Source of the DNA: a virus
Virus record (IMG/VR): IMGVR_UViG_3300045741_000104
Coordinates: 1-64,000 of that record
DNA length: 64,000 nt
Reading direction: 5' to 3' (one strand)
Below the pieces are notes generated by a model. It searched no databases. It saw only the letters and a list, made by a program, of their open reading frames with translations, and was not told the origin of the DNA. Shown one piece after another: positions 1 to 64,000 of this stretch; position 1 is the stretch's first letter, and each line of letters starts with the position of its first letter. The position numbers and the translations under genes were made by a program.

Positions 1-224
1 ATTTCCTCCAGCGCCTTCATAAAGGGCTCATGCTCCTTCAGATTGTCAGGCAAAGGCTTGCCTATCGCTTGCCGGTCTTCAAAGTGCTTATGAACCTCCT
101 CGCCCCAAATTATTTGAGGAGATTTCGGCTCGCTGTTCTTGAGCACATACTTCCAATGGAATTGCCGGGGACAAGTAACGAACGTAGACAATGCGGAATA
201 GCTCCACGGGCGCGGATTAGCCAT
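1..224 (-). CDS. RecB/Cas4-like PD-(D/E)XK nuclease, 3' end cut by window edge
   Basis: Reading the minus strand from an ATG at 224 gives about 74 residues that run off the left edge. The N-terminus contains SYSALSTFVTCPRQF followed by HWKYVL, and then GEEVHKHFE. The 'S-x-S-x-L-x-x-F-x-x-C-P-R-x-F' opening and the later 'G-x-x-x-H' are hallmarks of the RecB-family nuclease fold (PDDEXK_1), whose catalytic D, E and K lie further downstream, outside this window. A GGAAGA ribosome site precedes the ATG. It follows the 63-residue gene in the same minus-strand operon and probably takes part in DNA end processing or recombination. Family is inferred from the N-terminal motif only. Confidence 0.72.
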   Translation of the reverse strand, partial: MANPRPWSYSALSTFVTCPRQFHWKYVLKNSEPKSPQIIWGEEVHKHFEDRQAIGKPLPDNLKEHEPFMKALEE

Positions 225-259
225 ATCTTCTTCCTTTACACGGCTATTAGCCACTATGG

Positions 260-451
260 CTAATTCGCTCTCAAGACCTTCGACATATCGAGGTCCGAAG
301 GTTGTGGTGTCTCCAACATCACGCCTTTGATGTTGTCGAAGACGGGGCTGTCCTTGGTTGCGTCGCACAGCATGTTGGCCACCAGCTCGCACTGCGCCAT
401 CGTCGGCTGCTCGTCTTCGCTGTCGAAGTGGAGGATCAGATAGAAGCTCAT
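260..451 (-). CDS. Small conserved-looking hypothetical protein (63 aa)
   Basis: The start codon overlaps the stop of the upstream exonuclease gene in an ATGA arrangement, which supports translational coupling. The product starts MSFYLILHFDSEDEQPT and is mildly acidic, with no membrane segment or known motif that I recognise. It sits between an exonuclease and a RecB-like nuclease, so a role in DNA metabolism is possible but only by association. Confidence 0.55.
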   Translation of the reverse strand: MSFYLILHFDSEDEQPTMAQCELVANMLCDATKDSPVFDNIKGVMLETPQPSDLDMSKVLRAN

Positions 452-1041
452 GGATCAATCCCCAGCTCGTCGCAGATCGCCTGCATGTGAATGACTTGCG
501 TGTGCGCGTCGTCCAGCGCCTGATGCGCTGTGCCGGACACCTCGGCCGGGATGTCGGGGGCCAGCCCCTTTAGCGTGCGGTAGCAGCGGTCCAGCCTGAA
601 CGACCATGGGGCGTCGAGGTTCAGCGCGTTGAACGCATTGCGTAGAACGACGTTGTCGAACGTCGCGCCGTTACCCCACACCCCGGCTATCGGGCTGGAC
701 CGGTCCCCGTCGAACGGAGCTGTCTCGGGGATAGGCTTTTCATACCAGTCGATGAAGCTGGTCAGCACCTCCCACAGCGCCACCGGGTCGGACTTCTTCA
801 GCGCCCTGCGCGCCTCGGCTCGCTCCTCATCGAGCCACCAGTCCACGGTCGAGCCATCGACCTTCAGACCAGCTTTAATAGATGAACCAAGATCAACACG
901 AGTATAGAAGGCGTCCAGAATATCAACACCTCTCGGATCAAACTTGATCGCGCCGATTGCGATGATCGCTGCATTGTTGCTCACTCCCATTGTTTCCAAG
1001 TCTATACAGACATGAACTTTGCTATGTCTTACGGCTACCAT
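448..1041 (-). CDS. DnaQ-like 3'-5' exonuclease (Rv2179c-like)
   Basis: The product (197 aa) has the DEDD exonuclease layout. Motif I is VCIDLETMG (D and E), a middle region has GNGATFDNVVLRNAF (motif II Asp), and the end has HQALDDAHTQ, a DEDDh-type motif III with H and D. This matches the single-domain 3'-5' exonucleases often found in phages (Rv2179c-like). I chose the ATG at 1041 because GGAG lies 8 nt upstream; a longer frame from 1089 lacks a good ribosome site. It is separate from the exonuclease domain of the polymerase at 2198-4912, so the phage has two such domains. Likely role: degrading nucleic acid ends or RNA. Confidence 0.82.
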   Translation of the reverse strand: MVAVRHSKVHVCIDLETMGVSNNAAIIAIGAIKFDPRGVDILDAFYTRVDLGSSIKAGLKVDGSTVDWWLDEERAEARRALKKSDPVALWEVLTSFIDWYEKPIPETAPFDGDRSSPIAGVWGNGATFDNVVLRNAFNALNLDAPWSFRLDRCYRTLKGLAPDIPAEVSGTAHQALDDAHTQVIHMQAICDELGIDP

Positions 1042-1249
1042 TTTTGAAACTCCATTGCCTTGACCATGCAGCAGCGCGCGCGACGCCACTCACCTTCTTC
1101 AGGATGCGGTCAAGATTGTCCTCTCCGAATGACGACAGCACATAGCCTATGACTGTCGCAGTTTGATCTTCATCAAGCCCATGCAGCTTGTTTTCTACTT
1201 CATGAACGGTTGATAGAAGCGAAGCCCCGTCATCGACGGGGGTAGTCAT
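1022..1249 (-). CDS. Hypothetical protein (75 aa)
   Basis: Start at 1249 is supported by GGAGAG just upstream. The 3' end overlaps the exonuclease start by 20 nt. The product (MTTPVDDGASLLSTV...) is predicted largely helical with no motif I recognise. Confidence 0.5.
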   Translation of the reverse strand: MTTPVDDGASLLSTVHEVENKLHGLDEDQTATVIGYVLSSFGEDNLDRILKKVSGVARAAAWSRQWSFKNGSRKT

Positions 1250-1275
1250 TGGCTCTCCGATGGCATGATAATCTC

Positions 1276-1779
1276 CTACTTGTTGTTCTTCATATCCCTT
1301 CGGCTCAACCCTGTCGGATGCACGGGTGTAGTGATCGCGGTCATCCAAGACCAACCATCACGTAGCACCCTCGCTCTAACGCGCGCCGGAGTTATCTTAT
1401 ACTGCTCGCACCATGCCGTTAACGGCTTTGTTTCTCCTTCCATTGTCACCCAAACAGTTCTACTGGTGTTACGCATCTGCTGTGTGTGCGACGCCCACAT
1501 ACAGTTGCCGGGCTCATACCCTTTAGTGCGATCAACACGCTCGATCGTCATACCGTCAGGGCGTTCCCCCATGTCCTCCAGAAAATTGGCGAATGACAGC
1601 CACCGCTCGCAGACTGTGACCCCTTTGCCGCCATAGTGCTTGTAGTTGACGTTATTCTGGTTCTTGCATCGCCGCAACATTGCATACCATGTCGTGTATG
1701 TCGGCGTAGGCTTACCAGCACGACCATATCGGTGGCCGTGCTGATAATTCGGGCTAGTTATTGTTCTTGGCTGATCCAT
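1276..1779 (-). CDS. Free-standing HNH homing endonuclease with C-terminal HTH
   Basis: The product (167 aa from the ATG at 1779) has the HNH-3-like phage homing endonuclease pattern. It reads MLRRCKNQNNVNYKHYGGKG, then W-x-x-F-x-x-F-x-x-D-M-G, then IERVDRTKGYEPGNCMWAS, and a C-terminal NUMOD-like helix-turn-helix (ITPARVRARVLRDGWSW). It would cut a specific intron-less or element-less allele and spread its own gene. It lies between unrelated small replication-operon genes and overlaps the next gene by 26 nt, as expected for an inserted selfish gene. A longer start at 1830 is possible but has no better ribosome site. Confidence 0.85.
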   Translation of the reverse strand: MDQPRTITSPNYQHGHRYGRAGKPTPTYTTWYAMLRRCKNQNNVNYKHYGGKGVTVCERWLSFANFLEDMGERPDGMTIERVDRTKGYEPGNCMWASHTQQMRNTSRTVWVTMEGETKPLTAWCEQYKITPARVRARVLRDGWSWMTAITTPVHPTGLSRRDMKNNK

Positions 1780-2038
1780 CAGAGTTCCGAGGGTAACTAT
1801 AGTTGTCGTGAGGACTAGCTGCGCGAGCATTGGCGAGTGTGTTGGAGCCGCCTTTGGACAGCATCTTAATGTGGTCCACCGTCTGGCCGGGCTTCAACAT
1901 GCCTTTCTTCAGCATCTGACGGCGCAGGCGATGGCGCTTGGCGTTCTCGGAGTTGTGACCGGTGCCGATCTCTCCGCGAGCTTTAGCTGTGGCATATTCT
2001 CTAGCGTAATCCCTGACGTAACCGGGGCTGCTAGGCAT
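1754..2038 (-). CDS. Small HNH-type endonuclease-like protein (94 aa)
   Basis: The C-terminal half has TVDHIKMLSKGGSNTLANAR followed by SPHDNYS, the compact D-H...N...N form of the HNH fold seen in small phage endonuclease-like proteins. The N-terminal half is basic (KRHRLRRQMLKKG). A strong AGAGGAGAG ribosome site precedes the ATG at 2038, and the start overlaps the upstream gene by 8 nt. Some such proteins act in packaging or as free-standing nicking enzymes; which applies here cannot be told from sequence. Confidence 0.7.
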   Translation of the reverse strand: MPSSPGYVRDYAREYATAKARGEIGTGHNSENAKRHRLRRQMLKKGMLKPGQTVDHIKMLSKGGSNTLANARAASPHDNYSYPRNSDGSAKNNN

Positions 2039-2201
2039 CGGTGCTCTCCTCTAGAGAATACCCGCACCTCTCAATGAGATCGAGGTCGTAAGGCACACTG
2101 AACTCTTGCGTTTCTCCACGTAGAATAACAGTGTTTTGTGCTCTGTCCAGCCGAACTACCCGGTATCGTTTGCCGGTGTGGATATTGCGAAAGAACATCA
2201 T
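2031..2201 (-). CDS. Hypothetical protein (56 aa), coupled to DNA polymerase
   Basis: The start at 2201 is fixed by a near-perfect GGAGGAGAT ribosome site inside the end of the polymerase gene and by ATGA overlap with the polymerase stop. The product (MMFFRNIHTGKRYRVVRLD...) is a small beta-rich protein without a recognised motif. A longer reading from 2279 would run inside the polymerase gene and is rejected. Confidence 0.6.
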   Translation of the reverse strand: MMFFRNIHTGKRYRVVRLDRAQNTVILRGETQEFSVPYDLDLIERCGYSLEESTDA

Positions 2202-4912
2202 TTTATCTCCTCCAGCGTTCCGTATGAGAAGCCCCACTTGGCATCCCAAGGCATAGGCACAGGCGACTTGAAGCCCCATGCCTCCTCGTAATCGATACTG
2301 TCAAGCACAGCTCTCATCTCCATTATGGTGTCAAGCGGTATGTCTTCTTTTACATAGAAGATAAGCCCATCGTGAAGATCGAAAGCAAAGCGCCCTCCCA
2401 TGTTCCTGACGACAGGAGCAAGCGCCGCCATCGCCAGATACTTCTGGTCCGCGCCGGTGCCTTGGATGCGGTAGTTGATCGAGGTCGAGCCCATCGACCA
2501 GCCCAGCGCTCCGCCCCAGTCGCCCAGCACCGTAACGCGCCGGCCGGCGAACGTCTCCACATAGCCGGTCTGCTGCGTCTGATCGATCTGACGAGCCCAA
2601 TACTGGCGCACGCCGGGGTAGGTGCGGTGATATGTGTCGCAGATGTCCTGCGCCTCCTCGATGGTCATGTTCAGCCCATACTGGACCCGCGCCACGAACA
2701 GCAGCTTCTTGGCCGAGGTCCTATACTGAAGAGAGTTGTGGACAATCTTACCGTTGGCCGCAAACCTGTGACGAGGGCCACAGTTCACAATGTCGTAGAC
2801 CCACGCCTTGTGCGGTTCGCAAGGTTCTGCTGTCGCGTAGCCAAGCGCAAGTTGCCACGCTCGTAGTGGCCGTCGTTGTCCACTCGGTCGATGTCCAGTC
2901 GTTTGTAGGTGGGGTGTGGAAGATGCTCCTTGACCCACTCCACCGCCTCCTTGACGGAGGCAAAGCGACACTCGATCCCACGCCCGCCGTAGTTGTGGTA
3001 AGACTTGTCTGATGGATTGTTGCAGCGTTGAAACCATGCGTTCACACGCTTCTGCAACGTCTTGTCTACCGCTGTCTCGCAGATCAATCGGCCGCTGGAC
3101 ATGTGGCGCTGGCGCGTAGCGCACGCCTTGCACTGCACCGAGCGCCCCGTTTCCATGAACCGCAGATTGGCGTCCCTCTTCACTCCACAGTCGCAGCGCG
3201 CCTGAACATAGAGCGCCCCCGATTTCTGAAAGGGTGCGTCGGACAAGACCGTCCACGATCCGAACCGTTGACCGGAACTGACGCGGCCATCCCTCGCCCA
3301 GCGCGGGTTCAATGCGCCAGCCATGTCTGGCCGCGTCACGAATTTCGACCCAGTCGCCATCCACCAGCACCTTGTGCTCTGGGGTCGCGGTAAGGCTGTC
3401 GTAATTAACGACAACCTTGTAGCCGCTGCACACCACACCATCATGGCTGACAAAATCTTGCCCGTCCCAGACAAGATCGTCAGCACGCACATGTTCGATA
3501 CTGCAAGGACCGCGATCTGTCAAGACTTGGGTTCCGGCAGCCATGCAGAGGTTAGCGATCTTGCCGAGCTGGCGCTGCGCCTTGGCGACCTTATCGCCGG
3601 TGTGGACGCGCCGGATCAGTTCCCGGTAGTCCACCCGCGCGATGGCCGCTCCCATGAAGCTGTGGGCGTCCTCACCGGGCTGGCACAGCCCCAGCATCGT
3701 CTCGTCGCCCGAGGCGACCGCCATCCACCTGAACTCTTGGCTGGCAGCGTCGAACTCGACCATGCGGTAGCCCAGCGGGGCGCACAGGATCGACCGATAC
3801 TCAGGCCCACGCTTGATCTGGTGCAGGGCGAAGCCTGTGGGCAGGTCGACGTTGCGCTCCTTGCCCGTCTTGGGGTTCACCTCCCGCGCTGGCTGGTCGG
3901 AGCTATAGGTCATGCGCCCCGAGTAGGTGCCGAACATGCGCGCCTGCGGATGGGCGCAGCCGTCGCCATTGTAGAGGGCTGACGCCAGCGGCGTGTCGGC
4001 GAACTTGGTGCGGTTCCCGTTGGCGTCCCTGAACGCCTTGACGATCTCAGCCCTGACATCCACCAGCGCCAGCTCGTGCAGCGTCTCCTTGCCGGTGCTG
4101 TTGGCCCCGGTGGCGGTCTTGACGACCGGCTCCAGCCCCCACTTGCCGAACATCAGCTCGCCGAGCTGCTTGGACGAGGCCAGCACCTTCTCTGTGGCCC
4201 CATAGGGCTCCAATTCGCGCAGGGCGTAGGCAGCCTCGCTGTTCAGGTGAGCCTGTAGTTCCGCGGCGGCGATGATGTCGATAGGCAGCCCGCGCAGGTT
4301 CGCCAAGGCGACATGGGGGATCGAGTGCGCCTCGATCACCGCCGCCTGAAGCTGCGCCGGCGTGAGCAGGTTGAACCACCGCTTGGCCAGCGTGATGGTC
4401 AGGGCAACGTCCATCTCGTTATACTCGGCGAGTTTCTTCAGCTCGTCGGGATCGGTCGAGTGAAAGTCGATCTCCTCCTCATAGCCGGCGAACTCGGGCA
4501 GGAACTCCCGCACACAGGTCTTCAGGCTGTAGGACCGCTTGCGCGCGCGGGCGATGTCATACTCGGGATCGACATCGTAGTGCTTCCACAGCAGGTAGCC
4601 ATCGAGCCAGAAGACCCTGAACACCAAGTCTTCCAGCCCGTAGGCGATCAGCCACTGGATATCGAACTGCACGAACCAGCCGACAATGCTTCGCTGTTCG
4701 CGAATAGCGAACTCCAGCATGGCGCGCATGTCGTCCTTGGACGGGAACAGCTTGCTGACCACAAGCCACTCGCCATCCTTGTAATAGCGCCAGACGAAGC
4801 TCGTGACCCACGCATCGCCAGTGGCGACCCTCCATGGCTGAAGGGCATACTCTGGCTTCGTGCCCGACGTTTCAACGTCGAAGCCGATCACTTGGTTATT
4901 GTCCCAGCTCAC
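2198..4912 (-). CDS. polA: Family A DNA polymerase with 3'-5' exonuclease domain, interrupted by an intein
   Basis: The 904-residue precursor has an N-terminal DEDD exonuclease domain: motif I GFDVETSG near residue 10, and motif III YNEMDVALT near 164. A PolA-type polymerase domain follows. Motif A is MVEFDAASQEFRWMA near 384, and motif C is FDLHDGLIFYV near 790. Motif B (the O helix) is split: RQLGKIANL ends at residue 455 and SLQYRTSAKK resumes at 727. Splicing removes 271 residues and leaves a polymerase of about 633 residues, normal for phage enzymes of this family. The start is GTG at 4912 with GAGGAG seven bases upstream; it overlaps the preceding gene by 17 nt. This is the replicative polymerase of the phage. 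A second reading frame inside the intein encodes an HNH endonuclease (see 2785-3324). Confidence 0.93.
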   Translation of the reverse strand: MSWDNNQVIGFDVETSGTKPEYALQPWRVATGDAWVTSFVWRYYKDGEWLVVSKLFPSKDDMRAMLEFAIREQRSIVGWFVQFDIQWLIAYGLEDLVFRVFWLDGYLLWKHYDVDPEYDIARARKRSYSLKTCVREFLPEFAGYEEEIDFHSTDPDELKKLAEYNEMDVALTITLAKRWFNLLTPAQLQAAVIEAHSIPHVALANLRGLPIDIIAAAELQAHLNSEAAYALRELEPYGATEKVLASSKQLGELMFGKWGLEPVVKTATGANSTGKETLHELALVDVRAEIVKAFRDANGNRTKFADTPLASALYNGDGCAHPQARMFGTYSGRMTYSSDQPAREVNPKTGKERNVDLPTGFALHQIKRGPEYRSILCAPLGYRMVEFDAASQEFRWMAVASGDETMLGLCQPGEDAHSFMGAAIARVDYRELIRRVHTGDKVAKAQRQLGKIANLCMAAGTQVLTDRGPCSIEHVRADDLVWDGQDFVSHDGVVCSGYKVVVNYDSLTATPEHKVLVDGDWVEIRDAARHGWRIEPALGEGWPRQFRSTVRIVDGLVRRTLSEIGGALCSGALRLWSEEGRQSAVHGNGALGAVQGVRYAPAPHVQRPIDLRDSGRQDVAEACERMVSTLQQSIRQVLPQLRRAWDRVSLCLRQGGGGVGQGASSTPHLQTTGHRPSGQRRPLRAWQLALGYATAEPCEPHKAWVYDIVNCGPRHRFAANGKIVHNSLQYRTSAKKLLFVARVQYGLNMTIEEAQDICDTYHRTYPGVRQYWARQIDQTQQTGYVETFAGRRVTVLGDWGGALGWSMGSTSINYRIQGTGADQKYLAMAALAPVVRNMGGRFAFDLHDGLIFYVKEDIPLDTIMEMRAVLDSIDYEEAWGFKSPVPMPWDAKWGFSYGTLEEIK
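2735..3547 (-). mobile_element. Intein in DNA polymerase motif B (271 aa)
   Basis: The intein begins at Cys456 (CMAAGTQVLT, block A) and ends at VHN with Ser727 as the +1 residue. Block B is SLTATPEHKVLVDGDW with the T-x-x-H signature. Block F is WVYDIVN...HRFAANG and block G is KIVHN followed by S, so it is a canonical class 1 intein. Splicing restores RQLGKIANL-SLQYR across the O helix. The stretch between about residues 535 and 695 of the precursor does not resemble a LAGLIDADG or in-frame HNH domain; it is an out-of-frame reading of an HNH gene. The splicing blocks alone add up to only about 100 residues. Confidence 0.9.
2785..3324 (-). CDS. HNH homing endonuclease nested out of frame within the polymerase intein
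   Basis: In a frame different from the polymerase, 179 residues from an ATG at 3324 form a complete HNH-type protein. It opens GQRFGSWTVLSDAP, continues with a Cys-rich zinc region (ARCDCGVKRD, then QCKACATRQRH), then VNAWFQRCNNPSDKSYHNYG, and ends LDIDRVDNDGHYERGNLRLA. These are the same conserved blocks as in the separate HNH gene at 1276-1779. It stops at 2785, inside the codons for intein block F. No convincing ribosome site precedes the ATG, so its expression route is unclear; the same open frame continues upstream to 3492. The HNH character is plain; independent expression is inferred. Confidence 0.75.
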   Translation of the reverse strand: MAGALNPRWARDGRVSSGQRFGSWTVLSDAPFQKSGALYVQARCDCGVKRDANLRFMETGRSVQCKACATRQRHMSSGRLICETAVDKTLQKRVNAWFQRCNNPSDKSYHNYGGRGIECRFASVKEAVEWVKEHLPHPTYKRLDIDRVDNDGHYERGNLRLATRQQNLANRTRRGSTTL

Positions 4913-5096
4913 TTAACCGCTCCTCGATAGCTTCGCTGATGGCGCGCAGGAACTCAAGGCGCGTCATCTCCTGTAGCTGATACTCCAAAAACACCTCCAG
5001 CGGCACAGGGCGAGCCGGACCACCGTCGATATGTTTGGACCAGTTATGATACCAAGAGTGCAGAACTTTCTCGGCAATGGTCTTAGGCTCGCTCAT
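4896..5096 (-). CDS. Hypothetical protein (66 aa)
   Basis: ATGA overlap with the upstream DUF3846-like gene, and its end overlaps the polymerase GTG start by 17 nt. The product (MSEPKTIAEKVLHSWYHNW...) is mostly helical, with charged heptads near the C-terminus (EFLRAISEAIEERLSELG). Function unknown; position suggests coupling with polymerase translation. Confidence 0.6.
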   Translation of the reverse strand: MSEPKTIAEKVLHSWYHNWSKHIDGGPARPVPLEVFLEYQLQEMTRLEFLRAISEAIEERLSELGQ

Positions 5097-5497
5097 ATCG
5101 GAAACTCCGTAATGGTGAAGCCGGGCTCGGGAGACTTGTGATGCGCGACCGGATCGACATGGTGCAGCCAGCCGTCCGCACCCTTCACAAAGAAGGCCAC
5201 CTGCATTTCGTCGATGTTGGTGTTCGGGTCGATGCTCTCCCCCTCGTCGCCGGTCCCCATGATGAGGGCGTTACCAGCTAGGATCGCCGTCTGACCAACG
5301 ACCGCAAAGAAGCGGTCGGTGCCGTTCAGTAGCCCCTCGTCGTCGACATAAACGGCATCGCCGTTGGCGAGGCCAACGCAGTCGAACGTGCTGGCCTTCA
5401 GATGCTGGTATATCTGCTCGATGTTGTCCTGCTCCAGCTCAACCTCACGCACCTCGAACTTGGTGGTGTCGATCAGGATCGCCTTATGCGTTTTCAT
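5093..5497 (-). CDS. DUF3846-like phage protein (134 aa)
   Basis: The start at 5497 has GGAG six bases upstream; a start at 5509 is less well placed. The central part, FDCVGLANGDAVYVDDEGLL, followed by NGTDRFFAV and AGNALIMGTGDEGE, matches the layout of the DUF3846 family (a short domain found in phages and mobile elements, with Y-V-x-x-E-G-L and a late G-x-x-x-I/V-x-G segment). Biochemical function of that family is not known to me. It sits in the run of small genes upstream of the polymerase. Confidence 0.6.
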   Translation of the reverse strand: MKTHKAILIDTTKFEVREVELEQDNIEQIYQHLKASTFDCVGLANGDAVYVDDEGLLNGTDRFFAVVGQTAILAGNALIMGTGDEGESIDPNTNIDEMQVAFFVKGADGWLHHVDPVAHHKSPEPGFTITEFPI

Positions 5498-5741
5498 CTG
5501 GGGCTCCATAGTAAATGTGTCCGAGGCGACGAAACTGGTCGTCGGTTATGACCGCATGATATTCGCTATCCAGTTTCGACTTCAGCATGCTGATCGCGTT
5601 ACACGCGCGCCATGCCTGCGCCGAATGTTTTTTGGTGAACGTCTCCCCTACAATAACGGAGATTTCGGTCATCAAATCGTTGACCTGTCGCACCTTCTTG
5701 GCGAGCACCAAGTGTTCTTCAAGTGTAGCTCTACGTTTCAT
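5484..5741 (-). CDS. Hypothetical protein (85 aa)
   Basis: Three ATG codons in a row follow AGGAG; the third (5741) has the best spacing, while the first (5747) overlaps the upstream stop as ATGA. The product is basic at the N-terminus and helical, with TEISVIVGETFTKKHSAQAW. No domain recognised. Confidence 0.55.
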   Translation of the reverse strand: MKRRATLEEHLVLAKKVRQVNDLMTEISVIVGETFTKKHSAQAWRACNAISMLKSKLDSEYHAVITDDQFRRLGHIYYGAPDENA

Positions 5742-5743
5742 CA

Positions 5744-5905
5744 TCATTCTCCTAGGACTTGCGCAATTTCAAAGGTATGAATGTTGCGCCATCTATTGAT
5801 GAAGTGGCGCATGTATGCTTCATGCGCCGCATCGTGCGACTTATAAGGGCCGAACACAAGATAGTCGGTTCGACCCTCATTGAAGTAGACGATGATGCAA
5901 TACAT
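5744..5905 (-). CDS. Small hypothetical protein (53 aa)
   Basis: Read directly from the minus strand: ATG at 5905, TGA at 5744-5746. The product starts MYCIIVYFNEGRTDYLVFG and ends IAQVLGE. The start overlaps the upstream stop by one base (TGATG) and the stop overlaps the next start (ATGA), so both junctions are coupled, which supports it as a real gene. Function unknown. Confidence 0.65.
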   Translation of the reverse strand: MYCIIVYFNEGRTDYLVFGPYKSHDAAHEAYMRHFINRWRNIHTFEIAQVLGE

Positions 5906-6126
5906 CAGTCTCCCCCATACAGATTGTTAAAGATCACCTCGCGCTCAGCGACGTAGCCGCCGTAGCCGTTTATCATGTTGACGACCACTTCCTTGGTGAT
6001 CGCTGTAGTCTCGATGCGCTCCAGCTTGTAGCGTTCTCCTTTATGACTGCGCGCGAACTTGCGTGCAGCATCCAGCGTGGCAAAGACACGCGCTCTGCCT
6101 ATCAGTTCAACTTCATACAGTCTCAT
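5905..6126 (-). CDS. Hypothetical protein (73 aa)
   Basis: Coupled by ATGA overlap to the upstream HTH gene and by TGATG to the downstream 53-residue gene. It starts MRLYEVELIGRARVFATLDA, a beta-alpha pattern common in small phage accessory proteins, with a basic middle (KFARSHKGERYKLERIE). No motif recognised. Confidence 0.6.
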   Translation of the reverse strand: MRLYEVELIGRARVFATLDAARKFARSHKGERYKLERIETTAITKEVVVNMINGYGGYVAEREVIFNNLYGGD

Positions 6127-6437
6127 GTCCGTTTTCCTCCCAAAATCTCCGAGACACGGCCACCGTCAACATTGAACCGGCGACCGATGGTTGCCATGTG
6201 CATACGCGGATGGTCGGCCGCGTATGCTTTGATCTGACGCTTCAACTCGGGCGTCACTTTCGCCCGTGTGTGAGGCGCGCGGCGCACTGCCGGGCGGCGA
6301 TACAACTCGGCTACATACGTCCGAATATTACGCGCCTTCGCCTGCAACTCCTCGGCGTCCATCGCCAAGTTGACAGCCATCTCCTGAAGCTGCGCTGCCA
6401 TAATAGTCAACTCGTCTCTAATCTCTGGTATCTTCAT
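6123..6437 (-). CDS. Small helix-turn-helix protein
   Basis: The start is placed at 6437 (third residue of a MAM run), seven to eight bases from AGGAG; 6443 is an alternative. The 104-residue product has an N-terminal helical half (RDELTIMAAQLQEMAVNLA) that may form a coiled coil. Its C-terminal half, TPELKRQIKAYAADHPRMHM followed by IGRRFNVDGGRVSEILGGKR, has the spacing of a helix-turn-helix. It may regulate early genes or bind the origin; neither is shown. Confidence 0.6.
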   Translation of the reverse strand: MKIPEIRDELTIMAAQLQEMAVNLAMDAEELQAKARNIRTYVAELYRRPAVRRAPHTRAKVTPELKRQIKAYAADHPRMHMATIGRRFNVDGGRVSEILGGKRT

Positions 6438-6566
6438 CGCCATTCTCCTAAGCGTTAAGTGCGGGGTCACTCGATCACGCGTGGGTAGCGTGTGGAGCAA
6501 GGAGATATGTCCTCGTCGAGCCCCCGCTGCCGGTGTTACAAAGCCACTTACCGGCTTGGCTATTCT
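6438..6566. other. Short intergenic leader (129 bp)
   Basis: This gap separates the 363-residue zinc-finger gene from the HTH gene. On the minus strand it holds AGCC-GGTAAGT-GGCT, a weak hairpin, and then the AGGAG ribosome site of the HTH gene. I see no strong promoter in it. Confidence 0.35.
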
Positions 6567-7658
6567 TTATTTTACCACCTCATAATCATGTGTCACGTAG
6601 CCGATGGAAGCGTCGCCTCTCTGATGGGCGTCGATCCATGTGCGCCGCGTTCCGCAGCGCATACAGGTGTGATGGTTTGCGTCCTTCTCCTCCCAGATAT
6701 GTGTGGTTTCACCGCATCGAGGTGATGCCAGATAATACCTCCAGTGCCCACGCACTTCATGCGCGCGGCGATGCTGAATGTCGTGCTCAGCTCGACGCAA
6801 TACCCTCCCCAATGAGCGCACAGTCCTAACCTTCGACGTATCAATCTCAATACACTGATAATCTAGGTAAGGAATATTCTTTAGCCGCTTGCGATAGGTC
6901 CCTGTGCGCGGCACATGGATCGTTCTTGTCGGCACATAGTTGATCGCTGCGAGCATCATAACCAGCAAACGGATGTCGCCACTGCACGCAATCGCGATAT
7001 TGTGAAGTTTCTCGACATAAACCCGCAGCGCCTCGCCGTCCATTTTCTGCATATTCTGCGCAATAGTTCGCGCATACAGCGTCACGCCGATATGCTGAAG
7101 ATGGTCCATGATACGCTCTACATCAGGAGAGTTCTGGATACCCCAACAGATCGCTGACAGGTCACGCATGGTGCGCAGGATGCCCTGATGCCCTTGTGCT
7201 TGCATCTCAGGTGCAAACTTCTTGGTGTTTTCCGGCCCGAAATAATGCACGAATGGCATCGGGGCGAACACATCCGCCATGTCGCTGGTGTAGGTGCGTG
7301 CGATCCAATCCGTAGGCGTCCCGTTATTACGTGAAATCCAGAAGCCGACCACTCCCTGCTCGGGGTAATCCGAAACCCCGCGCGGTTTAACACCGACCAC
7401 GCCACTCAGACTAATGGCGCGGTCGATATCCGCTTCTCTATACTCGAACCACACATGCTCGAACGGCAGATAGGCTAGAGAGCTACGCGCGATGATCTGG
7501 TCTAGCCGTCTAGGCGAGGTCGACATGATGCGGGTCAGGAAGTCTTCGCTCAAGTTGAACCTGCGTGTCTCTTTCATCCGCATGCGCACTTTTGTGAGCC
7601 CCATAGCGGAGAACTCCTGCATAGCGCGGTCAGCGAGTGTGAAGTCAGGCGTGCCCAT
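6567..7658 (-). CDS. Conserved phage protein of unknown function with C-terminal Cys4-like zinc motif
   Basis: The start at 7658 forms a TGATG junction with the upstream 35-residue membrane gene and lies nine bases from GGAGGG; 7682 is a longer alternative. The product (363 aa) has a C-terminal block EVRGHWRYY, then C-G-E-T-T-H-I-W, then CMRCGTRRTWIDAHQRGDAS and GYVTHDYEV. The cysteine pairs and histidines suggest a zinc site. The 'GHWR ... H-x-RGDA ... G-x-V-x-x-D-Y' tail is one I associate with conserved uncharacterised proteins of phages of Gram-negative bacteria. Function not assigned. Confidence 0.62.
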   Translation of the reverse strand: MGTPDFTLADRAMQEFSAMGLTKVRMRMKETRRFNLSEDFLTRIMSTSPRRLDQIIARSSLAYLPFEHVWFEYREADIDRAISLSGVVGVKPRGVSDYPEQGVVGFWISRNNGTPTDWIARTYTSDMADVFAPMPFVHYFGPENTKKFAPEMQAQGHQGILRTMRDLSAICWGIQNSPDVERIMDHLQHIGVTLYARTIAQNMQKMDGEALRVYVEKLHNIAIACSGDIRLLVMMLAAINYVPTRTIHVPRTGTYRKRLKNIPYLDYQCIEIDTSKVRTVRSLGRVLRRAEHDIQHRRAHEVRGHWRYYLASPRCGETTHIWEEKDANHHTCMRCGTRRTWIDAHQRGDASIGYVTHDYEVVK

Positions 7659-7765
7659 CACCCATCCCTCCAGAGTATCCATACGATAGAGGCTATCAAA
7701 GCCGCTGAAACACTCATCAAACTCATTACAATACCAAGCATTATACCATAGATAACGTCGCGCAT
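7658..7765 (-). CDS. Single-pass membrane microprotein (35 aa)
   Basis: Read from the minus strand: ATG at 7765 after a very strong CAGGAGGGG ribosome site, stop at 7658-7660. Almost the whole product is one hydrophobic segment (YGIMLGIVMSLMSVSAALIA followed by SIVWILW), ending RDG. It is coupled (TGATG) to the following gene. It could be a membrane inhibitor of host function or an exclusion protein; the sequence does not decide. Confidence 0.65.
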   Translation of the reverse strand: MRDVIYGIMLGIVMSLMSVSAALIASIVWILWRDG

Positions 7766-7779
7766 CTTCCCCTCCTGAT

Positions 7780-7802
7780 GGGGGAGGCTAAATGCCTCCC
7801 CC
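7780..7802 (-). terminator. Intergenic GC hairpin
   Basis: Perfect nine-base arms GGGGGAGGC and GCCTCCCCC around a TAAAT loop lie between two minus-strand genes, directly upstream of the ribosome site of the 35-residue membrane protein. There is no T run after it, so it may be an attenuator or mRNA end stabiliser more than a full terminator. Confidence 0.5.
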
Positions 7803-7809
7803 AGCTATG

Positions 7810-8115
7810 TCACGCAGCCTTCCGACGGCGCGTTGTGACTTTCTTCGCGACCTTCTTGGGAGCTGGCGGCAGAGATTTTGGCTTACGCCGCACGGCGGCA
7901 GCTTTCTGCTGCGCCTCGAACTCCTGCACATCACGCAGCATGAGCTGTGCCCGCACATTCATCTCACCAAAGATTTCGTGCAGCTTGATCGAGCTGTTGT
8001 CCTTCAGCGAAGTGACATACATCTCCGCAACACCAGTGACGAACTCGTCAATGGTCGCGGTCCGAGCGAGGTCATACAGCCTATCGCTAAGCGTCTTTCG
8101 GATACCTCTAGGCAT
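7810..8115 (-). CDS. Hypothetical protein with basic Ala/Lys tail (101 aa)
   Basis: GAGGAG precedes the ATG at 8115. The N-terminal part is helical (TLSDRLYDLARTATIDEFVT). The last 25 residues are rich in K, R, P and A (PPAPKKVAKKVTTRRRKAA), a tail typical of nucleic-acid-binding proteins. No named family recognised. Confidence 0.55.
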   Translation of the reverse strand: MPRGIRKTLSDRLYDLARTATIDEFVTGVAEMYVTSLKDNSSIKLHEIFGEMNVRAQLMLRDVQEFEAQQKAAAVRRKPKSLPPAPKKVAKKVTTRRRKAA

Positions 8116-8118
8116 AAC

Positions 8119-8403
8119 TCAATGCTCCTCATCAAGGAGCCTATCGGCCAGCTTGGCGACCGAGTAGGGGGACTTACGGAACGCCGCAGGGCGCGGCGCA
8201 GGCATCGTAGTGGACACCGGCTCAGCCGGTTCCACGCGCATGTTGTCCATGATTGAGTGAAGGTAGGCTGTCGTCTCATCAAGGTTGCCCCCGAACGCCA
8301 GCTTGCTGACGCTGTTGGAAACGTCGTAGACCACGAACCCACCACCGCTGCCAACCATGATCGTCAGTGTCATGGTCGGGGTGTCATCATCAGAAATCAT
8401 CAT
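8119..8403 (-). CDS. Hypothetical protein (94 aa)
   Basis: The start at 8403 uses GGAG three to four bases upstream within the end of the preceding gene; 8418 is the longest start. Product begins MMISDDDTPTMTLTIMVGSG, beta-rich at first then helical with Pro/Ala. Function unknown. Confidence 0.5.
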   Translation of the reverse strand: MMISDDDTPTMTLTIMVGSGGGFVVYDVSNSVSKLAFGGNLDETTAYLHSIMDNMRVEPAEPVSTTMPAPRPAAFRKSPYSVAKLADRLLDEEH

Positions 8404-8686
8404 CTTCTCCTTCGGCATCTTCGCTCAGAAACACTGCCATAAGAAATTCGCTGCTGCCTGAGCCTGTCGCAACACGAACCTCTATCTGCTCATCGGGCCC
8501 CCAGTCAGGGGGCACGACGCGCATGATCTCTCCGATAGGCGTGGCACGATCATGTATCATGATAACGCCATCACCTAGCCATTGTGGGGGACGCATCAGT
8601 GTGTGCCCGTGCAATTCTAGAAAGCGCGCAAGGCGCGTCTCGATACGACGCACGCGATGGCCGATCTCCTCGATTTGCTGGTCCAC
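8390..8686 (-). CDS. Hypothetical protein with N-terminal coiled coil (98 aa)
   Basis: GTG start at 8686 with AGGAGA five bases upstream. The N-terminus (QQIEEIGHRVRRIETRLARF) is a likely coiled coil; the C-terminus is very acidic (LSEDAEGEDDDF). Ends overlap the next gene by up to 29 nt. Unknown function. Confidence 0.58.
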   Translation of the reverse strand: MDQQIEEIGHRVRRIETRLARFLELHGHTLMRPPQWLGDGVIMIHDRATPIGEIMRVVPPDWGPDEQIEVRVATGSGSSEFLMAVFLSEDAEGEDDDF

Positions 8687-8696
8687 TTTATTCTCC

Positions 8697-9758
8697 TCAT
8701 CTTCCTAGATTGGCCGCGAGCATATCCGCCAAGGTCTCGGCGTCCATGCCCTCGGTGTCCAGAATATCCGCGATCTCTGTTGGGTAGTCGAGCAGAAGAT
8801 TGAGCAGCTTCTGATAGTTGGTCGAGCCGCTGGTCAACGAACGCTCGGCTGCGAAGTCGCCCTGATCGAAGATGATCGGATAGTTGGACCGCGTAGCGTT
8901 CACGCCGCCCTTGATCCAGTTCGCATGATCCCAATCGTCATAGTGATCGGTCCAACGATAGCGACCCGCACCGCCCCAATACTCGACCACCTTGGGATCA
9001 CGTTCAGCCACCAGCTTGCTCGTATCGACCTCCGTTATACGTTCGAGTAGATCGTAGGCGAAGTCGAAGTCCTGCCATTCCTTCTCGGTGTGAGCCGAGT
9101 GATAGCCCACCGAGAGGTTGGTGCACTCGGGGATGATCTCGGAATACTTGGCAGTGTCGGTGAACAGGCCGGTGTCATCCGGCTTATACTTGCCCCCGAG
9201 CTGCGCAGCCATGGACTTGGCAAACGCATCGCTTGCCGTGCGATGGCCCTGATGGGTGATCACACTGTCGTATCCCTTGCGGTCGAAGGCGATGGCAAAC
9301 TGAACACCATCGAGCAGGCCGGGATCGTTCTTGGCCAGCCACGACGAGCCAAGCCCACCACACTCCTCGTCACGATGGAAGATGTAGTGACCGGGGATGC
9401 CGCGCAGGATCATCTGGCGCATGATCCACACACCAGTCGCGCAGTCCGCGCCAAGGCAGGCAGGCTTGCCCGGCTGCTTCTCCTTCAGCATGAACAGCCC
9501 ATCGCCCTTCAGCACGATCTGACGCCCGCCATAGCTGTGAACGCTATCGGTGTGGCTAGACCAGAGGACATTGGTGTTACCAATGACGAGGTGGCGGTTG
9601 CCATAGCCATCGCCCCACACACCGGGGATGGTGTCGACGAACTTGTTGACGAACGCCTGCTCTGCCTTGGTGCCGGCGGGCCGGCAATACGAAAGCATTT
9701 CGTGCATCTCTATAATCGCCGCCTTCTTGGACGGCAGCTTCTGGGTATTAAAAGACAT
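8697..9758 (-). CDS. Phage zinc metallopeptidase of the M20/M28 type
   Basis: The product (353 aa) keeps the di-zinc exopeptidase motifs in order. SSHTDSVH gives metal-binding His and a catalytic Asp, LGADCATGVW supplies the bridging Asp, FHRDEECGGLGSS supplies the Glu pair (general base and zinc ligand), and SVGYHSAHTEKEW supplies the last His ligand. The family normally hydrolyses peptides or N-acylated amino acids. The C-terminal part has an unusual insert rich in W, Y and D (RYRWTDHYDDWDHANWIKGG). The start at 9758 has AAGGAAG upstream. It lies among early genes next to a 42-residue membrane protein, so it probably acts in the cytoplasm on host peptides or modified amino acids; the substrate is unknown. 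Confidence 0.82.
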   Translation of the reverse strand: MSFNTQKLPSKKAAIIEMHEMLSYCRPAGTKAEQAFVNKFVDTIPGVWGDGYGNRHLVIGNTNVLWSSHTDSVHSYGGRQIVLKGDGLFMLKEKQPGKPACLGADCATGVWIMRQMILRGIPGHYIFHRDEECGGLGSSWLAKNDPGLLDGVQFAIAFDRKGYDSVITHQGHRTASDAFAKSMAAQLGGKYKPDDTGLFTDTAKYSEIIPECTNLSVGYHSAHTEKEWQDFDFAYDLLERITEVDTSKLVAERDPKVVEYWGGAGRYRWTDHYDDWDHANWIKGGVNATRSNYPIIFDQGDFAAERSLTSGSTNYQKLLNLLLDYPTEIADILDTEGMDAETLADMLAANLGR

Positions 9759-9876
9759 GACGTTCTTCCTTGTTGGATTGGCTCGCACGACGCGAGGCGT
9801 TCGCCCAGATCATGGGCAGGAGGTTGACGAGGGCGACGATTGCCGCCCCCGCCATGAGTGCGAGTTCATCACTCAT
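9748..9876 (-). CDS. Single-pass membrane microprotein (42 aa)
   Basis: ATG at 9876 overlaps the end of the 612-residue gene, and the stop (9748-9750) overlaps the peptidase start by 11 nt. The product has a short acidic N-terminus (MSDE), one hydrophobic helix (LALMAGAAIVALVNLLPMIW), and a polar Arg/Ser/Lys-rich C-terminus. Coupling on both sides supports it; function unknown. Confidence 0.6.
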   Translation of the reverse strand: MSDELALMAGAAIVALVNLLPMIWANASRRASQSNKEERHVF

Positions 9877-11707
9877 TTACAAACAGTCCGTTGTAGATAT
9901 CGATGATGTCGTCAATGGCGACATCCTGGCAGTCTTCACCCACCAATTCGCGCAGTGCGCGCAGCTCAGCCATCCGCTCACCGAAGTTGGCGGTAGGCTG
10001 AGGATGCTCGAGATACTCAAACGCCCAGCACGGCGGCACATAGTTCACATCCTGAACGCGCTCGCGCTCGACAGGATAGTGATCGACGTAGTCGCGCATA
10101 TACCACTTGCCATCGACGCCCTCATACGCGAGCGCATCACCTTCGTCGATGCGGTAGACGGGCACCGAGACGACCTCGTCACGATACCAGACGTTGGTCG
10201 CCTGATAGTGGAAGTCGAAATCGCGCCCGCTCGGGCCCTCGACACGACGCAACTCGGTGAACTGCACATAACGCTCGATGATGACATCGCGCGCCTCGAC
10301 CTCGTCCGAATACCAGTCGCCCTCGAACTCATAGGCGTTGTCGTCGCACGCGTCTTGGCTCCAAGTCTGGGTATCGCCGTTCTCGTTGGTGATCACCGTG
10401 TGCACGCGTTCGAACGTCCACTCGCCGTGATACTCGCAGTAGTTGGCGTTGTCCTCCACATAGCGCAGCGAGTAGGTCCTATCGTCAACATCCGTTCGGT
10501 CGACATGATTAGAGAAGTGGACGTCATAGCCGCTGCAGTAGAACGCATTTCTCCCAAGGCAGTGCGGGCACCAATACTGGTAGTTGTGCCGCGAGCTGTC
10601 GAGATAGACGCGCGTCTGATCGCCTTCGTCCATCTCGTCCTCGCAGTGCTCACAGATCGGCCCATCTTCCTTCATGTAGGCACGGCCATCAGTGCGCTCG
10701 CACGCAATCTCGCTGCCGCCCATGGTGAACCAGTCGCCTGCATCATCGACGCCATTGGGGCCGTCGATATACGGCATGATATAATAATCATGCTTCTCGA
10801 TCTTGCGCATCCGCGCGCCCTTGAACGTCTTGCGGGAGGCAGGGACACCGTAGTATCCGCTCCGCTCATAGCCCAGCGCCTTCAACGCGTTGTTGAGCGC
10901 GTTGTTGTCGGAATAGATGCGGTTATAGATTTTCTTCTCAGGCCAGCAGATGCAGCGACCAAGCGTCTGACCTTTGGCGTTGCGCATCACAGCCAACGCC
11001 AGATCAGGCGAAGCATAGGCGCGCACCGGATGGACGCCGTTCGTGCTGAAGTTGCCAGCCGGATAACGCATGCAGGACACTTCAAGCGCGCCGGTGTTGG
11101 GAGCGAAGTTGGTATACGCCTCCTCGATCAGATCAGCGATGCGCTCGACCTCCTCCTCATCGTCGGGGTCCTTGACCGGGCCGATGAAGGTGACGGGCGT
11201 CGTCGCCTCGGTGGCCATGCGGAGCTGGCGCTCGGTGATGATCTTGCGCCAGTTCGAGCCCCAGAGAATATCATAGAACTCGTCGAGCGTATCGACGCGA
11301 TGGCGCTTCATCTCACGTTCGTGACTGGGCTTGAGGCACTTGAGACACAGGTCGATGAAGGCGTCGATGGACAGCAGCGACTGCTTGTCGGTGCGGCCCC
11401 TGAACTCATCCTTGGTGTAGGCGATGAGGCTCGGGCCCTTCTTCGCAACATGCGGGAAGGTATCGGGCGGGGAGAGGTTCTTGATAAAGTCGATAACGGG
11501 CAAATACTCTTCGTTATCGAAGCGAGCCTGCTCGCGGTCGCGCCAGTTCGGATCACCAGCCTCAGGATCGACTTTTCTAACTTGATACTTGCGCTTGGTC
11601 AGCGAGGTCAGGCGCTGCGCGATCTTGGCAGCCTTCTTGCCATCCGCGTAATGCTTGCGGGTGACAAGTTCGTTTTCCTGAAGGTCGATAAGCATGAAGA
11701 CTTCCAT
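9869..11707 (-). CDS. Large early protein of unknown function with zinc-knuckle region (612 aa)
   Basis: ATG at 11707 follows an AGGGG-type site. The product is acidic and rich in Y, D, N and R. Around residues 350-395 it has CEHCEDEM and later YWCPHCLGRNAFYCSGYDVH, a pattern of paired cysteines with a His that resembles a LIM or treble-clef zinc fold. Near residue 445 follows ANYCEYHGEWTFERVHT. The N-terminal third is helical and basic. I do not recognise a catalytic motif. It is the first gene below a sigma70-like promoter at 11777-11804 with a hairpin leader, so it may be made in quantity early. An antisense reading frame of 658 codons over it is a shadow. Confidence 0.65.
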   Translation of the reverse strand: MEVFMLIDLQENELVTRKHYADGKKAAKIAQRLTSLTKRKYQVRKVDPEAGDPNWRDREQARFDNEEYLPVIDFIKNLSPPDTFPHVAKKGPSLIAYTKDEFRGRTDKQSLLSIDAFIDLCLKCLKPSHEREMKRHRVDTLDEFYDILWGSNWRKIITERQLRMATEATTPVTFIGPVKDPDDEEEVERIADLIEEAYTNFAPNTGALEVSCMRYPAGNFSTNGVHPVRAYASPDLALAVMRNAKGQTLGRCICWPEKKIYNRIYSDNNALNNALKALGYERSGYYGVPASRKTFKGARMRKIEKHDYYIMPYIDGPNGVDDAGDWFTMGGSEIACERTDGRAYMKEDGPICEHCEDEMDEGDQTRVYLDSSRHNYQYWCPHCLGRNAFYCSGYDVHFSNHVDRTDVDDRTYSLRYVEDNANYCEYHGEWTFERVHTVITNENGDTQTWSQDACDDNAYEFEGDWYSDEVEARDVIIERYVQFTELRRVEGPSGRDFDFHYQATNVWYRDEVVSVPVYRIDEGDALAYEGVDGKWYMRDYVDHYPVERERVQDVNYVPPCWAFEYLEHPQPTANFGERMAELRALRELVGEDCQDVAIDDIIDIYNGLFVNE

Positions 11708-11747
11708 TTTATACCCCTAGCGTATAGCGTGTGGTGTGTGGTGTGAG

Positions 11748-11770
11748 AGTAGGCGGATCAACCGCCTACT
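11748..11770 (-). repeat. Leader hairpin upstream of the 612-residue gene
   Basis: Nine-base perfect arms AGTAGGCGG and CCGCCTACT around ATCAA lie between the promoter at 11777-11804 and the start at 11707. No T run follows, so it probably marks the 5' end of the transcript as a protective stem-loop. Confidence 0.5.
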
Positions 11771-11776
11771 ATCTAT

Positions 11777-11804
11777 ATCGTAACAGACTGAGCTGTTATG
11801 TCAA
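11777..11804 (-). promoter_or_regulatory. Sigma70-like promoter for the 612-residue gene
   Basis: On the minus strand a perfect -35 TTGACA (11804-11799), a 16-base spacer and TACGAT (11782-11777, four of six matches) are followed by a hairpin leader and the gene at 11707. The same -35 with a 16-base spacer recurs at 13729-13756 and 14829-14856. Confidence 0.6.
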
Positions 11805-12205
11805 ATGGCCGTAGCGGGCGACCACCATTTCGTGCCCGATCTTTGCGTCAGCCAGCGTCGAATATCGCTGGCAGTCGATCTCAAGCAGCTCCGTCTTCGA
11901 ATGTATCCTTTCACTTCCCTCCACACTGTCAGCAGTGTGGGAATGTCGATCTCTTTTGCGTCGAATGCCTCCATTGCCGCATCGAGATAATCCGCCGCAG
12001 TCAGCGGCCCCTTACGCTGATGAAAGGCGAGCTGCGCGTCGTCATACTTGCAGCGTATACTGCGAACGATCTCCTCGGTTTCGAGAATGACAGGGTGCAT
12101 TGCCCCTGTCACAGCGTTCAAGGCGCGATGGGCGATCATTGTCGCGTCCTGCTTGTCGCCATACGTCTCGATCTGAAACGTAGCAGTGACCTGATATTTT
12201 GGCAT
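11801..12205 (-). CDS. Hypothetical protein (134 aa)
   Basis: GAGGAGG precedes the ATG at 12205. The N-terminal half (MPKYQVTATFQIETYGDKQD, then HRALNAVTG) is a beta-alpha-beta pattern; the C-terminal half is basic (YIRRRSCLRSTASDIRRWL). The gene's stop falls inside the -35 of the next promoter. Function unknown. Confidence 0.55.
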   Translation of the reverse strand: MPKYQVTATFQIETYGDKQDATMIAHRALNAVTGAMHPVILETEEIVRSIRCKYDDAQLAFHQRKGPLTAADYLDAAMEAFDAKEIDIPTLLTVWREVKGYIRRRSCLRSTASDIRRWLTQRSGTKWWSPATAI

Positions 12206-12217
12206 CGTAGTTCCTCC

Positions 12218-12412
12218 TCAAATTTCGAGTGCTTCAATCGAAGCGCGGAAGCGTGCTTCGACATAGCGACCTTCGCTCAGGTGCTCGACCGTCACCACTT
12301 GCGGCCACCAGCCATCCATACTCACCCAGCTCTCCGAGTTGGGTTGGTATTTCAAGACGAGCAGGTTCGGGTCCATCTCCTTGAGACGGTCAATCAGTTC
12401 TCCAACGGTCAT
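12218..12412 (-). CDS. Small phage protein of a widespread uncharacterised type (64 aa)
   Basis: MTVGELIDRLKEMDPNLLVL followed by a W-x-x-V-x-x-V-x-x-L pattern matches a common small phage protein type that begins 'M-T-V-x-E-L-I-x-x-L' and then has a short beta domain. GGAG is ten bases upstream. Function of this type is not known to me. Confidence 0.65.
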   Translation of the reverse strand: MTVGELIDRLKEMDPNLLVLKYQPNSESWVSMDGWWPQVVTVEHLSEGRYVEARFRASIEALEI

Positions 12413-12415
12413 CGC

Positions 12416-12661
12416 TTATACTCCTGAGTATATCCAGTTGTGGACGATCTTTGCTTCATCAGGATACTTATTTTTGCAGCGTTTCCATATCTCGTTCGGC
12501 AACGACGAGTACTCGGGGCCGTCATCGCCAAAGCGAATGAGAACGCCCTTGCGATCATCGAAGGCTGAGTGTGTCCCATACAAGTAAACGTCGGTGCAGT
12601 CGGTGCTGCCGATATACTTGCAGCACCTTGGGTTCATGCAGTCGTGCTTATAGAACGGCAT
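12416..12661 (-). CDS. Small cysteine-containing hypothetical protein (81 aa)
   Basis: AGGAG lies eight bases before the ATG at 12661. The N-terminus has four cysteines (KHDCMNPRCCKYIGSTDC), which could bind a metal. The rest is polar and aromatic. It is followed four bases later by the 64-residue gene. Confidence 0.58.
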   Translation of the reverse strand: MPFYKHDCMNPRCCKYIGSTDCTDVYLYGTHSAFDDRKGVLIRFGDDGPEYSSLPNEIWKRCKNKYPDEAKIVHNWIYSGV

Positions 12662-12673
12662 CACACTTTCTCC

Positions 12674-12883
12674 TTATGTGAGAAGTGAAACGGCTCGCCC
12701 ATTAGTGCCCCCATCACACGCGGCAGCGTAGTAAGCACGCGCTTCAGCTTCATCGAAGAACTCGCGTTCGGTTATCGAAGTGAGGACCCAGAAGCTCTCA
12801 GGAGTTTCGGGGTCGTGATACGTCTGGCGTATAAGCTGCGCCTTCGCGCAGGTCGCAAGCGTTTCGAGTATGGACTTGTCCAT
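12674..12883 (-). CDS. Hypothetical protein (69 aa)
   Basis: GGGGGGA precedes the ATG at 12883. The product begins MDKSILETLATCAKAQLIRQ and has a DEAEARAYYAAAC helix later. Small early-region protein of unknown function. Confidence 0.52.
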   Translation of the reverse strand: MDKSILETLATCAKAQLIRQTYHDPETPESFWVLTSITEREFFDEAEARAYYAAACDGGTNGRAVSLLT

Positions 12884-12885
12884 CG

Positions 12886-13158
12886 TTATCCCCCCTTCGC
12901 TTCGCGCTGTGCGCCATCGCGTGCGCTTTGCGCCATTGAACGGATGCGGCCGTAGCCACCGAGATTAATGTAGTAGAGACGCGCTGCGATCTCGTCCGCA
13001 CTCACACCGTGGAAGGTGTGAGGCGCGAAGCGCAGGGCGGCGATGACGCCTGAGAGGTAGGCGGCACACGCCTTGTCCTTCGCGGCATTGCCGCGAAGTG
13101 AGGGCGAGCCTGCGATGAACTCGTCGCAGCTGATGAGAATGCGGGCCATCATGTCCAT
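12886..13158 (-). CDS. Hypothetical protein (90 aa)
   Basis: AAGGAG lies eight bases before the ATG at 13158. Sequence is Ala-rich and helical (ARILISCDEFIAGSPSLRGN), ending in a basic tail (RDGAQREAKGG). No family recognised. Confidence 0.52.
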   Translation of the reverse strand: MDMMARILISCDEFIAGSPSLRGNAAKDKACAAYLSGVIAALRFAPHTFHGVSADEIAARLYYINLGGYGRIRSMAQSARDGAQREAKGG

Positions 13159-13172
13159 ATGCTTCGCTCCTT

Positions 13173-13409
13173 TCAGCTAATGCGCGCTTTGCGCGCATTC
13201 CAGTTGCCATAGGATTTGGCGATGGGCGTGCCCGATGGGTCTTCCTTGATCCAGAACTTGATCACATCGCCGTGGGCGAGGTCGCGCAGTGTGTAGACCT
13301 GAAACGCACCCGGCTTATACTCGATAGCGGTAGGTGTGCGCTCGCCCTTGGCGAGCGCTTCGTTGGCTGCTTTCTTCGTGCCCTGCACGTAGACGGTTTT
13401 TATAGACAT
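13173..13409 (-). CDS. Hypothetical protein (78 aa)
   Basis: TGATG junction with the upstream gene and GGAG upstream. Starts MSIKTVYVQGTKKAANEALA and contains IKFWIKEDPSGTPIAKSYG, a small basic beta-rich protein. Function unknown. Confidence 0.55.
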   Translation of the reverse strand: MSIKTVYVQGTKKAANEALAKGERTPTAIEYKPGAFQVYTLRDLAHGDVIKFWIKEDPSGTPIAKSYGNWNARKARIS

Positions 13410-13651
13410 CAGTTGTCTCCCTTCTCTGCGATTGCGTTCAGCTCAAGCTGAAGATGGGCGGGGATGTGGGACCAGAATTTTGCTACGCAGCGCGTATTAA
13501 AATCGTCGTTGCACTCGCTGCGCGGCTGCTTGTCGTAAAGAGGGACAAGCGCATTCCACAGGAAGCGATACAGCTCGTCTGAGCACGGCATACATTCGGC
13601 CACGGTGTCGGGCGACCAGATGGTGAGGGCAAGGTGAGGCGTTATATTCAT
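13409..13651 (-). CDS. Hypothetical protein (80 aa), first gene after a consensus promoter
   Basis: The start at 13651 (MNITPHLALTIWSPDTVAEC) is chosen because a longer frame from 13720 would begin inside the leader hairpin. It has several cysteines (ECMPCSDEL, SECNDDF) and tryptophans. As the first gene under the strongest promoter of the window it may be an early host-takeover protein; that is inference from position. Confidence 0.55.
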   Translation of the reverse strand: MNITPHLALTIWSPDTVAECMPCSDELYRFLWNALVPLYDKQPRSECNDDFNTRCVAKFWSHIPAHLQLELNAIAEKGDN

Positions 13652-13689
13652 CTCGTATATCCTCTTGGTGTGTGGCCCTTGCGGGCGGC

Positions 13690-13721
13690 GTTGGTGGAGT
13701 GCGTCGCTGCGCTCCACCAAC
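13690..13721 (-). repeat. 5' stem-loop leader
   Basis: Perfect ten-base arms GTTGGTGGAG and CTCCACCAAC around a 12-base loop. The predicted transcription start of the promoter at 13729-13756 is about 13722, so the mRNA would begin exactly with this hairpin. A second small hairpin (GCCC-TTGC-GGGC) follows. Such 5' stems commonly protect mRNA from decay. Confidence 0.6.
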
Positions 13722-13728
13722 TATACAC

Positions 13729-13756
13729 ATTATAGCACAGCTGTAGCTTATGTCAA
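13729..13756 (-). promoter_or_regulatory. Perfect-consensus sigma70 promoter
   Basis: On the minus strand TTGACA (13756-13751) and TATAAT (13734-13729) are separated by 16 bases. Both hexamers match the consensus at all positions. It reads toward the 80-residue gene and the rest of the small early genes, so it should be used by host RNA polymerase straight after infection. Confidence 0.82.
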
Positions 13757-13757
13757 A

Positions 13758-14039
13758 CTAAGCACGCCGGCGGCGACCTAAGATTGCGTTCGCAATCTGC
13801 TTCGCTTCCTTGGTGTATCCTTGCCATCGTTTGCTGATCATGGAGAACACACGGTTTGGCGCGTCTGGAAACATAAGCATCAGTTCAACCAGCACAGCGA
13901 TAGTCACATCCTCAGGCATAGGTGGTAGCTTGACGTTGATCGGCACATTGGCCAAGCCCTTCTCCCTCGCGCAGGCAAGGATGGCGTGCGCTTCAGGGTA
14001 TTGAAGGCGTAAGTCTTCATCGTTGGTGTTGCGATACAT
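13758..14039 (-). CDS. Hypothetical protein (93 aa)
   Basis: Starts directly after the stop of the preceding gene with GGAG upstream. Contains LPPMPEDVTIAVLVELMLMF and ends in a basic tail (AILGRRRRA). Helical; possible DNA binding by the tail, but no motif recognised. Its end lies just upstream of the promoter at 13729-13756. Confidence 0.55.
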   Translation of the reverse strand: MYRNTNDEDLRLQYPEAHAILACAREKGLANVPINVKLPPMPEDVTIAVLVELMLMFPDAPNRVFSMISKRWQGYTKEAKQIANAILGRRRRA

Positions 14040-14345
14040 CTAAGCCATCTCCGCGTTGAATATGATGCCGACGCGTCGAGCATCATCGTGAACCAATGCA
14101 CGGACGAATTCACTCACCGTGAACTGGGGTGGTATGCTCGTGCGCTTGGGCAGACTGAAGCACACAGGGCAATTACGCGGACCACGCCCGTGAGCGTGGG
14201 CGGGCAGGAGCGGGCGCTCAGGCTCCCTTGCTTGGCGTTCTATCAGCCAGCGAAGATACACGCCCCGTGGCAATCCGCGTCGGGCAGATACCTGCTCCAA
14301 TAGCGCAAGTTCAGCCGCGCTCAGCATGACAGTAGCAGCGGCCAT
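14040..14345 (-). CDS. Ribbon-helix-helix-like regulator candidate (101 aa)
   Basis: TGATG overlap with the gene above fixes the start at 14345. The N-terminus (TVMLSAAELALLEQVSARRG, then VYLRWLIERQ) has the strand-helix-helix spacing of CopG/Arc DNA-binding proteins. A later NCPVCF could bind zinc with nearby residues. It is the second gene of the early operon, below a promoter with a palindromic operator, so autoregulation is plausible. Confidence 0.55.
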   Translation of the reverse strand: MAAATVMLSAAELALLEQVSARRGLPRGVYLRWLIERQAREPERPLLPAHAHGRGPRNCPVCFSLPKRTSIPPQFTVSEFVRALVHDDARRVGIIFNAEMA

Positions 14346-14791
14346 CACTCGCAATCCCTCTGCTCGTAATCGAACGGATATGGCAGCTCCTCATCTGGAT
14401 CGAAGTCGAAGCTGATGTCCGGCTCACCTGAAGGGAGCGTGCGCCCCCACCGATCCTCCAATATCTCCATACGGTAGAGCATCACCGGGTGGTTTAGGAA
14501 CGGGCGCACCGCGTCGATTTGCTTGGTGGTATAGATGCGCTTGAGCGCCACCATTGTGGTCGATTTAGCAGTCAGGCTCTTAGCGAGCCAATACACCCGA
14601 GGGATGCGCCAGATATTTATGTTGTCCTGTGAGCCTGTCTGCGCCTGCGCCGTAGGTGGTAAGCTGTCGAGTACTATACTGCGTGCGTATACAGAATGGC
14701 CGAAGCCCTTAGCAGCGGCGATAGCTTGCAGCTGCTCTAATTCCTGCTCACTCAAAAGCAGAGTTAAACGTGATGTGCGTCTGATTACCAT
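14345..14791 (-). CDS. Ribbon-helix-helix-like regulator candidate (148 aa)
   Basis: RRTSRLTLLLSEQELEQLQA followed by GHSVYARSIVLDSL matches a ribbon-helix-helix N-terminus, like that of the next gene; the two may be diverged paralogues. The C-terminal part is acidic (FDFDPDEELPYPFDYEQRDC). It is the first gene of the long minus-strand operon. GGAG sits ten bases upstream. The palindrome at 14817-14837 covering the -10 of its promoter is a likely binding site for this protein or its neighbour. Confidence 0.6.
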   Translation of the reverse strand: MVIRRTSRLTLLLSEQELEQLQAIAAAKGFGHSVYARSIVLDSLPPTAQAQTGSQDNINIWRIPRVYWLAKSLTAKSTTMVALKRIYTTKQIDAVRPFLNHPVMLYRMEILEDRWGRTLPSGEPDISFDFDPDEELPYPFDYEQRDCE

Positions 14792-14816
14792 AGGACTACC
14801 ACTCCAGTGTGTGTTT

Positions 14817-14837
14817 GGTTACAATCTGGTTGTAACC
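14817..14837. promoter_or_regulatory. Palindromic operator over the early promoter
   Basis: GGTTACAA and TTGTAACC form a perfect eight-base inverted repeat around TCTGG. It covers the -10 element of the promoter at 14829-14856, the classic place for a repressor to block transcription. Confidence 0.6.
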
Positions 14838-14856
14838 CCATTGGTGCAGATGTCAA
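14829..14856 (-). promoter_or_regulatory. Early operon promoter
   Basis: On the minus strand TTGACA (14856-14851), 16-base spacer, TACAAC (14834-14829, four of six). It lies just upstream of the first early gene and overlaps the operator palindrome. Confidence 0.6.
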
Positions 14857-14895
14857 GCCCTCAGAGGCTGTTTTTAGCTAAATTTAAGGAGTAGG

Positions 14896-14953
14896 TTATG
14901 TAATAGAACTATTAGGTTGTTGAATTCGTTGGCATAATAGTTCTATTACATAA
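14896..14953. repeat. Perfect 19-bp inverted repeat with 20-bp spacer
   Basis: TTATGTAATAGAACTATTA (14896-14914) and its exact reverse complement (14935-14953) flank a 20-base spacer. It is not followed by a T run, so it is not a simple terminator. Long perfect arms of AT-rich sequence in a non-coding region suggest a protein-binding site or cruciform at an origin. Confidence 0.7.
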
Positions 14954-15123
14954 GGGGTTGAGAGTAAGGGGGGGGGTATGTTTTTCATGCCAACACAGAC
15001 CCCCCAAGAAAAAATGGGGCGGTTTTATTGGGTGTTTTACACCTACCATCTTTATCATAATCTATAATCTTATAAATCAATGACTTCTGCCCCACCCTTT
15101 CAGGTAGCCCCGCCCCACCCTAG

Positions 15124-15142
15124 TTATGTAATAGGACTATTA
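15124..15142. repeat. Third copy of the 19-bp element
   Basis: TTATGTAATAGGACTATTA differs from the left arm of the inverted repeat at 14896 by one base. It sits about 170 bp away in the same orientation as that arm and runs directly into a TAAATTTAAG motif. Confidence 0.65.
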
Positions 15143-15243
15143 TATTAAATTTAAGCGTATAACAGCGCCTACGCGCCCTAACTACGATGCCGCGCGGGGG
15201 GTCGAGCGTTAAATTTAAGTGTATTAAATTTAGACAATAAAAA

Positions 15244-15270
15244 TCCCGGCGCGCCTCGCGGCGGCCGGGA
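15244..15270 (-). terminator. Second hairpin of a tandem terminator
   Basis: Arms TCCCGGC and GCCGGGA with a GC-rich loop; read on the minus strand the stem is followed by TTTTTATTG. It backs up the terminator at 15281-15302. Confidence 0.65.
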
Positions 15271-15280
15271 CAAAAGAAAA

Positions 15281-15302
15281 GGGGCGGCCTCTCGGCCGCC
15301 CC
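15281..15302 (-). terminator. Rho-independent terminator of the 271-residue gene
   Basis: GGGGCGGCC-TCTC-GGCCGCCCC is a perfect nine-base stem; on the minus strand it is followed by TTTTCTTTTG. It lies 12 bases after the stop of the gene at 15315-16130. Confidence 0.85.
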
Positions 15303-15314
15303 CTGTATTAGTTT

Positions 15315-16130
15315 TTACAGTTCGCCATCGGCGTCCACGTAATTTGCTTCCCAGTTTTCCCGGGCCGCGCGTTCCATGGCGTTCGCCATCTCGGCGAGCT
15401 TCGGCGACATATGCAGCGCATTGTTGCGGTAGACCAAGGCTTGCGCCGTGGCCATGTTGAGCGCAACGCGCGCCCCCTCTTGCGAGTTAGTGATCTTCAC
15501 TGTCTCGCCGTTTGCCTTAGTCACGGCATTCGTCGCCGCTTCCTTGGCCGCTTTCTCGGCCTCGGCCTTCTTCTTGGCCGCGCCTTCAGCTTGCCGTGCC
15601 TTGCGCTCCACCTTGTCGGCTTCGGTTTCCGTAACCCGATGCCACGCCGACGTTGACGCGGCCGACCATTTGGCCTCGGCGTCGGTCATGCGGAACTTGC
15701 CTTTGTCCAATTTCTTGGTCTTGGGCGACATTCCGAAGTCGACGATGCGTCGACCGAACTTGAGCAATTCGGGCCCAAATTCCGGCCAGTTGGCCAGCGC
15801 CTTCCCACGCCATTGCGGCTCCCATCCCGCGTTATCGGCCTTCGCGGCCTCAATCGCGCGGCTGTCGCCCTCGGCCAGCGCCTTGGTCGCCGTGTAACCA
15901 TACCGGAAGTACGCCCGCAACAGCTTGTCTTCCAACATGGTCCCGGCGATTTCGACGGCATGACCGACGGTTGCCTCAACTACGCCAAGGCGCCAACCCT
16001 GTCCGGCGATGCCGGTTGCCACGTTCGTGTCAGCGTCAAGTTGAAACTTGACGGCTTCCACGTTCGAGACGGCCGGCGCGTCGGCGGCGGGAGCGGCCTT
16101 GGCCGCGCGGGTTTTGGTAGCAGTAGCCAT
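15315..16130 (-). CDS. Isolated, separately terminated protein of unknown function (271 aa)
   Basis: The start at 16130 (MATATKTRAAKAAPAADAP) has AAAGG upstream; a frame from 16181 lacks support. The Ala/Lys N-terminus is followed by a folded domain (GWRLGVVEATVGHAVEIAGT, LRAYFRYGYTATKALAEGD). Next comes an Ala/Lys/Glu-rich linker of coiled-coil type (KVERKARQAEGAAKKKAEAE), and then a helical C-terminus. It is a single-gene unit with its own upstream region and two tandem terminators, so it is probably made in large amounts. It may be a DNA-binding or internal protein; I do not recognise a family. Confidence 0.65.
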   Translation of the reverse strand: MATATKTRAAKAAPAADAPAVSNVEAVKFQLDADTNVATGIAGQGWRLGVVEATVGHAVEIAGTMLEDKLLRAYFRYGYTATKALAEGDSRAIEAAKADNAGWEPQWRGKALANWPEFGPELLKFGRRIVDFGMSPKTKKLDKGKFRMTDAEAKWSAASTSAWHRVTETEADKVERKARQAEGAAKKKAEAEKAAKEAATNAVTKANGETVKITNSQEGARVALNMATAQALVYRNNALHMSPKLAEMANAMERAARENWEANYVDADGEL

Positions 16131-16227
16131 TGGATTTACCTTTCGTTGGATGCGGCGCGAGACGGTTGTCCCGCGCGGCAATTACAGATTAGTAGATTGG
16201 CCGCTTGTGTCCAATGTAAAGCGACAA

Positions 16228-16244
16228 TATACGCGTGGCGTATA
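16228..16244. promoter_or_regulatory. Palindrome upstream of the 271-residue gene
   Basis: TATACGC-GTG-GCGTATA is a perfect seven-base inverted repeat about 100 bp upstream of the start at 16130. GCGTATAACAG from its right edge recurs at about 15155-15165 in the other non-coding region. Likely a regulator site; no clear -35/-10 pair could be fixed beside it. Confidence 0.45.
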
Positions 16245-16341
16245 ACAGTAATTCTTTTTAGATTTGGGGGGGGACAGGGGCAAAGAGAACTCTCGGCCCC
16301 CTGCTTATACTGGTCCCACAAACATTATGGACGGTTTTTAC

Positions 16342-16410
16342 TTTACGGTTAAGTCTCAGCTAAAATATTTTTAGCCATTTTATCTTTACAGTCAAGTCTC
16401 GGCTAAAGTA
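16342..16410 (+). repeat. Two 26-bp direct repeats upstream of the late promoter
   Basis: TTTACGGTTAAGTCTCAGCT plus AAAATA (16342-16367) and TTTACAGTCAAGTCTCGGCT plus AAAGTA (16385-16410) match at 22 of 26 positions and are 43 bp apart. They lie 20 to 90 bp upstream of the -35 of the late promoter, a place typical for activator binding. Confidence 0.65.
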
Positions 16411-16432
16411 AACTAAAATTTTATACTTAAAA

Positions 16433-16461
16433 TTGACCCCGAGGATGAGTTGATTTATAAG
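16433..16461 (+). promoter_or_regulatory. Late operon promoter (sigma70-like)
   Basis: TTGACC (16433-16438), a 17-base spacer and TATAAG (16456-16461) on the plus strand, five of six matches in each hexamer. The transcript would start near 16468 and meet two terminator hairpins before the first structural gene at 16606. Confidence 0.68.
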
Positions 16462-16483
16462 CCAAGCCTCCCCGACTTGACTT

Positions 16484-16500
16484 GGCCCGCACCGCGGGCC
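16484..16500 (+). terminator. First hairpin after the late promoter
   Basis: GGCCCGC-ACC-GCGGGCC, a perfect seven-base stem followed by ATTCTTCTTT. It lies about 16 bases after the predicted transcription start. An upstream segment (GCCAAG...CTTGGC) can pair in competition with its left arm. Confidence 0.6.
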
Positions 16501-16540
16501 ATTCTTCTTTGGCCCATTCTCCGATGGCGTCACCCACAGG

Positions 16541-16568
16541 GGGCCGGCCTTCTCCGTTAGGCCGGCCC
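16541..16568 (+). terminator. Second hairpin before the structural operon
   Basis: GGGCCGGCC and GGCCGGCCC form a perfect nine-base stem around a ten-base loop and are followed by TTTACTTTT. It ends about 37 bases before the first structural gene on the same strand. Confidence 0.68.
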
Positions 16569-16605
16569 TTTACTTTTCCGCGCTCTACGCGGATATTTCA
16601 CAGCC

Positions 16606-17013
16606 ATGAGCAATCAACTCGCCGATCCGGCCGCGCTCTCGTGGCCCGCCACACTCCCTATAGAGGTGGCGTTGAAGACGACGACCGTCGAGGACATCCT
16701 TGACGCTTATGAACTGACGTTCGAGGAATACGAAAACCTCCTCGCCCATCCAGCCTTTATCAGAGAAGTCGCTGCGGCGACCGAGGCGCTTCGCGAGGAG
16801 GGCATGTCCTTCTTCATGAAGAACCGCCTTCAGGCCGAAGCGATGCTCTCCCGTCTCTGGCAGATGACGCACGCGTCGTTCGACGAGGTGCCTGCCAAGG
16901 TGCAGGCCGACCTGCTCATGTTCAGCATCAGATGTGCTGGACTGGATCGGTCTAGGGAGCAGTCGAAGGAACAGCAGGGCACGCCCCTGCAAATCCTCAT
17001 TAATTTGTCTTGA
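16606..17013 (+). CDS. Putative small terminase subunit-like protein (135 aa)
   Basis: It is the first gene of the late operon, four genes ahead of TerL. The sequence is helical, with VEDILDAYELTFEEYENLLA, then EEGMSFFMKNRLQAEAMLSR and PAKVQADLLMFSIRCAGLD. The 'a-y-x-l-t-x-e-E-y' opening resembles a helix-turn-helix of phage small terminases, and the 'R-x-Q-A-E-x-L ... V-x-A-D-L' blocks recur in proteins encoded beside TerL in podoviruses. Role would be recognising the packaging start on viral DNA. Assignment rests on position and pattern. Confidence 0.6.
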   Translation: MSNQLADPAALSWPATLPIEVALKTTTVEDILDAYELTFEEYENLLAHPAFIREVAAATEALREEGMSFFMKNRLQAEAMLSRLWQMTHASFDEVPAKVQADLLMFSIRCAGLDRSREQSKEQQGTPLQILINLS

Positions 17014-17026
17014 ACAGGAGACGACA

Positions 17027-17221
17027 ATGGCGAGAGGAATGGTGCCGGGCAAGACGATTGATCCGGCGACGCAGATCATCAAGTCGGCCAAGGGCCAGCC
17101 CCCGGTCATGAACGACACCAAGGTTCCGAAGGGCAAGGGTAAAAAGGCCCCGCCGCTAAAGCCGGCCCCCAAGGGTGGCAAGGGTAATCCCTTCGCCAAG
17201 CCAGCGTTTGGGGGTAAGTAA
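17027..17221 (+). CDS. Small lysine-rich protein (64 aa)
   Basis: ATG at 17027 with AGGAG upstream. Very basic, with repeated P-K-G-K (KVPKGKGKKAPPLKPAPKGG) and hardly any hydrophobic core. A small nucleic-acid-binding or virion-core protein is likely; unknown family. Confidence 0.58.
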   Translation: MARGMVPGKTIDPATQIIKSAKGQPPVMNDTKVPKGKGKKAPPLKPAPKGGKGNPFAKPAFGGK

Positions 17222-17222
17222 T

Positions 17223-17507
17223 ATGAATGAGGTGTTAGCCCTGCTACGCCACATGGAGCGACACATGCAGTCGCTCGAAGCAAAACTGGAGGTTGTAATG
17301 GCTAATCTTGACGTTCTCACTGCCGCTGTCGCCGAGGCCACTTCGGTCGAGGCTTCCGCCGTCGTCCTCATCGCCGGTCTGGTGGAGCAGCTGACGGCTG
17401 CCCTCGCCGCCAACGATCCGGCGGCTGTTCAGGCTCTTGCCGACCAGCTGACCGCTGCGACCGCGCCGCTGGCGGCTGCGGTGTCGGCGAATACGCCGGC
17501 GGCGTGA
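17223..17507 (+). CDS. Ala-rich coiled-coil protein (94 aa)
   Basis: Start at 17223 (MNEVLALLRHMERHMQSLEA) follows GGGGGTAAGTA and the previous stop by one base. The N-terminus has clear heptads and the rest is Ala/Val/Leu-rich (LVEQLTAALAANDPAAVQAL). It looks like a small oligomeric structural or assembly protein. Confidence 0.58.
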   Translation: MNEVLALLRHMERHMQSLEAKLEVVMANLDVLTAAVAEATSVEASAVVLIAGLVEQLTAALAANDPAAVQALADQLTAATAPLAAAVSANTPAA

Positions 17508-17644
17508 TGACAATAGGCCGGGCGACGATGGAGCAAATCTGGGCCAGCAAGCAGTTGGTCAACGGCAAGGCCATCGTCGTCTGGGCCCCTCATGGGCCGG
17601 TCAACGGCATGATGCCGTCACTTCCGAAAAAGAAGAAGAAGTAA
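17507..17644 (+). CDS. Small basic protein (45 aa) coupled to TerL
   Basis: Read directly: ATG at 17507 overlaps the previous stop (TGATG) and the TAA overlaps the TerL ATG (TAATG). The product starts MTIGRATMEQIWASKQLVNG and ends PSLPKKKKK. Tight coupling on both sides supports it as a real gene, perhaps a packaging accessory. Confidence 0.6.
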   Translation: MTIGRATMEQIWASKQLVNGKAIVVWAPHGPVNGMMPSLPKKKKK

Positions 17645-20061
17645 TGGCTGCGCCCAACATCCTGCCGTATACGCCGCCGCCGACCGTCCGCGACTTCATC
17701 AAGGACTTCATCCCCGGCCGCTTGTTTTATGACTGGATCGTCGGCCCCTATGGTCCAGTCTCAGCTGATACGGAGTTCCTGACCCCGTCCGGCTGGAAGC
17801 GCATAGACGCTTACACGCCGGGCGACCTCATCGCCCAGTGGGAGCCGGCGTCTGATAATGACCCTGCCGGCGGCGCGCTGCGCTTCGTCGCGCCGCAGGA
17901 CTACATCGTCACGCCGGCCGAAACGCTACTTCACTTCAGCAACAAGCACTCAATGTCGATGGTGCTGTCGCCATGCCATCGGCTGGTCTATTACGATCAC
18001 TTGGGGCGGCTACAAGAGCGCCCCGCGGGGGTTGCGGCGCAGATGCGCGGCAAGCGCACCATCCCTACAGCCTTCTGTCCGACTGAACGGCCCGGCACAG
18101 GATGGTCAGATGCGGTCTTGCGCTTGGCGGTCGCGATCAACGCCGATGGCTACTTCCCGGCGACGTCTCCCGGCTCGACTGCCCGCGCTGATCGCTGCCA
18201 CATCGTCGTGCGCCGCGACCGTAAGAAACAGCGGTTGCGTGAGTTGTTGCGCGCTGCCGGCGTCGAGTGGCAAGAACATGTGTGGGAGGGACGACCGACA
18301 GAGACCAGCTTTAGTTTCGTTTCGCCTTATGTCGGCAAGACGTTCGCCGGCAAGTGGTGGGACGCCACGACGTTAGAGCTCGAAGCCGTGCTGGACGAGG
18401 CGCTGTACTGGGACGGATGGACTGGTGGCAAGGGGGGTAAGGAGCGCCGGTTCGGCACGACCAGCAAGCCCTGCGCAGACTTTATCCAATACGCAGCGCA
18501 CGCTACTGGAGGTCGCGCAACGATCGGCACATATACCGACCCTCGCAACGCCGACTGGCGGCCGTTTTATTATGTGCAGATTGCCAGCAAGACATCCTAC
18601 AAGCGCGCAGTGAACCTCAGCAAGGCGACACAGATCGTTACAGTGCCGGCGGAGGGCGGGAAGCAATACTGCTTCAGAACAGCCTCGTCTTACTTCGTCG
18701 CACGCCACAACGGGCGGATTTTTGTCACAGGTAACTCGGGAAAGACGACGGGCCTCTTTTTCAAACTGGCCTACCTCGCGGCGCTGCAAGCGCCGGGTCG
18801 CGACGGTATAAGACGCTCCCGCGCAGTGGTGGTGCGAAACACCGCTCCGATGTTGAGGGATACGACCCTCGTCTCGTGGAATTACTGGTTTCGTGACGGC
18901 GAAGCAGGCAAGTGGCTGGCCACCGACAAGACCTTCGTCCTGCGCTACGGGGATGTCGAGTGTGAAGTTCTGTTCCGCCCTTTGGACACGCCTGACGACG
19001 TTCGCCGCGTTCTCTCTTTGGAAGTGACCTTCGCCCTGCTCGACGAGTTCGTGGAAATCCCGCGCGAGATCGTGCAGGCGCTCTCGGGCCGTGTCGGCCG
19101 TTACCCGGCCAAGAAGGACGGTGGCGCGACGAATTACGGTATGTGGGGTGCGAGCAACCCCGGCACCGAGGATGTCTGGTGGTATGACATGCTGCACACG
19201 CAGCTCCCCGGCAACGCCAAGTATTTCCACCAGCCGAGCGGGACCAGTCCCAATGCCGAGAACCTCGAAAACCTGCCTGCCAACTATTACAAGGACCTCG
19301 CGGAAGGAAAGACGCCCGACTGGATCAAGCAGTTCATCGATGCTGAATGGGGCTACTCTATCAGTGGAAAGCCTGTCGTTCCCTCCTTCAAGCCCGATCT
19401 CCACATTGCCAAAGCCCGCCTGCTCTATAACCCCCAGCTACCGCTGGTGTTCGGCTTTGACCCCGGTTTCGCGGGAATGGCTGCGATCTTCGGCCAGCAG
19501 GACCTGCACGGACGGCTCCTCGTCCTCGGGGAAGTGATCGCGCAAAATATCAGCGCCGAACGCTTCATCACCGAGAAACTGCGGCCCTACCACAAGGCGC
19601 TCTTTCCCGACGCCAACATCATCTGTGAGCCGGACCCGGCGGCGGCGAACCGCGCCCAGACCGACGCGAAGTCGGTCGTGGACATCATCAAGCGTTATTA
19701 CCCGGCCAAGCCGGAGACCAATAACCGGCTTCCCCTGCGCCTCGACGCCATCGACTATTTCACCGGCAAACTCACCGACATGGGGCCGGCGCTCCAGATC
19801 GACGCCAAGCAGTGTCCGACGCTGATCCGCGCCCTCAAGGGCGGCTGGCGCTGGGAGGTGGATCAGAAGCGGGGGTCGGTCATCAAGGGCGAGGTTCCTG
19901 AGAAGAACCCCTACAGCCATCCCGGTGATGCCTTTGGTTACTTATGTCGACATTACCAAAGAGGGGCGGAAAAGGATTATAGATACAGCCAAGCGAACGG
20001 CGGGAAGGGGTTCAGGCCCCAGCAGCCCACGTTCGGCGTGGGCAGCTACCACTATCGATAG
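17644..20061 (+). CDS. terL: Terminase large subunit, interrupted by an intein in the Walker A loop
   Basis: The 805-residue precursor encodes the packaging ATPase-nuclease. The Walker A loop is split. WIVGPYG ends at residue 37 and SGKTTGLFFK resumes at 365, so splicing restores GPYGSGKT and leaves about 478 residues, normal for TerL. Walker B is TFALLDEFVE (near 470). The C-terminal RNase H-like nuclease has acidic positions in FGFDPGFAG, ICEPDPAAANR and HPGDAFGYL. The gene overlaps the upstream gene by one base and is followed 12 bases later by the portal gene. Unspliced protein would lack an ATP-binding loop, so packaging depends on splicing. Confidence 0.93.
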   Translation: MAAPNILPYTPPPTVRDFIKDFIPGRLFYDWIVGPYGPVSADTEFLTPSGWKRIDAYTPGDLIAQWEPASDNDPAGGALRFVAPQDYIVTPAETLLHFSNKHSMSMVLSPCHRLVYYDHLGRLQERPAGVAAQMRGKRTIPTAFCPTERPGTGWSDAVLRLAVAINADGYFPATSPGSTARADRCHIVVRRDRKKQRLRELLRAAGVEWQEHVWEGRPTETSFSFVSPYVGKTFAGKWWDATTLELEAVLDEALYWDGWTGGKGGKERRFGTTSKPCADFIQYAAHATGGRATIGTYTDPRNADWRPFYYVQIASKTSYKRAVNLSKATQIVTVPAEGGKQYCFRTASSYFVARHNGRIFVTGNSGKTTGLFFKLAYLAALQAPGRDGIRRSRAVVVRNTAPMLRDTTLVSWNYWFRDGEAGKWLATDKTFVLRYGDVECEVLFRPLDTPDDVRRVLSLEVTFALLDEFVEIPREIVQALSGRVGRYPAKKDGGATNYGMWGASNPGTEDVWWYDMLHTQLPGNAKYFHQPSGTSPNAENLENLPANYYKDLAEGKTPDWIKQFIDAEWGYSISGKPVVPSFKPDLHIAKARLLYNPQLPLVFGFDPGFAGMAAIFGQQDLHGRLLVLGEVIAQNISAERFITEKLRPYHKALFPDANIICEPDPAAANRAQTDAKSVVDIIKRYYPAKPETNNRLPLRLDAIDYFTGKLTDMGPALQIDAKQCPTLIRALKGGWRWEVDQKRGSVIKGEVPEKNPYSHPGDAFGYLCRHYQRGAEKDYRYSQANGGKGFRPQQPTFGVGSYHYR
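17755..18735 (+). mobile_element. Intein in TerL with Pro1 and LAGLIDADG endonuclease (327 aa)
   Basis: It runs from Pro38 to Asn364. Block A is PVSADTEFLTPSGWKRI, in which Pro occupies the position of the usual Cys/Ser1. Block B contains LSPCHRLVYYD. The endonuclease domain has RLAVAINADGYF and LDEALYWDGW, the two LAGLIDADG-type helices with their Asp residues. Block F is KQYCFRTASSYFVARHNG, with Cys at the F:4 position, and block G is RIFVTGN followed by Ser. Pro1 plus F:4 Cys plus Thr before the penultimate residue resembles class 3 inteins, although the Trp of the class 3 triad is not seen two residues after the block B His (Leu instead). It is homologous to the helicase intein at 61510-62442. 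Confidence 0.88.
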
Positions 20062-20073
20062 GGACGGAGCACT

Positions 20074-22278
20074 ATGGTCGACACTCGCTATCCTGCGCTG
20101 GCGCAGATCGAATTTCCGCCGCCCGACGTTATCGTCAACGACGACCCCGGCGAGCCGGTCCCGACGAAGGTCATCAAGTCGGAAGAACTGGCCCAGATCG
20201 GCAACCATCTCGACCGGCTGTTCACCCAGTTTGTCTCGGATCGGCGCATTCTGGAGCTGAAGTGGCTGCGCAATCTGCGCCAGTATCTCGGCCAGCACGA
20301 TCCTGAGATGGAGCGCAGTATCGGACCCAACCGGTCCAAGGCGTATCCGCGGATCACCCGCGTCAAGGCGGTGACGCTGCTCTCCCACATCATGAATTTA
20401 ATGTTTCCCGGCAATGAACGTAACTGGGAACTGAAGGCAAGCCCCTCGCCGGACCTCGATCCGCAGGACATCATGCAGGCGATCCAAGGCATGATGGAGA
20501 AAAACGCCGAGGCCGGCGTCGATAGCCCGCCCGATGAGGAGATGCTGGAAGCCGCCATCAAGCAGATGGCCGAGGAGCGGGCCGAGGACCTCTCGGAGCT
20601 GATCGACGACCAGTTGCAGGAGATCGGCGGGGATCAGACCCTCGACATCATCAATCTGACCCGAAAAGTGCTGTTTTCCGGCATTTTATACGGTCTGGGC
20701 GTCCTTGAGGGCCCCTTCCCGCGTCCGACGACGGTCACGCAATGGGACAAGGACCCCTATTCGGGCTTCCCGATGCCGACCCTGATCGACGCTTTTAAGC
20801 CGACTTACGAATTCACGACGATCTGGGACTTCTACCCCGACCTGACCGCCAAGACTTTGCGCGGCATGGACCGCTATTTCACCCGCAAGGTGATGGGCCG
20901 GTCACAGGTCAAGGCGCTCAAGAAGCGCCCCGGCTTCTTCTCCGAGCAGATCGACCTCTATTTGAAGCAGAACAACGTCGGCAACTATAAGGCGCAGCCG
21001 TTCGAGCAGGACCTGCGCATGATGGGCGTCAAGGTCAACGTCAACGAACAGAAGCCCGAGGCCGACAAGTATGAAGTGATCATCTGGCACGGCCCGCTGT
21101 CGGCTAAAATGCTCGAACTGGCCGGCGTGGATATCCCCGACGAGCTGAAGGGCGAGGACATCGAGGCGGAGGTCTGGATGCTGGGCGGGCGCGTCATCAA
21201 GGCCGACATGAACGAGTGGCGCAAGCTCGGCGTTGAGAACATGCGCATCTACCACTACTTCCTGTTCGACGAGGACGACACGAGCCCCATCGGCAACGGT
21301 CTGCCCAACAACATGCGCGACAGCCAGATGTCGATCACCGCGTCCGTTCGGATGCTGCTCGACAACGCGTCGGTCGTTTGCGGACCCAATCTGGAGCTGA
21401 ACACTGACTTGCTGCGCCTCGATCAGGACCTCGCGGCCATCGCGGCTTATAAGTTCTGGTATCGCGAAGGCACCGGGCCGGACGCTGCGCAGCCGGCGGT
21501 GCGCAACATCCAGATCGACAGCCACATCGATGAGCTGATGAAGGTCGTGGACCTGTTCATGAAGTTCGCCGATCTGGAAACCTTCATCGGGTCGGACCCC
21601 GGCTCGAACATGAACAAGATGCCGTCCGAGCCGTTCCGCACGGCAGCCGGCGCATCGATGCTGCGGGGGCAGGAGCAGCTTCCCTTCAAGGACATCATCC
21701 GCTCCTTCGACAGCTTTACCCAGAGCGTGATCCAAGCCCTCGTCACGTTCAATAAGAAGTTCAACCCCGACCTGACCCCCAAGGGCGACTTTAACGTGAT
21801 CGCGCTCGGTGCGACCAGCCTGATCGCCAAGGAGCTGCGTGGGCAGTATGCCGACCAGTTGGCGCAGTCGCTGACGCCGGCCGAGGCCGTGCACGTCGAT
21901 GAGCGCAAGATGATCGAGACGCGCTTCAAGGTCCGCGACATGGGCGACTGCCTGATCTCCAGCGAGGAGGCGAAGCGTCGTCAGGCGGCGCAGGCGCAGG
22001 AGAGCCAAGAGCAGCGCGAGATGCAGACCGAGATGCTGCGGGCGCAGATCAGGACCGAACTGGCCTCGGCGATGAAGGAGATCGCTCAGGCCCAGAAAAA
22101 TCTCGCTAATGCCGACGCGACGAAGATCAACGCCGCGTTGGATATTTTGGAAGCAGGAGCAGGTGGCGATGCGAACGGAGAAGGAACTGAACCGGCGGAA
22201 GGAGCTGATGGAGCTGACGGTTCAGCTTCAGACGGCCAAGGAGACACCGGAGATCAAGGCCCTCCGTCGTTTTCTTGA
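20074..22278 (+). CDS. Portal protein (734 aa)
   Basis: Directly after TerL, with GGACGGAGC upstream. The N-terminus includes ELKWLRNLRQYLGQHDPEME and a conserved helical region up to FPGNERNWELK, then beta and stem segments, as in large podovirus portals. The C-terminus has a long Gln/Glu-rich coiled region (RRQAAQAQESQEQREMQTEM) and a Gly/Asp tail. It would form the ring at the capsid vertex through which DNA enters. Length (734) is near the larger N4-type portals. Its last 110 bases overlap a second gene in another frame. Confidence 0.85.
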   Translation: MVDTRYPALAQIEFPPPDVIVNDDPGEPVPTKVIKSEELAQIGNHLDRLFTQFVSDRRILELKWLRNLRQYLGQHDPEMERSIGPNRSKAYPRITRVKAVTLLSHIMNLMFPGNERNWELKASPSPDLDPQDIMQAIQGMMEKNAEAGVDSPPDEEMLEAAIKQMAEERAEDLSELIDDQLQEIGGDQTLDIINLTRKVLFSGILYGLGVLEGPFPRPTTVTQWDKDPYSGFPMPTLIDAFKPTYEFTTIWDFYPDLTAKTLRGMDRYFTRKVMGRSQVKALKKRPGFFSEQIDLYLKQNNVGNYKAQPFEQDLRMMGVKVNVNEQKPEADKYEVIIWHGPLSAKMLELAGVDIPDELKGEDIEAEVWMLGGRVIKADMNEWRKLGVENMRIYHYFLFDEDDTSPIGNGLPNNMRDSQMSITASVRMLLDNASVVCGPNLELNTDLLRLDQDLAAIAAYKFWYREGTGPDAAQPAVRNIQIDSHIDELMKVVDLFMKFADLETFIGSDPGSNMNKMPSEPFRTAAGASMLRGQEQLPFKDIIRSFDSFTQSVIQALVTFNKKFNPDLTPKGDFNVIALGATSLIAKELRGQYADQLAQSLTPAEAVHVDERKMIETRFKVRDMGDCLISSEEAKRRQAAQAQESQEQREMQTEMLRAQIRTELASAMKEIAQAQKNLANADATKINAALDILEAGAGGDANGEGTEPAEGADGADGSASDGQGDTGDQGPPSFS

Positions 22279-22432
22279 ACTCACCTACGAGCAGATGTGT
22301 GAGGACTTGGTGATGGACGGCCCGCCCAATCACCACATGCGCCTACAGGGCAAGGCGGAAATGATGCAGCAGCTCGACAAAATGTTCGACCGGCCGCTCG
22401 CCCCCGCCCAGATGCAGAAAAAGGAAGCCTAA
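22169..22432 (+). CDS. Small protein overlapping the portal gene (87 aa)
   Basis: ATG at 22169 (MRTEKELNRRKELMELTVQL) follows a GCAGGAG site inside the portal gene; about 110 bases are read in both frames. The product is highly charged and helical. Small helical proteins in this position between portal and scaffold are common and may help assembly. Function not established. Confidence 0.62.
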   Translation: MRTEKELNRRKELMELTVQLQTAKETPEIKALRRFLELTYEQMCEDLVMDGPPNHHMRLQGKAEMMQQLDKMFDRPLAPAQMQKKEA

Positions 22433-22435
22433 GAT

Positions 22436-23428
22436 ATGACCGACGAAACCCTCGAACAGACCGTCGCCCCGGCCGAGACGCCGGCCCCGGCCCCGGCCGA
22501 ACAGAGCGCTGAAGACATCTTCAGCGCGGCCTTTTCCCAGTTCGCTTCTCCCGGTGAGAAGCCCGCAGAAACCGCCTCGACCCCCGAACCCGTTGTGCAG
22601 GAAGCTCCGCCGGCTGATGCAGCGGAGGAGGTCGAGGCGGCTCCTGAGACGCCCGCCGAGGAAGTGGGTGAACCGGTTCGCACCACAAACGAGCCCGCGC
22701 CGCCGGCGCAGGAGCCTCCTCGCTTCACGGCCGACGAGTGGGCGCGCTTCATGGCCGCACAACAGCAGGCCAACTATGCCCAGCAACCCGCTCCTGCGCC
22801 CCAGCAGCCTGAGCCGCGCCAAGTCTTGTCGAAAGAGGAGGTCGAAGCTGTTCAGGAATTTCGTAAAGAATGGCCCGATGTCGCCAAGGCCATGGACATT
22901 CAGCAAAAAGCCTTCGCCGACAACCTGCTGAACTACGTCTTCAACCAGTTTGCCGAGGTCATTACGCCCGTCGTGCAGCAGGTCGAGGCGGTCGCCGACC
23001 GCAGCCATGTCATGGATATTTACGATTATATCCCTGACTACGATCAGGTCCGCGAGCCGGTGATCAACTGGGTTGGCAAGCTGCCGCAGAGCGCCTTCCG
23101 CAACTATGCGGTCAGCGTCGTGCGCGATGGCGACCCCAGCGACATCCAGCAGTTGGTCGATCAGTGGCGCGTGTTCAACGGCGTCCCGGCTCCGCAGCCG
23201 GCGGCTCCGGTGCAGCGCAGCTTCGCCGCGCCCGCGCCGGCGCGTCCGACCATCCAGCGTAAGGCGGCTGACCCGGCTATCGCCCGCGCAGCGGCGGCGA
23301 TGGCTCCCGTCAAAAGCCAGCGCACGGCGGTCGTGCAGGGCGACGACCCCAACGACTTCGACGGGGCGTTCGAGCGGGAGGCCGCTCGCGCGGCAGCCGA
23401 GCGCGAGCGTCTGAACGTCCGGCACTAG
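22436..23428 (+). CDS. Putative scaffolding protein (330 aa)
   Basis: Pro/Ala/Glu-rich acidic N-terminus (VAPAETPAPAPAEQSAEDIF) and low-complexity linkers surround a helical core (LSKEEVEAVQEFRKEWPDVA). It lies between the portal and the major capsid protein, where scaffolds are encoded. Composition and place fit a scaffold; the C-terminus (FEREAARAAAERERLNVRH) would be the usual coat-binding helix. Confidence 0.75.
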   Translation: MTDETLEQTVAPAETPAPAPAEQSAEDIFSAAFSQFASPGEKPAETASTPEPVVQEAPPADAAEEVEAAPETPAEEVGEPVRTTNEPAPPAQEPPRFTADEWARFMAAQQQANYAQQPAPAPQQPEPRQVLSKEEVEAVQEFRKEWPDVAKAMDIQQKAFADNLLNYVFNQFAEVITPVVQQVEAVADRSHVMDIYDYIPDYDQVREPVINWVGKLPQSAFRNYAVSVVRDGDPSDIQQLVDQWRVFNGVPAPQPAAPVQRSFAAPAPARPTIQRKAADPAIARAAAAMAPVKSQRTAVVQGDDPNDFDGAFEREAARAAAERERLNVRH

Positions 23429-23435
23429 GAGTTAA

Positions 23436-23461
23436 AAATGGCCCCCTAACCGGGGCCATTT
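23436..23461 (+). terminator. Terminator between scaffold and capsid genes
   Basis: AAATGGCCCC-CTAACC-GGGGCCATTT, a perfect ten-base stem ending in T residues and followed by ACATTTTAAG. It lets scaffold and capsid levels differ. Confidence 0.78.
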
Positions 23462-23488
23462 ACATTTTAAGTAAAATGCGAGAATAAT
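23459..23488 (+). promoter_or_regulatory. Possible promoter for the major capsid gene
   Basis: TTTACA (23459-23464), an 18-base spacer and AATAAT (23483-23488), five of six matches in each hexamer, start in the tail of the terminator. A small GCGAG...CTCGC hairpin overlaps the -10. It would give extra capsid transcripts. Confidence 0.45.
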
Positions 23489-23591
23489 CTCGCCATTGGA
23501 AAGTCCGATCTGCCCAGCGCGTCCAAACAAGCGGACCAGCGATTTCGGCCCAGTCGGCTTCTGAACCGGAAATCCGATCAGGAGCTAACAG

Positions 23592-24638
23592 ATGCAAATC
23601 ACCAACTATGGCGACATCTCGCCTGCCGTAGCCGCTTGGTCCGTCGTTCGTATGCTCGAACGCGCCATGCCCTACCTGCACTATGAAAAGTTCGGCCAGA
23701 CCTATCCGCTGCCGACGAACAGCACTCAGACGGCTAAATTCCGCCGTTACTTCCTCAGCGGCGCAACCGGTTCCGCCGGTCTGTCGCAGGCGAACTCGAA
23801 CTACTACGTCCCGCTGGCCACCACTCCGCTGGTGGAAGGCGTTACGCCGGCTGGTTCGCGCCTCGCCAATCAGGACTATACCGTCACCCTCGCGCAGTAT
23901 GGCGATTTCATCACCATCACTGACGTTGTGGACGCGACCCATCCTGACGACATCCTGAAGTCGGCCACCGACACGCTTGGCGAGCAGGCGGCTCTGACCG
24001 TCGAGACGCTGCGCTTCAACGTCCTGAAGGCCGGCACCAACGTCTTCTACGCCAACAAGGTGGCCGACCGTGCGCATGTCGCGTCGGCGATCACTCGTGA
24101 GGACCAGCGCCGCATCACCACGGCCCTGAACCGCCAGAACGCGAAGAAGATCACCCAGATCGTCGCCAGCTCCGCGGACTTCAACACGAAGAACGTCGAA
24201 GCCAGCTATGTGGCCATCTGCCACCCCGATCTGGAAACCACCCTCCGCGACATGACGGGCTTTATCACCGTCGCCAACTACGGCCCCCACACTTCGCCTT
24301 ACGAGGGTGAGATCGGTTCGTGCGAGCAGGTTCGCTACCTGACCTCGACCGTGAACACTCCTTGGGCGGATGCGGCGACCAACACGGCGGTCGGTTCGTG
24401 GCGCTCGACGGGCAACGTCGCCCCCGACGTTTACCCGATCATCTTCCTCGCTCGCGACGCCTATGGCATCGTGCCGCTGAAGGGTAAGTCGGCGATGACG
24501 CCTCTGGTCGTCAACCCGAAGCCGGCCCCCGGCGATCCTTTGGGACAACGCGGAACTGTGGGTTGGAAGCTGTGGACCTCCACGGTCATCCTTCAGGAGC
24601 TGTATATGGCCCGTTTGGAAGTTCTGTGCCCGGCTTGA
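23592..24638 (+). CDS. Major capsid protein, N4-gp56 type (348 aa)
   Basis: AGGAG lies before the ATG at 23592. The sequence has the N4-gp56 family course: an early F-x-x-Y-P-L-P region, YGDFITITDVVDATHPDDIL, TLGEQAALTVETLRFNVLKA, and late TPLVVNPKPAPGDPLGQRGT then VGWKLW. Folds of this family are HK97-like. Its position after a scaffold and the private promoter and terminator fit the most abundant virion protein. Confidence 0.88.
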   Translation: MQITNYGDISPAVAAWSVVRMLERAMPYLHYEKFGQTYPLPTNSTQTAKFRRYFLSGATGSAGLSQANSNYYVPLATTPLVEGVTPAGSRLANQDYTVTLAQYGDFITITDVVDATHPDDILKSATDTLGEQAALTVETLRFNVLKAGTNVFYANKVADRAHVASAITREDQRRITTALNRQNAKKITQIVASSADFNTKNVEASYVAICHPDLETTLRDMTGFITVANYGPHTSPYEGEIGSCEQVRYLTSTVNTPWADAATNTAVGSWRSTGNVAPDVYPIIFLARDAYGIVPLKGKSAMTPLVVNPKPAPGDPLGQRGTVGWKLWTSTVILQELYMARLEVLCPA

Positions 24639-24660
24639 CGGGTCCCATGAACTGGAAGTA

Positions 24661-24688
24661 AGGTCTCCCGTCTAACCACGGGAGACCT
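24661..24688 (+). promoter_or_regulatory. Hairpin that sequesters the HNH ribosome site
   Basis: AGGTCTCCCGT-CTAACC-ACGGGAGACCT is an 11-base perfect stem. The GGGAG in its right arm is the only ribosome site for the HNH start at 24692. The same loop CTAACC is used in the terminator at 23436-23461. It can act as capsid mRNA terminator and as a translational lock. Confidence 0.75.
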
Positions 24689-24691
24689 AAT

Positions 24692-25183
24692 ATGGACGCA
24701 GACTTGGTGAGGGCCTTACTTGATTACGATCCTGAGACAGGACTTTTTCGATGGCGACAGAATATTTCCCGCCATCGAGCAGGCGCTGTCGCCGGCTCGC
24801 AAAGCACAAAAGGCTACATGGAGGTTCGTTACAAAGGTAAGTTTTATCTTGCTCACCGGCTCGCGTTTCTCTGGATGACAGGGCGTTGGCCGAACCCGAT
24901 GGTGGACCATATCAACGGGGACGGGGCAGATAATCGGTGGTGCAACCTTCGGGAAGCTTCGGCAACCCAGAACGCGGCGAACCGTAAACTTGCTGTGACG
25001 AACAAGCTGGGCATGAAAGGGGTGATCGCGAAGGAGCGGGGTGGTGTCGTCAAGTATGAGGCGCTAATCAAAATTGACGGCAAACAAAAACACCTCGGCC
25101 GGTTCAACACCCCCCAAGAAGCACATGCTGCCTACATCAAAGCTGCGGAACAGGTTCACGGCGATTTCGCCAAGGCGAAGTAA
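24692..25183 (+). CDS. HNH homing endonuclease with AP2 domain (163 aa)
   Basis: HRLAFLWMTGRWPNPMVDHI followed by N-G-D-G-A-D-N-R-W-C-N-L-R is the HNH core (H, N, H positions as in phage homing enzymes). The C-terminal MKGVIAKERGGVVKYEALIK and LGRFNTPQEAHAAYIKAAEQ is an AP2 DNA-binding domain. It sits between the capsid gene and other virion genes, typical for a free-standing homing gene beside a conserved target. About half its residues match the HNH at 27265-27756, so they are paralogues. Translation appears locked by a hairpin. Confidence 0.9.
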   Translation: MDADLVRALLDYDPETGLFRWRQNISRHRAGAVAGSQSTKGYMEVRYKGKFYLAHRLAFLWMTGRWPNPMVDHINGDGADNRWCNLREASATQNAANRKLAVTNKLGMKGVIAKERGGVVKYEALIKIDGKQKHLGRFNTPQEAHAAYIKAAEQVHGDFAKAK

Positions 25184-25195
25184 GGAGCTACCAAA

Positions 25196-25594
25196 ATGAC
25201 CACCAAAGTAATCGATGGCGCTTTCACCGGCGCTTCCTTCCCGGCGACCTATGTCGGTCCCGGCACGCTCGTCGGCAACATCGTGAGCGACGGCGGCGTC
25301 CGTCAGCGCACGACCGGCAAGTTCTCCTCGACCGGCGACGATGTCCGCATCATGCTCGGCTACCAGCCGCGCTCGATTGAGATCGTCAACGAAACGGACG
25401 TTATCGTCTGGAAGAAGACGTCCAATCTGGCGGCAGCCAACACTCTCAAGCTGAACGGCACCGGCCCGGCGTTTACGCTGGACACCGCGTCGCTGATCAC
25501 GTTTGAGGATGGCGGGGCGGGCAACTTCAATGTCCTGATCTCCGCGACCCTGCTCGGCACCAGCAAGGCGATCTCCTTCGAAATCGGAGGCTAA
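25196..25594 (+). CDS. Putative virion protein (132 aa)
   Basis: Starts 12 bases after the HNH gene with AAGGAG upstream. Beta-rich (FPATYVGPGTLVGNIVSDGG, RSIEIVNETDVIVWKK) without a signal or membrane segment. Position after the capsid gene suggests a capsid decoration or minor head protein; no family recognised. Confidence 0.6.
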   Translation: MTTKVIDGAFTGASFPATYVGPGTLVGNIVSDGGVRQRTTGKFSSTGDDVRIMLGYQPRSIEIVNETDVIVWKKTSNLAAANTLKLNGTGPAFTLDTASLITFEDGGAGNFNVLISATLLGTSKAISFEIGG

Positions 25595-25598
25595 TCCC

Positions 25599-25994
25599 AT
25601 GGCCCAGCAGACCCTCGACCAGAACAACAACGAGCAGTGGTCTACCTTCGTCAAGAAGCTGACCGACATGCTGACCGAGTTGTACGGTCATACGGACGCG
25701 GCAAACGGCGTTGCTATCGCCGCCCTTCAGGCGGCGTATGCTTCCGGCGAAGCGACCTCTGGTGCGCTGACCACGGCGGCTGGCGCGACGGCGTCCCTGA
25801 CCATCACCGACGCGAAGATCGCGGCGACCAGCAAGGTGTTCGTTTCCATCAAGAACGGCACCAATGCGCAGGGCGTCCCGGTCGTGTCGGAGGTCACTCC
25901 CGGTGCGGGCTCGGCGACGGTGGTTGTGCAGAACATCCACGCGTCGGCGGCGCTCAACGGCACGTTGAAGCTGGAATACTTCATCGTCGTCTAA
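25599..25994 (+). CDS. Putative virion protein (131 aa)
   Basis: A short helical N-terminus (LDQNNNEQWSTFVKKLTDML) is followed by Ala/Thr/Val-rich beta sequence (SKVFVSIKNGTNAQGVPVVS). Likely a small head or spike protein; unknown. Confidence 0.6.
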   Translation: MAQQTLDQNNNEQWSTFVKKLTDMLTELYGHTDAANGVAIAALQAAYASGEATSGALTTAAGATASLTITDAKIAATSKVFVSIKNGTNAQGVPVVSEVTPGAGSATVVVQNIHASAALNGTLKLEYFIVV

Positions 25995-25998
25995 TAGG

Positions 25999-26018
25999 GA
26001 GCGGCCTACGGGCCGCTC
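25999..26018 (+). terminator. UACG-loop hairpin between virion genes
   Basis: GAGCGGCC-TACG-GGCCGCTC is a perfect eight-base stem closed by a C(UACG)G tetraloop, a very stable RNA hairpin. It is followed by TCTCCTCAC and not a T run, so it may be a partial terminator or processing site. Confidence 0.6.
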
Positions 26019-26039
26019 TCCTCACATCAAGAGGTTACA

Positions 26040-26471
26040 ATGGAAAATCATGGTGGAGCCGCGTCGAGCGGTGATCGTCCCTCCTTCGCGAAGTCCCGGC
26101 CGGCACGACAGAAGAAAGTCGATGCCGAGGCTGTCGAGGCGGCTGTCGAGCGGCCGAAGCGCGTCCGGCGCACCAAGGCGCAGATCGAGGCCGAGCAGGC
26201 GGCTATCCTTGCTACGGCTACGAAGAACGCCCGTGGCGACCGCGTCCGCATCATCATCGAGGAAAGCTCGCACATCCCGCCGACCGGGCTGCCCATCGGG
26301 CATAACGGCGACCAGATTTACGTCATCCCCGGCGAGATCGTCGACATCCCGCGGAAGTTCCTCAGCGTCCTCAACGACGCCGTCGAGAGCATCGCGCAGA
26401 CCAATCCCGACACTAATCAGGTGACTGTCTACCGCGATAAGCGTAAATTTCCATATCGCTTTGTGGACTGA
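26040..26471 (+). CDS. Putative virion-associated protein (143 aa)
   Basis: A basic N-terminus (RPKRVRRTKAQIEAEQAAIL) precedes a folded part with SSHIPPTGLPIGHNGDQIYV, then IPGEIVDIPRKFLSVLNDAV. The 'P-P-T-G-x-P-x-G-x-N-G ... P-G-E-x-V-x-x-P' pattern occurs in small proteins of podovirus-like structural modules. Function unknown. Confidence 0.62.
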   Translation: MENHGGAASSGDRPSFAKSRPARQKKVDAEAVEAAVERPKRVRRTKAQIEAEQAAILATATKNARGDRVRIIIEESSHIPPTGLPIGHNGDQIYVIPGEIVDIPRKFLSVLNDAVESIAQTNPDTNQVTVYRDKRKFPYRFVD

Positions 26472-26492
26472 TGCCGATGGGAGGTCGTAGAG

Positions 26493-27260
26493 ATGAATTT
26501 GCAGCAATGCCTCGACATGCTGAAAAATAACGTGCTTTATGACCGAAGTGACCGTGTTGCAGGGACGCCGGACTGGCTTTGGTCTGACGAAACCCTTTGC
26601 ACTTTCATTAACGAGGCCCAGAGACGGTTCGCCCGCCTCGGGCTCATTATCCGCGACGGCTCCTCTGATGTGACCAAGGTCACGCTCACGGCAGGCGTCA
26701 GCCTCTACCCCCTCGACGCTTCGATCTTGGGCGTCATGTCGGCGCGTTACCCCGGCGACAACGCCGATCTGGCCCGCGCTGGCCATAGCGCCTTCGACAC
26801 CTACCGCACGCCGGATGGCCGCTGGTTCGACCCCTCTGTCATGGAGCAGCGGTCGCCGGGCAAGCCGCTTGCCTTCTCGACCGACGAGATGATCTCGCCG
26901 GACGACAATGACAGCGCGTCGGTCGTCACCCTGCGGCTCTATCCCGTGCCGGCGGCGGATCAGACCGGTAAGGTTCTCCAGCTGCGCGTCGTGCGGCTGC
27001 CGCTCGACGACCTGACGATCAACAACATGAACGCGGTGCCCGAAATCCCGCGCGATCACCACTTGGAAATGCTGGACTGGGCGGCGTATCTTGCGCTCAG
27101 GATCGTAGATGTGGACGCTGGTATGCCCAACCGGGCGCTGGAGTTCAGGGCGTCGTTCGACGATAGCGTTCAAAAAGCCAGAAATAATCTCTTGCGCAAG
27201 ACCTTCACCCCGGCGCAGTGGTCGTTCGGCAGGGATGCGTGGAGCTGGGAATGGGGTTGA
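26493..27260 (+). CDS. Putative head-tail adaptor protein (255 aa)
   Basis: The sequence starts with a helical segment (DWLWSDETLCTFINEAQRRF) and then a beta region (VTLTAGVSLYPLDASILGVM), ending with helices (HHLEMLDWAAYLALRIVDVD). This helix-beta-helix course and its place between head genes and internal proteins match phage adaptors that sit below the portal. Family name cannot be fixed by eye. Confidence 0.6.
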   Translation: MNLQQCLDMLKNNVLYDRSDRVAGTPDWLWSDETLCTFINEAQRRFARLGLIIRDGSSDVTKVTLTAGVSLYPLDASILGVMSARYPGDNADLARAGHSAFDTYRTPDGRWFDPSVMEQRSPGKPLAFSTDEMISPDDNDSASVVTLRLYPVPAADQTGKVLQLRVVRLPLDDLTINNMNAVPEIPRDHHLEMLDWAAYLALRIVDVDAGMPNRALEFRASFDDSVQKARNNLLRKTFTPAQWSFGRDAWSWEWG

Positions 27261-27264
27261 GTAA

Positions 27265-27756
27265 ATGAAAGAACTAACCGCCGAATATCTGCGCTCTATA
27301 CTGGATTACAATCCAGATACAGGCCAGTTTACTTGGGCTTGCGCCCGTAGAGGGGTGCGCGCCGGGTCAGTTGCTGGAAGTAAGGATAGCGGCGGGTATG
27401 TCGTTATTAGAGTAGATCACGAAATATACAAGGCTCACAGGCTCACATGGCTCTGGATGACTGGCCAGTGGCCTGTCGCCGAGATGGATCACATCAACGG
27501 GGCTAGAGACGACAATCGCTGGGTTAATCTGAGAGAGGCGACTTTCGCGGAGAACCAGAGGAATAAAGGGCGACGCAGAGACAACACTTCCGGCTTCAAG
27601 GGCGCACACTGGTGCGCTCAAACCCAGAAATGGCGCGCCAGAATTGTAACGGACGGCAAAACAGTTGATTTGGGGCGGTGGGATGATCCTGAGTTGGCCG
27701 GGTTCGTCTATGGCGAGCATGCGGATACTCTCCACGGCAACTTTGCGAGGGCGTGA
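27265..27756 (+). CDS. HNH homing endonuclease with AP2 domain (163 aa)
   Basis: HRLTWLWMTGQWPVAEMDHI and then N-G-A-R-D-D-N-R-W-V-N-L-R give the HNH core. TSGFKGAHWCAQTQKWRARI and VDLGRWDDPELAGFVYGEHA give the AP2 domain. It shares its layout and many residues with the HNH at 24692-25183. Lower GC than its neighbours and insertion between two virion genes mark it as a mobile gene. Its stop overlaps the next start (TGATG). Confidence 0.9.
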   Translation: MKELTAEYLRSILDYNPDTGQFTWACARRGVRAGSVAGSKDSGGYVVIRVDHEIYKAHRLTWLWMTGQWPVAEMDHINGARDDNRWVNLREATFAENQRNKGRRRDNTSGFKGAHWCAQTQKWRARIVTDGKTVDLGRWDDPELAGFVYGEHADTLHGNFARA

Positions 27757-28832
27757 TGGCCAATTACCAGCAGTTCGAGCAGAACTACCCGACCCTTAAC
27801 AAGTTTATCGGCGCGGCCCGCGAGGCTGCGTCGGTCATCCCCGGCGCGGGTTATCTGACCCCGCAGGGCCAGCAGTATGACGACGCGCGCACTCGGTTCC
27901 AGCAGCAGAGCCCCAACGCGGCGATGGCCGGCAAACTCGCCGGCTACGGCGTCGATGCAGGACTTGCGACGGGTATCGGTGGCTTGGGGCTGGGTGCGCT
28001 TGGGCGCGCGGCGACGCGTGCGGCTATGCCAGAGGCGCTTGAGAGCGCCGCCGCAAGTGGGTCGAATTTCGCCCCGCAGCTTGTGCAGTCTATGGCTGCA
28101 AACGCCCCCCGCTTTATCTCGCCGTCTCCTGGCAATATCGCCGCCGGCGCACAGCAGGCTCGGAGCCTGTTTGCCGCCGCTCCGACAGTGCCCGCTGCTG
28201 TCGCTGGTTTGGGGATTGGCGCAGGTGGGGCGATGCTGGCCAACCGTGGGCCGAACATGGCTGCGCAGCAGGAAGCCGCCGCCAAGCCGGTCAACGAGAT
28301 GAACAGTCAGGTCTGGGCGGCGCGGCCGAACGACACGCCGGACGAGCACACCCAGCGTCTGCGCCTGATCAACTTCATGAACAACGGGCGCGGCCCGAGC
28401 GTCGCGCCGCAGAACATCGCGGCTGCGCCGGCGCAGCCCGGCACGGCTGCACAGCAGATGCAGGACCAGAACCTTGCGTCACTCGTTCAGCGTCGCCGGC
28501 AGCAGGCCGAGTTGCAGCGGCAGCGCAACATCCCCTTGTTCCCCGGCCATCGGCCCGATCTGGACCTTGGCACGAACTTGGAGATCGCGAAGCTGTCGCC
28601 CAAGCCGCACTATCAGTCGGCAAGCGACGAGGCGGCGCGCGCGGCGATGGCTTTCGACAAGGCCAACCTTGCCAAACTTCAGGCGTCCGGCGCGTCGGAA
28701 CAGGTGCTCGGGGATTACATCCAGCAGATGCAGAAGCGCCTCATGGCGCTTGGCACGCGTAACAGCAATCCCTACGCCACGGCTGACGCCTATGGCATTA
28801 CACCGCCCGATACCGACTATGGACATCCGTAA
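27756..28832 (+). CDS. Putative internal virion protein (358 aa)
   Basis: ATG at 27756 in a TGATG junction. Ala/Gly-rich hydrophobic segments (GYGVDAGLATGIGGLGLGAL, then AGLGIGAGGAMLA) alternate with Gln-rich coils (MQDQNLASLVQRRRQQAELQ). It is coupled (TAATG) to the 2516-residue polyvalent gene. Such proteins are ejected with DNA and form channels in podoviruses; this role is inferred from composition and place. Confidence 0.65.
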   Translation: MANYQQFEQNYPTLNKFIGAAREAASVIPGAGYLTPQGQQYDDARTRFQQQSPNAAMAGKLAGYGVDAGLATGIGGLGLGALGRAATRAAMPEALESAAASGSNFAPQLVQSMAANAPRFISPSPGNIAAGAQQARSLFAAAPTVPAAVAGLGIGAGGAMLANRGPNMAAQQEAAAKPVNEMNSQVWAARPNDTPDEHTQRLRLINFMNNGRGPSVAPQNIAAAPAQPGTAAQQMQDQNLASLVQRRRQQAELQRQRNIPLFPGHRPDLDLGTNLEIAKLSPKPHYQSASDEAARAAMAFDKANLAKLQASGASEQVLGDYIQQMQKRLMALGTRNSNPYATADAYGITPPDTDYGHP

Positions 28833-31800
28833 TGCCCTTTTACGATCAGAACGGACAGCAGGTCGCCTACGATCCTAGCGGCTACGGCGGCAATGACACG
28901 GCTGATCTTCTGCCGGCTGGGTTCGACAGCTTGCCGACGCTTGGTGGGGCGGTTCAACAGAGACAGAATAAGGGCTTGCTGGGCCCGGCGCTCAAGAAGG
29001 GCATGTATAATATTGGCGGCGCGCTCGGTGCGGGCCTTGGCGCGGTCGGCGGCGCTATCGGCAACGACGCGATCCGCGACTATGGCATCGGCATCTCCGA
29101 CCGGATGAACGCGGCCGGCGACGCCGCTGGGCGTCCTGAGCTGGATGTCATGCCGTGGAGCCCCGAGTGGGGCAAGCAGGGCCAGACGATGGCCGACCTC
29201 CCGGCATGGGCGGCCTATCAGGTCGGGCAGCAAATTCCGCAGGGCGCGCTGGCCATCGCCGGCGGCGGGCTGATCGGCGGCGCGATGAAGGCTGCGGAGA
29301 TCGCGGCCCCCGGCGCGGAGTTGGCCGCGGAACTGCCGGCGTGGCTGGGCGGCGGCGGGCTTAAAGCGGGCATGGCTGCTACGGAAGCGGCTGAGGCGCG
29401 CAAGGTGGGCGCGGACCTTGCCCAGAACGTCGCCGGCGCAACGATTGGCGGCATCCCGCAGGCGGCTGGCTCCATGTATCAGGGCGAAGTGGACCGCTCT
29501 CGTCAGCCGGGACAGGACCCGAACCTGTCGCAGGGCGCTGCGATGCAGGCCCTTGGCCTCTCGCCGATCTACTCGTTCCTCGACGCCACCGGCCCCTCCG
29601 AGGGCTGGAGCGTTCTCAAGCGCGGTCTGGCCGGCAATCTCGGTCGCCGCATGGCGACCCGCGCGCTCTCCGAGGGCGTGCAGGAGACGGTGCAGGAAGG
29701 TCTTCAGACCGGCATGGAGATGGCCTTCAGGCCCGACCTGTCGCCGGCCGACAAGGCCCAGAACATCATCGACAGCGCACTGGTCGGCGGTCTTGTTGGC
29801 GGCGTTATGGGCGGCGCGAGCGGCATCCGCCGGCTGAAGACGGCTGATCCGACGCAGGTGTCGGACAGCGATCTGGCTGCCGCTGCTGACGAAGATTTGC
29901 AGACCCCCGGCACACCGCTGCCGCCGGATCAGCAGGCTCCCATGCCGCTTTCGGCGAAACAGCTCAATAATCAGTGGGATCAGATCAAGAAGCAGGGAGA
30001 GCCGCCGGCGGAATTTATCGAGACGCTTGCCGATGCGCTCGGCGCGGCTCCCAAACTTGGCCCCTTTCAAGCGTCGGCGAAGAACCTTGCCGCCAGCTAT
30101 GGGCTGCTCCAAGGCGGGAAGAACAGCCGCAAGGTCGTCACACCGGAACAGGCGCTCGATGCGCTCTACGCCGAGCAGAAGCAGCTTCAGGATGAGCACG
30201 ATCAGCGGCAGGCGCTGGCGTCGGGGGCGTTCGGCCCGGCGGTCACCATCCCGTCGAACGACCGCTTGAATGAGCTGCCCCAGCGCATTCAGGTGATGGA
30301 AGGCATTGTCGCCAAACGCAAGGGCGCGGCTGCTCCGCAGGAGGCTGCGCCTGCGGCTGCCCCGCAGGAGGCTGCCCCGCAGGAGGTTGCGCCTGCGCCG
30401 GCTCCCATGACCTCGATGGCTCCTGCTCCGCAGGCTGCGCCCGCGCCGGTCGCGGACATGCCGCCTGTCGATGAGACGCCATTTACGCCTGAGTTCAAGG
30501 CTGCCGAAGGTCCAAGGGTCGAGCCGCCGCTGACCGCGCATCCCGCTGACATCTCCGATGCCGCGCTTCAGGCTCTGCTGCCGATGTCCGGCAAGCAGCT
30601 CGGCGGGCTGATGAAGGGCAAGAACGAGATCAGGGTTGGTGATCTGTCGCTCACCAAGTCCGCAGGCAAGGTGCAGGCGGCGATCACGACGCCTGATGGC
30701 GAAAAGTCGCTCGGTGAGTTCAGTAGCGTCGGCCAGTTTATGGAGGCTGTGAGGAAGTTAGTCCCAGAGGAGCGGATCAACTATCTGTCGTCGTCCGACA
30801 CGCCGCTCATTCAACCGGAGAACCCCCGTGCCGTTTCAAAGCCAAGCGCAGAGACGCCTGTTCTGGGCGAAGATGCCCAAACTGGCGGCGAGATGGGAGC
30901 AACACACGCCGAAGGGGATGGTGCTGCCGCAGCATCTGCGACCCGCCCCCTCAGGCAAGAAAGCGCCCGCACCTCAAAGAAAAAGCAACAAGCCGACCTA
31001 GCGGCGTCGCTGGCGGCGAAGACTGCGCCGCAGGCTGAAGGGCGTTGGCATGGCACGGGCGAGCCGATAAAGAACCTCAGTGACGCTGTCGCGCTTAGCG
31101 GGCAGCACAATAAAAACATTTACGGCGAGGGGTTCTACACGACGAACTCGCCAGAGGCGGCGCACGGCTACACGAAAAAAGGCGGGTCCAACCCGACACT
31201 TTATTCGGTGCAGGAGAAGCCGACGAAGCTATACGACATGGAGGCTCCTCTCGACCCTCGCACCCATGAGATGGTGGCGCAGGTGCTCGGGGACGCCATG
31301 CCGGAAGGCGATCACGCCAATCTGCGAGAGCTGCTCGACGACTTCAGAGATCAGAGCGCCAGCAACCGCATCTCGCGTGACGAGGTTCAGGAAGCGTTCG
31401 ACGCCATCCGGCAGAACCTTGAGGCGCAGGGCTATCGTGGCTACGAGCACACGGGCGGGCTGCGCACCAACACCGCACCGCATAATGTTCGGATTTACTG
31501 GCATCCCGAACAGGATGTCTCGATCTCCGACGCCAATAAGCCGCAGGCGGCTCCGAAGAAGGAACTGCAACAGGACAAGGCGCGGGCGTCCCGCAAGCCG
31601 AAGGTCGTGCGTGAAGCGCGCGCAGTCGAGAAGACGGCCGAGGGGTTCAACCTTGACGCGCTCAAGATGAGCTGGCCGAAAGAGACGCTTGATGTCGCGG
31701 AAGCGATGGTGAAGGGTGAAATGTCGCCGGATCAGGCGCTGGCCACGGTCGCTGAGAGGGCTAAAGGCTGGAAGTCAGGCGGCTCAGAGGCTGTTGCCCG

Positions 31801-34800
31801 GTTCAAAAATCTAGCCGAGCGATACAAGATTGCCGCTGCCGAACAGGTGGCCAGCCAGCCCAAGCCGCTGACAGCGAAGGAACGTAAGGCGACATCGGCG
31901 CTTCATGACCGCATCAACAAGGGGCACAACGGCCCGAACGGCATAACAGCGGAGAACGCGTTCCATAATCTCGTGTTCAGCGATCAGTCGCCCAAGACAC
32001 AGGCGCATGTTGCGACGGTCATGCGCGAGCAGCATGGCGTCGAGTTGACCGATGCCGAGGTGCAGCAAGCTGCGGATAGTCTGCCGGGCAACGTCAAGCC
32101 GTCTGTAATCCCAACCCCACCGCCGCCGAAGCCGATGCGCAAGGCGACCGAGCGGACGCGTGCCGAGATTGCCGCAGATTGGGCTCCTTACACAGCGGGA
32201 CTGGCTGCGCGGGATCGGGCGAGACGGGAGCGGGATCGCGCCGGCAACACCGGCAATGCGGTCGCGAATGAGCGGCGTGCGAAGGTCGAGAAGATCATCG
32301 ATGTGCTGGAGAACGGCGGCAGGATCAGCAAAGCGCCGGCCGACAGCTCTGGCGCGAAGTTCTATGACCATAACGGCTACAAGCTGCCGATCATGCGGAC
32401 CCTGTCGATCAAGGACCTACACGACCATCTGATGCGCATGACGAGCGGGCATAAGACGCTGCGCGCGCTGTCGCCGCTGCTTGCCCGTGTGGGACACTTG
32501 CCGGTCCTCATTGCGCCGAGGGAGGACATCCTCGCCGCGACAGGCGGCGGCGCGGCTTTCATCGGCGCGAAAGATACCGTGATCATGCCGAATGTTGGCG
32601 AGATCGAGCCTGAGTTGTATGTCAGGACCTACGCGCACGAGCTGGTTCACGCCGCCATGCAGCACCGGTTGGAGCGCGATAACGTCGCGCGGTCGCAGCT
32701 CACGCTGATTGCGAAAGAGGTGCAGGCAGCGTTTGGGCTCGATCCAGACCTCTATGCCTTCAAGGACGCCCACGAGTTCCTGTCGGAAATAATGAGCCGT
32801 CCTGACCTTCAGGAGCTGTTGGACAGCAAGCCGATGTCGGACAAGCTGGCCAAGGCTGTCGGGCTGGAAAAGGGCATTTCTTTCCTCAAGGGCATCTTCC
32901 AGAAGATCGGCGAGTGGCTCGGCTACAAGGGGTCGCCGACCCTTCTCGACGGCGTGCTGCGTGTCGCCGAGCGTCTGGAGACGAAGGAAAAGGCGGCGAA
33001 CATCGACTTCCTTCAGATGCTGCATAGTGAGTTGGGCGGGCGCTACGCTGGCAACGACGATCACATGCTGGCGGATCGGGCCAATGCTGAGGCGAACAAG
33101 CAGGCGATGGCGACGACGACCCGGCTGATGGTCGCGGGGGTGGACAACACCGCCGCGCGCTTCAACCGCGAGATCGACCAGTCGATGCAGAAGCTGTCCG
33201 ACAAGGCTGATCTGGGCGTAAAGGCGCGTGCGATGGAGCTGTATTGGTCCTCGTTTGGCCACATCCTTCAGCGGTTTGGTAAGCTGTTCAAGCCGATTTC
33301 AGAGGCGCTGGGCAACCCCATCGAAGCCTACGGCAACCACATGCTCCAGCGCGCCGGCCTCACGGCGCGTATGTCGCAGCTCTATCGCAACGCCAATGAT
33401 CAGCTCAAGGGGCTGATACAGAAGGACAAAAACGCCGGCAAGTATATGACCGACCTGATGCAGGGCGCGACCGAGTTCGGTCTGCGGCCGGACAAGGCGC
33501 TCACCGATCAGAGTGAGAAGGTCAAGGAGTATATGGCGAAAAACGATGCCAATCGCAACAAGATGACCAGCGTCTACAATGTCATCAAGGACAGCTATGA
33601 AAGGCTACGCCGTATCGAAGGGGTCAGTAAAGGACAGCCGGGCGTCTACGAGAAGTATCGCGCCATCAACGACATGCTGCTGCACTCCTACAATGCGGTG
33701 CAGCTCTACAACGCGCTGCGTCTCGACAGCTATTTCGTCGATACCGCGCCGCATCTGTCAGGTCGTCCGTCGCTGGCTGAGGCCATACGCGACCCGGTCG
33801 AGCAGTTCCTCAAGCAGGCCGATCTGCACGAGGACCCGATCAAGGCGGCGAAATACTGGCGCGAGACGGTCGAGAAGCGCGTTCAGCAGGTCGAGGCTTA
33901 CGCCGCCGCCGTGCGCGGGGTCGTGCGGCCCGACGCGGACAAGAAGACGTTCGAAAACAGCTACGGGCCGATTGACGGCTTCGTGCAGCAGGCCAAGCGC
34001 GCCATCGAGAGCACTGGCCAGTCGACCTACTTCCACTTGGGCCGTCACGGCCAATACATCGTCCGGTTCGGGATGCGCCCCGATCCGAGCAACGACAAGG
34101 TCGTCGATCCCGACGCCGTGCGGCAAATTTCCCGGCTCCTGCAAAAGGATTTCCCAAACGTCCGCATTTCGCCCGAGAGCGACAATCCACATGTCATGGC
34201 GCGGTTCGAGAGCAAGGGTGAACGCGACCGGTTTCGCGCGGCGGTCAAGGCGCTTGAGGGCCGGGGCTTGGTGGTGCGCAACTCCACGCAGGTGGCGCAG
34301 CGCGACACTGTCGCCGCCGGCGGCGCGAACATGCAGCCGCTGTGGCTGCAAAAATACATCTCCGCGATCAACGGCACCGAGGGGCTGACGCCCAAGCAGA
34401 AGCAGCAGATGGCGGCTGTGGCGAACGCGCTGTGGCTCGATCAGCTCAACGACACCGCCATTCAGCGCGTGCTGGCCGAGCGCGACTTCGTGCCCGGCTT
34501 CAACGCCGACATGCTGCGCAACTTCGCCTTCCGCGCCGAGGTCGGCATCAACGCGCTGGCCAACCTGTCGATCACCTCCAAGGTGCGCGACGCCTTCTCG
34601 GCGATGGACAACCAGCTCAAGAGCGACGAGCACGGCGATCCCGCTATCTACGACAAGAAATTCCAAGTCGTGCAGGAGCTGCGGCAGCGTGACGCGGATC
34701 GTCCGCTGACGACCGGCCACACATGGCTGGACGACTGGCGTGCCTACAATCAGGCGTTCTTCCTTGGCATGTCGCCGGCCTACGTCGCGGTCAACATGAC

Positions 34801-36382
34801 CCAACTTGGCGTGATGCTGCTGCCCGAACTGGCCAAGCGGCACGGCTTCGTGCAGGCCGCCAAGATCATGGCGAAGGTCACGCCTCAAGCCTTCGACATC
34901 ATCCGCGAGACGTTCAAGGACGGCAAGAAGCTCGGCTGGTCGCGCGCCTTCGACGCCATCATCACCGAGAACGTCCTCAAGGCGGCTCTGCCGAAGGCTG
35001 AGGACGCCGAGACGCGGGCGTTCCTGACGCGCATGGTCAACTCGGGCAATATCGATCTGGGATCGCCCATGCGTGAGTTGGGCCGCGCATCCGAAGGCGT
35101 TCAGGACAAGAAGCGCGATCAGGTCCTGCGCATGGCTTCCGCCGCCGGCTATTACTCGGAAACCCTGACCCGCGTCATCGCGGCGCTCGCCGCGCATGAG
35201 TTGGACAAGAAGGCGCAGAGCGAGGCAAACGCGAAGGCGGGGCGGCCGGATGTCACCGATCAGGCTCGGCTCGACCGTTACGCGAGCCAAGTCCTCAACG
35301 AGGCGATGCTCAACTACTCGAACTGGTTCACGGCGCGCGCCACAGGCAAGACCGGCCTCATGGGCCAGTTCACGCCGATCCCGGCGTCCTTCCAGCAATA
35401 CACCCTTCAGGTGCTCCAGAAGATGCAGCGCGAGCTGCTGGACGCCTTCTCGGCTAAACAGCCGGATGAGAGCGATGAGGAGCACGCGGATCGCGTCAAG
35501 GGCGCTCGCCGGTTCCTGTTGGGCCACGCCACGGTGATCGGGGTGCTGGCCGGCTCTCTGGGGATGCCCTTCGCCACCGTCGCCATGCGCGCCGCAGATG
35601 CGCTGCGGGACGCTCTGGGGGACGATGACGAGCCCCACGACACCAAGACCGACTACCGCAACTTCCTAGCCGACACCTTCGGCGAGGAGTTCGGCGAGGT
35701 GCTGGCCCGTGGCCTGCCCCGCGCTTTCGGAGCCGACATCTCGGGCCGCGTTGGCGAGCAGGACTTGCTGCCGTTCTCCCGGTTCATCGCCGACCGCCGC
35801 AAGATGCAGGATGCGCTCAAGGACCTCGTGGTGCGTTCGGTGGGCTCTCCGGTCGGCATGGGTCTGGGCATCGCCAACGGCGGCTCCGAGGTGCTGAAGG
35901 GCAACTATCTGGACGGGCTCCAGATGATGGTGCCGAACTCCATCAAGGGGCTGATGAAGGCCGGTCGTATGGTTGAGGGGGGATATGAGGACGCCAAGGG
36001 CGTGCCGCTGCCGATCCAAGCCGATCCTTCCGACATCATCTGGCAGGCGCTGGGCTTCAACCCCGCCGACAAGGCCGATTACACCGAAGCCAACATGGCG
36101 CGCGCAACGCGCAAGACGGCGCTCCAGCAGTCAGCAAGTCAGATGCGTGACGATCTGGTCGCAGGGGTCGAGGGTGGCGGGATCGATCAGGCGACACTGG
36201 ATCGCGCCCGGTCGTTCGGGGAGCGGTATCCGCTTTATTCGGTGCTGCCGACGCTCGGCAGTGCGGTCAATCGTCGCAAGCAGCAGGCGGCGATGGCGAA
36301 GGCCCAAGGCGTGCCGCTCGGCACCAACCCGGCGGATTTGGACGAGCAAAATTATCTCCGCTTTGCTAATCTGCGTCGATAG
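28832..36382 (+). CDS. Giant polyvalent internal virion protein with ADP-ribosyltransferase-like and metallopeptidase domains (2516 aa)
   Basis: One open frame of 2516 codons. Residues 1-340 are Gly/Ala-rich with hydrophobic segments (GGALGAGLGAVGGAIGNDAI). Pro/Ala/Gln linkers follow near 490-550. Residues about 737-895 resemble an ADP-ribosyltransferase fold: RWHGTGEPI, YGEGFYTTNSPEAAHGY, TLYSVQEKPTKLYDMEAPLD and a closing NVRIYWHPEQDV. A zincin metallopeptidase motif HELVH is at 1269-1273, followed by FKDAHEFLSEIMSRPDL. Later parts are helical, with a hydrophobic FFLGMSPAYVAVNMTQLGVM region (about 1970-1990, like LPD38 of polyvalent proteins) and another at about 2230. Polyvalent proteins are injected with phage DNA to counter host defences. 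This one sits after the internal protein gene. Domain calls are by motif only. Confidence 0.8.
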   Translation: MPFYDQNGQQVAYDPSGYGGNDTADLLPAGFDSLPTLGGAVQQRQNKGLLGPALKKGMYNIGGALGAGLGAVGGAIGNDAIRDYGIGISDRMNAAGDAAGRPELDVMPWSPEWGKQGQTMADLPAWAAYQVGQQIPQGALAIAGGGLIGGAMKAAEIAAPGAELAAELPAWLGGGGLKAGMAATEAAEARKVGADLAQNVAGATIGGIPQAAGSMYQGEVDRSRQPGQDPNLSQGAAMQALGLSPIYSFLDATGPSEGWSVLKRGLAGNLGRRMATRALSEGVQETVQEGLQTGMEMAFRPDLSPADKAQNIIDSALVGGLVGGVMGGASGIRRLKTADPTQVSDSDLAAAADEDLQTPGTPLPPDQQAPMPLSAKQLNNQWDQIKKQGEPPAEFIETLADALGAAPKLGPFQASAKNLAASYGLLQGGKNSRKVVTPEQALDALYAEQKQLQDEHDQRQALASGAFGPAVTIPSNDRLNELPQRIQVMEGIVAKRKGAAAPQEAAPAAAPQEAAPQEVAPAPAPMTSMAPAPQAAPAPVADMPPVDETPFTPEFKAAEGPRVEPPLTAHPADISDAALQALLPMSGKQLGGLMKGKNEIRVGDLSLTKSAGKVQAAITTPDGEKSLGEFSSVGQFMEAVRKLVPEERINYLSSSDTPLIQPENPRAVSKPSAETPVLGEDAQTGGEMGATHAEGDGAAAASATRPLRQESARTSKKKQQADLAASLAAKTAPQAEGRWHGTGEPIKNLSDAVALSGQHNKNIYGEGFYTTNSPEAAHGYTKKGGSNPTLYSVQEKPTKLYDMEAPLDPRTHEMVAQVLGDAMPEGDHANLRELLDDFRDQSASNRISRDEVQEAFDAIRQNLEAQGYRGYEHTGGLRTNTAPHNVRIYWHPEQDVSISDANKPQAAPKKELQQDKARASRKPKVVREARAVEKTAEGFNLDALKMSWPKETLDVAEAMVKGEMSPDQALATVAERAKGWKSGGSEAVARFKNLAERYKIAAAEQVASQPKPLTAKERKATSALHDRINKGHNGPNGITAENAFHNLVFSDQSPKTQAHVATVMREQHGVELTDAEVQQAADSLPGNVKPSVIPTPPPPKPMRKATERTRAEIAADWAPYTAGLAARDRARRERDRAGNTGNAVANERRAKVEKIIDVLENGGRISKAPADSSGAKFYDHNGYKLPIMRTLSIKDLHDHLMRMTSGHKTLRALSPLLARVGHLPVLIAPREDILAATGGGAAFIGAKDTVIMPNVGEIEPELYVRTYAHELVHAAMQHRLERDNVARSQLTLIAKEVQAAFGLDPDLYAFKDAHEFLSEIMSRPDLQELLDSKPMSDKLAKAVGLEKGISFLKGIFQKIGEWLGYKGSPTLLDGVLRVAERLETKEKAANIDFLQMLHSELGGRYAGNDDHMLADRANAEANKQAMATTTRLMVAGVDNTAARFNREIDQSMQKLSDKADLGVKARAMELYWSSFGHILQRFGKLFKPISEALGNPIEAYGNHMLQRAGLTARMSQLYRNANDQLKGLIQKDKNAGKYMTDLMQGATEFGLRPDKALTDQSEKVKEYMAKNDANRNKMTSVYNVIKDSYERLRRIEGVSKGQPGVYEKYRAINDMLLHSYNAVQLYNALRLDSYFVDTAPHLSGRPSLAEAIRDPVEQFLKQADLHEDPIKAAKYWRETVEKRVQQVEAYAAAVRGVVRPDADKKTFENSYGPIDGFVQQAKRAIESTGQSTYFHLGRHGQYIVRFGMRPDPSNDKVVDPDAVRQISRLLQKDFPNVRISPESDNPHVMARFESKGERDRFRAAVKALEGRGLVVRNSTQVAQRDTVAAGGANMQPLWLQKYISAINGTEGLTPKQKQQMAAVANALWLDQLNDTAIQRVLAERDFVPGFNADMLRNFAFRAEVGINALANLSITSKVRDAFSAMDNQLKSDEHGDPAIYDKKFQVVQELRQRDADRPLTTGHTWLDDWRAYNQAFFLGMSPAYVAVNMTQLGVMLLPELAKRHGFVQAAKIMAKVTPQAFDIIRETFKDGKKLGWSRAFDAIITENVLKAALPKAEDAETRAFLTRMVNSGNIDLGSPMRELGRASEGVQDKKRDQVLRMASAAGYYSETLTRVIAALAAHELDKKAQSEANAKAGRPDVTDQARLDRYASQVLNEAMLNYSNWFTARATGKTGLMGQFTPIPASFQQYTLQVLQKMQRELLDAFSAKQPDESDEEHADRVKGARRFLLGHATVIGVLAGSLGMPFATVAMRAADALRDALGDDDEPHDTKTDYRNFLADTFGEEFGEVLARGLPRAFGADISGRVGEQDLLPFSRFIADRRKMQDALKDLVVRSVGSPVGMGLGIANGGSEVLKGNYLDGLQMMVPNSIKGLMKAGRMVEGGYEDAKGVPLPIQADPSDIIWQALGFNPADKADYTEANMARATRKTALQQSASQMRDDLVAGVEGGGIDQATLDRARSFGERYPLYSVLPTLGSAVNRRKQQAAMAKAQGVPLGTNPADLDEQNYLRFANLRR

Positions 36383-36390
36383 AGGGCACC

Positions 36391-36750
36391 ATGACCGCAG
36401 GCGTTCACAACATCATCATCGAGCAGGGGTCGGTCTTCACGCTGCCCCTCGTTTGGAAGGACGCGCTCGGCGTTCCGATCAGCGTCGCGGGCTATAAGGC
36501 TCGGATGCAGATCAGGAAGGCGTTCAAGAGCCCTGACCCGCCACTCATTTCACTCACAAGTGATGCAGGGGACATCGTGCTCGGCGGCGCGCTCGGCACG
36601 ATCACGGCGAAGATCATCGCCGAGAATACTGCCGCGCTGGAGATCAAGCAGGGTGTTTATGATCTCGAACTGGTGCCTCCGTCCGGTGAAGACGACGCGT
36701 TCCGGTTCATCGAAGGCGTGGTGATCGTAACTCCAGAGGTGACGCGATGA
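36391..36750 (+). CDS. Beta-rich tail-associated protein (119 aa)
   Basis: [40 protein letters not shown] and [12 protein letters not shown] match small beta-sandwich proteins encoded just ahead of phage fibre genes (they start 'i-x-x-G-x-t-f-x-x-x-i-x-w-x-d'). Likely a fibre-attachment or baseplate part. ATGA overlap with the next gene. Confidence 0.65.
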
Positions 36751-37745
36751 GCGATGTGATCGTTGTCGTAGAGACGACGCCTGAAATCATCGAAGTCATC
36801 ACTGCTGGCCCAAAGGGTGCGGATGGCGACGTTACGCCTGCCGCGCTTGCCGCGAAGCAAGCTGCGGAAGCCGCCGCTGCGGCTGCACTGGTGTCGGAGG
36901 GTAACGCCGCCGCGTCGGCGTCAGCCGCGTCTGGAAGCGCCTCAGCTGCGTCTGGATCGGCGGGAACGGCGACCACGCAGGCCGGGATTGCTACGACCCA
37001 AGCAGGCACGGCGACCACGCAGGCGGGGATCGCCACCACGAAGGCAGGAGACGCTGCGTCGAGCGCCGCTGCGGCGCTGCTGAGCGAGGGTAACGCCGCG
37101 TCGAGTGAAGCGGCGGCGCTATCCTCCAAGAACGCTGCGGCGCTGTCTGCGGGCAACGCCTCGACCAGCGAGGGCAATGCTGCCGCGTCGGCGTCGGCTG
37201 CATCTGGTTCAGCTTCGGCTGCGTCTGGCAGCGCCAGCACGGCGACGACCCAAGCGGGCAACGCTTCGACCAGCGCCACTAACGCCCACAACTCCGAAGT
37301 GGCTGCGGCTGCGAGTGAGAGTGCTGCGGCAGGATCGGCGTCCGCTGCAAGCGGCAGCGCCTTGGCGGCGTCTGGATCGGCGTCCGCCGCGAGCGGCTCT
37401 GCGTCAGCGGCGTCAACCAGCGCCACGAACGCCCACAACTCGGAAGTCGCTGCAGCGGCGAGTGAGAGCGCGGCGGCTGGCTCGGCGGGGACCGCCACTA
37501 CTCAGGCTGGGATCGCCACTACTCAGGCTGGGATCGCCACTACTCAGGCAGGAACTGCGACGACCCAAGCAGGGGTCGCCACCACTCAGGCGGGCAACGC
37601 GTCCTCCAGCGCCTCGGCGGCGTCCGGATCGGCGTCAGCCGCGGCCACTTCAGCATCAAACGCCGCGACCAGCGAGACGAACGCTGCGGTCTATGCGGCG
37701 ACAACGCTGCAAGCGATGCTGCGGATCGCGAGCCTGCGTCTATGA
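36747..37745 (+). CDS. Low-complexity Ala/Ser/Gly/Thr repeat fibre shaft (332 aa)
   Basis: A short N-terminal domain with [19 protein letters not shown] is followed by about 270 residues of short repeats such as [23 protein letters not shown] and [19 protein letters not shown]. Several repeats recur two or three times. The Ala/Ser heptad-like pattern is that of a slender trimeric coiled shaft of a tail fibre. The C-terminus is short and has no receptor domain, so the tips are probably supplied by the four glycine-rich proteins encoded next. Repeats at DNA level make length variation likely. Confidence 0.7.
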
Positions 37746-39061
37746 TCCTCTCGACCACCACTCAGTCCCTAGAGATTGTTCTTGCGGGCGCTGTCGCGGC
37801 GAACCAGTCGCCGGTTGTGGTCGATTATGTGGACATCCTCGGCGTCACTTTCACGCCGGGATCAGCGGCGGCGCTTACAAATTCAACTACAGCCGTCACG
37901 ATCTGCGCGGCTCCGAGCGGGAGCAATAAGCGCAAGTTAAACGCGGTCATGCTTGCCAATCTTGACACGGCGGCGATCACCGCGACCGTGCGGCTCAATG
38001 ATAACGGCACGACCTATGACATCGTGAAACTTGCGATCCCGTCCGGCGCAACTCTCACCTACAACGACCGCACCGGCTGGCGCGTTATCACGGCGATGGG
38101 CGGCTCTGTCGATCTGCGTCAAGGATGGGTGCAAGAGTTTAGGGCTGACGGGACTTGGTATAAGCCCAGTGGATGCCGGTTCTTTATGGTTGACGTTGTC
38201 GGCGCGGGCGGCTCCGGCGGCGGTGGCGAAGGCGGCGCGGCGGGCTCTGTGCGCTCCGGTGGTGGCGGTGGCGCGGGCGGTTGTCGAGTTCGGCGTGTTT
38301 TTCTTGCAAGCGATCTGCCCTCATCCGTCGTGATTACGGTCGCGGGCCAGTCGAACGGCGGGTCGGGTGGAACGACCGCCGCAGGGTCTGTCGGGACGGC
38401 AGGGGGCAACTCTTCCTTCGGCGCTTACCTTGTCGGATATGGCGGCGGTGGGGGCGCTGGGGGCAACCAAGGCGGTCTTGGCGGAGCAGCAGGTGGAGGC
38501 GGCGCTGGTGGGACCGCCGCAGGGGTGACGGCTACATCCGCCAACGGAACGACGGGTGGCGGCGCGATGCTTGCGGGCACAGCGGGTGCTCTCTCTGACC
38601 ATCGCGGCGCGAATAGTGCGACCAATTCGTTCCTCGGGGCTGCTGGCGGGGGATCATCTCAAGGAAATGGAACGGCGGGCGGCGCGGGCGCGTTCAGTTA
38701 TTTTTCTGCTGCAGCAGGTGGAGGCGGAGGCGGCTTGACCGCCTTAAACGTTCTCTCCGGGGGAGGAGCCGGAGGAGGAGCCAGTCAAATCTCTGCAGCA
38801 GGCGGTGCAGGTGGCGGCACTGGTGGGCGCGGCGTTAGTGGCGCGCAGTCGCCCGGCTACATGGGAAGTGGGGGTGGGGGTGGCGGCGGCGGTTCTTTGT
38901 ATCTCGCTGTCGGCAACCCGACTGGCGGCGCAGGCGGGGATGGTGGCTATCCCGGAGGTGGCGGTGGCGGTGGCGGCGCATCGGCTACTGGTTCTGGAAC
39001 GGCGACGGGCGGCGCGGGTGGTAAGGGGGGCGCGGGCATGGTCCGCGTGATGGGCTGGTGA
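37742..39061 (+). CDS. Glycine-rich fibre-tip or adhesin protein, copy 1 (439 aa)
   Basis: The first of four tandem paralogues. Residues 1-125 are a conserved beta domain ([20 protein letters not shown], then [13 protein letters not shown]). Then comes [20 protein letters not shown], a motif seen before phage glycine-rich domains, and about 280 residues of Gly-Gly-X tracts broken by short hydrophobic stretches. The chain ends [11 protein letters not shown]. Similar glycine-rich proteins in other phages form packed polyglycine II helices whose loops bind receptors (as in phage S16 adhesin). ATGA overlap with the shaft gene supports a shared fibre. Confidence 0.75.
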
Positions 39062-40380
39062 TACTTTCCTCAACCACTCAGAAACTCCAGATCATCCTCG
39101 GCGGCGCTGCGGCGACCGCCAACTCGCCTGTGCTTGTCGATTACATCGAGAGCAACGCATCCACGACCACACACAACATCGCCGCATCGAACACGAACGG
39201 TGCGGGCGCCGTCGATATTCTCGCCGCGCCAGCGTCTTCGACGCAGCGGCGCGTTACGGCGATAACTGTCTGCAATGCGGACAGTGCGGCGATCAGCGTC
39301 ACGATCCGCTTGAACGACAACGGCACGACTTACGATATTCTCAGCGGTGTCACGCTGGCGCAACTCTCGGCGCTTCAGTTCACTCGCGAAGGCGGGTGGG
39401 AAGTCGTCGCTGCGGGTGGCGGTGCGCGCGATCTTCGCTCTGGGTGGGTGCAAGAGTTCAAGGCTTCTGGCACTTGGTATAAGCCGCCGAATTGCCGGTT
39501 CTTTATGGTCGATTGCGTTGGCGGCGGCGGATCAGGTGGGGGCGGTGAAGGCCGCGCGTCTGGTGCCGTTCGCGTTGGTGGAGGCGGGGGCGGTGGTGGT
39601 AAGCGCAACCGAATGATCTTCCTCGCGTCTGACCTTCCCGCGTCTGTCGCGATCACTGTAGCAACGCAAACGACGGGCGGCGCTGGCGGAACAACGGCTG
39701 CGGGTTCAAATGGGTCCGCTGGCGGTAGCAGTTCTTTCGGTTCTTATTTGACGGCGTTTGGCGGTGGAGGCGGCGCGGGAGGCGCTGTATCTGGAGCAGG
39801 AACGCTCGGCGCTGGCGGTGGTGGCGGTGGTGGGTCTGGTGCCGGAACAAGCGGCACAAGTTCCTCAACGGTAGCTGGTGGGCAAGCAATGCTCGCATCT
39901 GCGGCAGCGACCGCCTACGCGGACGCGCGGGGTGCTGGAACTGCATCAGCTTCATTTTACGGCGGTGGTGCTGGTGGGTCTGGAGCCGCTGCTGGAACCG
40001 TTGGCGCGGCTGGCGGCGCTGCTTATTTCTCGGGTTCTGCGGGCGGTTCTGGCGGGGGTTTAACTGCTGCGAATGCTATGTCTGCTGGTGGTGCTGGCGG
40101 TGTAGATGGGCAAGTTGGAACAGGTGCTACGGCGGGCGCGGCTGGCGGCGGTAGAGGCGTCAATGGGTCACAAGTATCAGGGTTTGTTGGGACTGGTGGC
40201 GGGGGCGGCGGGTCGCTTTATCTCGCTGTTGGCAATCCTACCGGAGGCACGGGCGGCGACGGTGGCTGGCCCGGCGGTGGCGGCGGCGGCGGCGGCGCTG
40301 CTTCGAGCGGGTCGGGAACCGCAACCGGCGGCTCTGGCGGCAAAGGCGGGGGCGGAATGGTCCGCGTAATGGGATGGTGA
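39058..40380 (+). CDS. Glycine-rich fibre-tip or adhesin protein, copy 2 (440 aa)
   Basis: GTG start at 39058 overlaps the previous stop (GTGA). N-terminal [20 protein letters not shown] and [17 protein letters not shown] closely match copy 1; VQEFKASGTWYKPPNCRFFM opens the glycine part. Endings VRVMGW are identical in copies 1 and 2, so these two are the closest pair. The glycine region between differs in length and in the loop residues. Confidence 0.75.
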   Translation: MILSSTTQKLQIILGGAAATANSPVLVDYIESNASTTTHNIAASNTNGAGAVDILAAPASSTQRRVTAITVCNADSAAISVTIRLNDNGTTYDILSGVTLAQLSALQFTREGGWEVVAAGGGARDLRSGWVQEFKASGTWYKPPNCRFFMVDCVGGGGSGGGGEGRASGAVRVGGGGGGGGKRNRMIFLASDLPASVAITVATQTTGGAGGTTAAGSNGSAGGSSSFGSYLTAFGGGGGAGGAVSGAGTLGAGGGGGGGSGAGTSGTSSSTVAGGQAMLASAAATAYADARGAGTASASFYGGGAGGSGAAAGTVGAAGGAAYFSGSAGGSGGGLTAANAMSAGGAGGVDGQVGTGATAGAAGGGRGVNGSQVSGFVGTGGGGGGSLYLAVGNPTGGTGGDGGWPGGGGGGGGAASSGSGTATGGSGGKGGGGMVRVMGW

Positions 40381-40384
40381 CGCG

Positions 40385-41725
40385 ATGATTTTAACCGCAA
40401 CGACACAGACCCTTGAAGTGCTTCTGGGCGCGGCTATCGCAACAGCGAATAGCCCGGTCACGGTCGATTATGTGAACTTCTCATCGTCCGCAGTCACGCC
40501 CGGTGTGCAGGCGGTGAACACGAACGGCGTTGCGGCGGTCACGATACTTTCGGCTCCCGCCGCGTCTTCACAGTCGAAGGTCAATCATCTTTCGCTTCCT
40601 AATAAAGACACCGCGCCAATAACAGTCACCATCCGCATCAATGACAACGGCACTTATTACAACGTCCTGTCGGGTGTGCTTCTGGGTGTGGGCTACTCAC
40701 TCAACTACACCGACGCGCGCGGCTGGTATGTTCTGGACGCGAACGGCGCGACGGCGACAGAGCAATGCGCAGGTTATGCGTTCGTCGGCGTCTACACTTC
40801 GGCCTCGAATAGTCTTGCGGCCTCTGGCGTTTCGCTTTGCTCCGTGCTTCATGTCGAGTGCGTTGGCGGCGGTGGCGCAGGTGGTGGCGGGCAAGGTGCT
40901 GCGGCTGGTTCAATCCGTTCTGGCGGTGGCGGTGGCGGTGGCGGCAAGAAAGTCGTAGCTCAGTTCGTTAAGTCAGACATTTCATTTCCGGTGACGATCA
41001 CTGTAGGGCAGACCAAGACAGGCGCGACGGGCGGAACTGGCGCGGCTGGCAGCAATGGCAGCGCGGGCGATCCATCTTCTTTCGGCGCGTATCTAATTGG
41101 CTACGCTGGCGGGGGTGGCGCGGGCGGTGGTCAGACCGCGAACACAGGCGGCGGTGGTGCGGGTGGCGGCGGTTCTACTGGCGCTGGCGGCAATGCGACG
41201 ACCTCGACGGCGGGAACTGGCGGCGCTGCTTTCCTTGCGGGGTCAGGCAATAACACTTTTCAAGCGACTGACAATGGCGGCGGGGGCGGCACAGGCGCAA
41301 CGTCGTCTAATACAGGTTCGCACTCATTCCTTGGCGGCGGCGGTGGGGGCGGCGGAACGACTTCAACGGCGGCGGGCGGAACCGGGGGCAACTCTTGGTC
41401 TTCCGCTGCTGGCGGCGGCGGTGGCGGCGGCATAAATGCCGCAAACCCCGGCACGGCGCAGGCGGGCGGCACAGGTGGCTATACGGGCGGTGATGCGACT
41501 TCGACTTCTGTCGGCGTTGCGGCGGGCCAGCCGGGTGCGACAGGCTCATCGCTCAAGTGTGGCGGCGGTGGTGGGGGCGGAACCGGCTCGAATAGCACGA
41601 CAGGCGGCGCAGGCGGCGATGGCGGATTTCCCGGCGGTGGTGGCGGTGGAGGCGGCGGCGGAACGAATGTTGGCGGCGCAGGCGGCGCGGGCGCGGCGGG
41701 TCGCGTCGTAGTCTACGGGTGGTGA
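40385..41725 (+). CDS. Glycine-rich fibre-tip or adhesin protein, copy 3 (446 aa)
   Basis: Starts four bases after the previous stop. N-terminus MILTATTQTLEVLLGAAIAT and RINDNGTYYNVLSG is homologous to copies 1 and 2. The bridge to the glycine region is different (CAGYAFVGVYTSASNSLAAS), and the ending is GRVVVYGW. It seems more diverged than copies 1 and 2. Confidence 0.75.
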   Translation: MILTATTQTLEVLLGAAIATANSPVTVDYVNFSSSAVTPGVQAVNTNGVAAVTILSAPAASSQSKVNHLSLPNKDTAPITVTIRINDNGTYYNVLSGVLLGVGYSLNYTDARGWYVLDANGATATEQCAGYAFVGVYTSASNSLAASGVSLCSVLHVECVGGGGAGGGGQGAAAGSIRSGGGGGGGGKKVVAQFVKSDISFPVTITVGQTKTGATGGTGAAGSNGSAGDPSSFGAYLIGYAGGGGAGGGQTANTGGGGAGGGGSTGAGGNATTSTAGTGGAAFLAGSGNNTFQATDNGGGGGTGATSSNTGSHSFLGGGGGGGGTTSTAAGGTGGNSWSSAAGGGGGGGINAANPGTAQAGGTGGYTGGDATSTSVGVAAGQPGATGSSLKCGGGGGGGTGSNSTTGGAGGDGGFPGGGGGGGGGGTNVGGAGGAGAAGRVVVYGW

Positions 41726-41729
41726 TGAG

Positions 41730-43079
41730 ATGTTCTTAGACGCAACAACCAAATCCCTCGAAATCATTCTCGCCGCTGCGCCTGCCGCAAACCAGTGCTC
41801 GGTCGTCGTCAGCTACGCCGACATCGCGGCGTCAACCTTGACGCCGGGGTCGCAGCGCAGCTTGTCGAACAGCACATCCGATGCGGTGATCCTGTCGGCT
41901 CCCGGCGCGGGCGTTGTGCGCAAGGTGAACAACATCACCATCGCCAACCGCGACACCGCGCCGGTCAACGTGACCGTCGTCCTCGATGTGAGCGGGACGC
42001 ATTACAACTATGTGAGCGGGCTGTTTCTTGCGCCGGGATCGACGCTGCAATTCTCCGATGTAAATGGGTGGACTGTTCTTGGTCAGGACGGGTCGTTGCA
42101 GATCGCGACCGGCGCGGTGGTCGATATTCAGACTTTCACTTCGTCTGGTGTTTGGACGAAGCCGACTGCGGCGACCTATGTGCGCGCCATTGTCACAGGC
42201 GGTGGCGGTGGCGGTGGCGGCGGTGAAGGCCGCGCGGCCGGAACGATCCGATCTGCGGGCGGCGGGGGCGGCGGCGGCAAGAGGATGGACGAAATCTTCC
42301 TCGCCTCAGAAGTCCCCAACAGGATTTACGTTGGCGTCGGGTCAGGCGGCGCAGGCGGCTATGGCGGCGCGACGGCGGCGGGCGGCAACGGTTCGGCTGG
42401 ATCAACTTCCAACTTCGGCGCAATGCTCTACGGGTTCGGTGGTGGTGGCGGCGCGGGCGGCGGCGCAACCGCTTCTACTGGCGGCGGTGGCGGGGCTGGT
42501 GGCGGCGGAACAGCCGCAGGAGCTTCCGCAACTTCTTCAACTGGCGGAACTGGCGGCGCGGCTTACGGGTCTGGCGCAGCGGCAGGAACAAGTTCCGCGA
42601 CACATGCGGGCGCTGGTGGCGCAACCGGCACGACTTCCTCGGCGGCTGGCGGGTCGGGTTATCTAGGCGGCGCGGGCGGCGGCAATGGCACGACTTCTGG
42701 CGCGGCGGGTGGTGCTGGTGGTTCGTCCTTCTTGTCAGGCGCGGGCGGCGGCGGTGGTGGGTCTGGCGGCGAAGCGGCTTCTCCCGGCACAGCGCGCGAT
42801 GGCGGCGCGGGCGGATCGACGGGCGGATCAGCCACAACTTCTGGCGGTGGTGGAGCGGCCGGCACTTCTGGCGGCGCGGGAACCGGCGGCGCTTCTGGAT
42901 CATCGACGCAATGCGGAACGGGCGGCGGTGGCGGCGCAGGGTCTGCTTCAACTACGGGCGGCGCTGGCGCTGTTGGCGGCGCACATGGCGGCGGTGGTGG
43001 GGGCGGCGGCGGTGGAACTTCTACTGGTGGCGCTGGCGGTGCGGGCGGTGCTGGCTCTGTTATCGTGATTTGCTGGTGA
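41730..43079 (+). CDS. Glycine-rich fibre-tip or adhesin protein, copy 4 (449 aa)
   Basis: ATG at 41730, four bases after copy 3. The N-terminus (MFLDATTKSLEIILAAAPAA, later VVLDVSGTHYNYVSG) belongs to the same family. The bridge is TFTSSGVWTKPTAATYVRAI, the more common form of this motif in other phages. It is followed by the longest glycine region and ends GSVIVICW. All four copies end in a hydrophobic strand and Trp. Confidence 0.75.
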   Translation: MFLDATTKSLEIILAAAPAANQCSVVVSYADIAASTLTPGSQRSLSNSTSDAVILSAPGAGVVRKVNNITIANRDTAPVNVTVVLDVSGTHYNYVSGLFLAPGSTLQFSDVNGWTVLGQDGSLQIATGAVVDIQTFTSSGVWTKPTAATYVRAIVTGGGGGGGGGEGRAAGTIRSAGGGGGGGKRMDEIFLASEVPNRIYVGVGSGGAGGYGGATAAGGNGSAGSTSNFGAMLYGFGGGGGAGGGATASTGGGGGAGGGGTAAGASATSSTGGTGGAAYGSGAAAGTSSATHAGAGGATGTTSSAAGGSGYLGGAGGGNGTTSGAAGGAGGSSFLSGAGGGGGGSGGEAASPGTARDGGAGGSTGGSATTSGGGGAAGTSGGAGTGGASGSSTQCGTGGGGGAGSASTTGGAGAVGGAHGGGGGGGGGGTSTGGAGGAGGAGSVIVICW

Positions 43080-43086
43080 GGATGAC

Positions 43087-43521
43087 ATGGCGAAATATGC
43101 ACTGATCAAGAACAACATCGTGGAGAACATCATCGAGTGGGATGGCGTCTCCGAGTTCCAGCCGCCGGACGGCTACGCGATGATCCCGGCTGAAGACGCT
43201 GTGGCTATCGGCACGCGTGCCGGCGCGCCCGGCACGATCCCCGACATCTCGGATCGCCAGTTCTTCCAGATGGCGGCGATGATGTCACTCATCACGCAGG
43301 ACGAGGCGCTCGCCGCCGTCAAGACCGGCACCATCCCGACAGTCCTTCAGGGCATCATTGACAGCATCCCCGACGCGGGCGCGCGGTTCGCCGCGACCAT
43401 GATGCTCGCCGGCGCGACGGTCTTCCAGCGCAACCACCCGTTCACAGAACAGGTCGGCTCTGCTATGGGTTGGACCAGTCAGCAACTCGATGACTTCTTC
43501 TTAGCAGCGAGTGTCCTATGA
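43087..43521 (+). CDS. Putative fibre assembly or tail-associated protein (144 aa)
   Basis: Begins MAKYALIKNNIVENIIEWDG, the 'k-Y-A-L-i-k-n-x-x-V-x-N-I-I-x-W-d-G' opening of small proteins encoded after phage fibre genes, often fibre chaperones. The C-terminal half is helical. Four-base overlap with the endolysin gene. Confidence 0.6.
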   Translation: MAKYALIKNNIVENIIEWDGVSEFQPPDGYAMIPAEDAVAIGTRAGAPGTIPDISDRQFFQMAAMMSLITQDEALAAVKTGTIPTVLQGIIDSIPDAGARFAATMMLAGATVFQRNHPFTEQVGSAMGWTSQQLDDFFLAASVL

Positions 43522-44465
43522 CTACTTTCTCTGGCGCAGCCCGCCCGATCACGGCTCCTGATGTCGCCAAAGAGGCGACACTCTATGGCATCGACCTCCC
43601 CGGCTGTCGCGCGCTCATGGATGTGGAAAGTAAGAACAAGGGCTTCGATAACAAGAAGCGTCCGATCATCCTGTTCGAGCCGCACGTTTTTTACCGGCAG
43701 TTGCGTGGCACACAGCGCGATTTAGCCGAGCAGAAGGGACTGGCCTACCCTCACTGGGGCGAGCGGGCGTATCCCAGTGGGCAGGACGCCCAGTATAAGC
43801 GTCTCGCCGCCGCCATCGCGATCAATGAGGAAGCCGCCTACAGGGCCATCAGCATGGGCATGGGGCAGGTCCTCGGCGAGAACTATGCGGTCTGCGGCTG
43901 CACATCCGCCAAGCAGATGTTCGAGTTCTGCTTGGAGAGTGAGGCGAACCAGCTTCAGTGCATGATGGAGTATCTCAAGGGCAACCATCTGCTCCACTAT
44001 GTGAACACTCACAACTGGCTGGCGCTCGCCAGCGGCTACAATGGTAAAGGTCAGGCCAAGAAATATGCCGGGTGGCTGAAGAAGGCCCACGACCGCTGGG
44101 CGCGCATCCTGTCGAAGCCGCGTGAGGACCTCGATGCACAGGACCTCAAGGACGCCGGGTCGCAGATCGTCACTGCCGCAGACTTCGGTCAGAAGGTAGT
44201 CAAGACCGCCGCCGTGGTGGGTCCGACCGCCGGCGTCATGCTCGACGCCGCCACCAAGGGAATGGAGCCTGTCACTCAGGCCGTGCAGACGGCGCAGCAG
44301 GCGCAGAGCGCATGGGAGTGGGTCAGGGATAACTGGGAGTTTCTTGCTGTGCTGGGTCTCACAGCGGTGTTCCTCGTCCTCTGCTATCTCGCCTACAAGG
44401 CGTTTCACAATGTGATCCATGAGCGAGTAGAAAACGCCCGCAACGGCATGAACCTCCGCATATAG
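43518..44465 (+). CDS. Endolysin: muramidase domain with C-terminal membrane segment (315 aa)
   Basis: The N-terminal domain has ALMDVESKNKGFDNKKRPII followed by LFEPHVFYRQL, the 'v-E-s-x-x-x-G-F ... i-L-F-E-x-H-x-F' signature of the N-acetylmuramidase family (DUF3380), with the catalytic Glu in DVES. AYRAISMGMGQVLGENYAVC and SGYNGKGQAKKYAGWL are further family blocks. Near residues 275-293 lies a hydrophobic helix (FLAVLGLTAVFLVLCYLAY), followed by a basic tail. A C-terminal membrane anchor is unusual; most membrane-tethered lysins carry it at the N-terminus. Start overlaps the previous gene (ATGA). Confidence 0.85.
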   Translation: MTTFSGAARPITAPDVAKEATLYGIDLPGCRALMDVESKNKGFDNKKRPIILFEPHVFYRQLRGTQRDLAEQKGLAYPHWGERAYPSGQDAQYKRLAAAIAINEEAAYRAISMGMGQVLGENYAVCGCTSAKQMFEFCLESEANQLQCMMEYLKGNHLLHYVNTHNWLALASGYNGKGQAKKYAGWLKKAHDRWARILSKPREDLDAQDLKDAGSQIVTAADFGQKVVKTAAVVGPTAGVMLDAATKGMEPVTQAVQTAQQAQSAWEWVRDNWEFLAVLGLTAVFLVLCYLAYKAFHNVIHERVENARNGMNLRI

Positions 44466-44478
44466 TTAGGCTTTGACC

Positions 44479-44682
44479 ATGCGCTTTCTCACACTGGCTC
44501 TGCTGCTTCTCTTGACCTCTCCCGCCTACGCCGATCACGGCTGGCCGCATGATCCATGCGAGGACAGGGAAGAAGAGTGTCACTCCGTCCCCGAGATCGA
44601 CGGGGCGGCGCTCCCCAAGGCGATCCTGCTGATGGTGTCCCTCTACATCGTGGCGTCAGCCAGCATGAAACGGCGGGGGTAA
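44479..44682 (+). CDS. Secreted small protein with VPEID-like C-terminal sorting tail (67 aa)
   Basis: ATG at 44479. MRFLTLALLLLLTSPAYA is a clear signal peptide with an A-Y-A cleavage site. The mature part is short and acidic with cysteines (DHGWPHDPCEDREEECHS). Then VPEIDGAALPKAILLMVSLY continues into a second hydrophobic helix and ends ASMKRRG. The order 'VPEID, hydrophobic helix, Arg/Lys cluster' is the layout of PEP-CTERM/VPEID-CTERM-type sorting signals of Gram-negative bacteria. It lies in the lysis cassette; it could also be a membrane-anchored lysis accessory. Confidence 0.7.
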   Translation: MRFLTLALLLLLTSPAYADHGWPHDPCEDREEECHSVPEIDGAALPKAILLMVSLYIVASASMKRRG

Positions 44683-44684
44683 GA

Positions 44685-45257
44685 ATGTTCATCAAGCAAC
44701 TTTGGAACCGCTTCATGCGCGCCATCGGCGCGCAGCGGACTTGGTCGATCCTCAACGGGACGCCTGTCGCCTATGACGACGATGGTAATCCCTACTTCGA
44801 CTTCCCATCCTATAGCCCCGGCGTGAACTACCTGCGGACGCCGGTCAAGGGCGTGCTCGGCCCGATCACGGTCCACTTCCAGATTACCGGCCTCGATCCG
44901 GTATTCGACTTCCGAACCAACCCCGATAACACGGGCCTCGCGCCTAGCTCTGTGCGGATCATGATCCAGCGTAAGGGCGATCAGATGACCGAGTTTCAGG
45001 AGTTCCACCGCTTCTGGTCGCGCCCGGCGTTCCGCAAGCTGGAGCCGGGGTCGTTCACTCTGATCGCTACGCTTGAGCCGTCCAACTGGTCGTCGGTCTT
45101 CGGCAAGACCGGGGATCAGGCGCAGAACGAGTTCTGGGCGACCCTGCAGGACGCCGAGTATCTCTGCCTCACTTTCGGCGGCGGGTCGTTCTTCGGCCAC
45201 AGCGTCTTCGTGCCGCAGGGCAATGCGCGCTTCACGGTCAAGGGAGTGGTGGTATGA
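44685..45257 (+). CDS. Hypothetical protein in lysis region (190 aa)
   Basis: Start at 44685 (MFIKQLWNRFMRAIGAQRTW) has GGGGG upstream; a longer frame from 44556 would run antiparallel to nothing but overlaps the upstream gene fully. The rest is beta-rich (GPITVHFQITGLDPVFDFRT, and later YLCLTFGGGSFFGHSVFVPQ). Similar 'LGPITVHFQI ... F-G-G-G-x-x-x-G-H' proteins are found near phage lysis genes. Function unknown. Confidence 0.6.
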   Translation: MFIKQLWNRFMRAIGAQRTWSILNGTPVAYDDDGNPYFDFPSYSPGVNYLRTPVKGVLGPITVHFQITGLDPVFDFRTNPDNTGLAPSSVRIMIQRKGDQMTEFQEFHRFWSRPAFRKLEPGSFTLIATLEPSNWSSVFGKTGDQAQNEFWATLQDAEYLCLTFGGGSFFGHSVFVPQGNARFTVKGVVV

Positions 45258-45415
45258 GCCCGCTGATCGTTTTCGGCGTCTTTTTGTTCGTGCTGTTTGG
45301 AGGGGCTGATGGGCTGGTTAGGTATTCTTGCCGAGATCGCCGGTTCCCGTATCGGCCAGATCGTCATGGTCGCCATCGTCAGTTATGGGCTGGGATGGGC
45401 GAGGACCGACCATAG
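45254..45415 (+). CDS. Possible small membrane protein overlapping the spanin (53 aa)
   Basis: ATG at 45254 in an ATGA junction. The first 20 residues (MSPLIVFGVFLFVLFGGADG) form a membrane helix; the remaining 33 are read in another frame over the start of the spanin gene and are Arg-rich. The junction and hydrophobic start support translation; it could be a holin-like peptide or simply carry ribosomes to the next start. Confidence 0.35.
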   Translation: MSPLIVFGVFLFVLFGGADGLVRYSCRDRRFPYRPDRHGRHRQLWAGMGEDRP

Positions 45416-45707
45416 TTGGCGGGAGTGGACGAAGCAGCAGCAGGCGGCGGCTGAAGTCCTGCATCAAGTGGAACTGGCGCGTGAGGCTCAGAACGCCGTG
45501 GAGATTGCCAAGGCGGCGACCGAGCGCGTAGAGGACGATGAGGCTGAGTTGGCCAAGCTGCGTCAACAAGTCGCAGATTTCGATAAGGGCGAAGCCAATG
45601 CGAAAGACCCGTGTCTCATGGATAGTCGTCTCATTGGCGCTTCTGACCGGATGCGCCAGCCAGCCCCGTCTCGTCGTCACCCCAAACTTACCCGACCTTC
45701 CAAGTGA
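45309..45707 (+). CDS. Inner-membrane spanin subunit (Rz-like)
   Basis: ATG at 45309 after GGAGGGG. An N-terminal membrane helix (GQIVMVAIVSYGLGW) is followed by a long coiled coil (QQQAAAEVLHQVELAREAQN to RQQVADFDKGEAN), the layout of i-spanins. A lipoprotein gene starts inside it in another frame, as in Rz/Rz1 pairs. With that partner it would fuse inner and outer membranes at lysis, which implies a Gram-negative host. Confidence 0.8.
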   Translation: MGWLGILAEIAGSRIGQIVMVAIVSYGLGWARTDHSWREWTKQQQAAAEVLHQVELAREAQNAVEIAKAATERVEDDEAELAKLRQQVADFDKGEANAKDPCLMDSRLIGASDRMRQPAPSRRHPKLTRPSK

Positions 45708-45861
45708 CCTGAAGAAGACGGTCCCGCTGGCTGATCCGCGGAAGTCCAAGACCCAAGGCGGCTTCGCGCTGGCGAACCGCGCGACGACCATTCAGGCGAA
45801 CCAGAAGATTGTTCGGTTCAACTCATTCTATGAAGATGTGCGGGCGGGGAACGGGCAATGA
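45598..45861 (+). CDS. Outer-membrane spanin lipoprotein (Rz1-like, 87 aa)
   Basis: ATG at 45598 within the Rz-like gene. MRKTRVSWIVVSLALLTGCA is a lipoprotein signal with the lipobox L-T-G-C. The mature part is Pro-rich (VVTPNLPDLPSDLKKTVPLA), as in o-spanins, and extends beyond the end of the Rz-like gene. It overlaps the next gene by four bases. Confidence 0.82.
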   Translation: MRKTRVSWIVVSLALLTGCASQPRLVVTPNLPDLPSDLKKTVPLADPRKSKTQGGFALANRATTIQANQKIVRFNSFYEDVRAGNGQ

Positions 45862-46304
45862 CCACAGACCGATACACGGGACCAGAGCGCCGCGACCCGG
45901 ACGACTTTGACAGCGCCGTCAGAGGCCACATCAGCGCCTGCGCGTGGAAGACCTTCCCTTTCGTCATGTCCGGCTTCATCGCCACCTTTGGCTGGGGCGT
46001 CTCGATAGAGACGCGGATCAACAACATCCAGACGATCCAAGCCGAGCGGACCATCAAGATGGCGGCGGTGGATGTTCGCCTCAGCGACATTGCCAAAGCG
46101 GCTTACGATCCCGCGCCCAAGCCTGAGACGAAGGTCGCCGTCGAGGCGCTCAGGGCCGACCACAACAGCATGATGGACAAGATAGACAGACTGGAGGACC
46201 GGGTGAACAACCTGCATAATTTCCTGCTCCAGCTGCCGCCGAGACCCGCTCCACTCCCCAGTAGGCGGGGCATGGCCCCCTTCAAACCGGAGGAGCAAGG
46301 ATGA
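45858..46304 (+). CDS. Membrane protein with coiled coil, holin candidate (148 aa)
   Basis: ATGA overlap with the o-spanin. One membrane segment (FPFVMSGFIATFGWGV, about residues 32-48) is preceded by a charged N-terminus (DRYTGPERRDPDDFD) and followed by a coiled coil (MMDKIDRLEDRVNNLHNFLL). Proteins of this layout occur in phage lysis cassettes; it is the best holin candidate here, although a single membrane helix does not prove it. Confidence 0.5.
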   Translation: MTTDRYTGPERRDPDDFDSAVRGHISACAWKTFPFVMSGFIATFGWGVSIETRINNIQTIQAERTIKMAAVDVRLSDIAKAAYDPAPKPETKVAVEALRADHNSMMDKIDRLEDRVNNLHNFLLQLPPRPAPLPSRRGMAPFKPEEQG

Positions 46305-46408
46305 AAAAGCTCGTTTTGCTGGTCGCCTTGGCGATGGTATTGTCCGGCTGCGAAGTAGCTCGCTACGCCGCGAAATGCACGACCATCTCCCAAGCGAATT
46401 GCAACTGA
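46301..46408 (+). CDS. Small lipoprotein (35 aa)
   Basis: Read directly: ATG at 46301 with AGGAG upstream, ATGA overlap with the previous gene, stop at 46406-46408. MKKLVLLVALAMVLSGCEVA is a lipoprotein signal with L-S-G-C; the mature part has three further cysteines (counting lipid Cys apart, K-C-T-T-I-S-Q-A-N-C-N). Role in lysis or surface exclusion is possible. Confidence 0.7.
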   Translation: MKKLVLLVALAMVLSGCEVARYAAKCTTISQANCN

Positions 46409-46409
46409 C

Positions 46410-47483
46410 ATGGCCGATCCACAGCAGCCGCCTTACCCGGCACCGCCGCCTGACAGCGTCAGCTTCACCTCTTTTGAAGGCTTGAAGAACACCGTCACGC
46501 CGGAACGGATGAAGCCGACCGAGCTGTGGATCGGCAAGAATATTGATCTGGACGACGCGGGGCAGCCCCGCCGCCGCCGGGGGTTCAGGAAGGTGTCAGA
46601 TGGAAAATGGCACTCACTTTATTCTGACGGCGGCGGTCTTAGGCTTGGTGTCAAGGACGGTGTTCTTGGGATCATTTATGAGGACTACTCGTTCAGTCCG
46701 ATACTGCCTAATATTGGCATTGAACACCTTGATTATGTCCGCGTGGGCGATGTTCTTTACTTCTCATCTCTTACGTCGTCCGGCAAATTTAACGTGGCGG
46801 ATAAGCAGGTTTACCCGTGGGGGCAGCAGGGCGGCGACGGCATCTGGTATTCGCCCGTCGTTCATCCGACGCCGACGCTAGGGCCGGTCAACGGTCGACT
46901 GCTCGGGAAGGTCCCGATGGCGACCCAGCTCACCTACTGGAATGGCCGCATCTATCTGGGCTGCGGACGGCAGGTCTGGGCGACCGACCTCTACCTTTAC
47001 GATTACGTCGACAAGACCCGCACTTTTCTCACCTTCGAGAGTGACGTCACCATGCTGGCCTCGGTGTCGGACGGGGTCTATGTCGGCACGACTGAGGCGG
47101 TCTATTTCCTGTCCGGCCCCTCGATCCAAGAGCTGAAGCGTGTCCCGCTGATGAATTACGGCGCGATCCCCGGCTCCTCGGTGGCGGTCCCCGCCGAGCT
47201 GATCAAGCCGCAGATCAACCAAGACCCTCAGTCGCCCATCAAGAACGCGGTCGTCTTCATGACCAACACCGGCATCATCGCCGGGTTCGACGGTGGCGTG
47301 ATCTACAATCTCACACAGGCTGACTTCCTGTTCCCGCTGGCGGCGAGCGCCGCGACCATGTTCCGGCGGCAGGACGGCATCAACCAATTCGTCGCTGTGC
47401 TAGACAGTGATGGAGACCCCAGCGACAGCGCTCGCGTCGGGGATTACGTGGACGCCGAGATACGGCGATTTTCAGGAGCATGA
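46410..47483 (+). CDS. Putative beta-propeller tail or head-stabilising protein (357 aa)
   Basis: Begins with Pro-rich sequence, then FEGLKNTVTPERMKPTELWI, GQPRRRRGFRKV and repeats built as 'Y/V-x-x-G-x-x-L/I-Y-F-s' (VRVGDVLYFSSL, YWNGRIYLGCGRQVWA, SDGVYVGTTEAVYF). This resembles phage stabilisation or tail-hub proteins (P22 gp10-type) with a propeller fold. Assignment by pattern only. Confidence 0.55.
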   Translation: MADPQQPPYPAPPPDSVSFTSFEGLKNTVTPERMKPTELWIGKNIDLDDAGQPRRRRGFRKVSDGKWHSLYSDGGGLRLGVKDGVLGIIYEDYSFSPILPNIGIEHLDYVRVGDVLYFSSLTSSGKFNVADKQVYPWGQQGGDGIWYSPVVHPTPTLGPVNGRLLGKVPMATQLTYWNGRIYLGCGRQVWATDLYLYDYVDKTRTFLTFESDVTMLASVSDGVYVGTTEAVYFLSGPSIQELKRVPLMNYGAIPGSSVAVPAELIKPQINQDPQSPIKNAVVFMTNTGIIAGFDGGVIYNLTQADFLFPLAASAATMFRRQDGINQFVAVLDSDGDPSDSARVGDYVDAEIRRFSGA

Positions 47484-47485
47484 CC

Positions 47486-48058
47486 ATGCAGGACTACGAA
47501 AAGGTTGGGGGCCTGCTGGTCCCTGTAAAGGACAGCGCCAAGGGCTCTGGCCTGTATACCGGAACCATCATCAAGGGCGGTTACTTTGACGACGATGGCG
47601 TCTGGCACCGCGGCAAGAACATCGTCGATCATTTCGAGTTCGAGAATATCGTGGTCGATCAGGGCCTGACCTCGATGCTCGGCGTTTACCTTCACGCTGA
47701 TACGCAGATCGCAAACTGGTTCTGCGGCTTGTTCGAAGGGAACTACACGCCGGTCGGAACCGTCACCGCTGCCACCATAGCTTCAGCTTCGACTGAGACG
47801 ACGGCCTACACCAGCGCCACGCGCGTTGCGTATGTGCCTGCGGCGGCTGCGGCGAAGGCGATCACCAACGCGGCCAGTCGCGCTGACTTCATCTTCAACG
47901 CGACCAAGACGCTTTACGGTGCGTTCCTGATCTCGGATAGCACCAAGAGCGGCACGGCTGGCACGCTGTTCTCGGTGGCGCGCTTCGGGTCGTCCAAGGT
48001 GGTGAACGATACGGACGAGCTGCTGCTCACCTACGCATACGCTCTGTCCTCATCGTAA
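47486..48058 (+). CDS. Putative virion protein (190 aa)
   Basis: The start at 47486 is seven bases from CAGGAG; the ATG at 47480 overlaps the previous stop but is too close to that site. Contains IIKGGYFDDDGVWHRGKNIV, then VDQGLTSMLGVYLHADTQI, a pattern known from tail proteins of podovirus-like phages. Ala/Thr-rich C-terminus. Function unknown. Confidence 0.6.
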   Translation: MQDYEKVGGLLVPVKDSAKGSGLYTGTIIKGGYFDDDGVWHRGKNIVDHFEFENIVVDQGLTSMLGVYLHADTQIANWFCGLFEGNYTPVGTVTAATIASASTETTAYTSATRVAYVPAAAAAKAITNAASRADFIFNATKTLYGAFLISDSTKSGTAGTLFSVARFGSSKVVNDTDELLLTYAYALSSS

Positions 48059-48069
48059 GGTAATTCAAG

Positions 48070-49938
48070 ATGGCGAAGGACCCATACTGGAGCAACGTCG
48101 TTTGCTTGATGCACGGGAACGACTTCCATGAAGTCGTGACCAATCTCGACGCGTCTTCAGTTGGGTCCCCAACCATTGACCCCGCCGTATCACCATTTGG
48201 CGGGGGGTCACTTCGCCTGACTGCTGGCAACTATATAACCCTGCCCTACAGCAGCCACTGGGATTTCGGCCCCGACCCATTCACCATTGAATTTTGCGTC
48301 AAGTTCAATGGGGATATGAACGGCAAGACGTTGATGGGCGCTTATCTGGCTGGCGGCGCTTATTGGAACATCTATGTCGGGTGGAATAACTGGCTGGAGT
48401 TCCAGTGGTTCGACGGGTCTACATCACACACTACGAATTTAGGCGGTGCCGGGATAGCATCAAGCTGGATCGCGTTCTGCATCCAACGGGATGCGCTCGG
48501 GGCGGTTATGATCTGGGCGAATTTTGTTGGTAGCTCGTCCGTCAATAGCCCTAATACGACGAGTTCGTGGGGATACAACATCGTCACTGGTGGGTCTAAC
48601 CTGTCCATCGGGTCGCCTGATGTCGATGTATGGGTCAGCGAATTGCGGATCACGAAGGGGGTATCGCGGTATACTAACCTTGAAGGGTCTTACCTGATCC
48701 CGACCGCGCCGTTCCCTAATACAGATCACGAAATTTACGAGGATGTGGTAAGTGAGACACCATTCATTTCTGCATATCTAGGCACTGGCAACATTCTTTT
48801 TGATGAGCTGGATGAGCTGATGGGCTCAGCCGCGTCTATCGTTGTAAGCTACCCACGCGTGGCGTCAGACAACATCATCATCACCGATCCACCCCTTATT
48901 GCGACACGAGGGAGGGTTGTGACCGCCAGCGATACGGTGGTGGCCACAACCTCGATGAGCGTGACCCTTGGGTCGATCCTCGCCGACTTCGCTACGCTGG
49001 CCGATAGCATCGGGGTAGCGGCTAGGTATCATCTGGCGCTATCTGAACTTGCTGGCCTACAAGACGCCTTGCTGGCAGGCAAGCCGATCAGCGTGTCAGA
49101 TGCTGTTGGCGTCACGCACGCGCTCTCGGTCCTTCAAGGCATAACGGTCGCCGAAAAGATCGGTATCAGCGAGCTGCTGAACTACCCGGTGAAATTCGGC
49201 CTCTCCCTGAGAGACACAATCAGCACCTACGACGCGCTGAACAACTTTCTGCACTTTGAACTCTCCGAGACGATCACCGTTCAGGAGACGATGAGCGCCC
49301 TCTCGCGGCACTTCACGGCGCTGAGCGAGGCCATAACCGCCAGCGACACCATCACACCGCACGCGGTCCTCTGCGTCGAGGCCCATGACGAGGGCATCTT
49401 CAGCGACGACTTCAGTCTCAAGATGATCTATCGCCCCGAGATCAGGGAGCAGATCAACTTTCGCATGGTGCTGGCCACACCGGACGGTGGCATCACGGCG
49501 TGGACGGTGAACACCCGCACAGGGGCGGTGACGGAGTATGAAAACTTCAACTTCAACTCCTTTGCTCAGTCGGGGGCGCATTACATTGCAGCCTCCGACG
49601 ACGGGCTTTACGTCCTCGACGGGACGGATGACAACGGCGTGCCTACGTCAGCCCATCTCAAATCCGGCTATGCCCAATTCGGCGGTTCGCGCTTCGTCTC
49701 CTTCAAGGCAGCTTACCTCGGTATCCGAGGCGCTGGCGGAATTTACCTGAAGCTGGATACCGGCGACGGCAAGACCTACACCTACAAGGCAGTGATCCAG
49801 AACCAGCAGTCCACCAAGGTGCTGTTCGGCAAGGGCCTGCGCGCTCGTTATTTCACGTTCGAGCTGATCTCTGACGGCGGGGACTGGGACCTCGACAGCG
49901 TCGAGTTCATTCCGTTGGTGGCGCAGCGGAGGGTCTGA
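48070..49938 (+). CDS. Tail protein with N-terminal concanavalin-like (LamG) domain (622 aa)
   Basis: Residues 1-215 have the laminin-G-like glucanase/lectin course: VVCLMHGNDFHEVVTNLDAS, GGGSLRLTAGNYITLPYSSH, DFGPDPFTIEFCVKFNGDMN and ending VDVWVSELRITKGVSRYTN. This domain usually binds sugar chains. The middle has many short repeats (LSDAVGVTHALSVL, LSETITVQETMSAL, LSEAITASDTIT) likely to make a repetitive shaft. The C-terminal part (LKLDTGDGKTYTYKAVIQNQ) is a separate beta domain. A role in contacting surface glycans of the host is inferred. Confidence 0.72.
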   Translation: MAKDPYWSNVVCLMHGNDFHEVVTNLDASSVGSPTIDPAVSPFGGGSLRLTAGNYITLPYSSHWDFGPDPFTIEFCVKFNGDMNGKTLMGAYLAGGAYWNIYVGWNNWLEFQWFDGSTSHTTNLGGAGIASSWIAFCIQRDALGAVMIWANFVGSSSVNSPNTTSSWGYNIVTGGSNLSIGSPDVDVWVSELRITKGVSRYTNLEGSYLIPTAPFPNTDHEIYEDVVSETPFISAYLGTGNILFDELDELMGSAASIVVSYPRVASDNIIITDPPLIATRGRVVTASDTVVATTSMSVTLGSILADFATLADSIGVAARYHLALSELAGLQDALLAGKPISVSDAVGVTHALSVLQGITVAEKIGISELLNYPVKFGLSLRDTISTYDALNNFLHFELSETITVQETMSALSRHFTALSEAITASDTITPHAVLCVEAHDEGIFSDDFSLKMIYRPEIREQINFRMVLATPDGGITAWTVNTRTGAVTEYENFNFNSFAQSGAHYIAASDDGLYVLDGTDDNGVPTSAHLKSGYAQFGGSRFVSFKAAYLGIRGAGGIYLKLDTGDGKTYTYKAVIQNQQSTKVLFGKGLRARYFTFELISDGGDWDLDSVEFIPLVAQRRV

Positions 49939-51761
49939 TGTCTCGGTTCGCCGCTGATTTTCTCCCCCTATCCGCTGGCGACCTATTCGACATGAGCGGT
50001 GAAATGCCGCCGGCGCTGCGCGTCATCATGAATGTCCCACCTGATTACGAAGGCGGCGTCTTCAAGTTCGGGCGAGGAGGAAGCGATGTAGAGGAACGGG
50101 AGCGGTTCGAAACCCAAGACAAGCTGAAGGAAATCCTGATCGAGAGATACAGGAACCAGTGTCAGGCTCGTCTGGCGGGCATCCGCAGGAACAGGAAGCT
50201 CAGCATCATCAGCGTCGTCAGGCAGACGGTCGAAGTCGATGATGGCGTCACTATGGAGTATGAGAGCCTGTGGGGGCGCGAGTATGTCACGCTGATATTC
50301 CAAGAGCGGTTGGTTCGGAAGCTCCTTGATCTGCTCAGCGGCGGCGGGGCGTGCATGCTTGTGCTGTATGGAGAGAACAAGATCGCCGCCATCCCCATGA
50401 AGACACTCACGACGCCGAAGGTCGTGTATACGGCGACATCTAGGACGAGCTTTGGAACACCGCCACGCTGGTTTCCGTCGTGTGGGCCGGGGTATTATCA
50501 GGTCGCTCAGATAAAGCCATCTAAGAATATCCATGCGATGTCCACGCAGATTGATTTCAGTGGGCATTCAGTTCAGCCCGCCAACGACTGGTTCATGCAG
50601 TATGTCTATAACACCGCCTTTTCCCTGTTTAATAACGCCCAAGCATGCACACCATTAAAGCGGACTGGCATTACACTTGACTGGGAGCAGGGCGAGATAA
50701 GTGATCATGTGATATACGGCTATCACTTGGCGACTTCTTCGTCGGCCTCTCCCTACGGCTATATGTTCTTCAGTGACTTATCCGTTGGGGAAAACGGCAC
50801 ATCCACATGGGATGACTTCGGATACAGCATCTTTTGGAAAAGGGAGCATAGAAGCGGCGGGTTAGGTCCCTTATGGGGCGCATGGGAGGTTGGCTTCGGG
50901 CCTTACTCAGATGCACCTTGGTGGGTCTATACTGGCCCCGTGATTAACGTATCTCCCAGCGGGGAGATTTATAATGAGCGTGGAGACGTATTCTCGACAG
51001 ATAAGACAGGCGGGGTCAAAATCAAGACGCCGGGCGATACTACAAGCACGGTCGAGATTACGAGGCTTGGACTTGATGCCCCGGAAGTGGTCGGGCACCT
51101 ACCGGGATGGCCTGCTTACGATCCGATCACTTATGCGCCACTACCAGATATTACTACTAGCTATCTGCTAGCTCTCTCAGTGGGCACAGATGGCAAGATT
51201 GCGGATACATGGACTTTCATTGGCGACAGCACGGCCCCCGCCGTCGATATTCGCCAGCCGATCCTGACGCAGAAGGGGAAGCTCGACATCTTCGACACCA
51301 AGGTGAAGTCCGTTTCTGCGGCTGACTTTAAGTCGGCTGGTGATGGGATTTCTGTCTTTGCGATCAACTTCCCTTACAGCATAAGTGATGACCTCAATAA
51401 GCAATGGGCCGTTATGGATGACGGGCAGAATGAGGTCCGATCCACTAATAAAGAGTATTACGCGTTTGGGTGGGACACAGCGGAGTTTCCTCTACAAAGC
51501 TGCAAGATCACCTCTCCTTACGAGAGCTTCGATGCGCCAGCGGGTAAGTTCGCTTTTCAAGGGTGGCTGCATCTCTCCAACGGCGAGCATATCCTTCAAG
51601 CGTTCATTCTCAGAAGCAATCCATCGACGTTCAAACGCTACATCTACCTTGATGGCAAGGACTATGGGAAGACGCTGGCGGGCGCGCTCAAATGCTCGAT
51701 TGACGACATTCGGGCGATCTATTTCGACATCAAGCTATCCGACATCAAAAAACTGAAGTAA
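49938..51761 (+). CDS. Virion protein of unknown function (607 aa)
   Basis: One-base overlap with the previous gene. The N-terminal part is charged and helical (ERERFETQDKLKEILIERYR); the rest is beta-rich and aromatic. From about 50,400 to 51,500 the DNA is clearly poorer in GC than the flanking genes, which suggests recent exchange of the central and C-terminal parts, as in host-range proteins. No motif recognised. Confidence 0.62.
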   Translation: MSRFAADFLPLSAGDLFDMSGEMPPALRVIMNVPPDYEGGVFKFGRGGSDVEERERFETQDKLKEILIERYRNQCQARLAGIRRNRKLSIISVVRQTVEVDDGVTMEYESLWGREYVTLIFQERLVRKLLDLLSGGGACMLVLYGENKIAAIPMKTLTTPKVVYTATSRTSFGTPPRWFPSCGPGYYQVAQIKPSKNIHAMSTQIDFSGHSVQPANDWFMQYVYNTAFSLFNNAQACTPLKRTGITLDWEQGEISDHVIYGYHLATSSSASPYGYMFFSDLSVGENGTSTWDDFGYSIFWKREHRSGGLGPLWGAWEVGFGPYSDAPWWVYTGPVINVSPSGEIYNERGDVFSTDKTGGVKIKTPGDTTSTVEITRLGLDAPEVVGHLPGWPAYDPITYAPLPDITTSYLLALSVGTDGKIADTWTFIGDSTAPAVDIRQPILTQKGKLDIFDTKVKSVSAADFKSAGDGISVFAINFPYSISDDLNKQWAVMDDGQNEVRSTNKEYYAFGWDTAEFPLQSCKITSPYESFDAPAGKFAFQGWLHLSNGEHILQAFILRSNPSTFKRYIYLDGKDYGKTLAGALKCSIDDIRAIYFDIKLSDIKKLK

Positions 51762-51785
51762 GCTGCGGCGATACAGGAGATACAC

Positions 51786-53627
51786 ATGGCTACCCAGCCC
51801 AGACCATTTTTTGTTGATCCGCTGTCCTACCTGTTCGCAGCTCAGTCCAACGCGTCGAGTGCCGGCTCGTTCGCTGGCACGCTGGCGACGCTGGCCGGGT
51901 CCTTAGTCGCGCCGGTCATTACCCCTGTCTTCCCGACTGGAGCGGCTGCGCCGCCGGTCAACGTGCCGTCGCCGCCCAGCCTGATCACCTTCACATGGAA
52001 TGTGCCGATAGTGCCGAGCGCCTTCAACCGGACGCTTAACATCGACAGCATGTTGCCTGCCCCCTTCGACGGCACGCCGCCCACACTGCTGTTCGGCAAA
52101 GCTCCCGACCCGCTTACCGACAAGGCCCCCATCGCACCTGCGATCAACACGAACTTTACGTTCCCCACCGACCCGTCGATTATCTTCCCGACCGCGCCGA
52201 AGCTGCTGTCGATCCAGTCCTACACCTTCGACGGCGTGACGATCCCTGCGTTCTCTGGCGACATCAGCGAACTCCAGATCGCGGACCCGCGCGTCGTGCC
52301 CTACTACCCCGGCAGCGGGTTTACCTCCAGCCTGTTGACCAAGGTGCTGGACACCCTGACCGCCCGTCTTGACGGCGGCACCGGCCTGCCGCCCGATGTG
52401 GAGACGGCGATCTGGAACCGAGGGCGCGAGCGCGAAGCCAAGTCCTTCGCCGACAGCAAGGCCGGTCTGGAGCGGATGGAGAGCCTCGGCTACGCCTTCC
52501 CGCCCGGCGTCTTCATTGACGCCAACATCAAGCTGGAAACCGAGTTCGCCGCCCAGTCCTACGGCTTCAGCCGCGAGGTCATGATCAAGCAGGCCGAGCT
52601 GGAGCAGGCCAACATCAAGCAGGCGCTGGAGCAGGCCACCGTCATCGAGAGCCGGCTGATCGACCAGTATAATCAGATCGAACAGCGCGTCCTTGAAGGC
52701 GCGAAGTATATGACGCAGGCTAATATTGAGACGTATAACGCCAAGGTCAGGGCATACCAAGCCTACTGCGAGGCGTATCGGACGAAGGCGGCGATCTATG
52801 ACGCTCAGATCAAGGGACTGCTGGCCGAGGTGGAGGTCTACAAGGCTGAAGTTCAGGCCGAAGAAATCAAGGCTCAAACCAATACAGCCCTCGTCGCCCA
52901 GTATAAGACGCAGATCGACGCCCAGCTGGCTCTGGTAGAGGTCTTCAAGGCCGAGCTGTCCGCGATCCAGACCAAGGCCGAAATTGAGAAGCTCAAGATT
53001 GAAATCTATGGCGAGCAGATCAAGGGGTTCGTCGGGACCGTGAACGCCTACTCGTCGCAGGTGGATGGCTATAAAGCGACGATTGGGGCCGAGACAGCCA
53101 AGATGGAAGCCTACAAGGCCAGCGTGGACGCCTACGCAGCTGAGGTCGGTGCGCAGGTCAAAGTCATCGACGCCAAAATTCAGGAATACAAGGGCTGGAT
53201 CGAGGCGAAGCAGAGCGAATACGAAGGCTACAAGGCGGCGGTCACGGGCGAGAGTTCGCGTATCCAAGGCATCTCGTCGTTCAACACCTCGCAGTCGGCG
53301 CTCTACTCGGCGATTGTCAGCGGCACCTCGGCATACAACGAGACGCTCACCAAGCAGTGGCAGGTCGCCTACGATCAGGCGCAGCGCACCTCGGACATCG
53401 CCAACAACACCGCCAAGATGAACGCCGACCTCTATCTCCAGTCTCGCGGCATCGCCAGCGAGGCGGCGAAGGTCGGCGCACAGGTCTACTCTCAGTTGGC
53501 CGCCGCCTGCCTCAATGCTATCAACTGGAGCACCAGTTACTCGGTGTCGAACTCTGGCTCGGACAGCGACAGCCGCAGCACCAGCAACAGCTACAGCACC
53601 TCCTACTCTTACTCGGAGAGCCTCTGA
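51786..53627 (+). CDS. Long coiled-coil virion protein (613 aa)
   Basis: Pro-rich N-terminal third (TPVFPTGAAAPPVNVPSPPS), then from about residue 215 to 530 an almost unbroken coiled coil with Tyr at regular spacing (KVRAYQAYCEAYRTKAAIYD, EVEVYKAEVQAEEIKAQTNT). The C-terminus is a Ser/Tyr tract (DSDSRSTSNSYSTSYSYSES). It is probably an elongated tail or internal protein of podovirus-like virions; unknown family. Confidence 0.65.
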   Translation: MATQPRPFFVDPLSYLFAAQSNASSAGSFAGTLATLAGSLVAPVITPVFPTGAAAPPVNVPSPPSLITFTWNVPIVPSAFNRTLNIDSMLPAPFDGTPPTLLFGKAPDPLTDKAPIAPAINTNFTFPTDPSIIFPTAPKLLSIQSYTFDGVTIPAFSGDISELQIADPRVVPYYPGSGFTSSLLTKVLDTLTARLDGGTGLPPDVETAIWNRGREREAKSFADSKAGLERMESLGYAFPPGVFIDANIKLETEFAAQSYGFSREVMIKQAELEQANIKQALEQATVIESRLIDQYNQIEQRVLEGAKYMTQANIETYNAKVRAYQAYCEAYRTKAAIYDAQIKGLLAEVEVYKAEVQAEEIKAQTNTALVAQYKTQIDAQLALVEVFKAELSAIQTKAEIEKLKIEIYGEQIKGFVGTVNAYSSQVDGYKATIGAETAKMEAYKASVDAYAAEVGAQVKVIDAKIQEYKGWIEAKQSEYEGYKAAVTGESSRIQGISSFNTSQSALYSAIVSGTSAYNETLTKQWQVAYDQAQRTSDIANNTAKMNADLYLQSRGIASEAAKVGAQVYSQLAAACLNAINWSTSYSVSNSGSDSDSRSTSNSYSTSYSYSESL

Positions 53628-54874
53628 TGGTCAGCCTCGCAGACAAATACGCCATCCTCGGCCAGCACGCTCAAGCCGACATGATGAGGGCTCAGGCCGA
53701 GCAGCAGCGCGCCGCAGCGGGCGCATCCTTCGACCGCGAGCGCGCGGGCCTTCTGCGCCCGCAGTTCGGCGAGGAGCAGAAGCTCAATCAGGCGAACATC
53801 GGCCACCTTGGCGCGCAGACGGATTACATTCGCGGGCCACAGACGGCAGCGTCTAACGCCGCGACCGCAGGGCAGCTGATCGAGAACCAGTATATCGGAC
53901 CCAAAGCGCAGGCCGGCATCAATCTCACCAACGAGCAAACTAGCGCTCTAGGTGACACGCGCCGGCGGGCCAGCCAGCGCACTGGTGGCGGGTTTAGCAA
54001 TCCGTTCAGTGACGAGTTCGGCGACAATGTCCAGAGCTACGGCAACGGCTACAAACGCGGCATGGCCCGTGTGCCCGGCAGGGGCTCGCCTAAGAAGGAC
54101 ACAGTCCCGGCCAAACTCGCCCCCGGCGAGGCCGTCCTGAATGCGCCCGCCGCCGAGATGGCGGGCCGTGGCAATATCGCTGCGCTCAATCGCCGCGGTG
54201 CGGGGATGCTGGGGATGCAGCCGGGGCAGGGCAACATGCCGGGGCACTTCGCCACCGGAACACCGATGGTCGAAGGGCCGGCTTACAGCCTGCCGATCCC
54301 CGGTCATCAGTTGCCCGACCCCAACATCCAGTCCGACTATCAGCCGCTGCCGGTCGACTTTGAGCCCGCCGGCTACACGCCCGGCTCGATGGGTCCGACG
54401 CCGCACACGCCGCACCCGCTGTTCGGTGGCTTCTCCCCGGCCGGCTATACGCCCGGCTCGATGGGCCCGAGCCAGCGGCAGGCGTCGCCGATCAACAACG
54501 GTCGCGCCGGGATGGGCTACACCGCCGGCCACATGGCCGAGCAGCGCCCGCCCATGAACGCAGCTCCTACGCCTGCCCCCCGCGCAGGGTTCAACGCAGG
54601 GCTGCTAGGTCAGGGAGGGCTGCATCAACCGCCGTCCAACTTCGCTGCGCCGCAGCCCATCGGCAGGGGCATGCCCGGCGTTCCGACGCCGCCGTCGCGG
54701 CCGGCCGATCTGGGCATTGAGCGCGCTAGGGCCGGCACCTTCGGTGACGCCTTTGCCGCCGCCCGCAAGGCTGCGGGCGGGGCTGGCGGCATGTTCAGCT
54801 ATGGCGGCAAGGATTTCCAGACCAACATCAAGGGCGAAGCCTACCGGCCTACTGGTCAGCTTCGCCGCGTTTGA
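53627..54874 (+). CDS. Pro/Gly-rich virion protein with short repeats (415 aa)
   Basis: TGATG start at 53627. N-terminal helix rich in Gln (MRAQAEQQRAAAGASFDRER), then Pro/Gly-rich sequence with two copies of PAGYTPGSMGP and further MGYTAGHM. KKDTVPAKLAPGEAVLNAPA is a segment common in phage structural proteins. The last 26 bases overlap the end of the primase gene on the other strand. Confidence 0.62.
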   Translation: MVSLADKYAILGQHAQADMMRAQAEQQRAAAGASFDRERAGLLRPQFGEEQKLNQANIGHLGAQTDYIRGPQTAASNAATAGQLIENQYIGPKAQAGINLTNEQTSALGDTRRRASQRTGGGFSNPFSDEFGDNVQSYGNGYKRGMARVPGRGSPKKDTVPAKLAPGEAVLNAPAAEMAGRGNIAALNRRGAGMLGMQPGQGNMPGHFATGTPMVEGPAYSLPIPGHQLPDPNIQSDYQPLPVDFEPAGYTPGSMGPTPHTPHPLFGGFSPAGYTPGSMGPSQRQASPINNGRAGMGYTAGHMAEQRPPMNAAPTPAPRAGFNAGLLGQGGLHQPPSNFAAPQPIGRGMPGVPTPPSRPADLGIERARAGTFGDAFAAARKAAGGAGGMFSYGGKDFQTNIKGEAYRPTGQLRRV

Positions 54875-57857
54875 ACGGGTTGAACTTCGACACGTTCTTC
54901 GGCAGCTCCTCGGGGCGCTCTTTCACACTCGCTTCCATAGCGCGGGTCGAGAGCGCCCTGTCCACCGCTCCGCTGATCTCGGGGTGGCTCATGTTGATGG
55001 TGAAGCAGGGCGTCATCGCCTTGGCGTGCCGCGTCCGCGCTCCGAGCATCTTGGTCGCCGACACCGCCGGAATGATCGGCTCCTCGTTCGGAGCCTGTCC
55101 CGGCACCCGCTGGTTCAGCGAGTTGAGGACGGTGGTGTGGTTCGCCCCGATCTTCAGGCAGTAGTCCCTGAAGGCTTTCTTCATCACCCACATGACTTGC
55201 AGCTTGGTGTCGTAGCGCGCCGACAGCATCCCCACGACATCGCGGACGACGTTGTCGCTCTCGTCGCCGTTGCGGCCCGGCATGGTGACGAGGATTTGGC
55301 CGTTGATCTGCTCCAAGAACTCAGTGAGGATGCCGAGCGGCGTCGCATACTGGGAGTTGATGACGCCCCGCATGAAGGGCAGTTGGACCTCGACGATCCA
55401 GTTGCGCAGCAGGATGATGTTGAACTGCAACAGCCCTAGCTTGGTGGCGATCTCGCCAGCCACGATAATCACGGCGCAGTAGGCAGACCAGAACCGCTCG
55501 GACGGGGCAATCGCGCACTGCGCATCGAGCTGAGCTGAAACCTCCGTCACGCGCTCCTCGATCTCGGCCTGATGCTGCACGACATACTTGATGAACTCAG
55601 GACCGAGGTGGCCGTAATTTTTCTTGAGCTGGCTGATGTAATTGTCGGCCTGCGTCTTGGTGTGGACGTTGGTGCGCTTGAACGCGACCTCGATGATGCG
55701 CATGGAGCCGGCAGTGCCGGCCGAATTATCCGCCGAGAGCAGCGCGTGCAACGACGAGTTGGCCGTCGTCAACATGATCGTCGATTTCAAACTCTCCAAC
55801 TGAGGCCGCTGGACGCCGGTGCGGTCAACGCGCACGCGGGTGTTCGGCTGGGATACGTTCATCGCCATGTTCTTGGCGTCTTGAAGCGGAATATGGGTAA
55901 TCTCGTCAACGCAGATCGGCAGGTTCGCCAAGGTGTCCATGTAGTTGTTGCGAGCCATCATGGTGGCCCCGCTGTTCGTGCCGTTGATCGGGTAGCGATC
56001 TGGGTGTCCGTAGAAGGAGGCGGCGGTATAGAGCGTCGTCGATTTCGAGCAGCCCGCTTCTCCGCTTGCGTTGACGATTGCGCCGTGATGGCCAGTCGCG
56101 TGGAAGATGGGAGCCGCCAGAGCGGCGAGGATCATGAACTGGTTCGGCAGATAGTCCTTGTGGTTGTAGAACTTCAGCAGCTCGATCTGCTGCTCCAGTG
56201 TGCCGGCCTTGCCGACATTCACGCATGTGCGCTGGACATTGGTGCTGAGGTGAACCGGCTTCTGCGACCCATCAGCGCAGTAAATTCTGTCTGGCATGAT
56301 GAACTGCGAGCGGTCGGCCTTCCAGCCCAGATGATTGTGCTGCGCCTCGGCTTCAGCCTCGCGTTGCAGCTTCTTGATATACGCGACCATATAAGCCTGC
56401 ACTTTCTGGACTTTACCCTGCTCGGGTATGACGCCCCTGTTAGAGATTGTGGAGGTGAACTGCGTCTTGTCAAAGAGGAAAGGCACCGGCACGAGGAAGT
56501 CGTCGATCTTCCCGCGCGCATCGACCTGACGCCATTGCGACTGCGTCTCCTCGCGATCACCGTTGACGATGAAGGCCGTGGGGAACAGGTCGTGGTCGTA
56601 GATCGGCTCGATGTTGCCGTCGCTCGCCCGGCCGACGCCGCCGTTCTTCAGTCGGACATAGGGGAACGGCGGGTCGGGGATCACCACCTTCACCGTCTCG
56701 TCGCCGACTTCAATCTCTACCTCTGGCGACGGCGCAGACTGCGTCGCATGGATTGTGGCCTTGAAAGGCGTCAGGTCCTGCCCCTGATACGCGCAGCCCG
56801 CACACCGATCCGCTCCGCACTTCTCCGCAATCTGCGCGCACCGGAACGGGCCGGTCGGCAGGTTATCCATCGCCGTCTGATAGCCACCTTCGTCAAAGTC
56901 GCCCTGCTCGGACCACCACCGGCAGAACTCCGCGCCGCCGTCGCTGGTGTAGTAGAACAAGCCGAGGCCGATCCGCCACGGCCAATAGCCGAGCCCCTTG
57001 ATGTTGTTGACCAGCCACTTGGCTTGTGCACAGGTCTGCGTTAGCGGGATTAGCTCGACCGGCTCCCACTCCTTGGCCGGCTTCTCGTCGATGTTGCCCT
57101 TGAAGCCCTTCATGTGCTCAGGCACGACCTTGTGTGGTGGCATCGTAGTCGACGACGCCGCCGGGCGCACCGCATCGACCGTCACGTTTGCCACCTCGCA
57201 AGAGGAGGTCAGCATGGCGATGAACTCCTCGGTCGGGGTGAACTCGCCCTCGACGAGAACCTTCACCGGGCGCGGCGGGTCGGTCTTGTAGTTGAAGGTG
57301 CCGGCGACGCGCAGAACGCTCGCCACATCGGTCGTGCGGGCCGGATCGATGATCAGGTCATAGTGCTCAGCCAGCGCCCGCAGCCGGGCGGCGTAGACCC
57401 GCCACTGGTGGGTCTGGATGCTGTCTTCCAGCAGCCAGTAGACATGCAGCCCGCCACCCGACTTGACGACCATCGGCGTCGGCAGCAGCGCCTCGTCGCA
57501 GAACCGCTGAAGGTCCTCGAAAGCGGCCTTGGCCGTGGGATACTTGCCATCGCCTTGACCTACATCAAGATCAAAGAAGAAGGCGCGGGCCTCCAGCATG
57601 TTGTCTTGGGTTCGGATCGACCACGCGCCCACCTCGCCGGTCTTGGGGTCGCGCTTGCGCGGGTTCCAGACCCGCTCCTCCTTGAGGGAATGAACGCAGA
57701 AGTAGATGTCGCGTCCACCCTGCTTCTCGACGAACTCCGCAGCCTCGGTGATCGTGGAGTAGACCGTGTGCCACCAGCCCCCGTGGGCCATCTTGATGGC
57801 GATGCAATAGAAGCCGTCGTCCGGCCATACCGTGCGTAAAAAATCAACTGGGTTCAT
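54849..57857 (-). CDS. Prim-pol / DUF927-type primase-helicase (1002 aa)
   Basis: N-terminal archaeo-eukaryotic primase motifs: AFFFDLDVG with Asp96 and Asp98, then KSGGGLHVYWLL (His138), and DPARTTDVASVLRVAGTFN. A zinc-like segment (CAQIAEKCGADRCAGCAYQG) follows near 345-365. The C-terminal half is a RecA/SF3-like helicase of DUF927 type, with Walker A GEAGCSKSTTL near 597 and Walker B ICVDEITHI near 647, then a sensor-like region ESLKSTIMLTTANSSLH. It would make primers and unwind DNA at the fork, with the PolA-type polymerase. It is the last gene of the minus-strand replication block. Confidence 0.85.
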   Translation of the reverse strand: MNPVDFLRTVWPDDGFYCIAIKMAHGGWWHTVYSTITEAAEFVEKQGGRDIYFCVHSLKEERVWNPRKRDPKTGEVGAWSIRTQDNMLEARAFFFDLDVGQGDGKYPTAKAAFEDLQRFCDEALLPTPMVVKSGGGLHVYWLLEDSIQTHQWRVYAARLRALAEHYDLIIDPARTTDVASVLRVAGTFNYKTDPPRPVKVLVEGEFTPTEEFIAMLTSSCEVANVTVDAVRPAASSTTMPPHKVVPEHMKGFKGNIDEKPAKEWEPVELIPLTQTCAQAKWLVNNIKGLGYWPWRIGLGLFYYTSDGGAEFCRWWSEQGDFDEGGYQTAMDNLPTGPFRCAQIAEKCGADRCAGCAYQGQDLTPFKATIHATQSAPSPEVEIEVGDETVKVVIPDPPFPYVRLKNGGVGRASDGNIEPIYDHDLFPTAFIVNGDREETQSQWRQVDARGKIDDFLVPVPFLFDKTQFTSTISNRGVIPEQGKVQKVQAYMVAYIKKLQREAEAEAQHNHLGWKADRSQFIMPDRIYCADGSQKPVHLSTNVQRTCVNVGKAGTLEQQIELLKFYNHKDYLPNQFMILAALAAPIFHATGHHGAIVNASGEAGCSKSTTLYTAASFYGHPDRYPINGTNSGATMMARNNYMDTLANLPICVDEITHIPLQDAKNMAMNVSQPNTRVRVDRTGVQRPQLESLKSTIMLTTANSSLHALLSADNSAGTAGSMRIIEVAFKRTNVHTKTQADNYISQLKKNYGHLGPEFIKYVVQHQAEIEERVTEVSAQLDAQCAIAPSERFWSAYCAVIIVAGEIATKLGLLQFNIILLRNWIVEVQLPFMRGVINSQYATPLGILTEFLEQINGQILVTMPGRNGDESDNVVRDVVGMLSARYDTKLQVMWVMKKAFRDYCLKIGANHTTVLNSLNQRVPGQAPNEEPIIPAVSATKMLGARTRHAKAMTPCFTINMSHPEISGAVDRALSTRAMEASVKERPEELPKNVSKFNPFKRGEADQ

Positions 57858-57899
57858 ACCCCCCCGCTCCCCTGCTCTCCGATGGCGTTTTGAAATCGA

Positions 57900-58235
57900 C
57901 TACTCGCGGGCGCGCTCCCGCACCATGCACTTGAGCAAGATCAAGTAGACAATCATGTCGTCGATCCGACCCTCAATCGGCTCCAGCCGCTCGCGCTCCT
58001 TCCCATCAACAATGTCGTCGATCCACTGATGGATGGCGTCGTGGTGCTTGGCGAAATAGACCGACCAGATCACCTCCATGGGGAGCCGTCGAGCTTGCCC
58101 GTTCCGGCGAAAATTCGCAAGGCGGTCGATATCGCCCGCATACTCGCCACCCTTCAGCTTGCCCAACTTCTCGATCTCGGCGACCGTCTCAGCCACTACA
58201 TCTTGATACTCGGCGTGCGAAAAAATTTTCGACAT
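57900..58235 (-). CDS. Phage protein resembling nucleotide-modification-associated domain 1 (111 aa)
   Basis: LKGGEYAGDIDRLANFRRNG, VIWSVYFAKHHDAIHQWIDD and LEPIEGRIDDMIVYLILLK match the short helical 'k-x-x-e-Y-a-g-x-x-d-x-l-x-N-F ... k-H-x-d-x-I ... E-x-i-x-x-R-i-x-D-x-i-n-Y' pattern of DUF1599/Nmad1-like proteins, related to MazG-type folds. Such proteins are linked to nucleotide handling in phages. Its stop is 42 bases before the primase start. Confidence 0.6.
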   Translation of the reverse strand: MSKIFSHAEYQDVVAETVAEIEKLGKLKGGEYAGDIDRLANFRRNGQARRLPMEVIWSVYFAKHHDAIHQWIDDIVDGKERERLEPIEGRIDDMIVYLILLKCMVRERARE

Positions 58236-58261
58236 GCGTGCTGCCCCCTTTTGACGCAGAT

Positions 58262-58311
58262 CGGGGGACCAGTGGCCCCCCGAGATTGCTTGAGATTACC
58301 TGAGATTACTT
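58262..58311. repeat. Hairpin and three tandem 10-bp repeats between replication genes
   Basis: CGGGGG...CCCCCG arms (58262-58282) form a stem. Next to it GAGATTGCTT, GAGATTACCT and GAGATTACTT follow one another (58282-58311); the last overlaps the stop of the SSB-like gene. Ribosome site of the next gene is beyond the hairpin. Confidence 0.55.
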
Positions 58312-59445
58312 GCCCCGGTTCTTCCACCGGGCGGCGAGGTCGCCCAGACCGTCGTCGCCGTCATCCACCGGCTCCCGGCTCGGCGCATTTGCCGCAGGGG
58401 AGCGGCTCGGCGTCGGGCCTTCGTCGTCATCGACGAACGGCGGCGCTTCAGCCTGAGTGGCCGGGGCCGCTTCGGCGGCGCGAGCCGCGTCCATCTCGGC
58501 CTTGGTGCGACGCTTGCGCTTCGGGGGTTCCTCAGCCGCCGGGGCGTCTGCCTTGAGCGGAACCTCCTGCACATTGTCGTCGTCCAGCGAGGGCTTCTTC
58601 GGCTCGGGAGCCTTGTAAGCCGCCGGCGGCTCGGGGGCCTTGATCTTCTCCCCGTCCACGCCGTTGGGCGTCCAAGTGCCCTTGAGCAGGTTCTTCACCT
58701 CGTCGCTGTCGAGGCGCTCCTGCACGCCGTCCCACTCATCCTCGTTCAACCAGCGGTCGTCCGAGAAGATCAGTTTGGGGTAGTTGGCGTTCGGGTCGAA
58801 CCGCATCTTGGTGACGAGCATCGCCGACGAGGGAACCTCCTGCGCCTTCAGATACTCGATGTAGTTCTGGAACGCGCGCCAGCCCTGATTGACGAGGTCC
58901 GGCGACTGCTTGTCCCAGTCCGACGTAACAGCGAGCTGCATGCGCATGGCCGGGAACTTCAGATCGGTGGACGGGATGACCACGATGGTGCGGAACTCGG
59001 AACAAGCGACGGTGCCCTTGCCGGTCGTCGGATTGATCTTGGAGTTCTTGGCCGACTTGGGGCACATGGCGCAGGTCGGAGCCATCGCGTCCACGACGCT
59101 GGCGTGAGGCTTGACGCCATCCTCGGACCAGCAGCGCGGCATCGCCTTCGCCTCAGGATCGAAATCCTTCTCGTAGAAGCGGCGGCCACGGCGGGCGTTA
59201 TAGTCGAGGATGATGCCGCGGAAGACCTGCAACGGCACGATGTCTCCATCGGCGTTGCGCCCTTCCAGCTTCTTGGTCACGCCGCCGACGCTGGCGGTGA
59301 AGACCTTGCCGCCATAGGACAGCGTGGGGACCGAGGTGCGGCCAACGGCCTTCTCGGCGATATTACCCCCGCCGGCGGCGCGGGCCTGCTTGACGAATGC
59401 CGGGACAGCGGCCCCGGTAATGGTTGCGATCTCTTTATTGGACAT
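58306..59445 (-). CDS. Putative single-stranded DNA-binding protein (379 aa)
   Basis: The start at 59445 has AAGGTG upstream. The N-terminal two thirds form an apparent beta-rich domain (ARRGRRFYEKDFDPEAKAMP, CAMCPKSAKNSKI, ACSEFRTIVVIPSTD) with three cysteines that may bind zinc. The C-terminal third is disordered, Pro/Ala-rich and acidic (FVDDDEGPTPSRSP, EPVDDGDDGLGDLAARWKN), with an Arg/Lys cluster (PPKRKRRTKAEMDAA). An acidic C-terminus is typical of phage and bacterial SSBs. It lies in the replication block between primase and helicase. Inference, not proof. Confidence 0.5.
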   Translation of the reverse strand: MSNKEIATITGAAVPAFVKQARAAGGGNIAEKAVGRTSVPTLSYGGKVFTASVGGVTKKLEGRNADGDIVPLQVFRGIILDYNARRGRRFYEKDFDPEAKAMPRCWSEDGVKPHASVVDAMAPTCAMCPKSAKNSKINPTTGKGTVACSEFRTIVVIPSTDLKFPAMRMQLAVTSDWDKQSPDLVNQGWRAFQNYIEYLKAQEVPSSAMLVTKMRFDPNANYPKLIFSDDRWLNEDEWDGVQERLDSDEVKNLLKGTWTPNGVDGEKIKAPEPPAAYKAPEPKKPSLDDDNVQEVPLKADAPAAEEPPKRKRRTKAEMDAARAAEAAPATQAEAPPFVDDDEGPTPSRSPAANAPSREPVDDGDDGLGDLAARWKNRGK

Positions 59446-59671
59446 TTGCGTCACCTTTCAGGACTGCGATCTCTTTGTCGATCCCGGCGAGGCCGGTCTC
59501 GACGCTCTCTTTAAGCAGCTTCAGTTGGTTGTCGATCTCCTTGCGGTTGGCACACATGCGCAGGGCCAGAAAATGGCCAAATGCGCTGATGAACTCGGAC
59601 GGCGGAACGGCCTCACTGATTAGCAAGAAGGTCGACACCGCCTGCTCAAATCTTTCTTCATTGAACGCCAT
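59435..59671 (-). CDS. Hypothetical protein (78 aa)
   Basis: TGATG junction at 59671. Helical (MAFNEERFEQAVSTFLLISE) with a C-terminal coiled coil (EIDNQLKLLKESVETGLAGI). Overlaps the SSB-like gene start by 11 bases. Function unknown. Confidence 0.58.
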   Translation of the reverse strand: MAFNEERFEQAVSTFLLISEAVPPSEFISAFGHFLALRMCANRKEIDNQLKLLKESVETGLAGIDKEIAVLKGDANVQ

Positions 59672-60051
59672 CAGTTTTTCCTCACACGCACGACGTTCTG
59701 GCGGATGATGGACACGCCATCCGGTATCTTGCCGGTCATCTCCATCATCTCCTTGACGTAGGTTTTCTTGATGCGCTTCTCCAACGCGTCGAACGCGTCG
59801 TGGTCGCGCACCCAGTCGTAAAACGCGGTCCAGTCCGAACAAGTCGGTATGATGTCTTCCATCTGAAACGCGGTACCAAAGTCGGTGCGAACCGACTTGA
59901 TGTTGTTGTCCATGAGGAACTTGAGGATCGCCATCTCGACGCGCTCCTCATCAGCTTTCAGAGCGTTATCGTTGGCTTCCCACTCACGTTTAGCCTCCGA
60001 ACGAGCGGCCTTAATCTGCTGTTGGATTTGCACTAGCTCATCAATTTGCAT
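59671..60051 (-). CDS. Conserved phage protein, Gam-like in layout (126 aa)
   Basis: GGAG before the ATG at 60051. An N-terminal coiled coil (QIQQQIKAARSEAKREWEAN) leads into NNIKSVRTDFGTAFQMEDII, then WTAFYDWVRDHDAFDALEKR and KTYVKEMMEMTGKIPDGVSI. The 'K-S-V-R-T-x-x-G-T-x-x ... W-x-x-F-x-x-W-v-r-x-x-x-a-x-d-x-l-e-k-R' pattern is widespread among small phage replication-region proteins. Whether it is a nuclease inhibitor like Gam is not known. Confidence 0.62.
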   Translation of the reverse strand: MQIDELVQIQQQIKAARSEAKREWEANDNALKADEERVEMAILKFLMDNNIKSVRTDFGTAFQMEDIIPTCSDWTAFYDWVRDHDAFDALEKRIKKTYVKEMMEMTGKIPDGVSIIRQNVVRVRKN

Positions 60052-60070
60052 CACGTTTCTCCGATGTCCA

Positions 60071-60238
60071 TTAGTCTTCTCCGCGATCTACTTCTAGTTT
60101 GTAAATGAGCTGATACAGTTGTGATGCTGCTTCTTCAGCCACATCGTTTTCGTCTCGGTTGGTTATAACATCTATCAAGATGCTCTCGGCCAGTTTGATC
60201 AGATTGGCTCGAACTGTCAATAGTCGTAGTTGGTCCAT
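60071..60238 (-). CDS. Small hypothetical protein (55 aa)
   Basis: Read directly: ATG at 60238 overlaps the helicase stop (TAATG) and GGAGAAGAC lies upstream. Product starts MDQLRLLTVRANLIKLAESI and ends LIYKLEVDRGED, helical and acidic. The stretch CGGAGAAGACTAATGGAC around its start is repeated around its stop (60066-60083), a short local duplication. Confidence 0.6.
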   Translation of the reverse strand: MDQLRLLTVRANLIKLAESILIDVITNRDENDVAEEAASQLYQLIYKLEVDRGED

Positions 60239-62733
60239 TAGTCTTCTCCGATTACAGACTTATAGAGGTTAAGGATGTTGTCTTGGGTGACGTTCTTACG
60301 ATCTAGGATGTCGTATATCTGCCACTCTAATTTGTGCGCCCCAATCTTGACGATTGTCATTTTTCGTGTCTGACCCGCTCGGTTAATGCGATCCTTAACC
60401 TGTTGATACTCGTCGTTGCTGTATATTGGTGCGTAGAAAATCATCATATCAGCTTCGACCAAGTTAAGCCCATGCGACATGACTGCCGGATGGCACAGCA
60501 GAACCTGAGGGTCAGGCTCGTGCTTGAACTTGCGGAATATCTCGTCGCGCTTGCGCGGCGTGACATCCCCGTTGACGATCTCACAAGTGTAACGTTTGCC
60601 CACCTCCTCTGCCAGAAACCGAATGATGCCCTTGAACGGGACAATAACGACGACCTTCGCCGCCGCCTCCTCGATGCTATCGAGCAGGACCCGTAGCCGA
60701 GGCCCATGCGGCAGCGCCACATACTCCTCCGTATCAGGGTTCTTGATCGCCCCGCACAATATCTGACGCAGCTTGCCGACCTTGTCGGCCGCGTTCATCG
60801 CCATGATCTTCTGGTTCGCCGCCTCCGTCACCATCGAGATGCGCATCCGCTCGAACGCCGCAATCTGCTCCTTGGTCATGGCGCAGTCGCGCTCCTCGAA
60901 CGTCAGCGGCGGCAGGTCCAGACAGTCCTTCTTGAAGTAGCGAACGGCAGGCTGAAGGGCGTTGAACGCCTGCGTATAAGCGTCTTCAGCCGGCACCCAC
61001 TTGTAGCGCGACACCTTGCGCATCGTGCGCCGCTCGAACTCCCCGTAATACAGCGGCACCCGCTGCGGCGAGATGATCCGCGCCAACGCCCATGCGTCGG
61101 TCGGCGCGTTCGGACAGGGCGTGCCTGTCAGAAGCCACACACGCATATCCTCGCGGATCGTCTTCACCAACTGGCGATACTTCTCGGTGCCTCGGTTGCG
61201 GAACTTCGACGCCTCGTCCACAATGATCAGATCGATGTCGTCGCGCGAGCGGATGTGCTGCACGAGCCAGTCGTCCTGAAGACCGTCGTGGTTGATGATG
61301 TAGAAATCCGCCTTGGTCTGGATCATGCGCTTGCGATAGTCGGGGTTGCCGTGAACCACCACGGCGTGGCGGTGCATCAGCACATCGAAGATGTCGTGCT
61401 TCCAGACACGGTCCACTGTGGACAGCGGTGTTAGTATGACGGCACGCTTTACCTCTCCCGCCTTCATTAACGCGTCCGCTGCCCACAGTGTCCCGGCCGT
61501 CTTCCCGGTGTTGCCGGTGCAGAAGATGCAGCCGTTACGACGTAACACCAAGAAGGACGTCGGCACCATAAAGCAATATTTGTAGCCGTCAGTTGGCTTC
61601 TGCCACCAAACATTCTCAGCTACCTGACCGCCGTTGCGACCGTAGAGGCCGACTGTCGGATCACCTACCTTAGCGTGCATATTGACGACGCCCGGTCCAA
61701 CGTAGTCACGATTGTCTGCACACCGCGTCGTGCGCCGTCCAGCGGCGCTAAACGCATACTGGGCGAAGTCGGCGTCGATCGGATTGCCGCTCCAACGAAC
61801 GCCGCCGGCCTTGGCGAATGACCCATCCCAATGTGGTAGCTCGTCGGCGATAACCTCCAACTGATGCTGTGTGGCAGACCACCATTCGACGCCGAACCCT
61901 TTCATCATCGGTGGCGTAAACGAAAAACGCATGAACCCGTCAGGTTGCGTCGGGTGAACCGAGTAAGAGATGTCGGCGTCGAGTAGCAATTTGCGCAGCC
62001 GTGCGATCTTACGCGGCTTCTTGACACGAATGTTCACGCGATCCGGCCTCTCATACCAACCATCTGCGTTGCAGGCGACCTGTAGCCGGATCAGATCATC
62101 CGAAAGCGCCATCCCCGGCGTTCCGACAACCTTGAAGGTCGTGCGAAACCGAAAGGAGCGGCACTCCAGCGACTGACTACCATACATGCCGAGGATGTAA
62201 TCGGCACGCACGACGTCACCGTTCGCCAGCAGCACGCGGTGCTCCGGCGACAGAAGCTGGTCAACACCGCGCGTCGTCTTGAACCGGATCATCGTGTCGC
62301 ACGGCAGCTTCACATACTCTGTCGGCTCGACGAACTCAGCCTCGCCGGTCTCCGGGTGGTATTGCGCCACCGGACCACCAGCATATTGATCAATCCGACG
62401 CCAGCCGGTCGGCGACAGATATTCCGTCGCCGCGTCGACGCAGCCCATCTCGGAGAGATTGAAGGCGCGGGGATTGGCGCACATAAATTCCGCCATGTCT
62501 CGCTGATGCTGGAACGGCTTATATTTGCCGGGCCAATCGTAGTTCGTCAGCACGCCGGTCGGCACGGTGTAGCCCAGATTGGCCAGTATGCGTGTTGTCT
62601 CGACGCCGTGCTGCACAGCGAGGTTGAACTGTGGGTGATCCAGCAACTGTGTGCTATCGGGGATCAGCTCGCAGATCGCGAAGGGGTCAGGAACGTGCAT
62701 GAGCACGCTTCCTGATTGTTCATGTAACTGCAT
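60238..62733 (-). CDS. SF2 (SNF2-like) helicase, interrupted by an intein in the Walker A loop
   Basis: The precursor is 831 residues from the ATG at 62733 (an ATG at 62700 with GGAAG upstream is an alternative). The extein starts with FQHQRDMAEFM (Q-motif region). Walker A is split: NLSEMG before and TGKTAGTLW after the intein, giving SEMGTGKT. Motif II is LIIVDEASKF, motif III is WLLTGTPCPN, and motifs V and VI are MSHGLNLVEAD and QQVKDRINRAGQ. Spliced length is about 520 residues. It fits the SNF2-like helicases of phage replication modules. The stop is coupled to the next gene (TAATG). Confidence 0.9.
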   Translation of the reverse strand: MQLHEQSGSVLMHVPDPFAICELIPDSTQLLDHPQFNLAVQHGVETTRILANLGYTVPTGVLTNYDWPGKYKPFQHQRDMAEFMCANPRAFNLSEMGCVDAATEYLSPTGWRRIDQYAGGPVAQYHPETGEAEFVEPTEYVKLPCDTMIRFKTTRGVDQLLSPEHRVLLANGDVVRADYILGMYGSQSLECRSFRFRTTFKVVGTPGMALSDDLIRLQVACNADGWYERPDRVNIRVKKPRKIARLRKLLLDADISYSVHPTQPDGFMRFSFTPPMMKGFGVEWWSATQHQLEVIADELPHWDGSFAKAGGVRWSGNPIDADFAQYAFSAAGRRTTRCADNRDYVGPGVVNMHAKVGDPTVGLYGRNGGQVAENVWWQKPTDGYKYCFMVPTSFLVLRRNGCIFCTGNTGKTAGTLWAADALMKAGEVKRAVILTPLSTVDRVWKHDIFDVLMHRHAVVVHGNPDYRKRMIQTKADFYIINHDGLQDDWLVQHIRSRDDIDLIIVDEASKFRNRGTEKYRQLVKTIREDMRVWLLTGTPCPNAPTDAWALARIISPQRVPLYYGEFERRTMRKVSRYKWVPAEDAYTQAFNALQPAVRYFKKDCLDLPPLTFEERDCAMTKEQIAAFERMRISMVTEAANQKIMAMNAADKVGKLRQILCGAIKNPDTEEYVALPHGPRLRVLLDSIEEAAAKVVVIVPFKGIIRFLAEEVGKRYTCEIVNGDVTPRKRDEIFRKFKHEPDPQVLLCHPAVMSHGLNLVEADMMIFYAPIYSNDEYQQVKDRINRAGQTRKMTIVKIGAHKLEWQIYDILDRKNVTQDNILNLYKSVIGED
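61510..62442 (-). mobile_element. Intein in the helicase Walker A loop with LAGLIDADG endonuclease (311 aa)
   Basis: Runs from Cys (CVDAATEYLSPTGWRRI, block A) to Asn of FCTGN, with Thr as +1 residue. Block B holds LLSPEHRVLLANG; the endonuclease has RLQVACNADGWY and ADELPHWDGS; block F is YKYCFMVPTSFLVLRRNG with Cys at F:4; block G ends IFCTGN. The order and many residues match the TerL intein at 17755-18735. Both sit at G|(S/T)GKT of a P-loop. Here residue 1 is Cys, unlike Pro in TerL; the penultimate residue is Gly, not His, in both. Confidence 0.9.
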
Positions 62734-62746
62734 TTTAGTGGCCCTG

Positions 62747-63151
62747 TTATGCAAACAAGTCTTCCGTCAAGGCGCGGATCGCGTTTAGCATCATCGAACC
62801 ATCATCGGGCGATGGCTTCTGGTCTTTCTTGATCAGCTCGATGGACCGACTGAAGGCGTCGAGGAACTGCTCAAGGAACTCGATGTTACGTTCGCTGACG
62901 ACGAAGCCGTAGCCCTTCATTGCGATGATACTGTCGAGATACGCCTTCTGGTGATCGGTTGGCTTATTCTTGCCGAACTTGGTTTCGATGGCAAGAAAGA
63001 CTGCGTTCTGGAGGGCGTTGAAATCCGACACACCGATCTTGCCGAAGCCGTTGGCGGGCGGGCACCACCAGAACCACTCATACTTGTTGAGCAGCCTCTT
63101 GACCTGCTTCTTAACGTCGGCCTCGTTGCGGTAGATGATGGGCTTATTCAT
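62747..63151 (-). CDS. VRR-NUC domain nuclease (134 aa)
   Basis: Start at 63151 with GAGGAAC upstream. ADVKKQVKRLLNKYEWFWWC is the N-terminal helix; NGFGKIGVSDFNALQNAVFL carries the 'G-x-x-D' (here GVSDF), AIETKFG gives the E-x-K, and TDHQKAYLDSI gives the Gln. This is the VRR-NUC order of the PD-(D/E)XK fold, used by phage and eukaryotic repair nucleases acting on branched DNA. It overlaps the next gene only slightly and belongs to the replication block. Confidence 0.82.
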   Translation of the reverse strand: MNKPIIYRNEADVKKQVKRLLNKYEWFWWCPPANGFGKIGVSDFNALQNAVFLAIETKFGKNKPTDHQKAYLDSIIAMKGYGFVVSERNIEFLEQFLDAFSRSIELIKKDQKPSPDDGSMMLNAIRALTEDLFA

Positions 63152-63417
63152 ATCCAGTTCCTCTTTTGAACATGCTTGATTTCCATCGTGTCGGCGCACG
63201 CCTTCATCGCATCCAGCTTGGTGCGGTAGAAGCCTCTGACCTCCCACTCAAACTTGCAGGGCAGATCATAAACGAAGGGGCCGTAGGGCACGCCCTCAAG
63301 ATCGAAGTCGCGAGTGATCTTACACTTGTTGGTCACGACTATACTGTCCCCCGGCACCACCTCGCACCGCGTCGTCATATTGCGTGACGCCAGCCACGCC
63401 TTAAATCGTTTCATCAT
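63148..63417 (-). CDS. Hypothetical protein (89 aa)
   Basis: ATGA overlap on both sides. MMKRFKAWLASRNMTTRCEV and later YGPFVYDLPCKFEWEVRGFY; small basic mixed alpha/beta protein with four cysteines. Function unknown. Confidence 0.58.
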   Translation of the reverse strand: MMKRFKAWLASRNMTTRCEVVPGDSIVVTNKCKITRDFDLEGVPYGPFVYDLPCKFEWEVRGFYRTKLDAMKACADTMEIKHVQKRNWI

Positions 63418-63623
63418 CGCCTATAGTTCCCTCGTAAGACCGTTATGATCGGTTGATACTCGTAGTCCGCGTTTGGATGCGCTTCACCTATGATCGACCT
63501 GAAGCATTGCAGGTCGGCCTCAGCGAAGAACCGCTCGATCTCGTCCCGCAGCTCCTCTCGAACTTCCGGCTGCTGCCGGTCGAACTCGTGCCACGACATG
63601 TTGATCGCGCGAGGCATACGCAT
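63414..63623 (-). CDS. Hypothetical protein (69 aa)
   Basis: TGATG start at 63623 and ATGA end. MRMPRAINMSWHEFDRQQPE then ELRDEIERFFAEADLQCFRS; helical and acidic. An internal ATG (MSWHEFD) could also be used. Unknown function. Confidence 0.52.
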   Translation of the reverse strand: MRMPRAINMSWHEFDRQQPEVREELRDEIERFFAEADLQCFRSIIGEAHPNADYEYQPIITVLRGNYRR

Positions 63624-64000
63624 CACACCCACCCATTCAATGCGCACAGCCTCCCCGGCTTGCGCTTCGGTTGAAACACCACCTTCGGCTTCGGGGGCTT
63701 CGGGGGCTTAGGTGGCGCAGCTTGCTGCTTCGCCATCCGCACCCTCAACGCCTTCGCCATCGCCTCACGCTTGCGCCGAAGGATGGCTTCCCTCTCCTCA
63801 GCTGTCTTCTCGACGACCTTCGCAAAGTAGCGGCGACGGCGCTTCTCCAACTGCTTCGCCCTGAACGCAGGGTCAGTTCGATACCGCTCCTTATACCGCT
63901 CCTTTCTGCGCTGTTTCACATCGTCGCGCTGCCCCCATACGCGGCTCCATGTTTTCTTGCGCTGCTTGGCAGACGCCCTCTTGGCTTCCTTCTCGGCCTG
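63623..64000 (-). CDS. Basic, possibly DNA-binding protein, 5' end cut by window edge
   Basis: The frame is open from the stop at 63623 to the right edge of the window (125 residues seen), so the gene begins outside. The seen part is strongly basic and helical: AEKEAKRASAKQRKKTWSRV, RRKERYKERYRTDPAFRAKQ, LEKRRRRYFAK, and then a Pro/Lys tail (PPKPPKPPKPKVVFQPKRKP). The 'R-Y-R-T-D-P-x-x-R-x-K-x-x-x-x-x-R-R-Y' piece resembles the leading part of endonuclease VII-like phage proteins, but no nuclease core is visible. A GTG at 63919 is a possible internal start. Confidence 0.55.
   Translation of the reverse strand, partial: QAEKEAKRASAKQRKKTWSRVWGQRDDVKQRRKERYKERYRTDPAFRAKQLEKRRRRYFAKVVEKTAEEREAILRRKREAMAKALRVRMAKQQAAPPKPPKPPKPKVVFQPKRKPGRLCALNGWV

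Follow-up and report, generated by a model that had tools for sequence, protein, structure and literature searches.

An HNH-family gene overlapping, in a shifted frame, the intein of a phage DNA polymerase

Known large inteins carry their endonuclease in frame, as part of the protein that splices. The polymerase gene studied here raises the question of whether a single stretch of DNA can hold a splicing intein and an HNH endonuclease in two different reading frames. We analysed a window of 64,000 nucleotides taken from a 66-kb IMG/VR virus record. A first-pass annotation of this window, made from the letters alone, had proposed that an HNH gene entered a polymerase intein in a shifted frame and that splicing protein and endonuclease are made separately. 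The polymerase gene and its intein lie as follows.

4912-2198, minus strand: family A DNA polymerase ORF with a 3'-5' exonuclease part, 904 aa, GTG start (PF00476, E=3.3e-36; phrog_17, E=1.6e-63).
3547-2735, minus strand: intein of 271 aa, polymerase residues 456-726, with blocks A, B, F and G, the HN|S junction and a predicted Hint fold.
3547-3374, minus strand: N-terminal splicing half, block A to block B, recognised by motifs (pLDDT 96-97).
2800-2735, minus strand: C-terminal splicing half, blocks F (VYDIVNCGPRHRF) and G (IVHN), recognised by motifs (pLDDT 84-97).

The polymerase extein aligned over its full length with phage polymerases that lack an intein (L003-L022), and the intein is inserted at NL|SLQYR in the motif B region. 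Block A reads CMAAGTQVLT with Cys1 at 3547, block B reads YDSLTATPEH (about 3403-3374) with T-P-E-H present, and blocks F, which includes VYDI..RF, and G run to IVHN|S, ending at 2735. The features of a class 1 intein, namely Cys1, the block B TxxH, F, G (HN) and Ser at +1, are all present in a single ORF. Removing the intein in silico yields GKIANL|SLQYRTS, a motif that is uninterrupted in relatives lacking the intein (GKVANLSLQYRTS in L003). From block B to block F, the polymerase frame runs through roughly 160 residues without recognisable motifs. Performing AlphaFold2 modelling of the polymerase-frame intein, we find a confident Hint domain built from residues 1-80 and about 241-271, with low confidence in between; residues about 93-216 mostly fall below a pLDDT of 50. 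In a VIA comparison, the Hint model matched the Mtu RecA intein 3ifj (Z 16.5, rmsd 2.3, 115 residues), as well as Ssp DnaB, gp41-1 and further inteins. Motifs and predicted fold together suggest that the polymerase intein splices itself.

In the second frame, the same region encodes the following.

3519-2785, minus strand: HNH-frame ORF from stop to stop, +1 relative to the polymerase (ORF translation).
3324-2785, minus strand: predicted HNH endonuclease gene from ATG 3324, 179 aa, start uncertain (phrog_374, E=1.9e-30; pLDDT 89.6).
3276-2803, minus strand: conserved HNH core with zinc-type Cys pairs, NYGGRGI and LDIDRVDNDGHYERGNLR (nested-HNH HMM, E=1.5e-58).
3276-2803, minus strand: double-coding overlap, with the HNH core in frame +1 and a predicted disordered, stop-free intein loop in frame 0 (pLDDT, stop avoidance and HNH-frame selection).

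The HNH stop codon (2787-2785) falls within the block F codons. A profile search matched the window HNH to the HNH endonuclease family PHROG 374 (E=1.9e-30; 1e-17 to 1e-45 for its relatives), while the Pfam HNH models did not reach it in a Pfam search. Across 45 relatives, the positions C, C, C, C, D, R, Y, N and R are invariant, the four cysteines being of the zinc type. D146-R147, N158 and N170 are kept; no His is invariant among the 45, and the family has replaced the canonical catalytic His, with D-R for D-H. We assume nuclease activity from this family membership. AlphaFold2 modelled the HNH frame with a mean pLDDT of 89.6. Foldseek and VIA searches of solved structures returned weak matches (the best being the HNH nickase 4h9d, E=0.31), so the fold comparison adds nothing for the HNH part, and PDB profile searches gave no match for the intein or the HNH protein. 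According to the models, the same DNA specifies a folded enzyme in the HNH frame and a disordered loop in the polymerase frame. The first-pass annotation was right in its coordinates, in the 271-aa intein with blocks A, B, F and G, in the two frames open over the same DNA, and in an HNH protein with zinc cysteines that ends inside the block F codons.

Using alignments of the intein and of the HNH, we scanned viral contigs and the genomes of bacteria in one common pipeline and collected 191 non-redundant intein N-halves. Contiguous HNH-bearing inteins made up 135 of them, 95 with the HNH in frame +1 and 40 in frame +2, and not one of the 191 had an HNH in the intein's own frame. Another 27 were contiguous and HNH-free; for the other 29, no C-half was recognised within the ORF, because the contig ended, the C-blocks were weakly detected or the intein was truly split. 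Split inteins with an HNH between halves on separate ORFs were seen in 13 relatives, and the same HNH family occupies this arrangement, e.g. in L087, L093, L105, L182 and L209. A search starting from the HNH only gave 20 nested cases, all out of frame with IntN and IntC flanks, 7 between halves and 51 free-standing genes. Two members from the viral scan with the polymerase, L001 and L002, are 36-41% identical, have their inteins in the same motif and carry the HNH also in +1. L002 is AT-rich (GC 0.41 over the HNH region), and there both coding frames are open and the third frame is stop-rich. Nested HNHs also occur in public phages, in +1 (Streptococcus Javan113, Gardnerella AB1) and in +2 (EBPR siphovirus 2, Vibrio 97.13, Salmonella Ent1), and Javan113, AB1 and Ent1 among them are isolated phages. 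Polymerase A is the main host gene (163 in one cluster); SF2/SNF2-type helicases and a DnaB-like ATPase also occur. In some polymerases (L110, L161, L184), two inteins each hold their own hidden HNH.

The first-pass annotation had suggested checking whether related inteins have the middle part absent or in the other frame, and both were seen: the HNH was out of frame, in one of two frames, in every HNH-bearing relative, and HNH-free mini-inteins exist. The first-pass annotation had also named relatives with a lost HNH and an intact intein as counting against its reading. Such relatives do occur; since HNH loss with an intact intein is an expected decay stage of the homing cycle, they do not refute the overlapping-gene reading.

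In a tree of the HNH proteins, the +2 elements group together (SH-aLRT 98), and at least four changes are needed to account for the +1 label; judging from this tree, out-of-frame nesting arose more than once. Neither multiple origins nor the start module described below had been part of the first-pass annotation. The relatives link three arrangements of one HNH, namely free-standing, between split-intein halves and nested out of frame, and the free-standing genes and split-intein arrangements are plausibly neighbours in the history of the nested element.

We then compared substitutions in the two frames. Over the overlap, 18 pairs of +1 elements differed at HNH codon positions 1, 2 and 3 by 140, 82 and 365 changes, and 10 pairs of +2 elements by 128, 66 and 345. 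Most overlap changes in the +2 pairs fall on polymerase codon position 2 and always alter the polymerase frame. Over the first 50 intein codons, the counts at polymerase positions 1, 2 and 3 were 56, 49 and 176 for the +1 pairs (176/281 third) and 23, 12 and 77 for the +2 pairs (77/112 third). An independent count with extein flanks gave the same pattern: the flanks vary at the polymerase third position and the overlap at the HNH third position. A codon-wise check of both frames had been suggested in the first-pass annotation. This third-position bias means that the HNH frame is under amino-acid constraint in the overlap. Consistent with this, the window and its closest relative, L044, are identical at 93/149 HNH-frame residues (62%) vs 53/145 (37%) when the overlap is read in the polymerase frame.

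For the polymerase frame, we permuted HNH codons synonymously and counted stops in the other frames. The polymerase frame held 0 stops over the overlap, vs expected numbers of 756 (+1) and 144 (+2), about 900 in total. Stops in the third frame matched expectation (1035 vs 978 in +1; 539 vs 544 in +2), and 52 free-standing HNH genes showed no stop avoidance (303 vs 306 and 679 vs 733 expected). For the window alone, about 0.25% of synonymous permutations left the polymerase frame stop-free. Contiguous members are open by definition, and the real test is the share of intein-flanked HNHs that are open: the polymerase frame was open in 138/151, vs about 1.7 expected by chance. A chance open frame from GC-rich DNA was ruled out by the synonymous permutation, AT-rich members (GC 0.37-0.45) included. 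In summary, selection over the overlap keeps the amino acids of the HNH and keeps the polymerase frame only free of stops and frameshifts.

These observations bear on two other explanations. The HNH may truly be in frame with the intein, as in known large inteins, with two compensating sequencing or assembly frameshifts in the window. We consider this exceedingly improbable. Not one of the 191 relatives is in frame, two different shifted frames occur, the polymerase frame avoids stops, substitutions show the bias of the HNH frame, and more than 130 independent contigs, among them those of Javan113, Gardnerella AB1 and Salmonella Ent1, exclude the sequencing error that the first-pass annotation had named as a possible refutation. 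The other explanation is a group I or other intron with an HNH ORF, removed as RNA, in which the open polymerase frame is accidental. Group I introns commonly carry phage HNH genes of this kind. However, no Rfam match was found in the window region (E<=1) or in seven relatives (gathering threshold), the intein blocks are complete and their Hint fold scores a Z of 16.5, and a polymerase frame kept open in 138 nested HNHs is far from accidental; an intron is thus highly improbable.

A likely route of HNH expression is written into the intein's own codons. Among +1 members, the codons of the intein motif [KR]-E-V-I-x-Y-[DE] spell A(A/G)GGAGGTNATNNNNTATGA, which is at once a Shine-Dalgarno (SD) sequence, a 9-nt spacer and an HNH-frame ATG. 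At this start module, the Glu codon is GAG in 41/49 (23.9 expected from host usage) and the Tyr codon is TAT in 52/69 (30 expected). GAG and ATG are coupled: ATG was present in 41/41 members with GAG and in 10/28 without it (Fisher test, 8e-10), and no comparable codon coupling was found elsewhere in the same ORFs. Members without the GAG/ATG module often have a nearby SD-start (e.g. GTG in L045, ATG in L055 and L061). In +2 members, the start module lies within the motif WDGxEWV, about 48-50 codons upstream of the HNH core. The best SD-starts had median energies of -7.4 (+1) and -7.7 (+2) kcal/mol vs -1.9 and -2.3 after synonymous recoding, and fell below p=0.05 at 59% (+1) and 58% (+2) of loci. 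HNH-free mini-inteins largely retain the TAT bias (17/20), which may reflect recent HNH loss and weakens the codon-bias argument. We also considered the methionine of the conserved motif EMVGxQ(F/Y)G as the HNH start; it is not general (L001, L060, L062, L094 and others are without it), and at this site GGAG abuts the ATG with no spacer.

In the window, the candidate start is the following.

3373-3358, minus strand: candidate HNH translation start, AAGG, 9-nt spacer and ATG (3360), with a weak duplex of -3.9 kcal/mol.

Its AAGG-N9-ATG spacing equals that of GAGG-N9-start in L045, L050 and L055. An alternative, ATG 3324, is conserved in L044, and the window and L044 share a DM..NPRWARDGRV start region. 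Against synonymous recoding, the SD-start signal was not significant for the window (p=0.26) or for L044 (p=0.37). The first-pass annotation had called the HNH complete; its intact frame and core stand, and completeness depends on which of the two starts, ATG 3360 or 3324, is used.

The HNH might instead be produced by programmed ribosomal frameshifting, which would fuse the N-terminal polymerase and IntN to the HNH and would set the nuclease at a low, fixed level relative to the polymerase. Two features of the window agree with this route: an HNH frame that stays open as far upstream as 3519, and the weak start signal. Across the family, however, the SD, 9-nt spacer and start codon are conserved in most members, an HNH-frame stop often stands one or two codons 5' of the SD-start module, and inspection of the junctions by eye revealed no common slippery site. 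Frameshifting is therefore quite unlikely. Because an SD and a start codon recur family-wide within the splicing-motif codons, internal initiation is the likely route of HNH expression.

The weak start in the window also raised a question of whether its HNH is a decaying remnant, non-functional in this phage beside an intein that still splices. The usual family SD/ATG site is lost in the window (AAGGTTGTCGTTAATTACGAC), the HNH C-terminus is shorter than in L001 and L002, and mini-inteins and HNH remnants do exist (L048, L177, L198). On the other hand, the HNH frame is intact, its identity to L044 exceeds that of the polymerase frame as given above, and all conserved HNH residues are retained. 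We regard decay as unlikely.

The window element is thus very probably a mobile intein whose homing endonuclease is an overlapping gene and not a fused domain, as the first-pass annotation had read it; relatives, substitution bias and stop avoidance support this reading, in which two separate products would be made. Ribosomes would translate the polymerase ORF straight through the insert, and the Hint halves (A/B and F/G) would fold around the disordered, stop-free loop. The intein would then excise itself and restore the polymerase. The same mRNA would be read in the second frame from the SD/start module inside the codons of the N-terminal splicing region, giving a separate zinc-bearing HNH-family protein. 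During co-infection, the target of this protein would be the insertion site in polymerase alleles that lack the intein; it would nick or cut them there, and repair would copy the element in. It is the family membership of the HNH and the patchy distribution of the element that point to homing.

More broadly, inteins of phage replication genes probably include a widespread mobile class with multiple origins, in which splicing and homing are carried out by two proteins from one segment and the ribosome-binding site of the nuclease lies within the splicing motifs. The nuclease is perhaps shielded from decay, as the majority of indels hitting it would disrupt the essential host gene as well; this suggests a selfish gene protected by its entanglement with an essential one. 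Inteins without an in-frame nuclease are usually taken as immobile mini-inteins, and mini-inteins need rereading. Nested inteins are one of the clearest natural sets of same-strand genes within genes in phages, with selection measurable in both frames.

We find no report of an out-of-frame HNH nested in a real intein in the open-access literature (a report in a subscription journal is possible). What is new among mobile inteins is that a true cis intein and an overlapping nuclease gene are combined; the closest published example is the ShiLan domain, an insertion in a mycobacteriophage DNA methylase (Arsenault, Gosselin and Gogarten 2025, PMC11855218). Like the window element, ShiLan has a complete HNH out of frame in a phage gene that itself remains open through the insertion, and a patchy distribution suggesting homing; how its hidden HNH is translated is an open question. 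Its authors saw no intein or intron splicing domain and inferred that the insert stays in the methylase; they saw no ribosome-binding site and suggested leaderless GTG starts (PMC11855218). In contrast, the window HNH lies inside a real intein with a full Hint domain and all splicing blocks, and its family has a conserved SD/start module. A later genome note also reports an out-of-frame HNH, not inside an intein (PMC12613952).

Canonical homing inteins, whether of the LAGLIDADG type like PI-SceI or with an in-frame HNH like the dCTP deaminase intein of cyanophage CL131 (PMC6293099), resemble the window element in that the Hint domain is interrupted between blocks B and F. In them, the endonuclease is excised with the intein as one of its in-frame domains. 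The window instead encodes it in a separate, overlapping ORF, and what lies in frame is predicted to be disordered. Another arrangement also keeps the endonuclease gene unfused between the IntN and IntC coding parts. These are the 'fractured genes' of Dassa et al. 2009 (NAR 37:2560), reportedly inteins split in two, with a free-standing endonuclease lying between the two parts. Unlike them, the window has an unbroken host ORF (a single 904 aa), would splice in cis, and has its nuclease overlapping in another frame.

In Salmonella phage Ent1 and other Jerseyviruses, the polymerase intein belongs to the same family and has the same architecture as that of the window; it differs in carrying its HNH in +2 and in its insertion point, GKA|C, and by the HNH tree it is independent of the +1 type. 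Annotation misses the shifted-frame nuclease even in well-studied Salmonella and Streptococcus phages: the Ent1 record reads 'intein, encoding splicing domains' and leaves the nested HNH unmarked.

Directly downstream of the window polymerase (family A), two HNH-type genes were found:

1276-1830, minus strand, HNH-type gene
1754-2038, minus strand, HNH-type gene

These ORFs overlap each other by about 77 bases, and profile searches matched the pair to phrog_3377 (E = 3.4e-47) and PF01844 (E = 7e-4). The HNH at 1276-1830 is free-standing and related to the one nested out of frame inside the polymerase intein.

Among the relatives' loci compared with the window (L-numbers), five polymerases (L110, L161, L184, L187 and L190) carry a pair of inteins, and both members of each pair contain a separate HNH that is out of frame. 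The frames differ between the paired inteins of L110 and L161, where one HNH lies in +2 and the other in +1 relative to the polymerase. Split inteins, in which an ORF terminated by IntN is followed by an HNH gene and then by an ORF starting with IntC, occur in L087, L093, L105, L182 (upstream copy), L209, L220, L231, L233, L240, L242, L255, L156 and L189. The downstream part of split L087, L093, L105 and L182 holds a second intein of the nested +2 type.

In the inteins of L048/L049, L177 and L198 the out-of-frame HNH is reduced to a short remnant, and L069, L085, L098 and L123 have full mini-inteins. Both forms appear to be stages of decay within the homing cycle.

Two relatives of the same polymerase family carry a different intein at another site (GTY|CVPG...TGN|TSR), with a long middle part that stays in frame:

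L026, 4464-5332, different intein, about 290 aa
L033, 6969-7840, different intein, about 290 aa

The L045 helicase, which hosts a nested-HNH intein, seems to have an additional intein at the GAGK-T Walker motif in the upstream part of its ORF, probably of the LAGLIDADG type.
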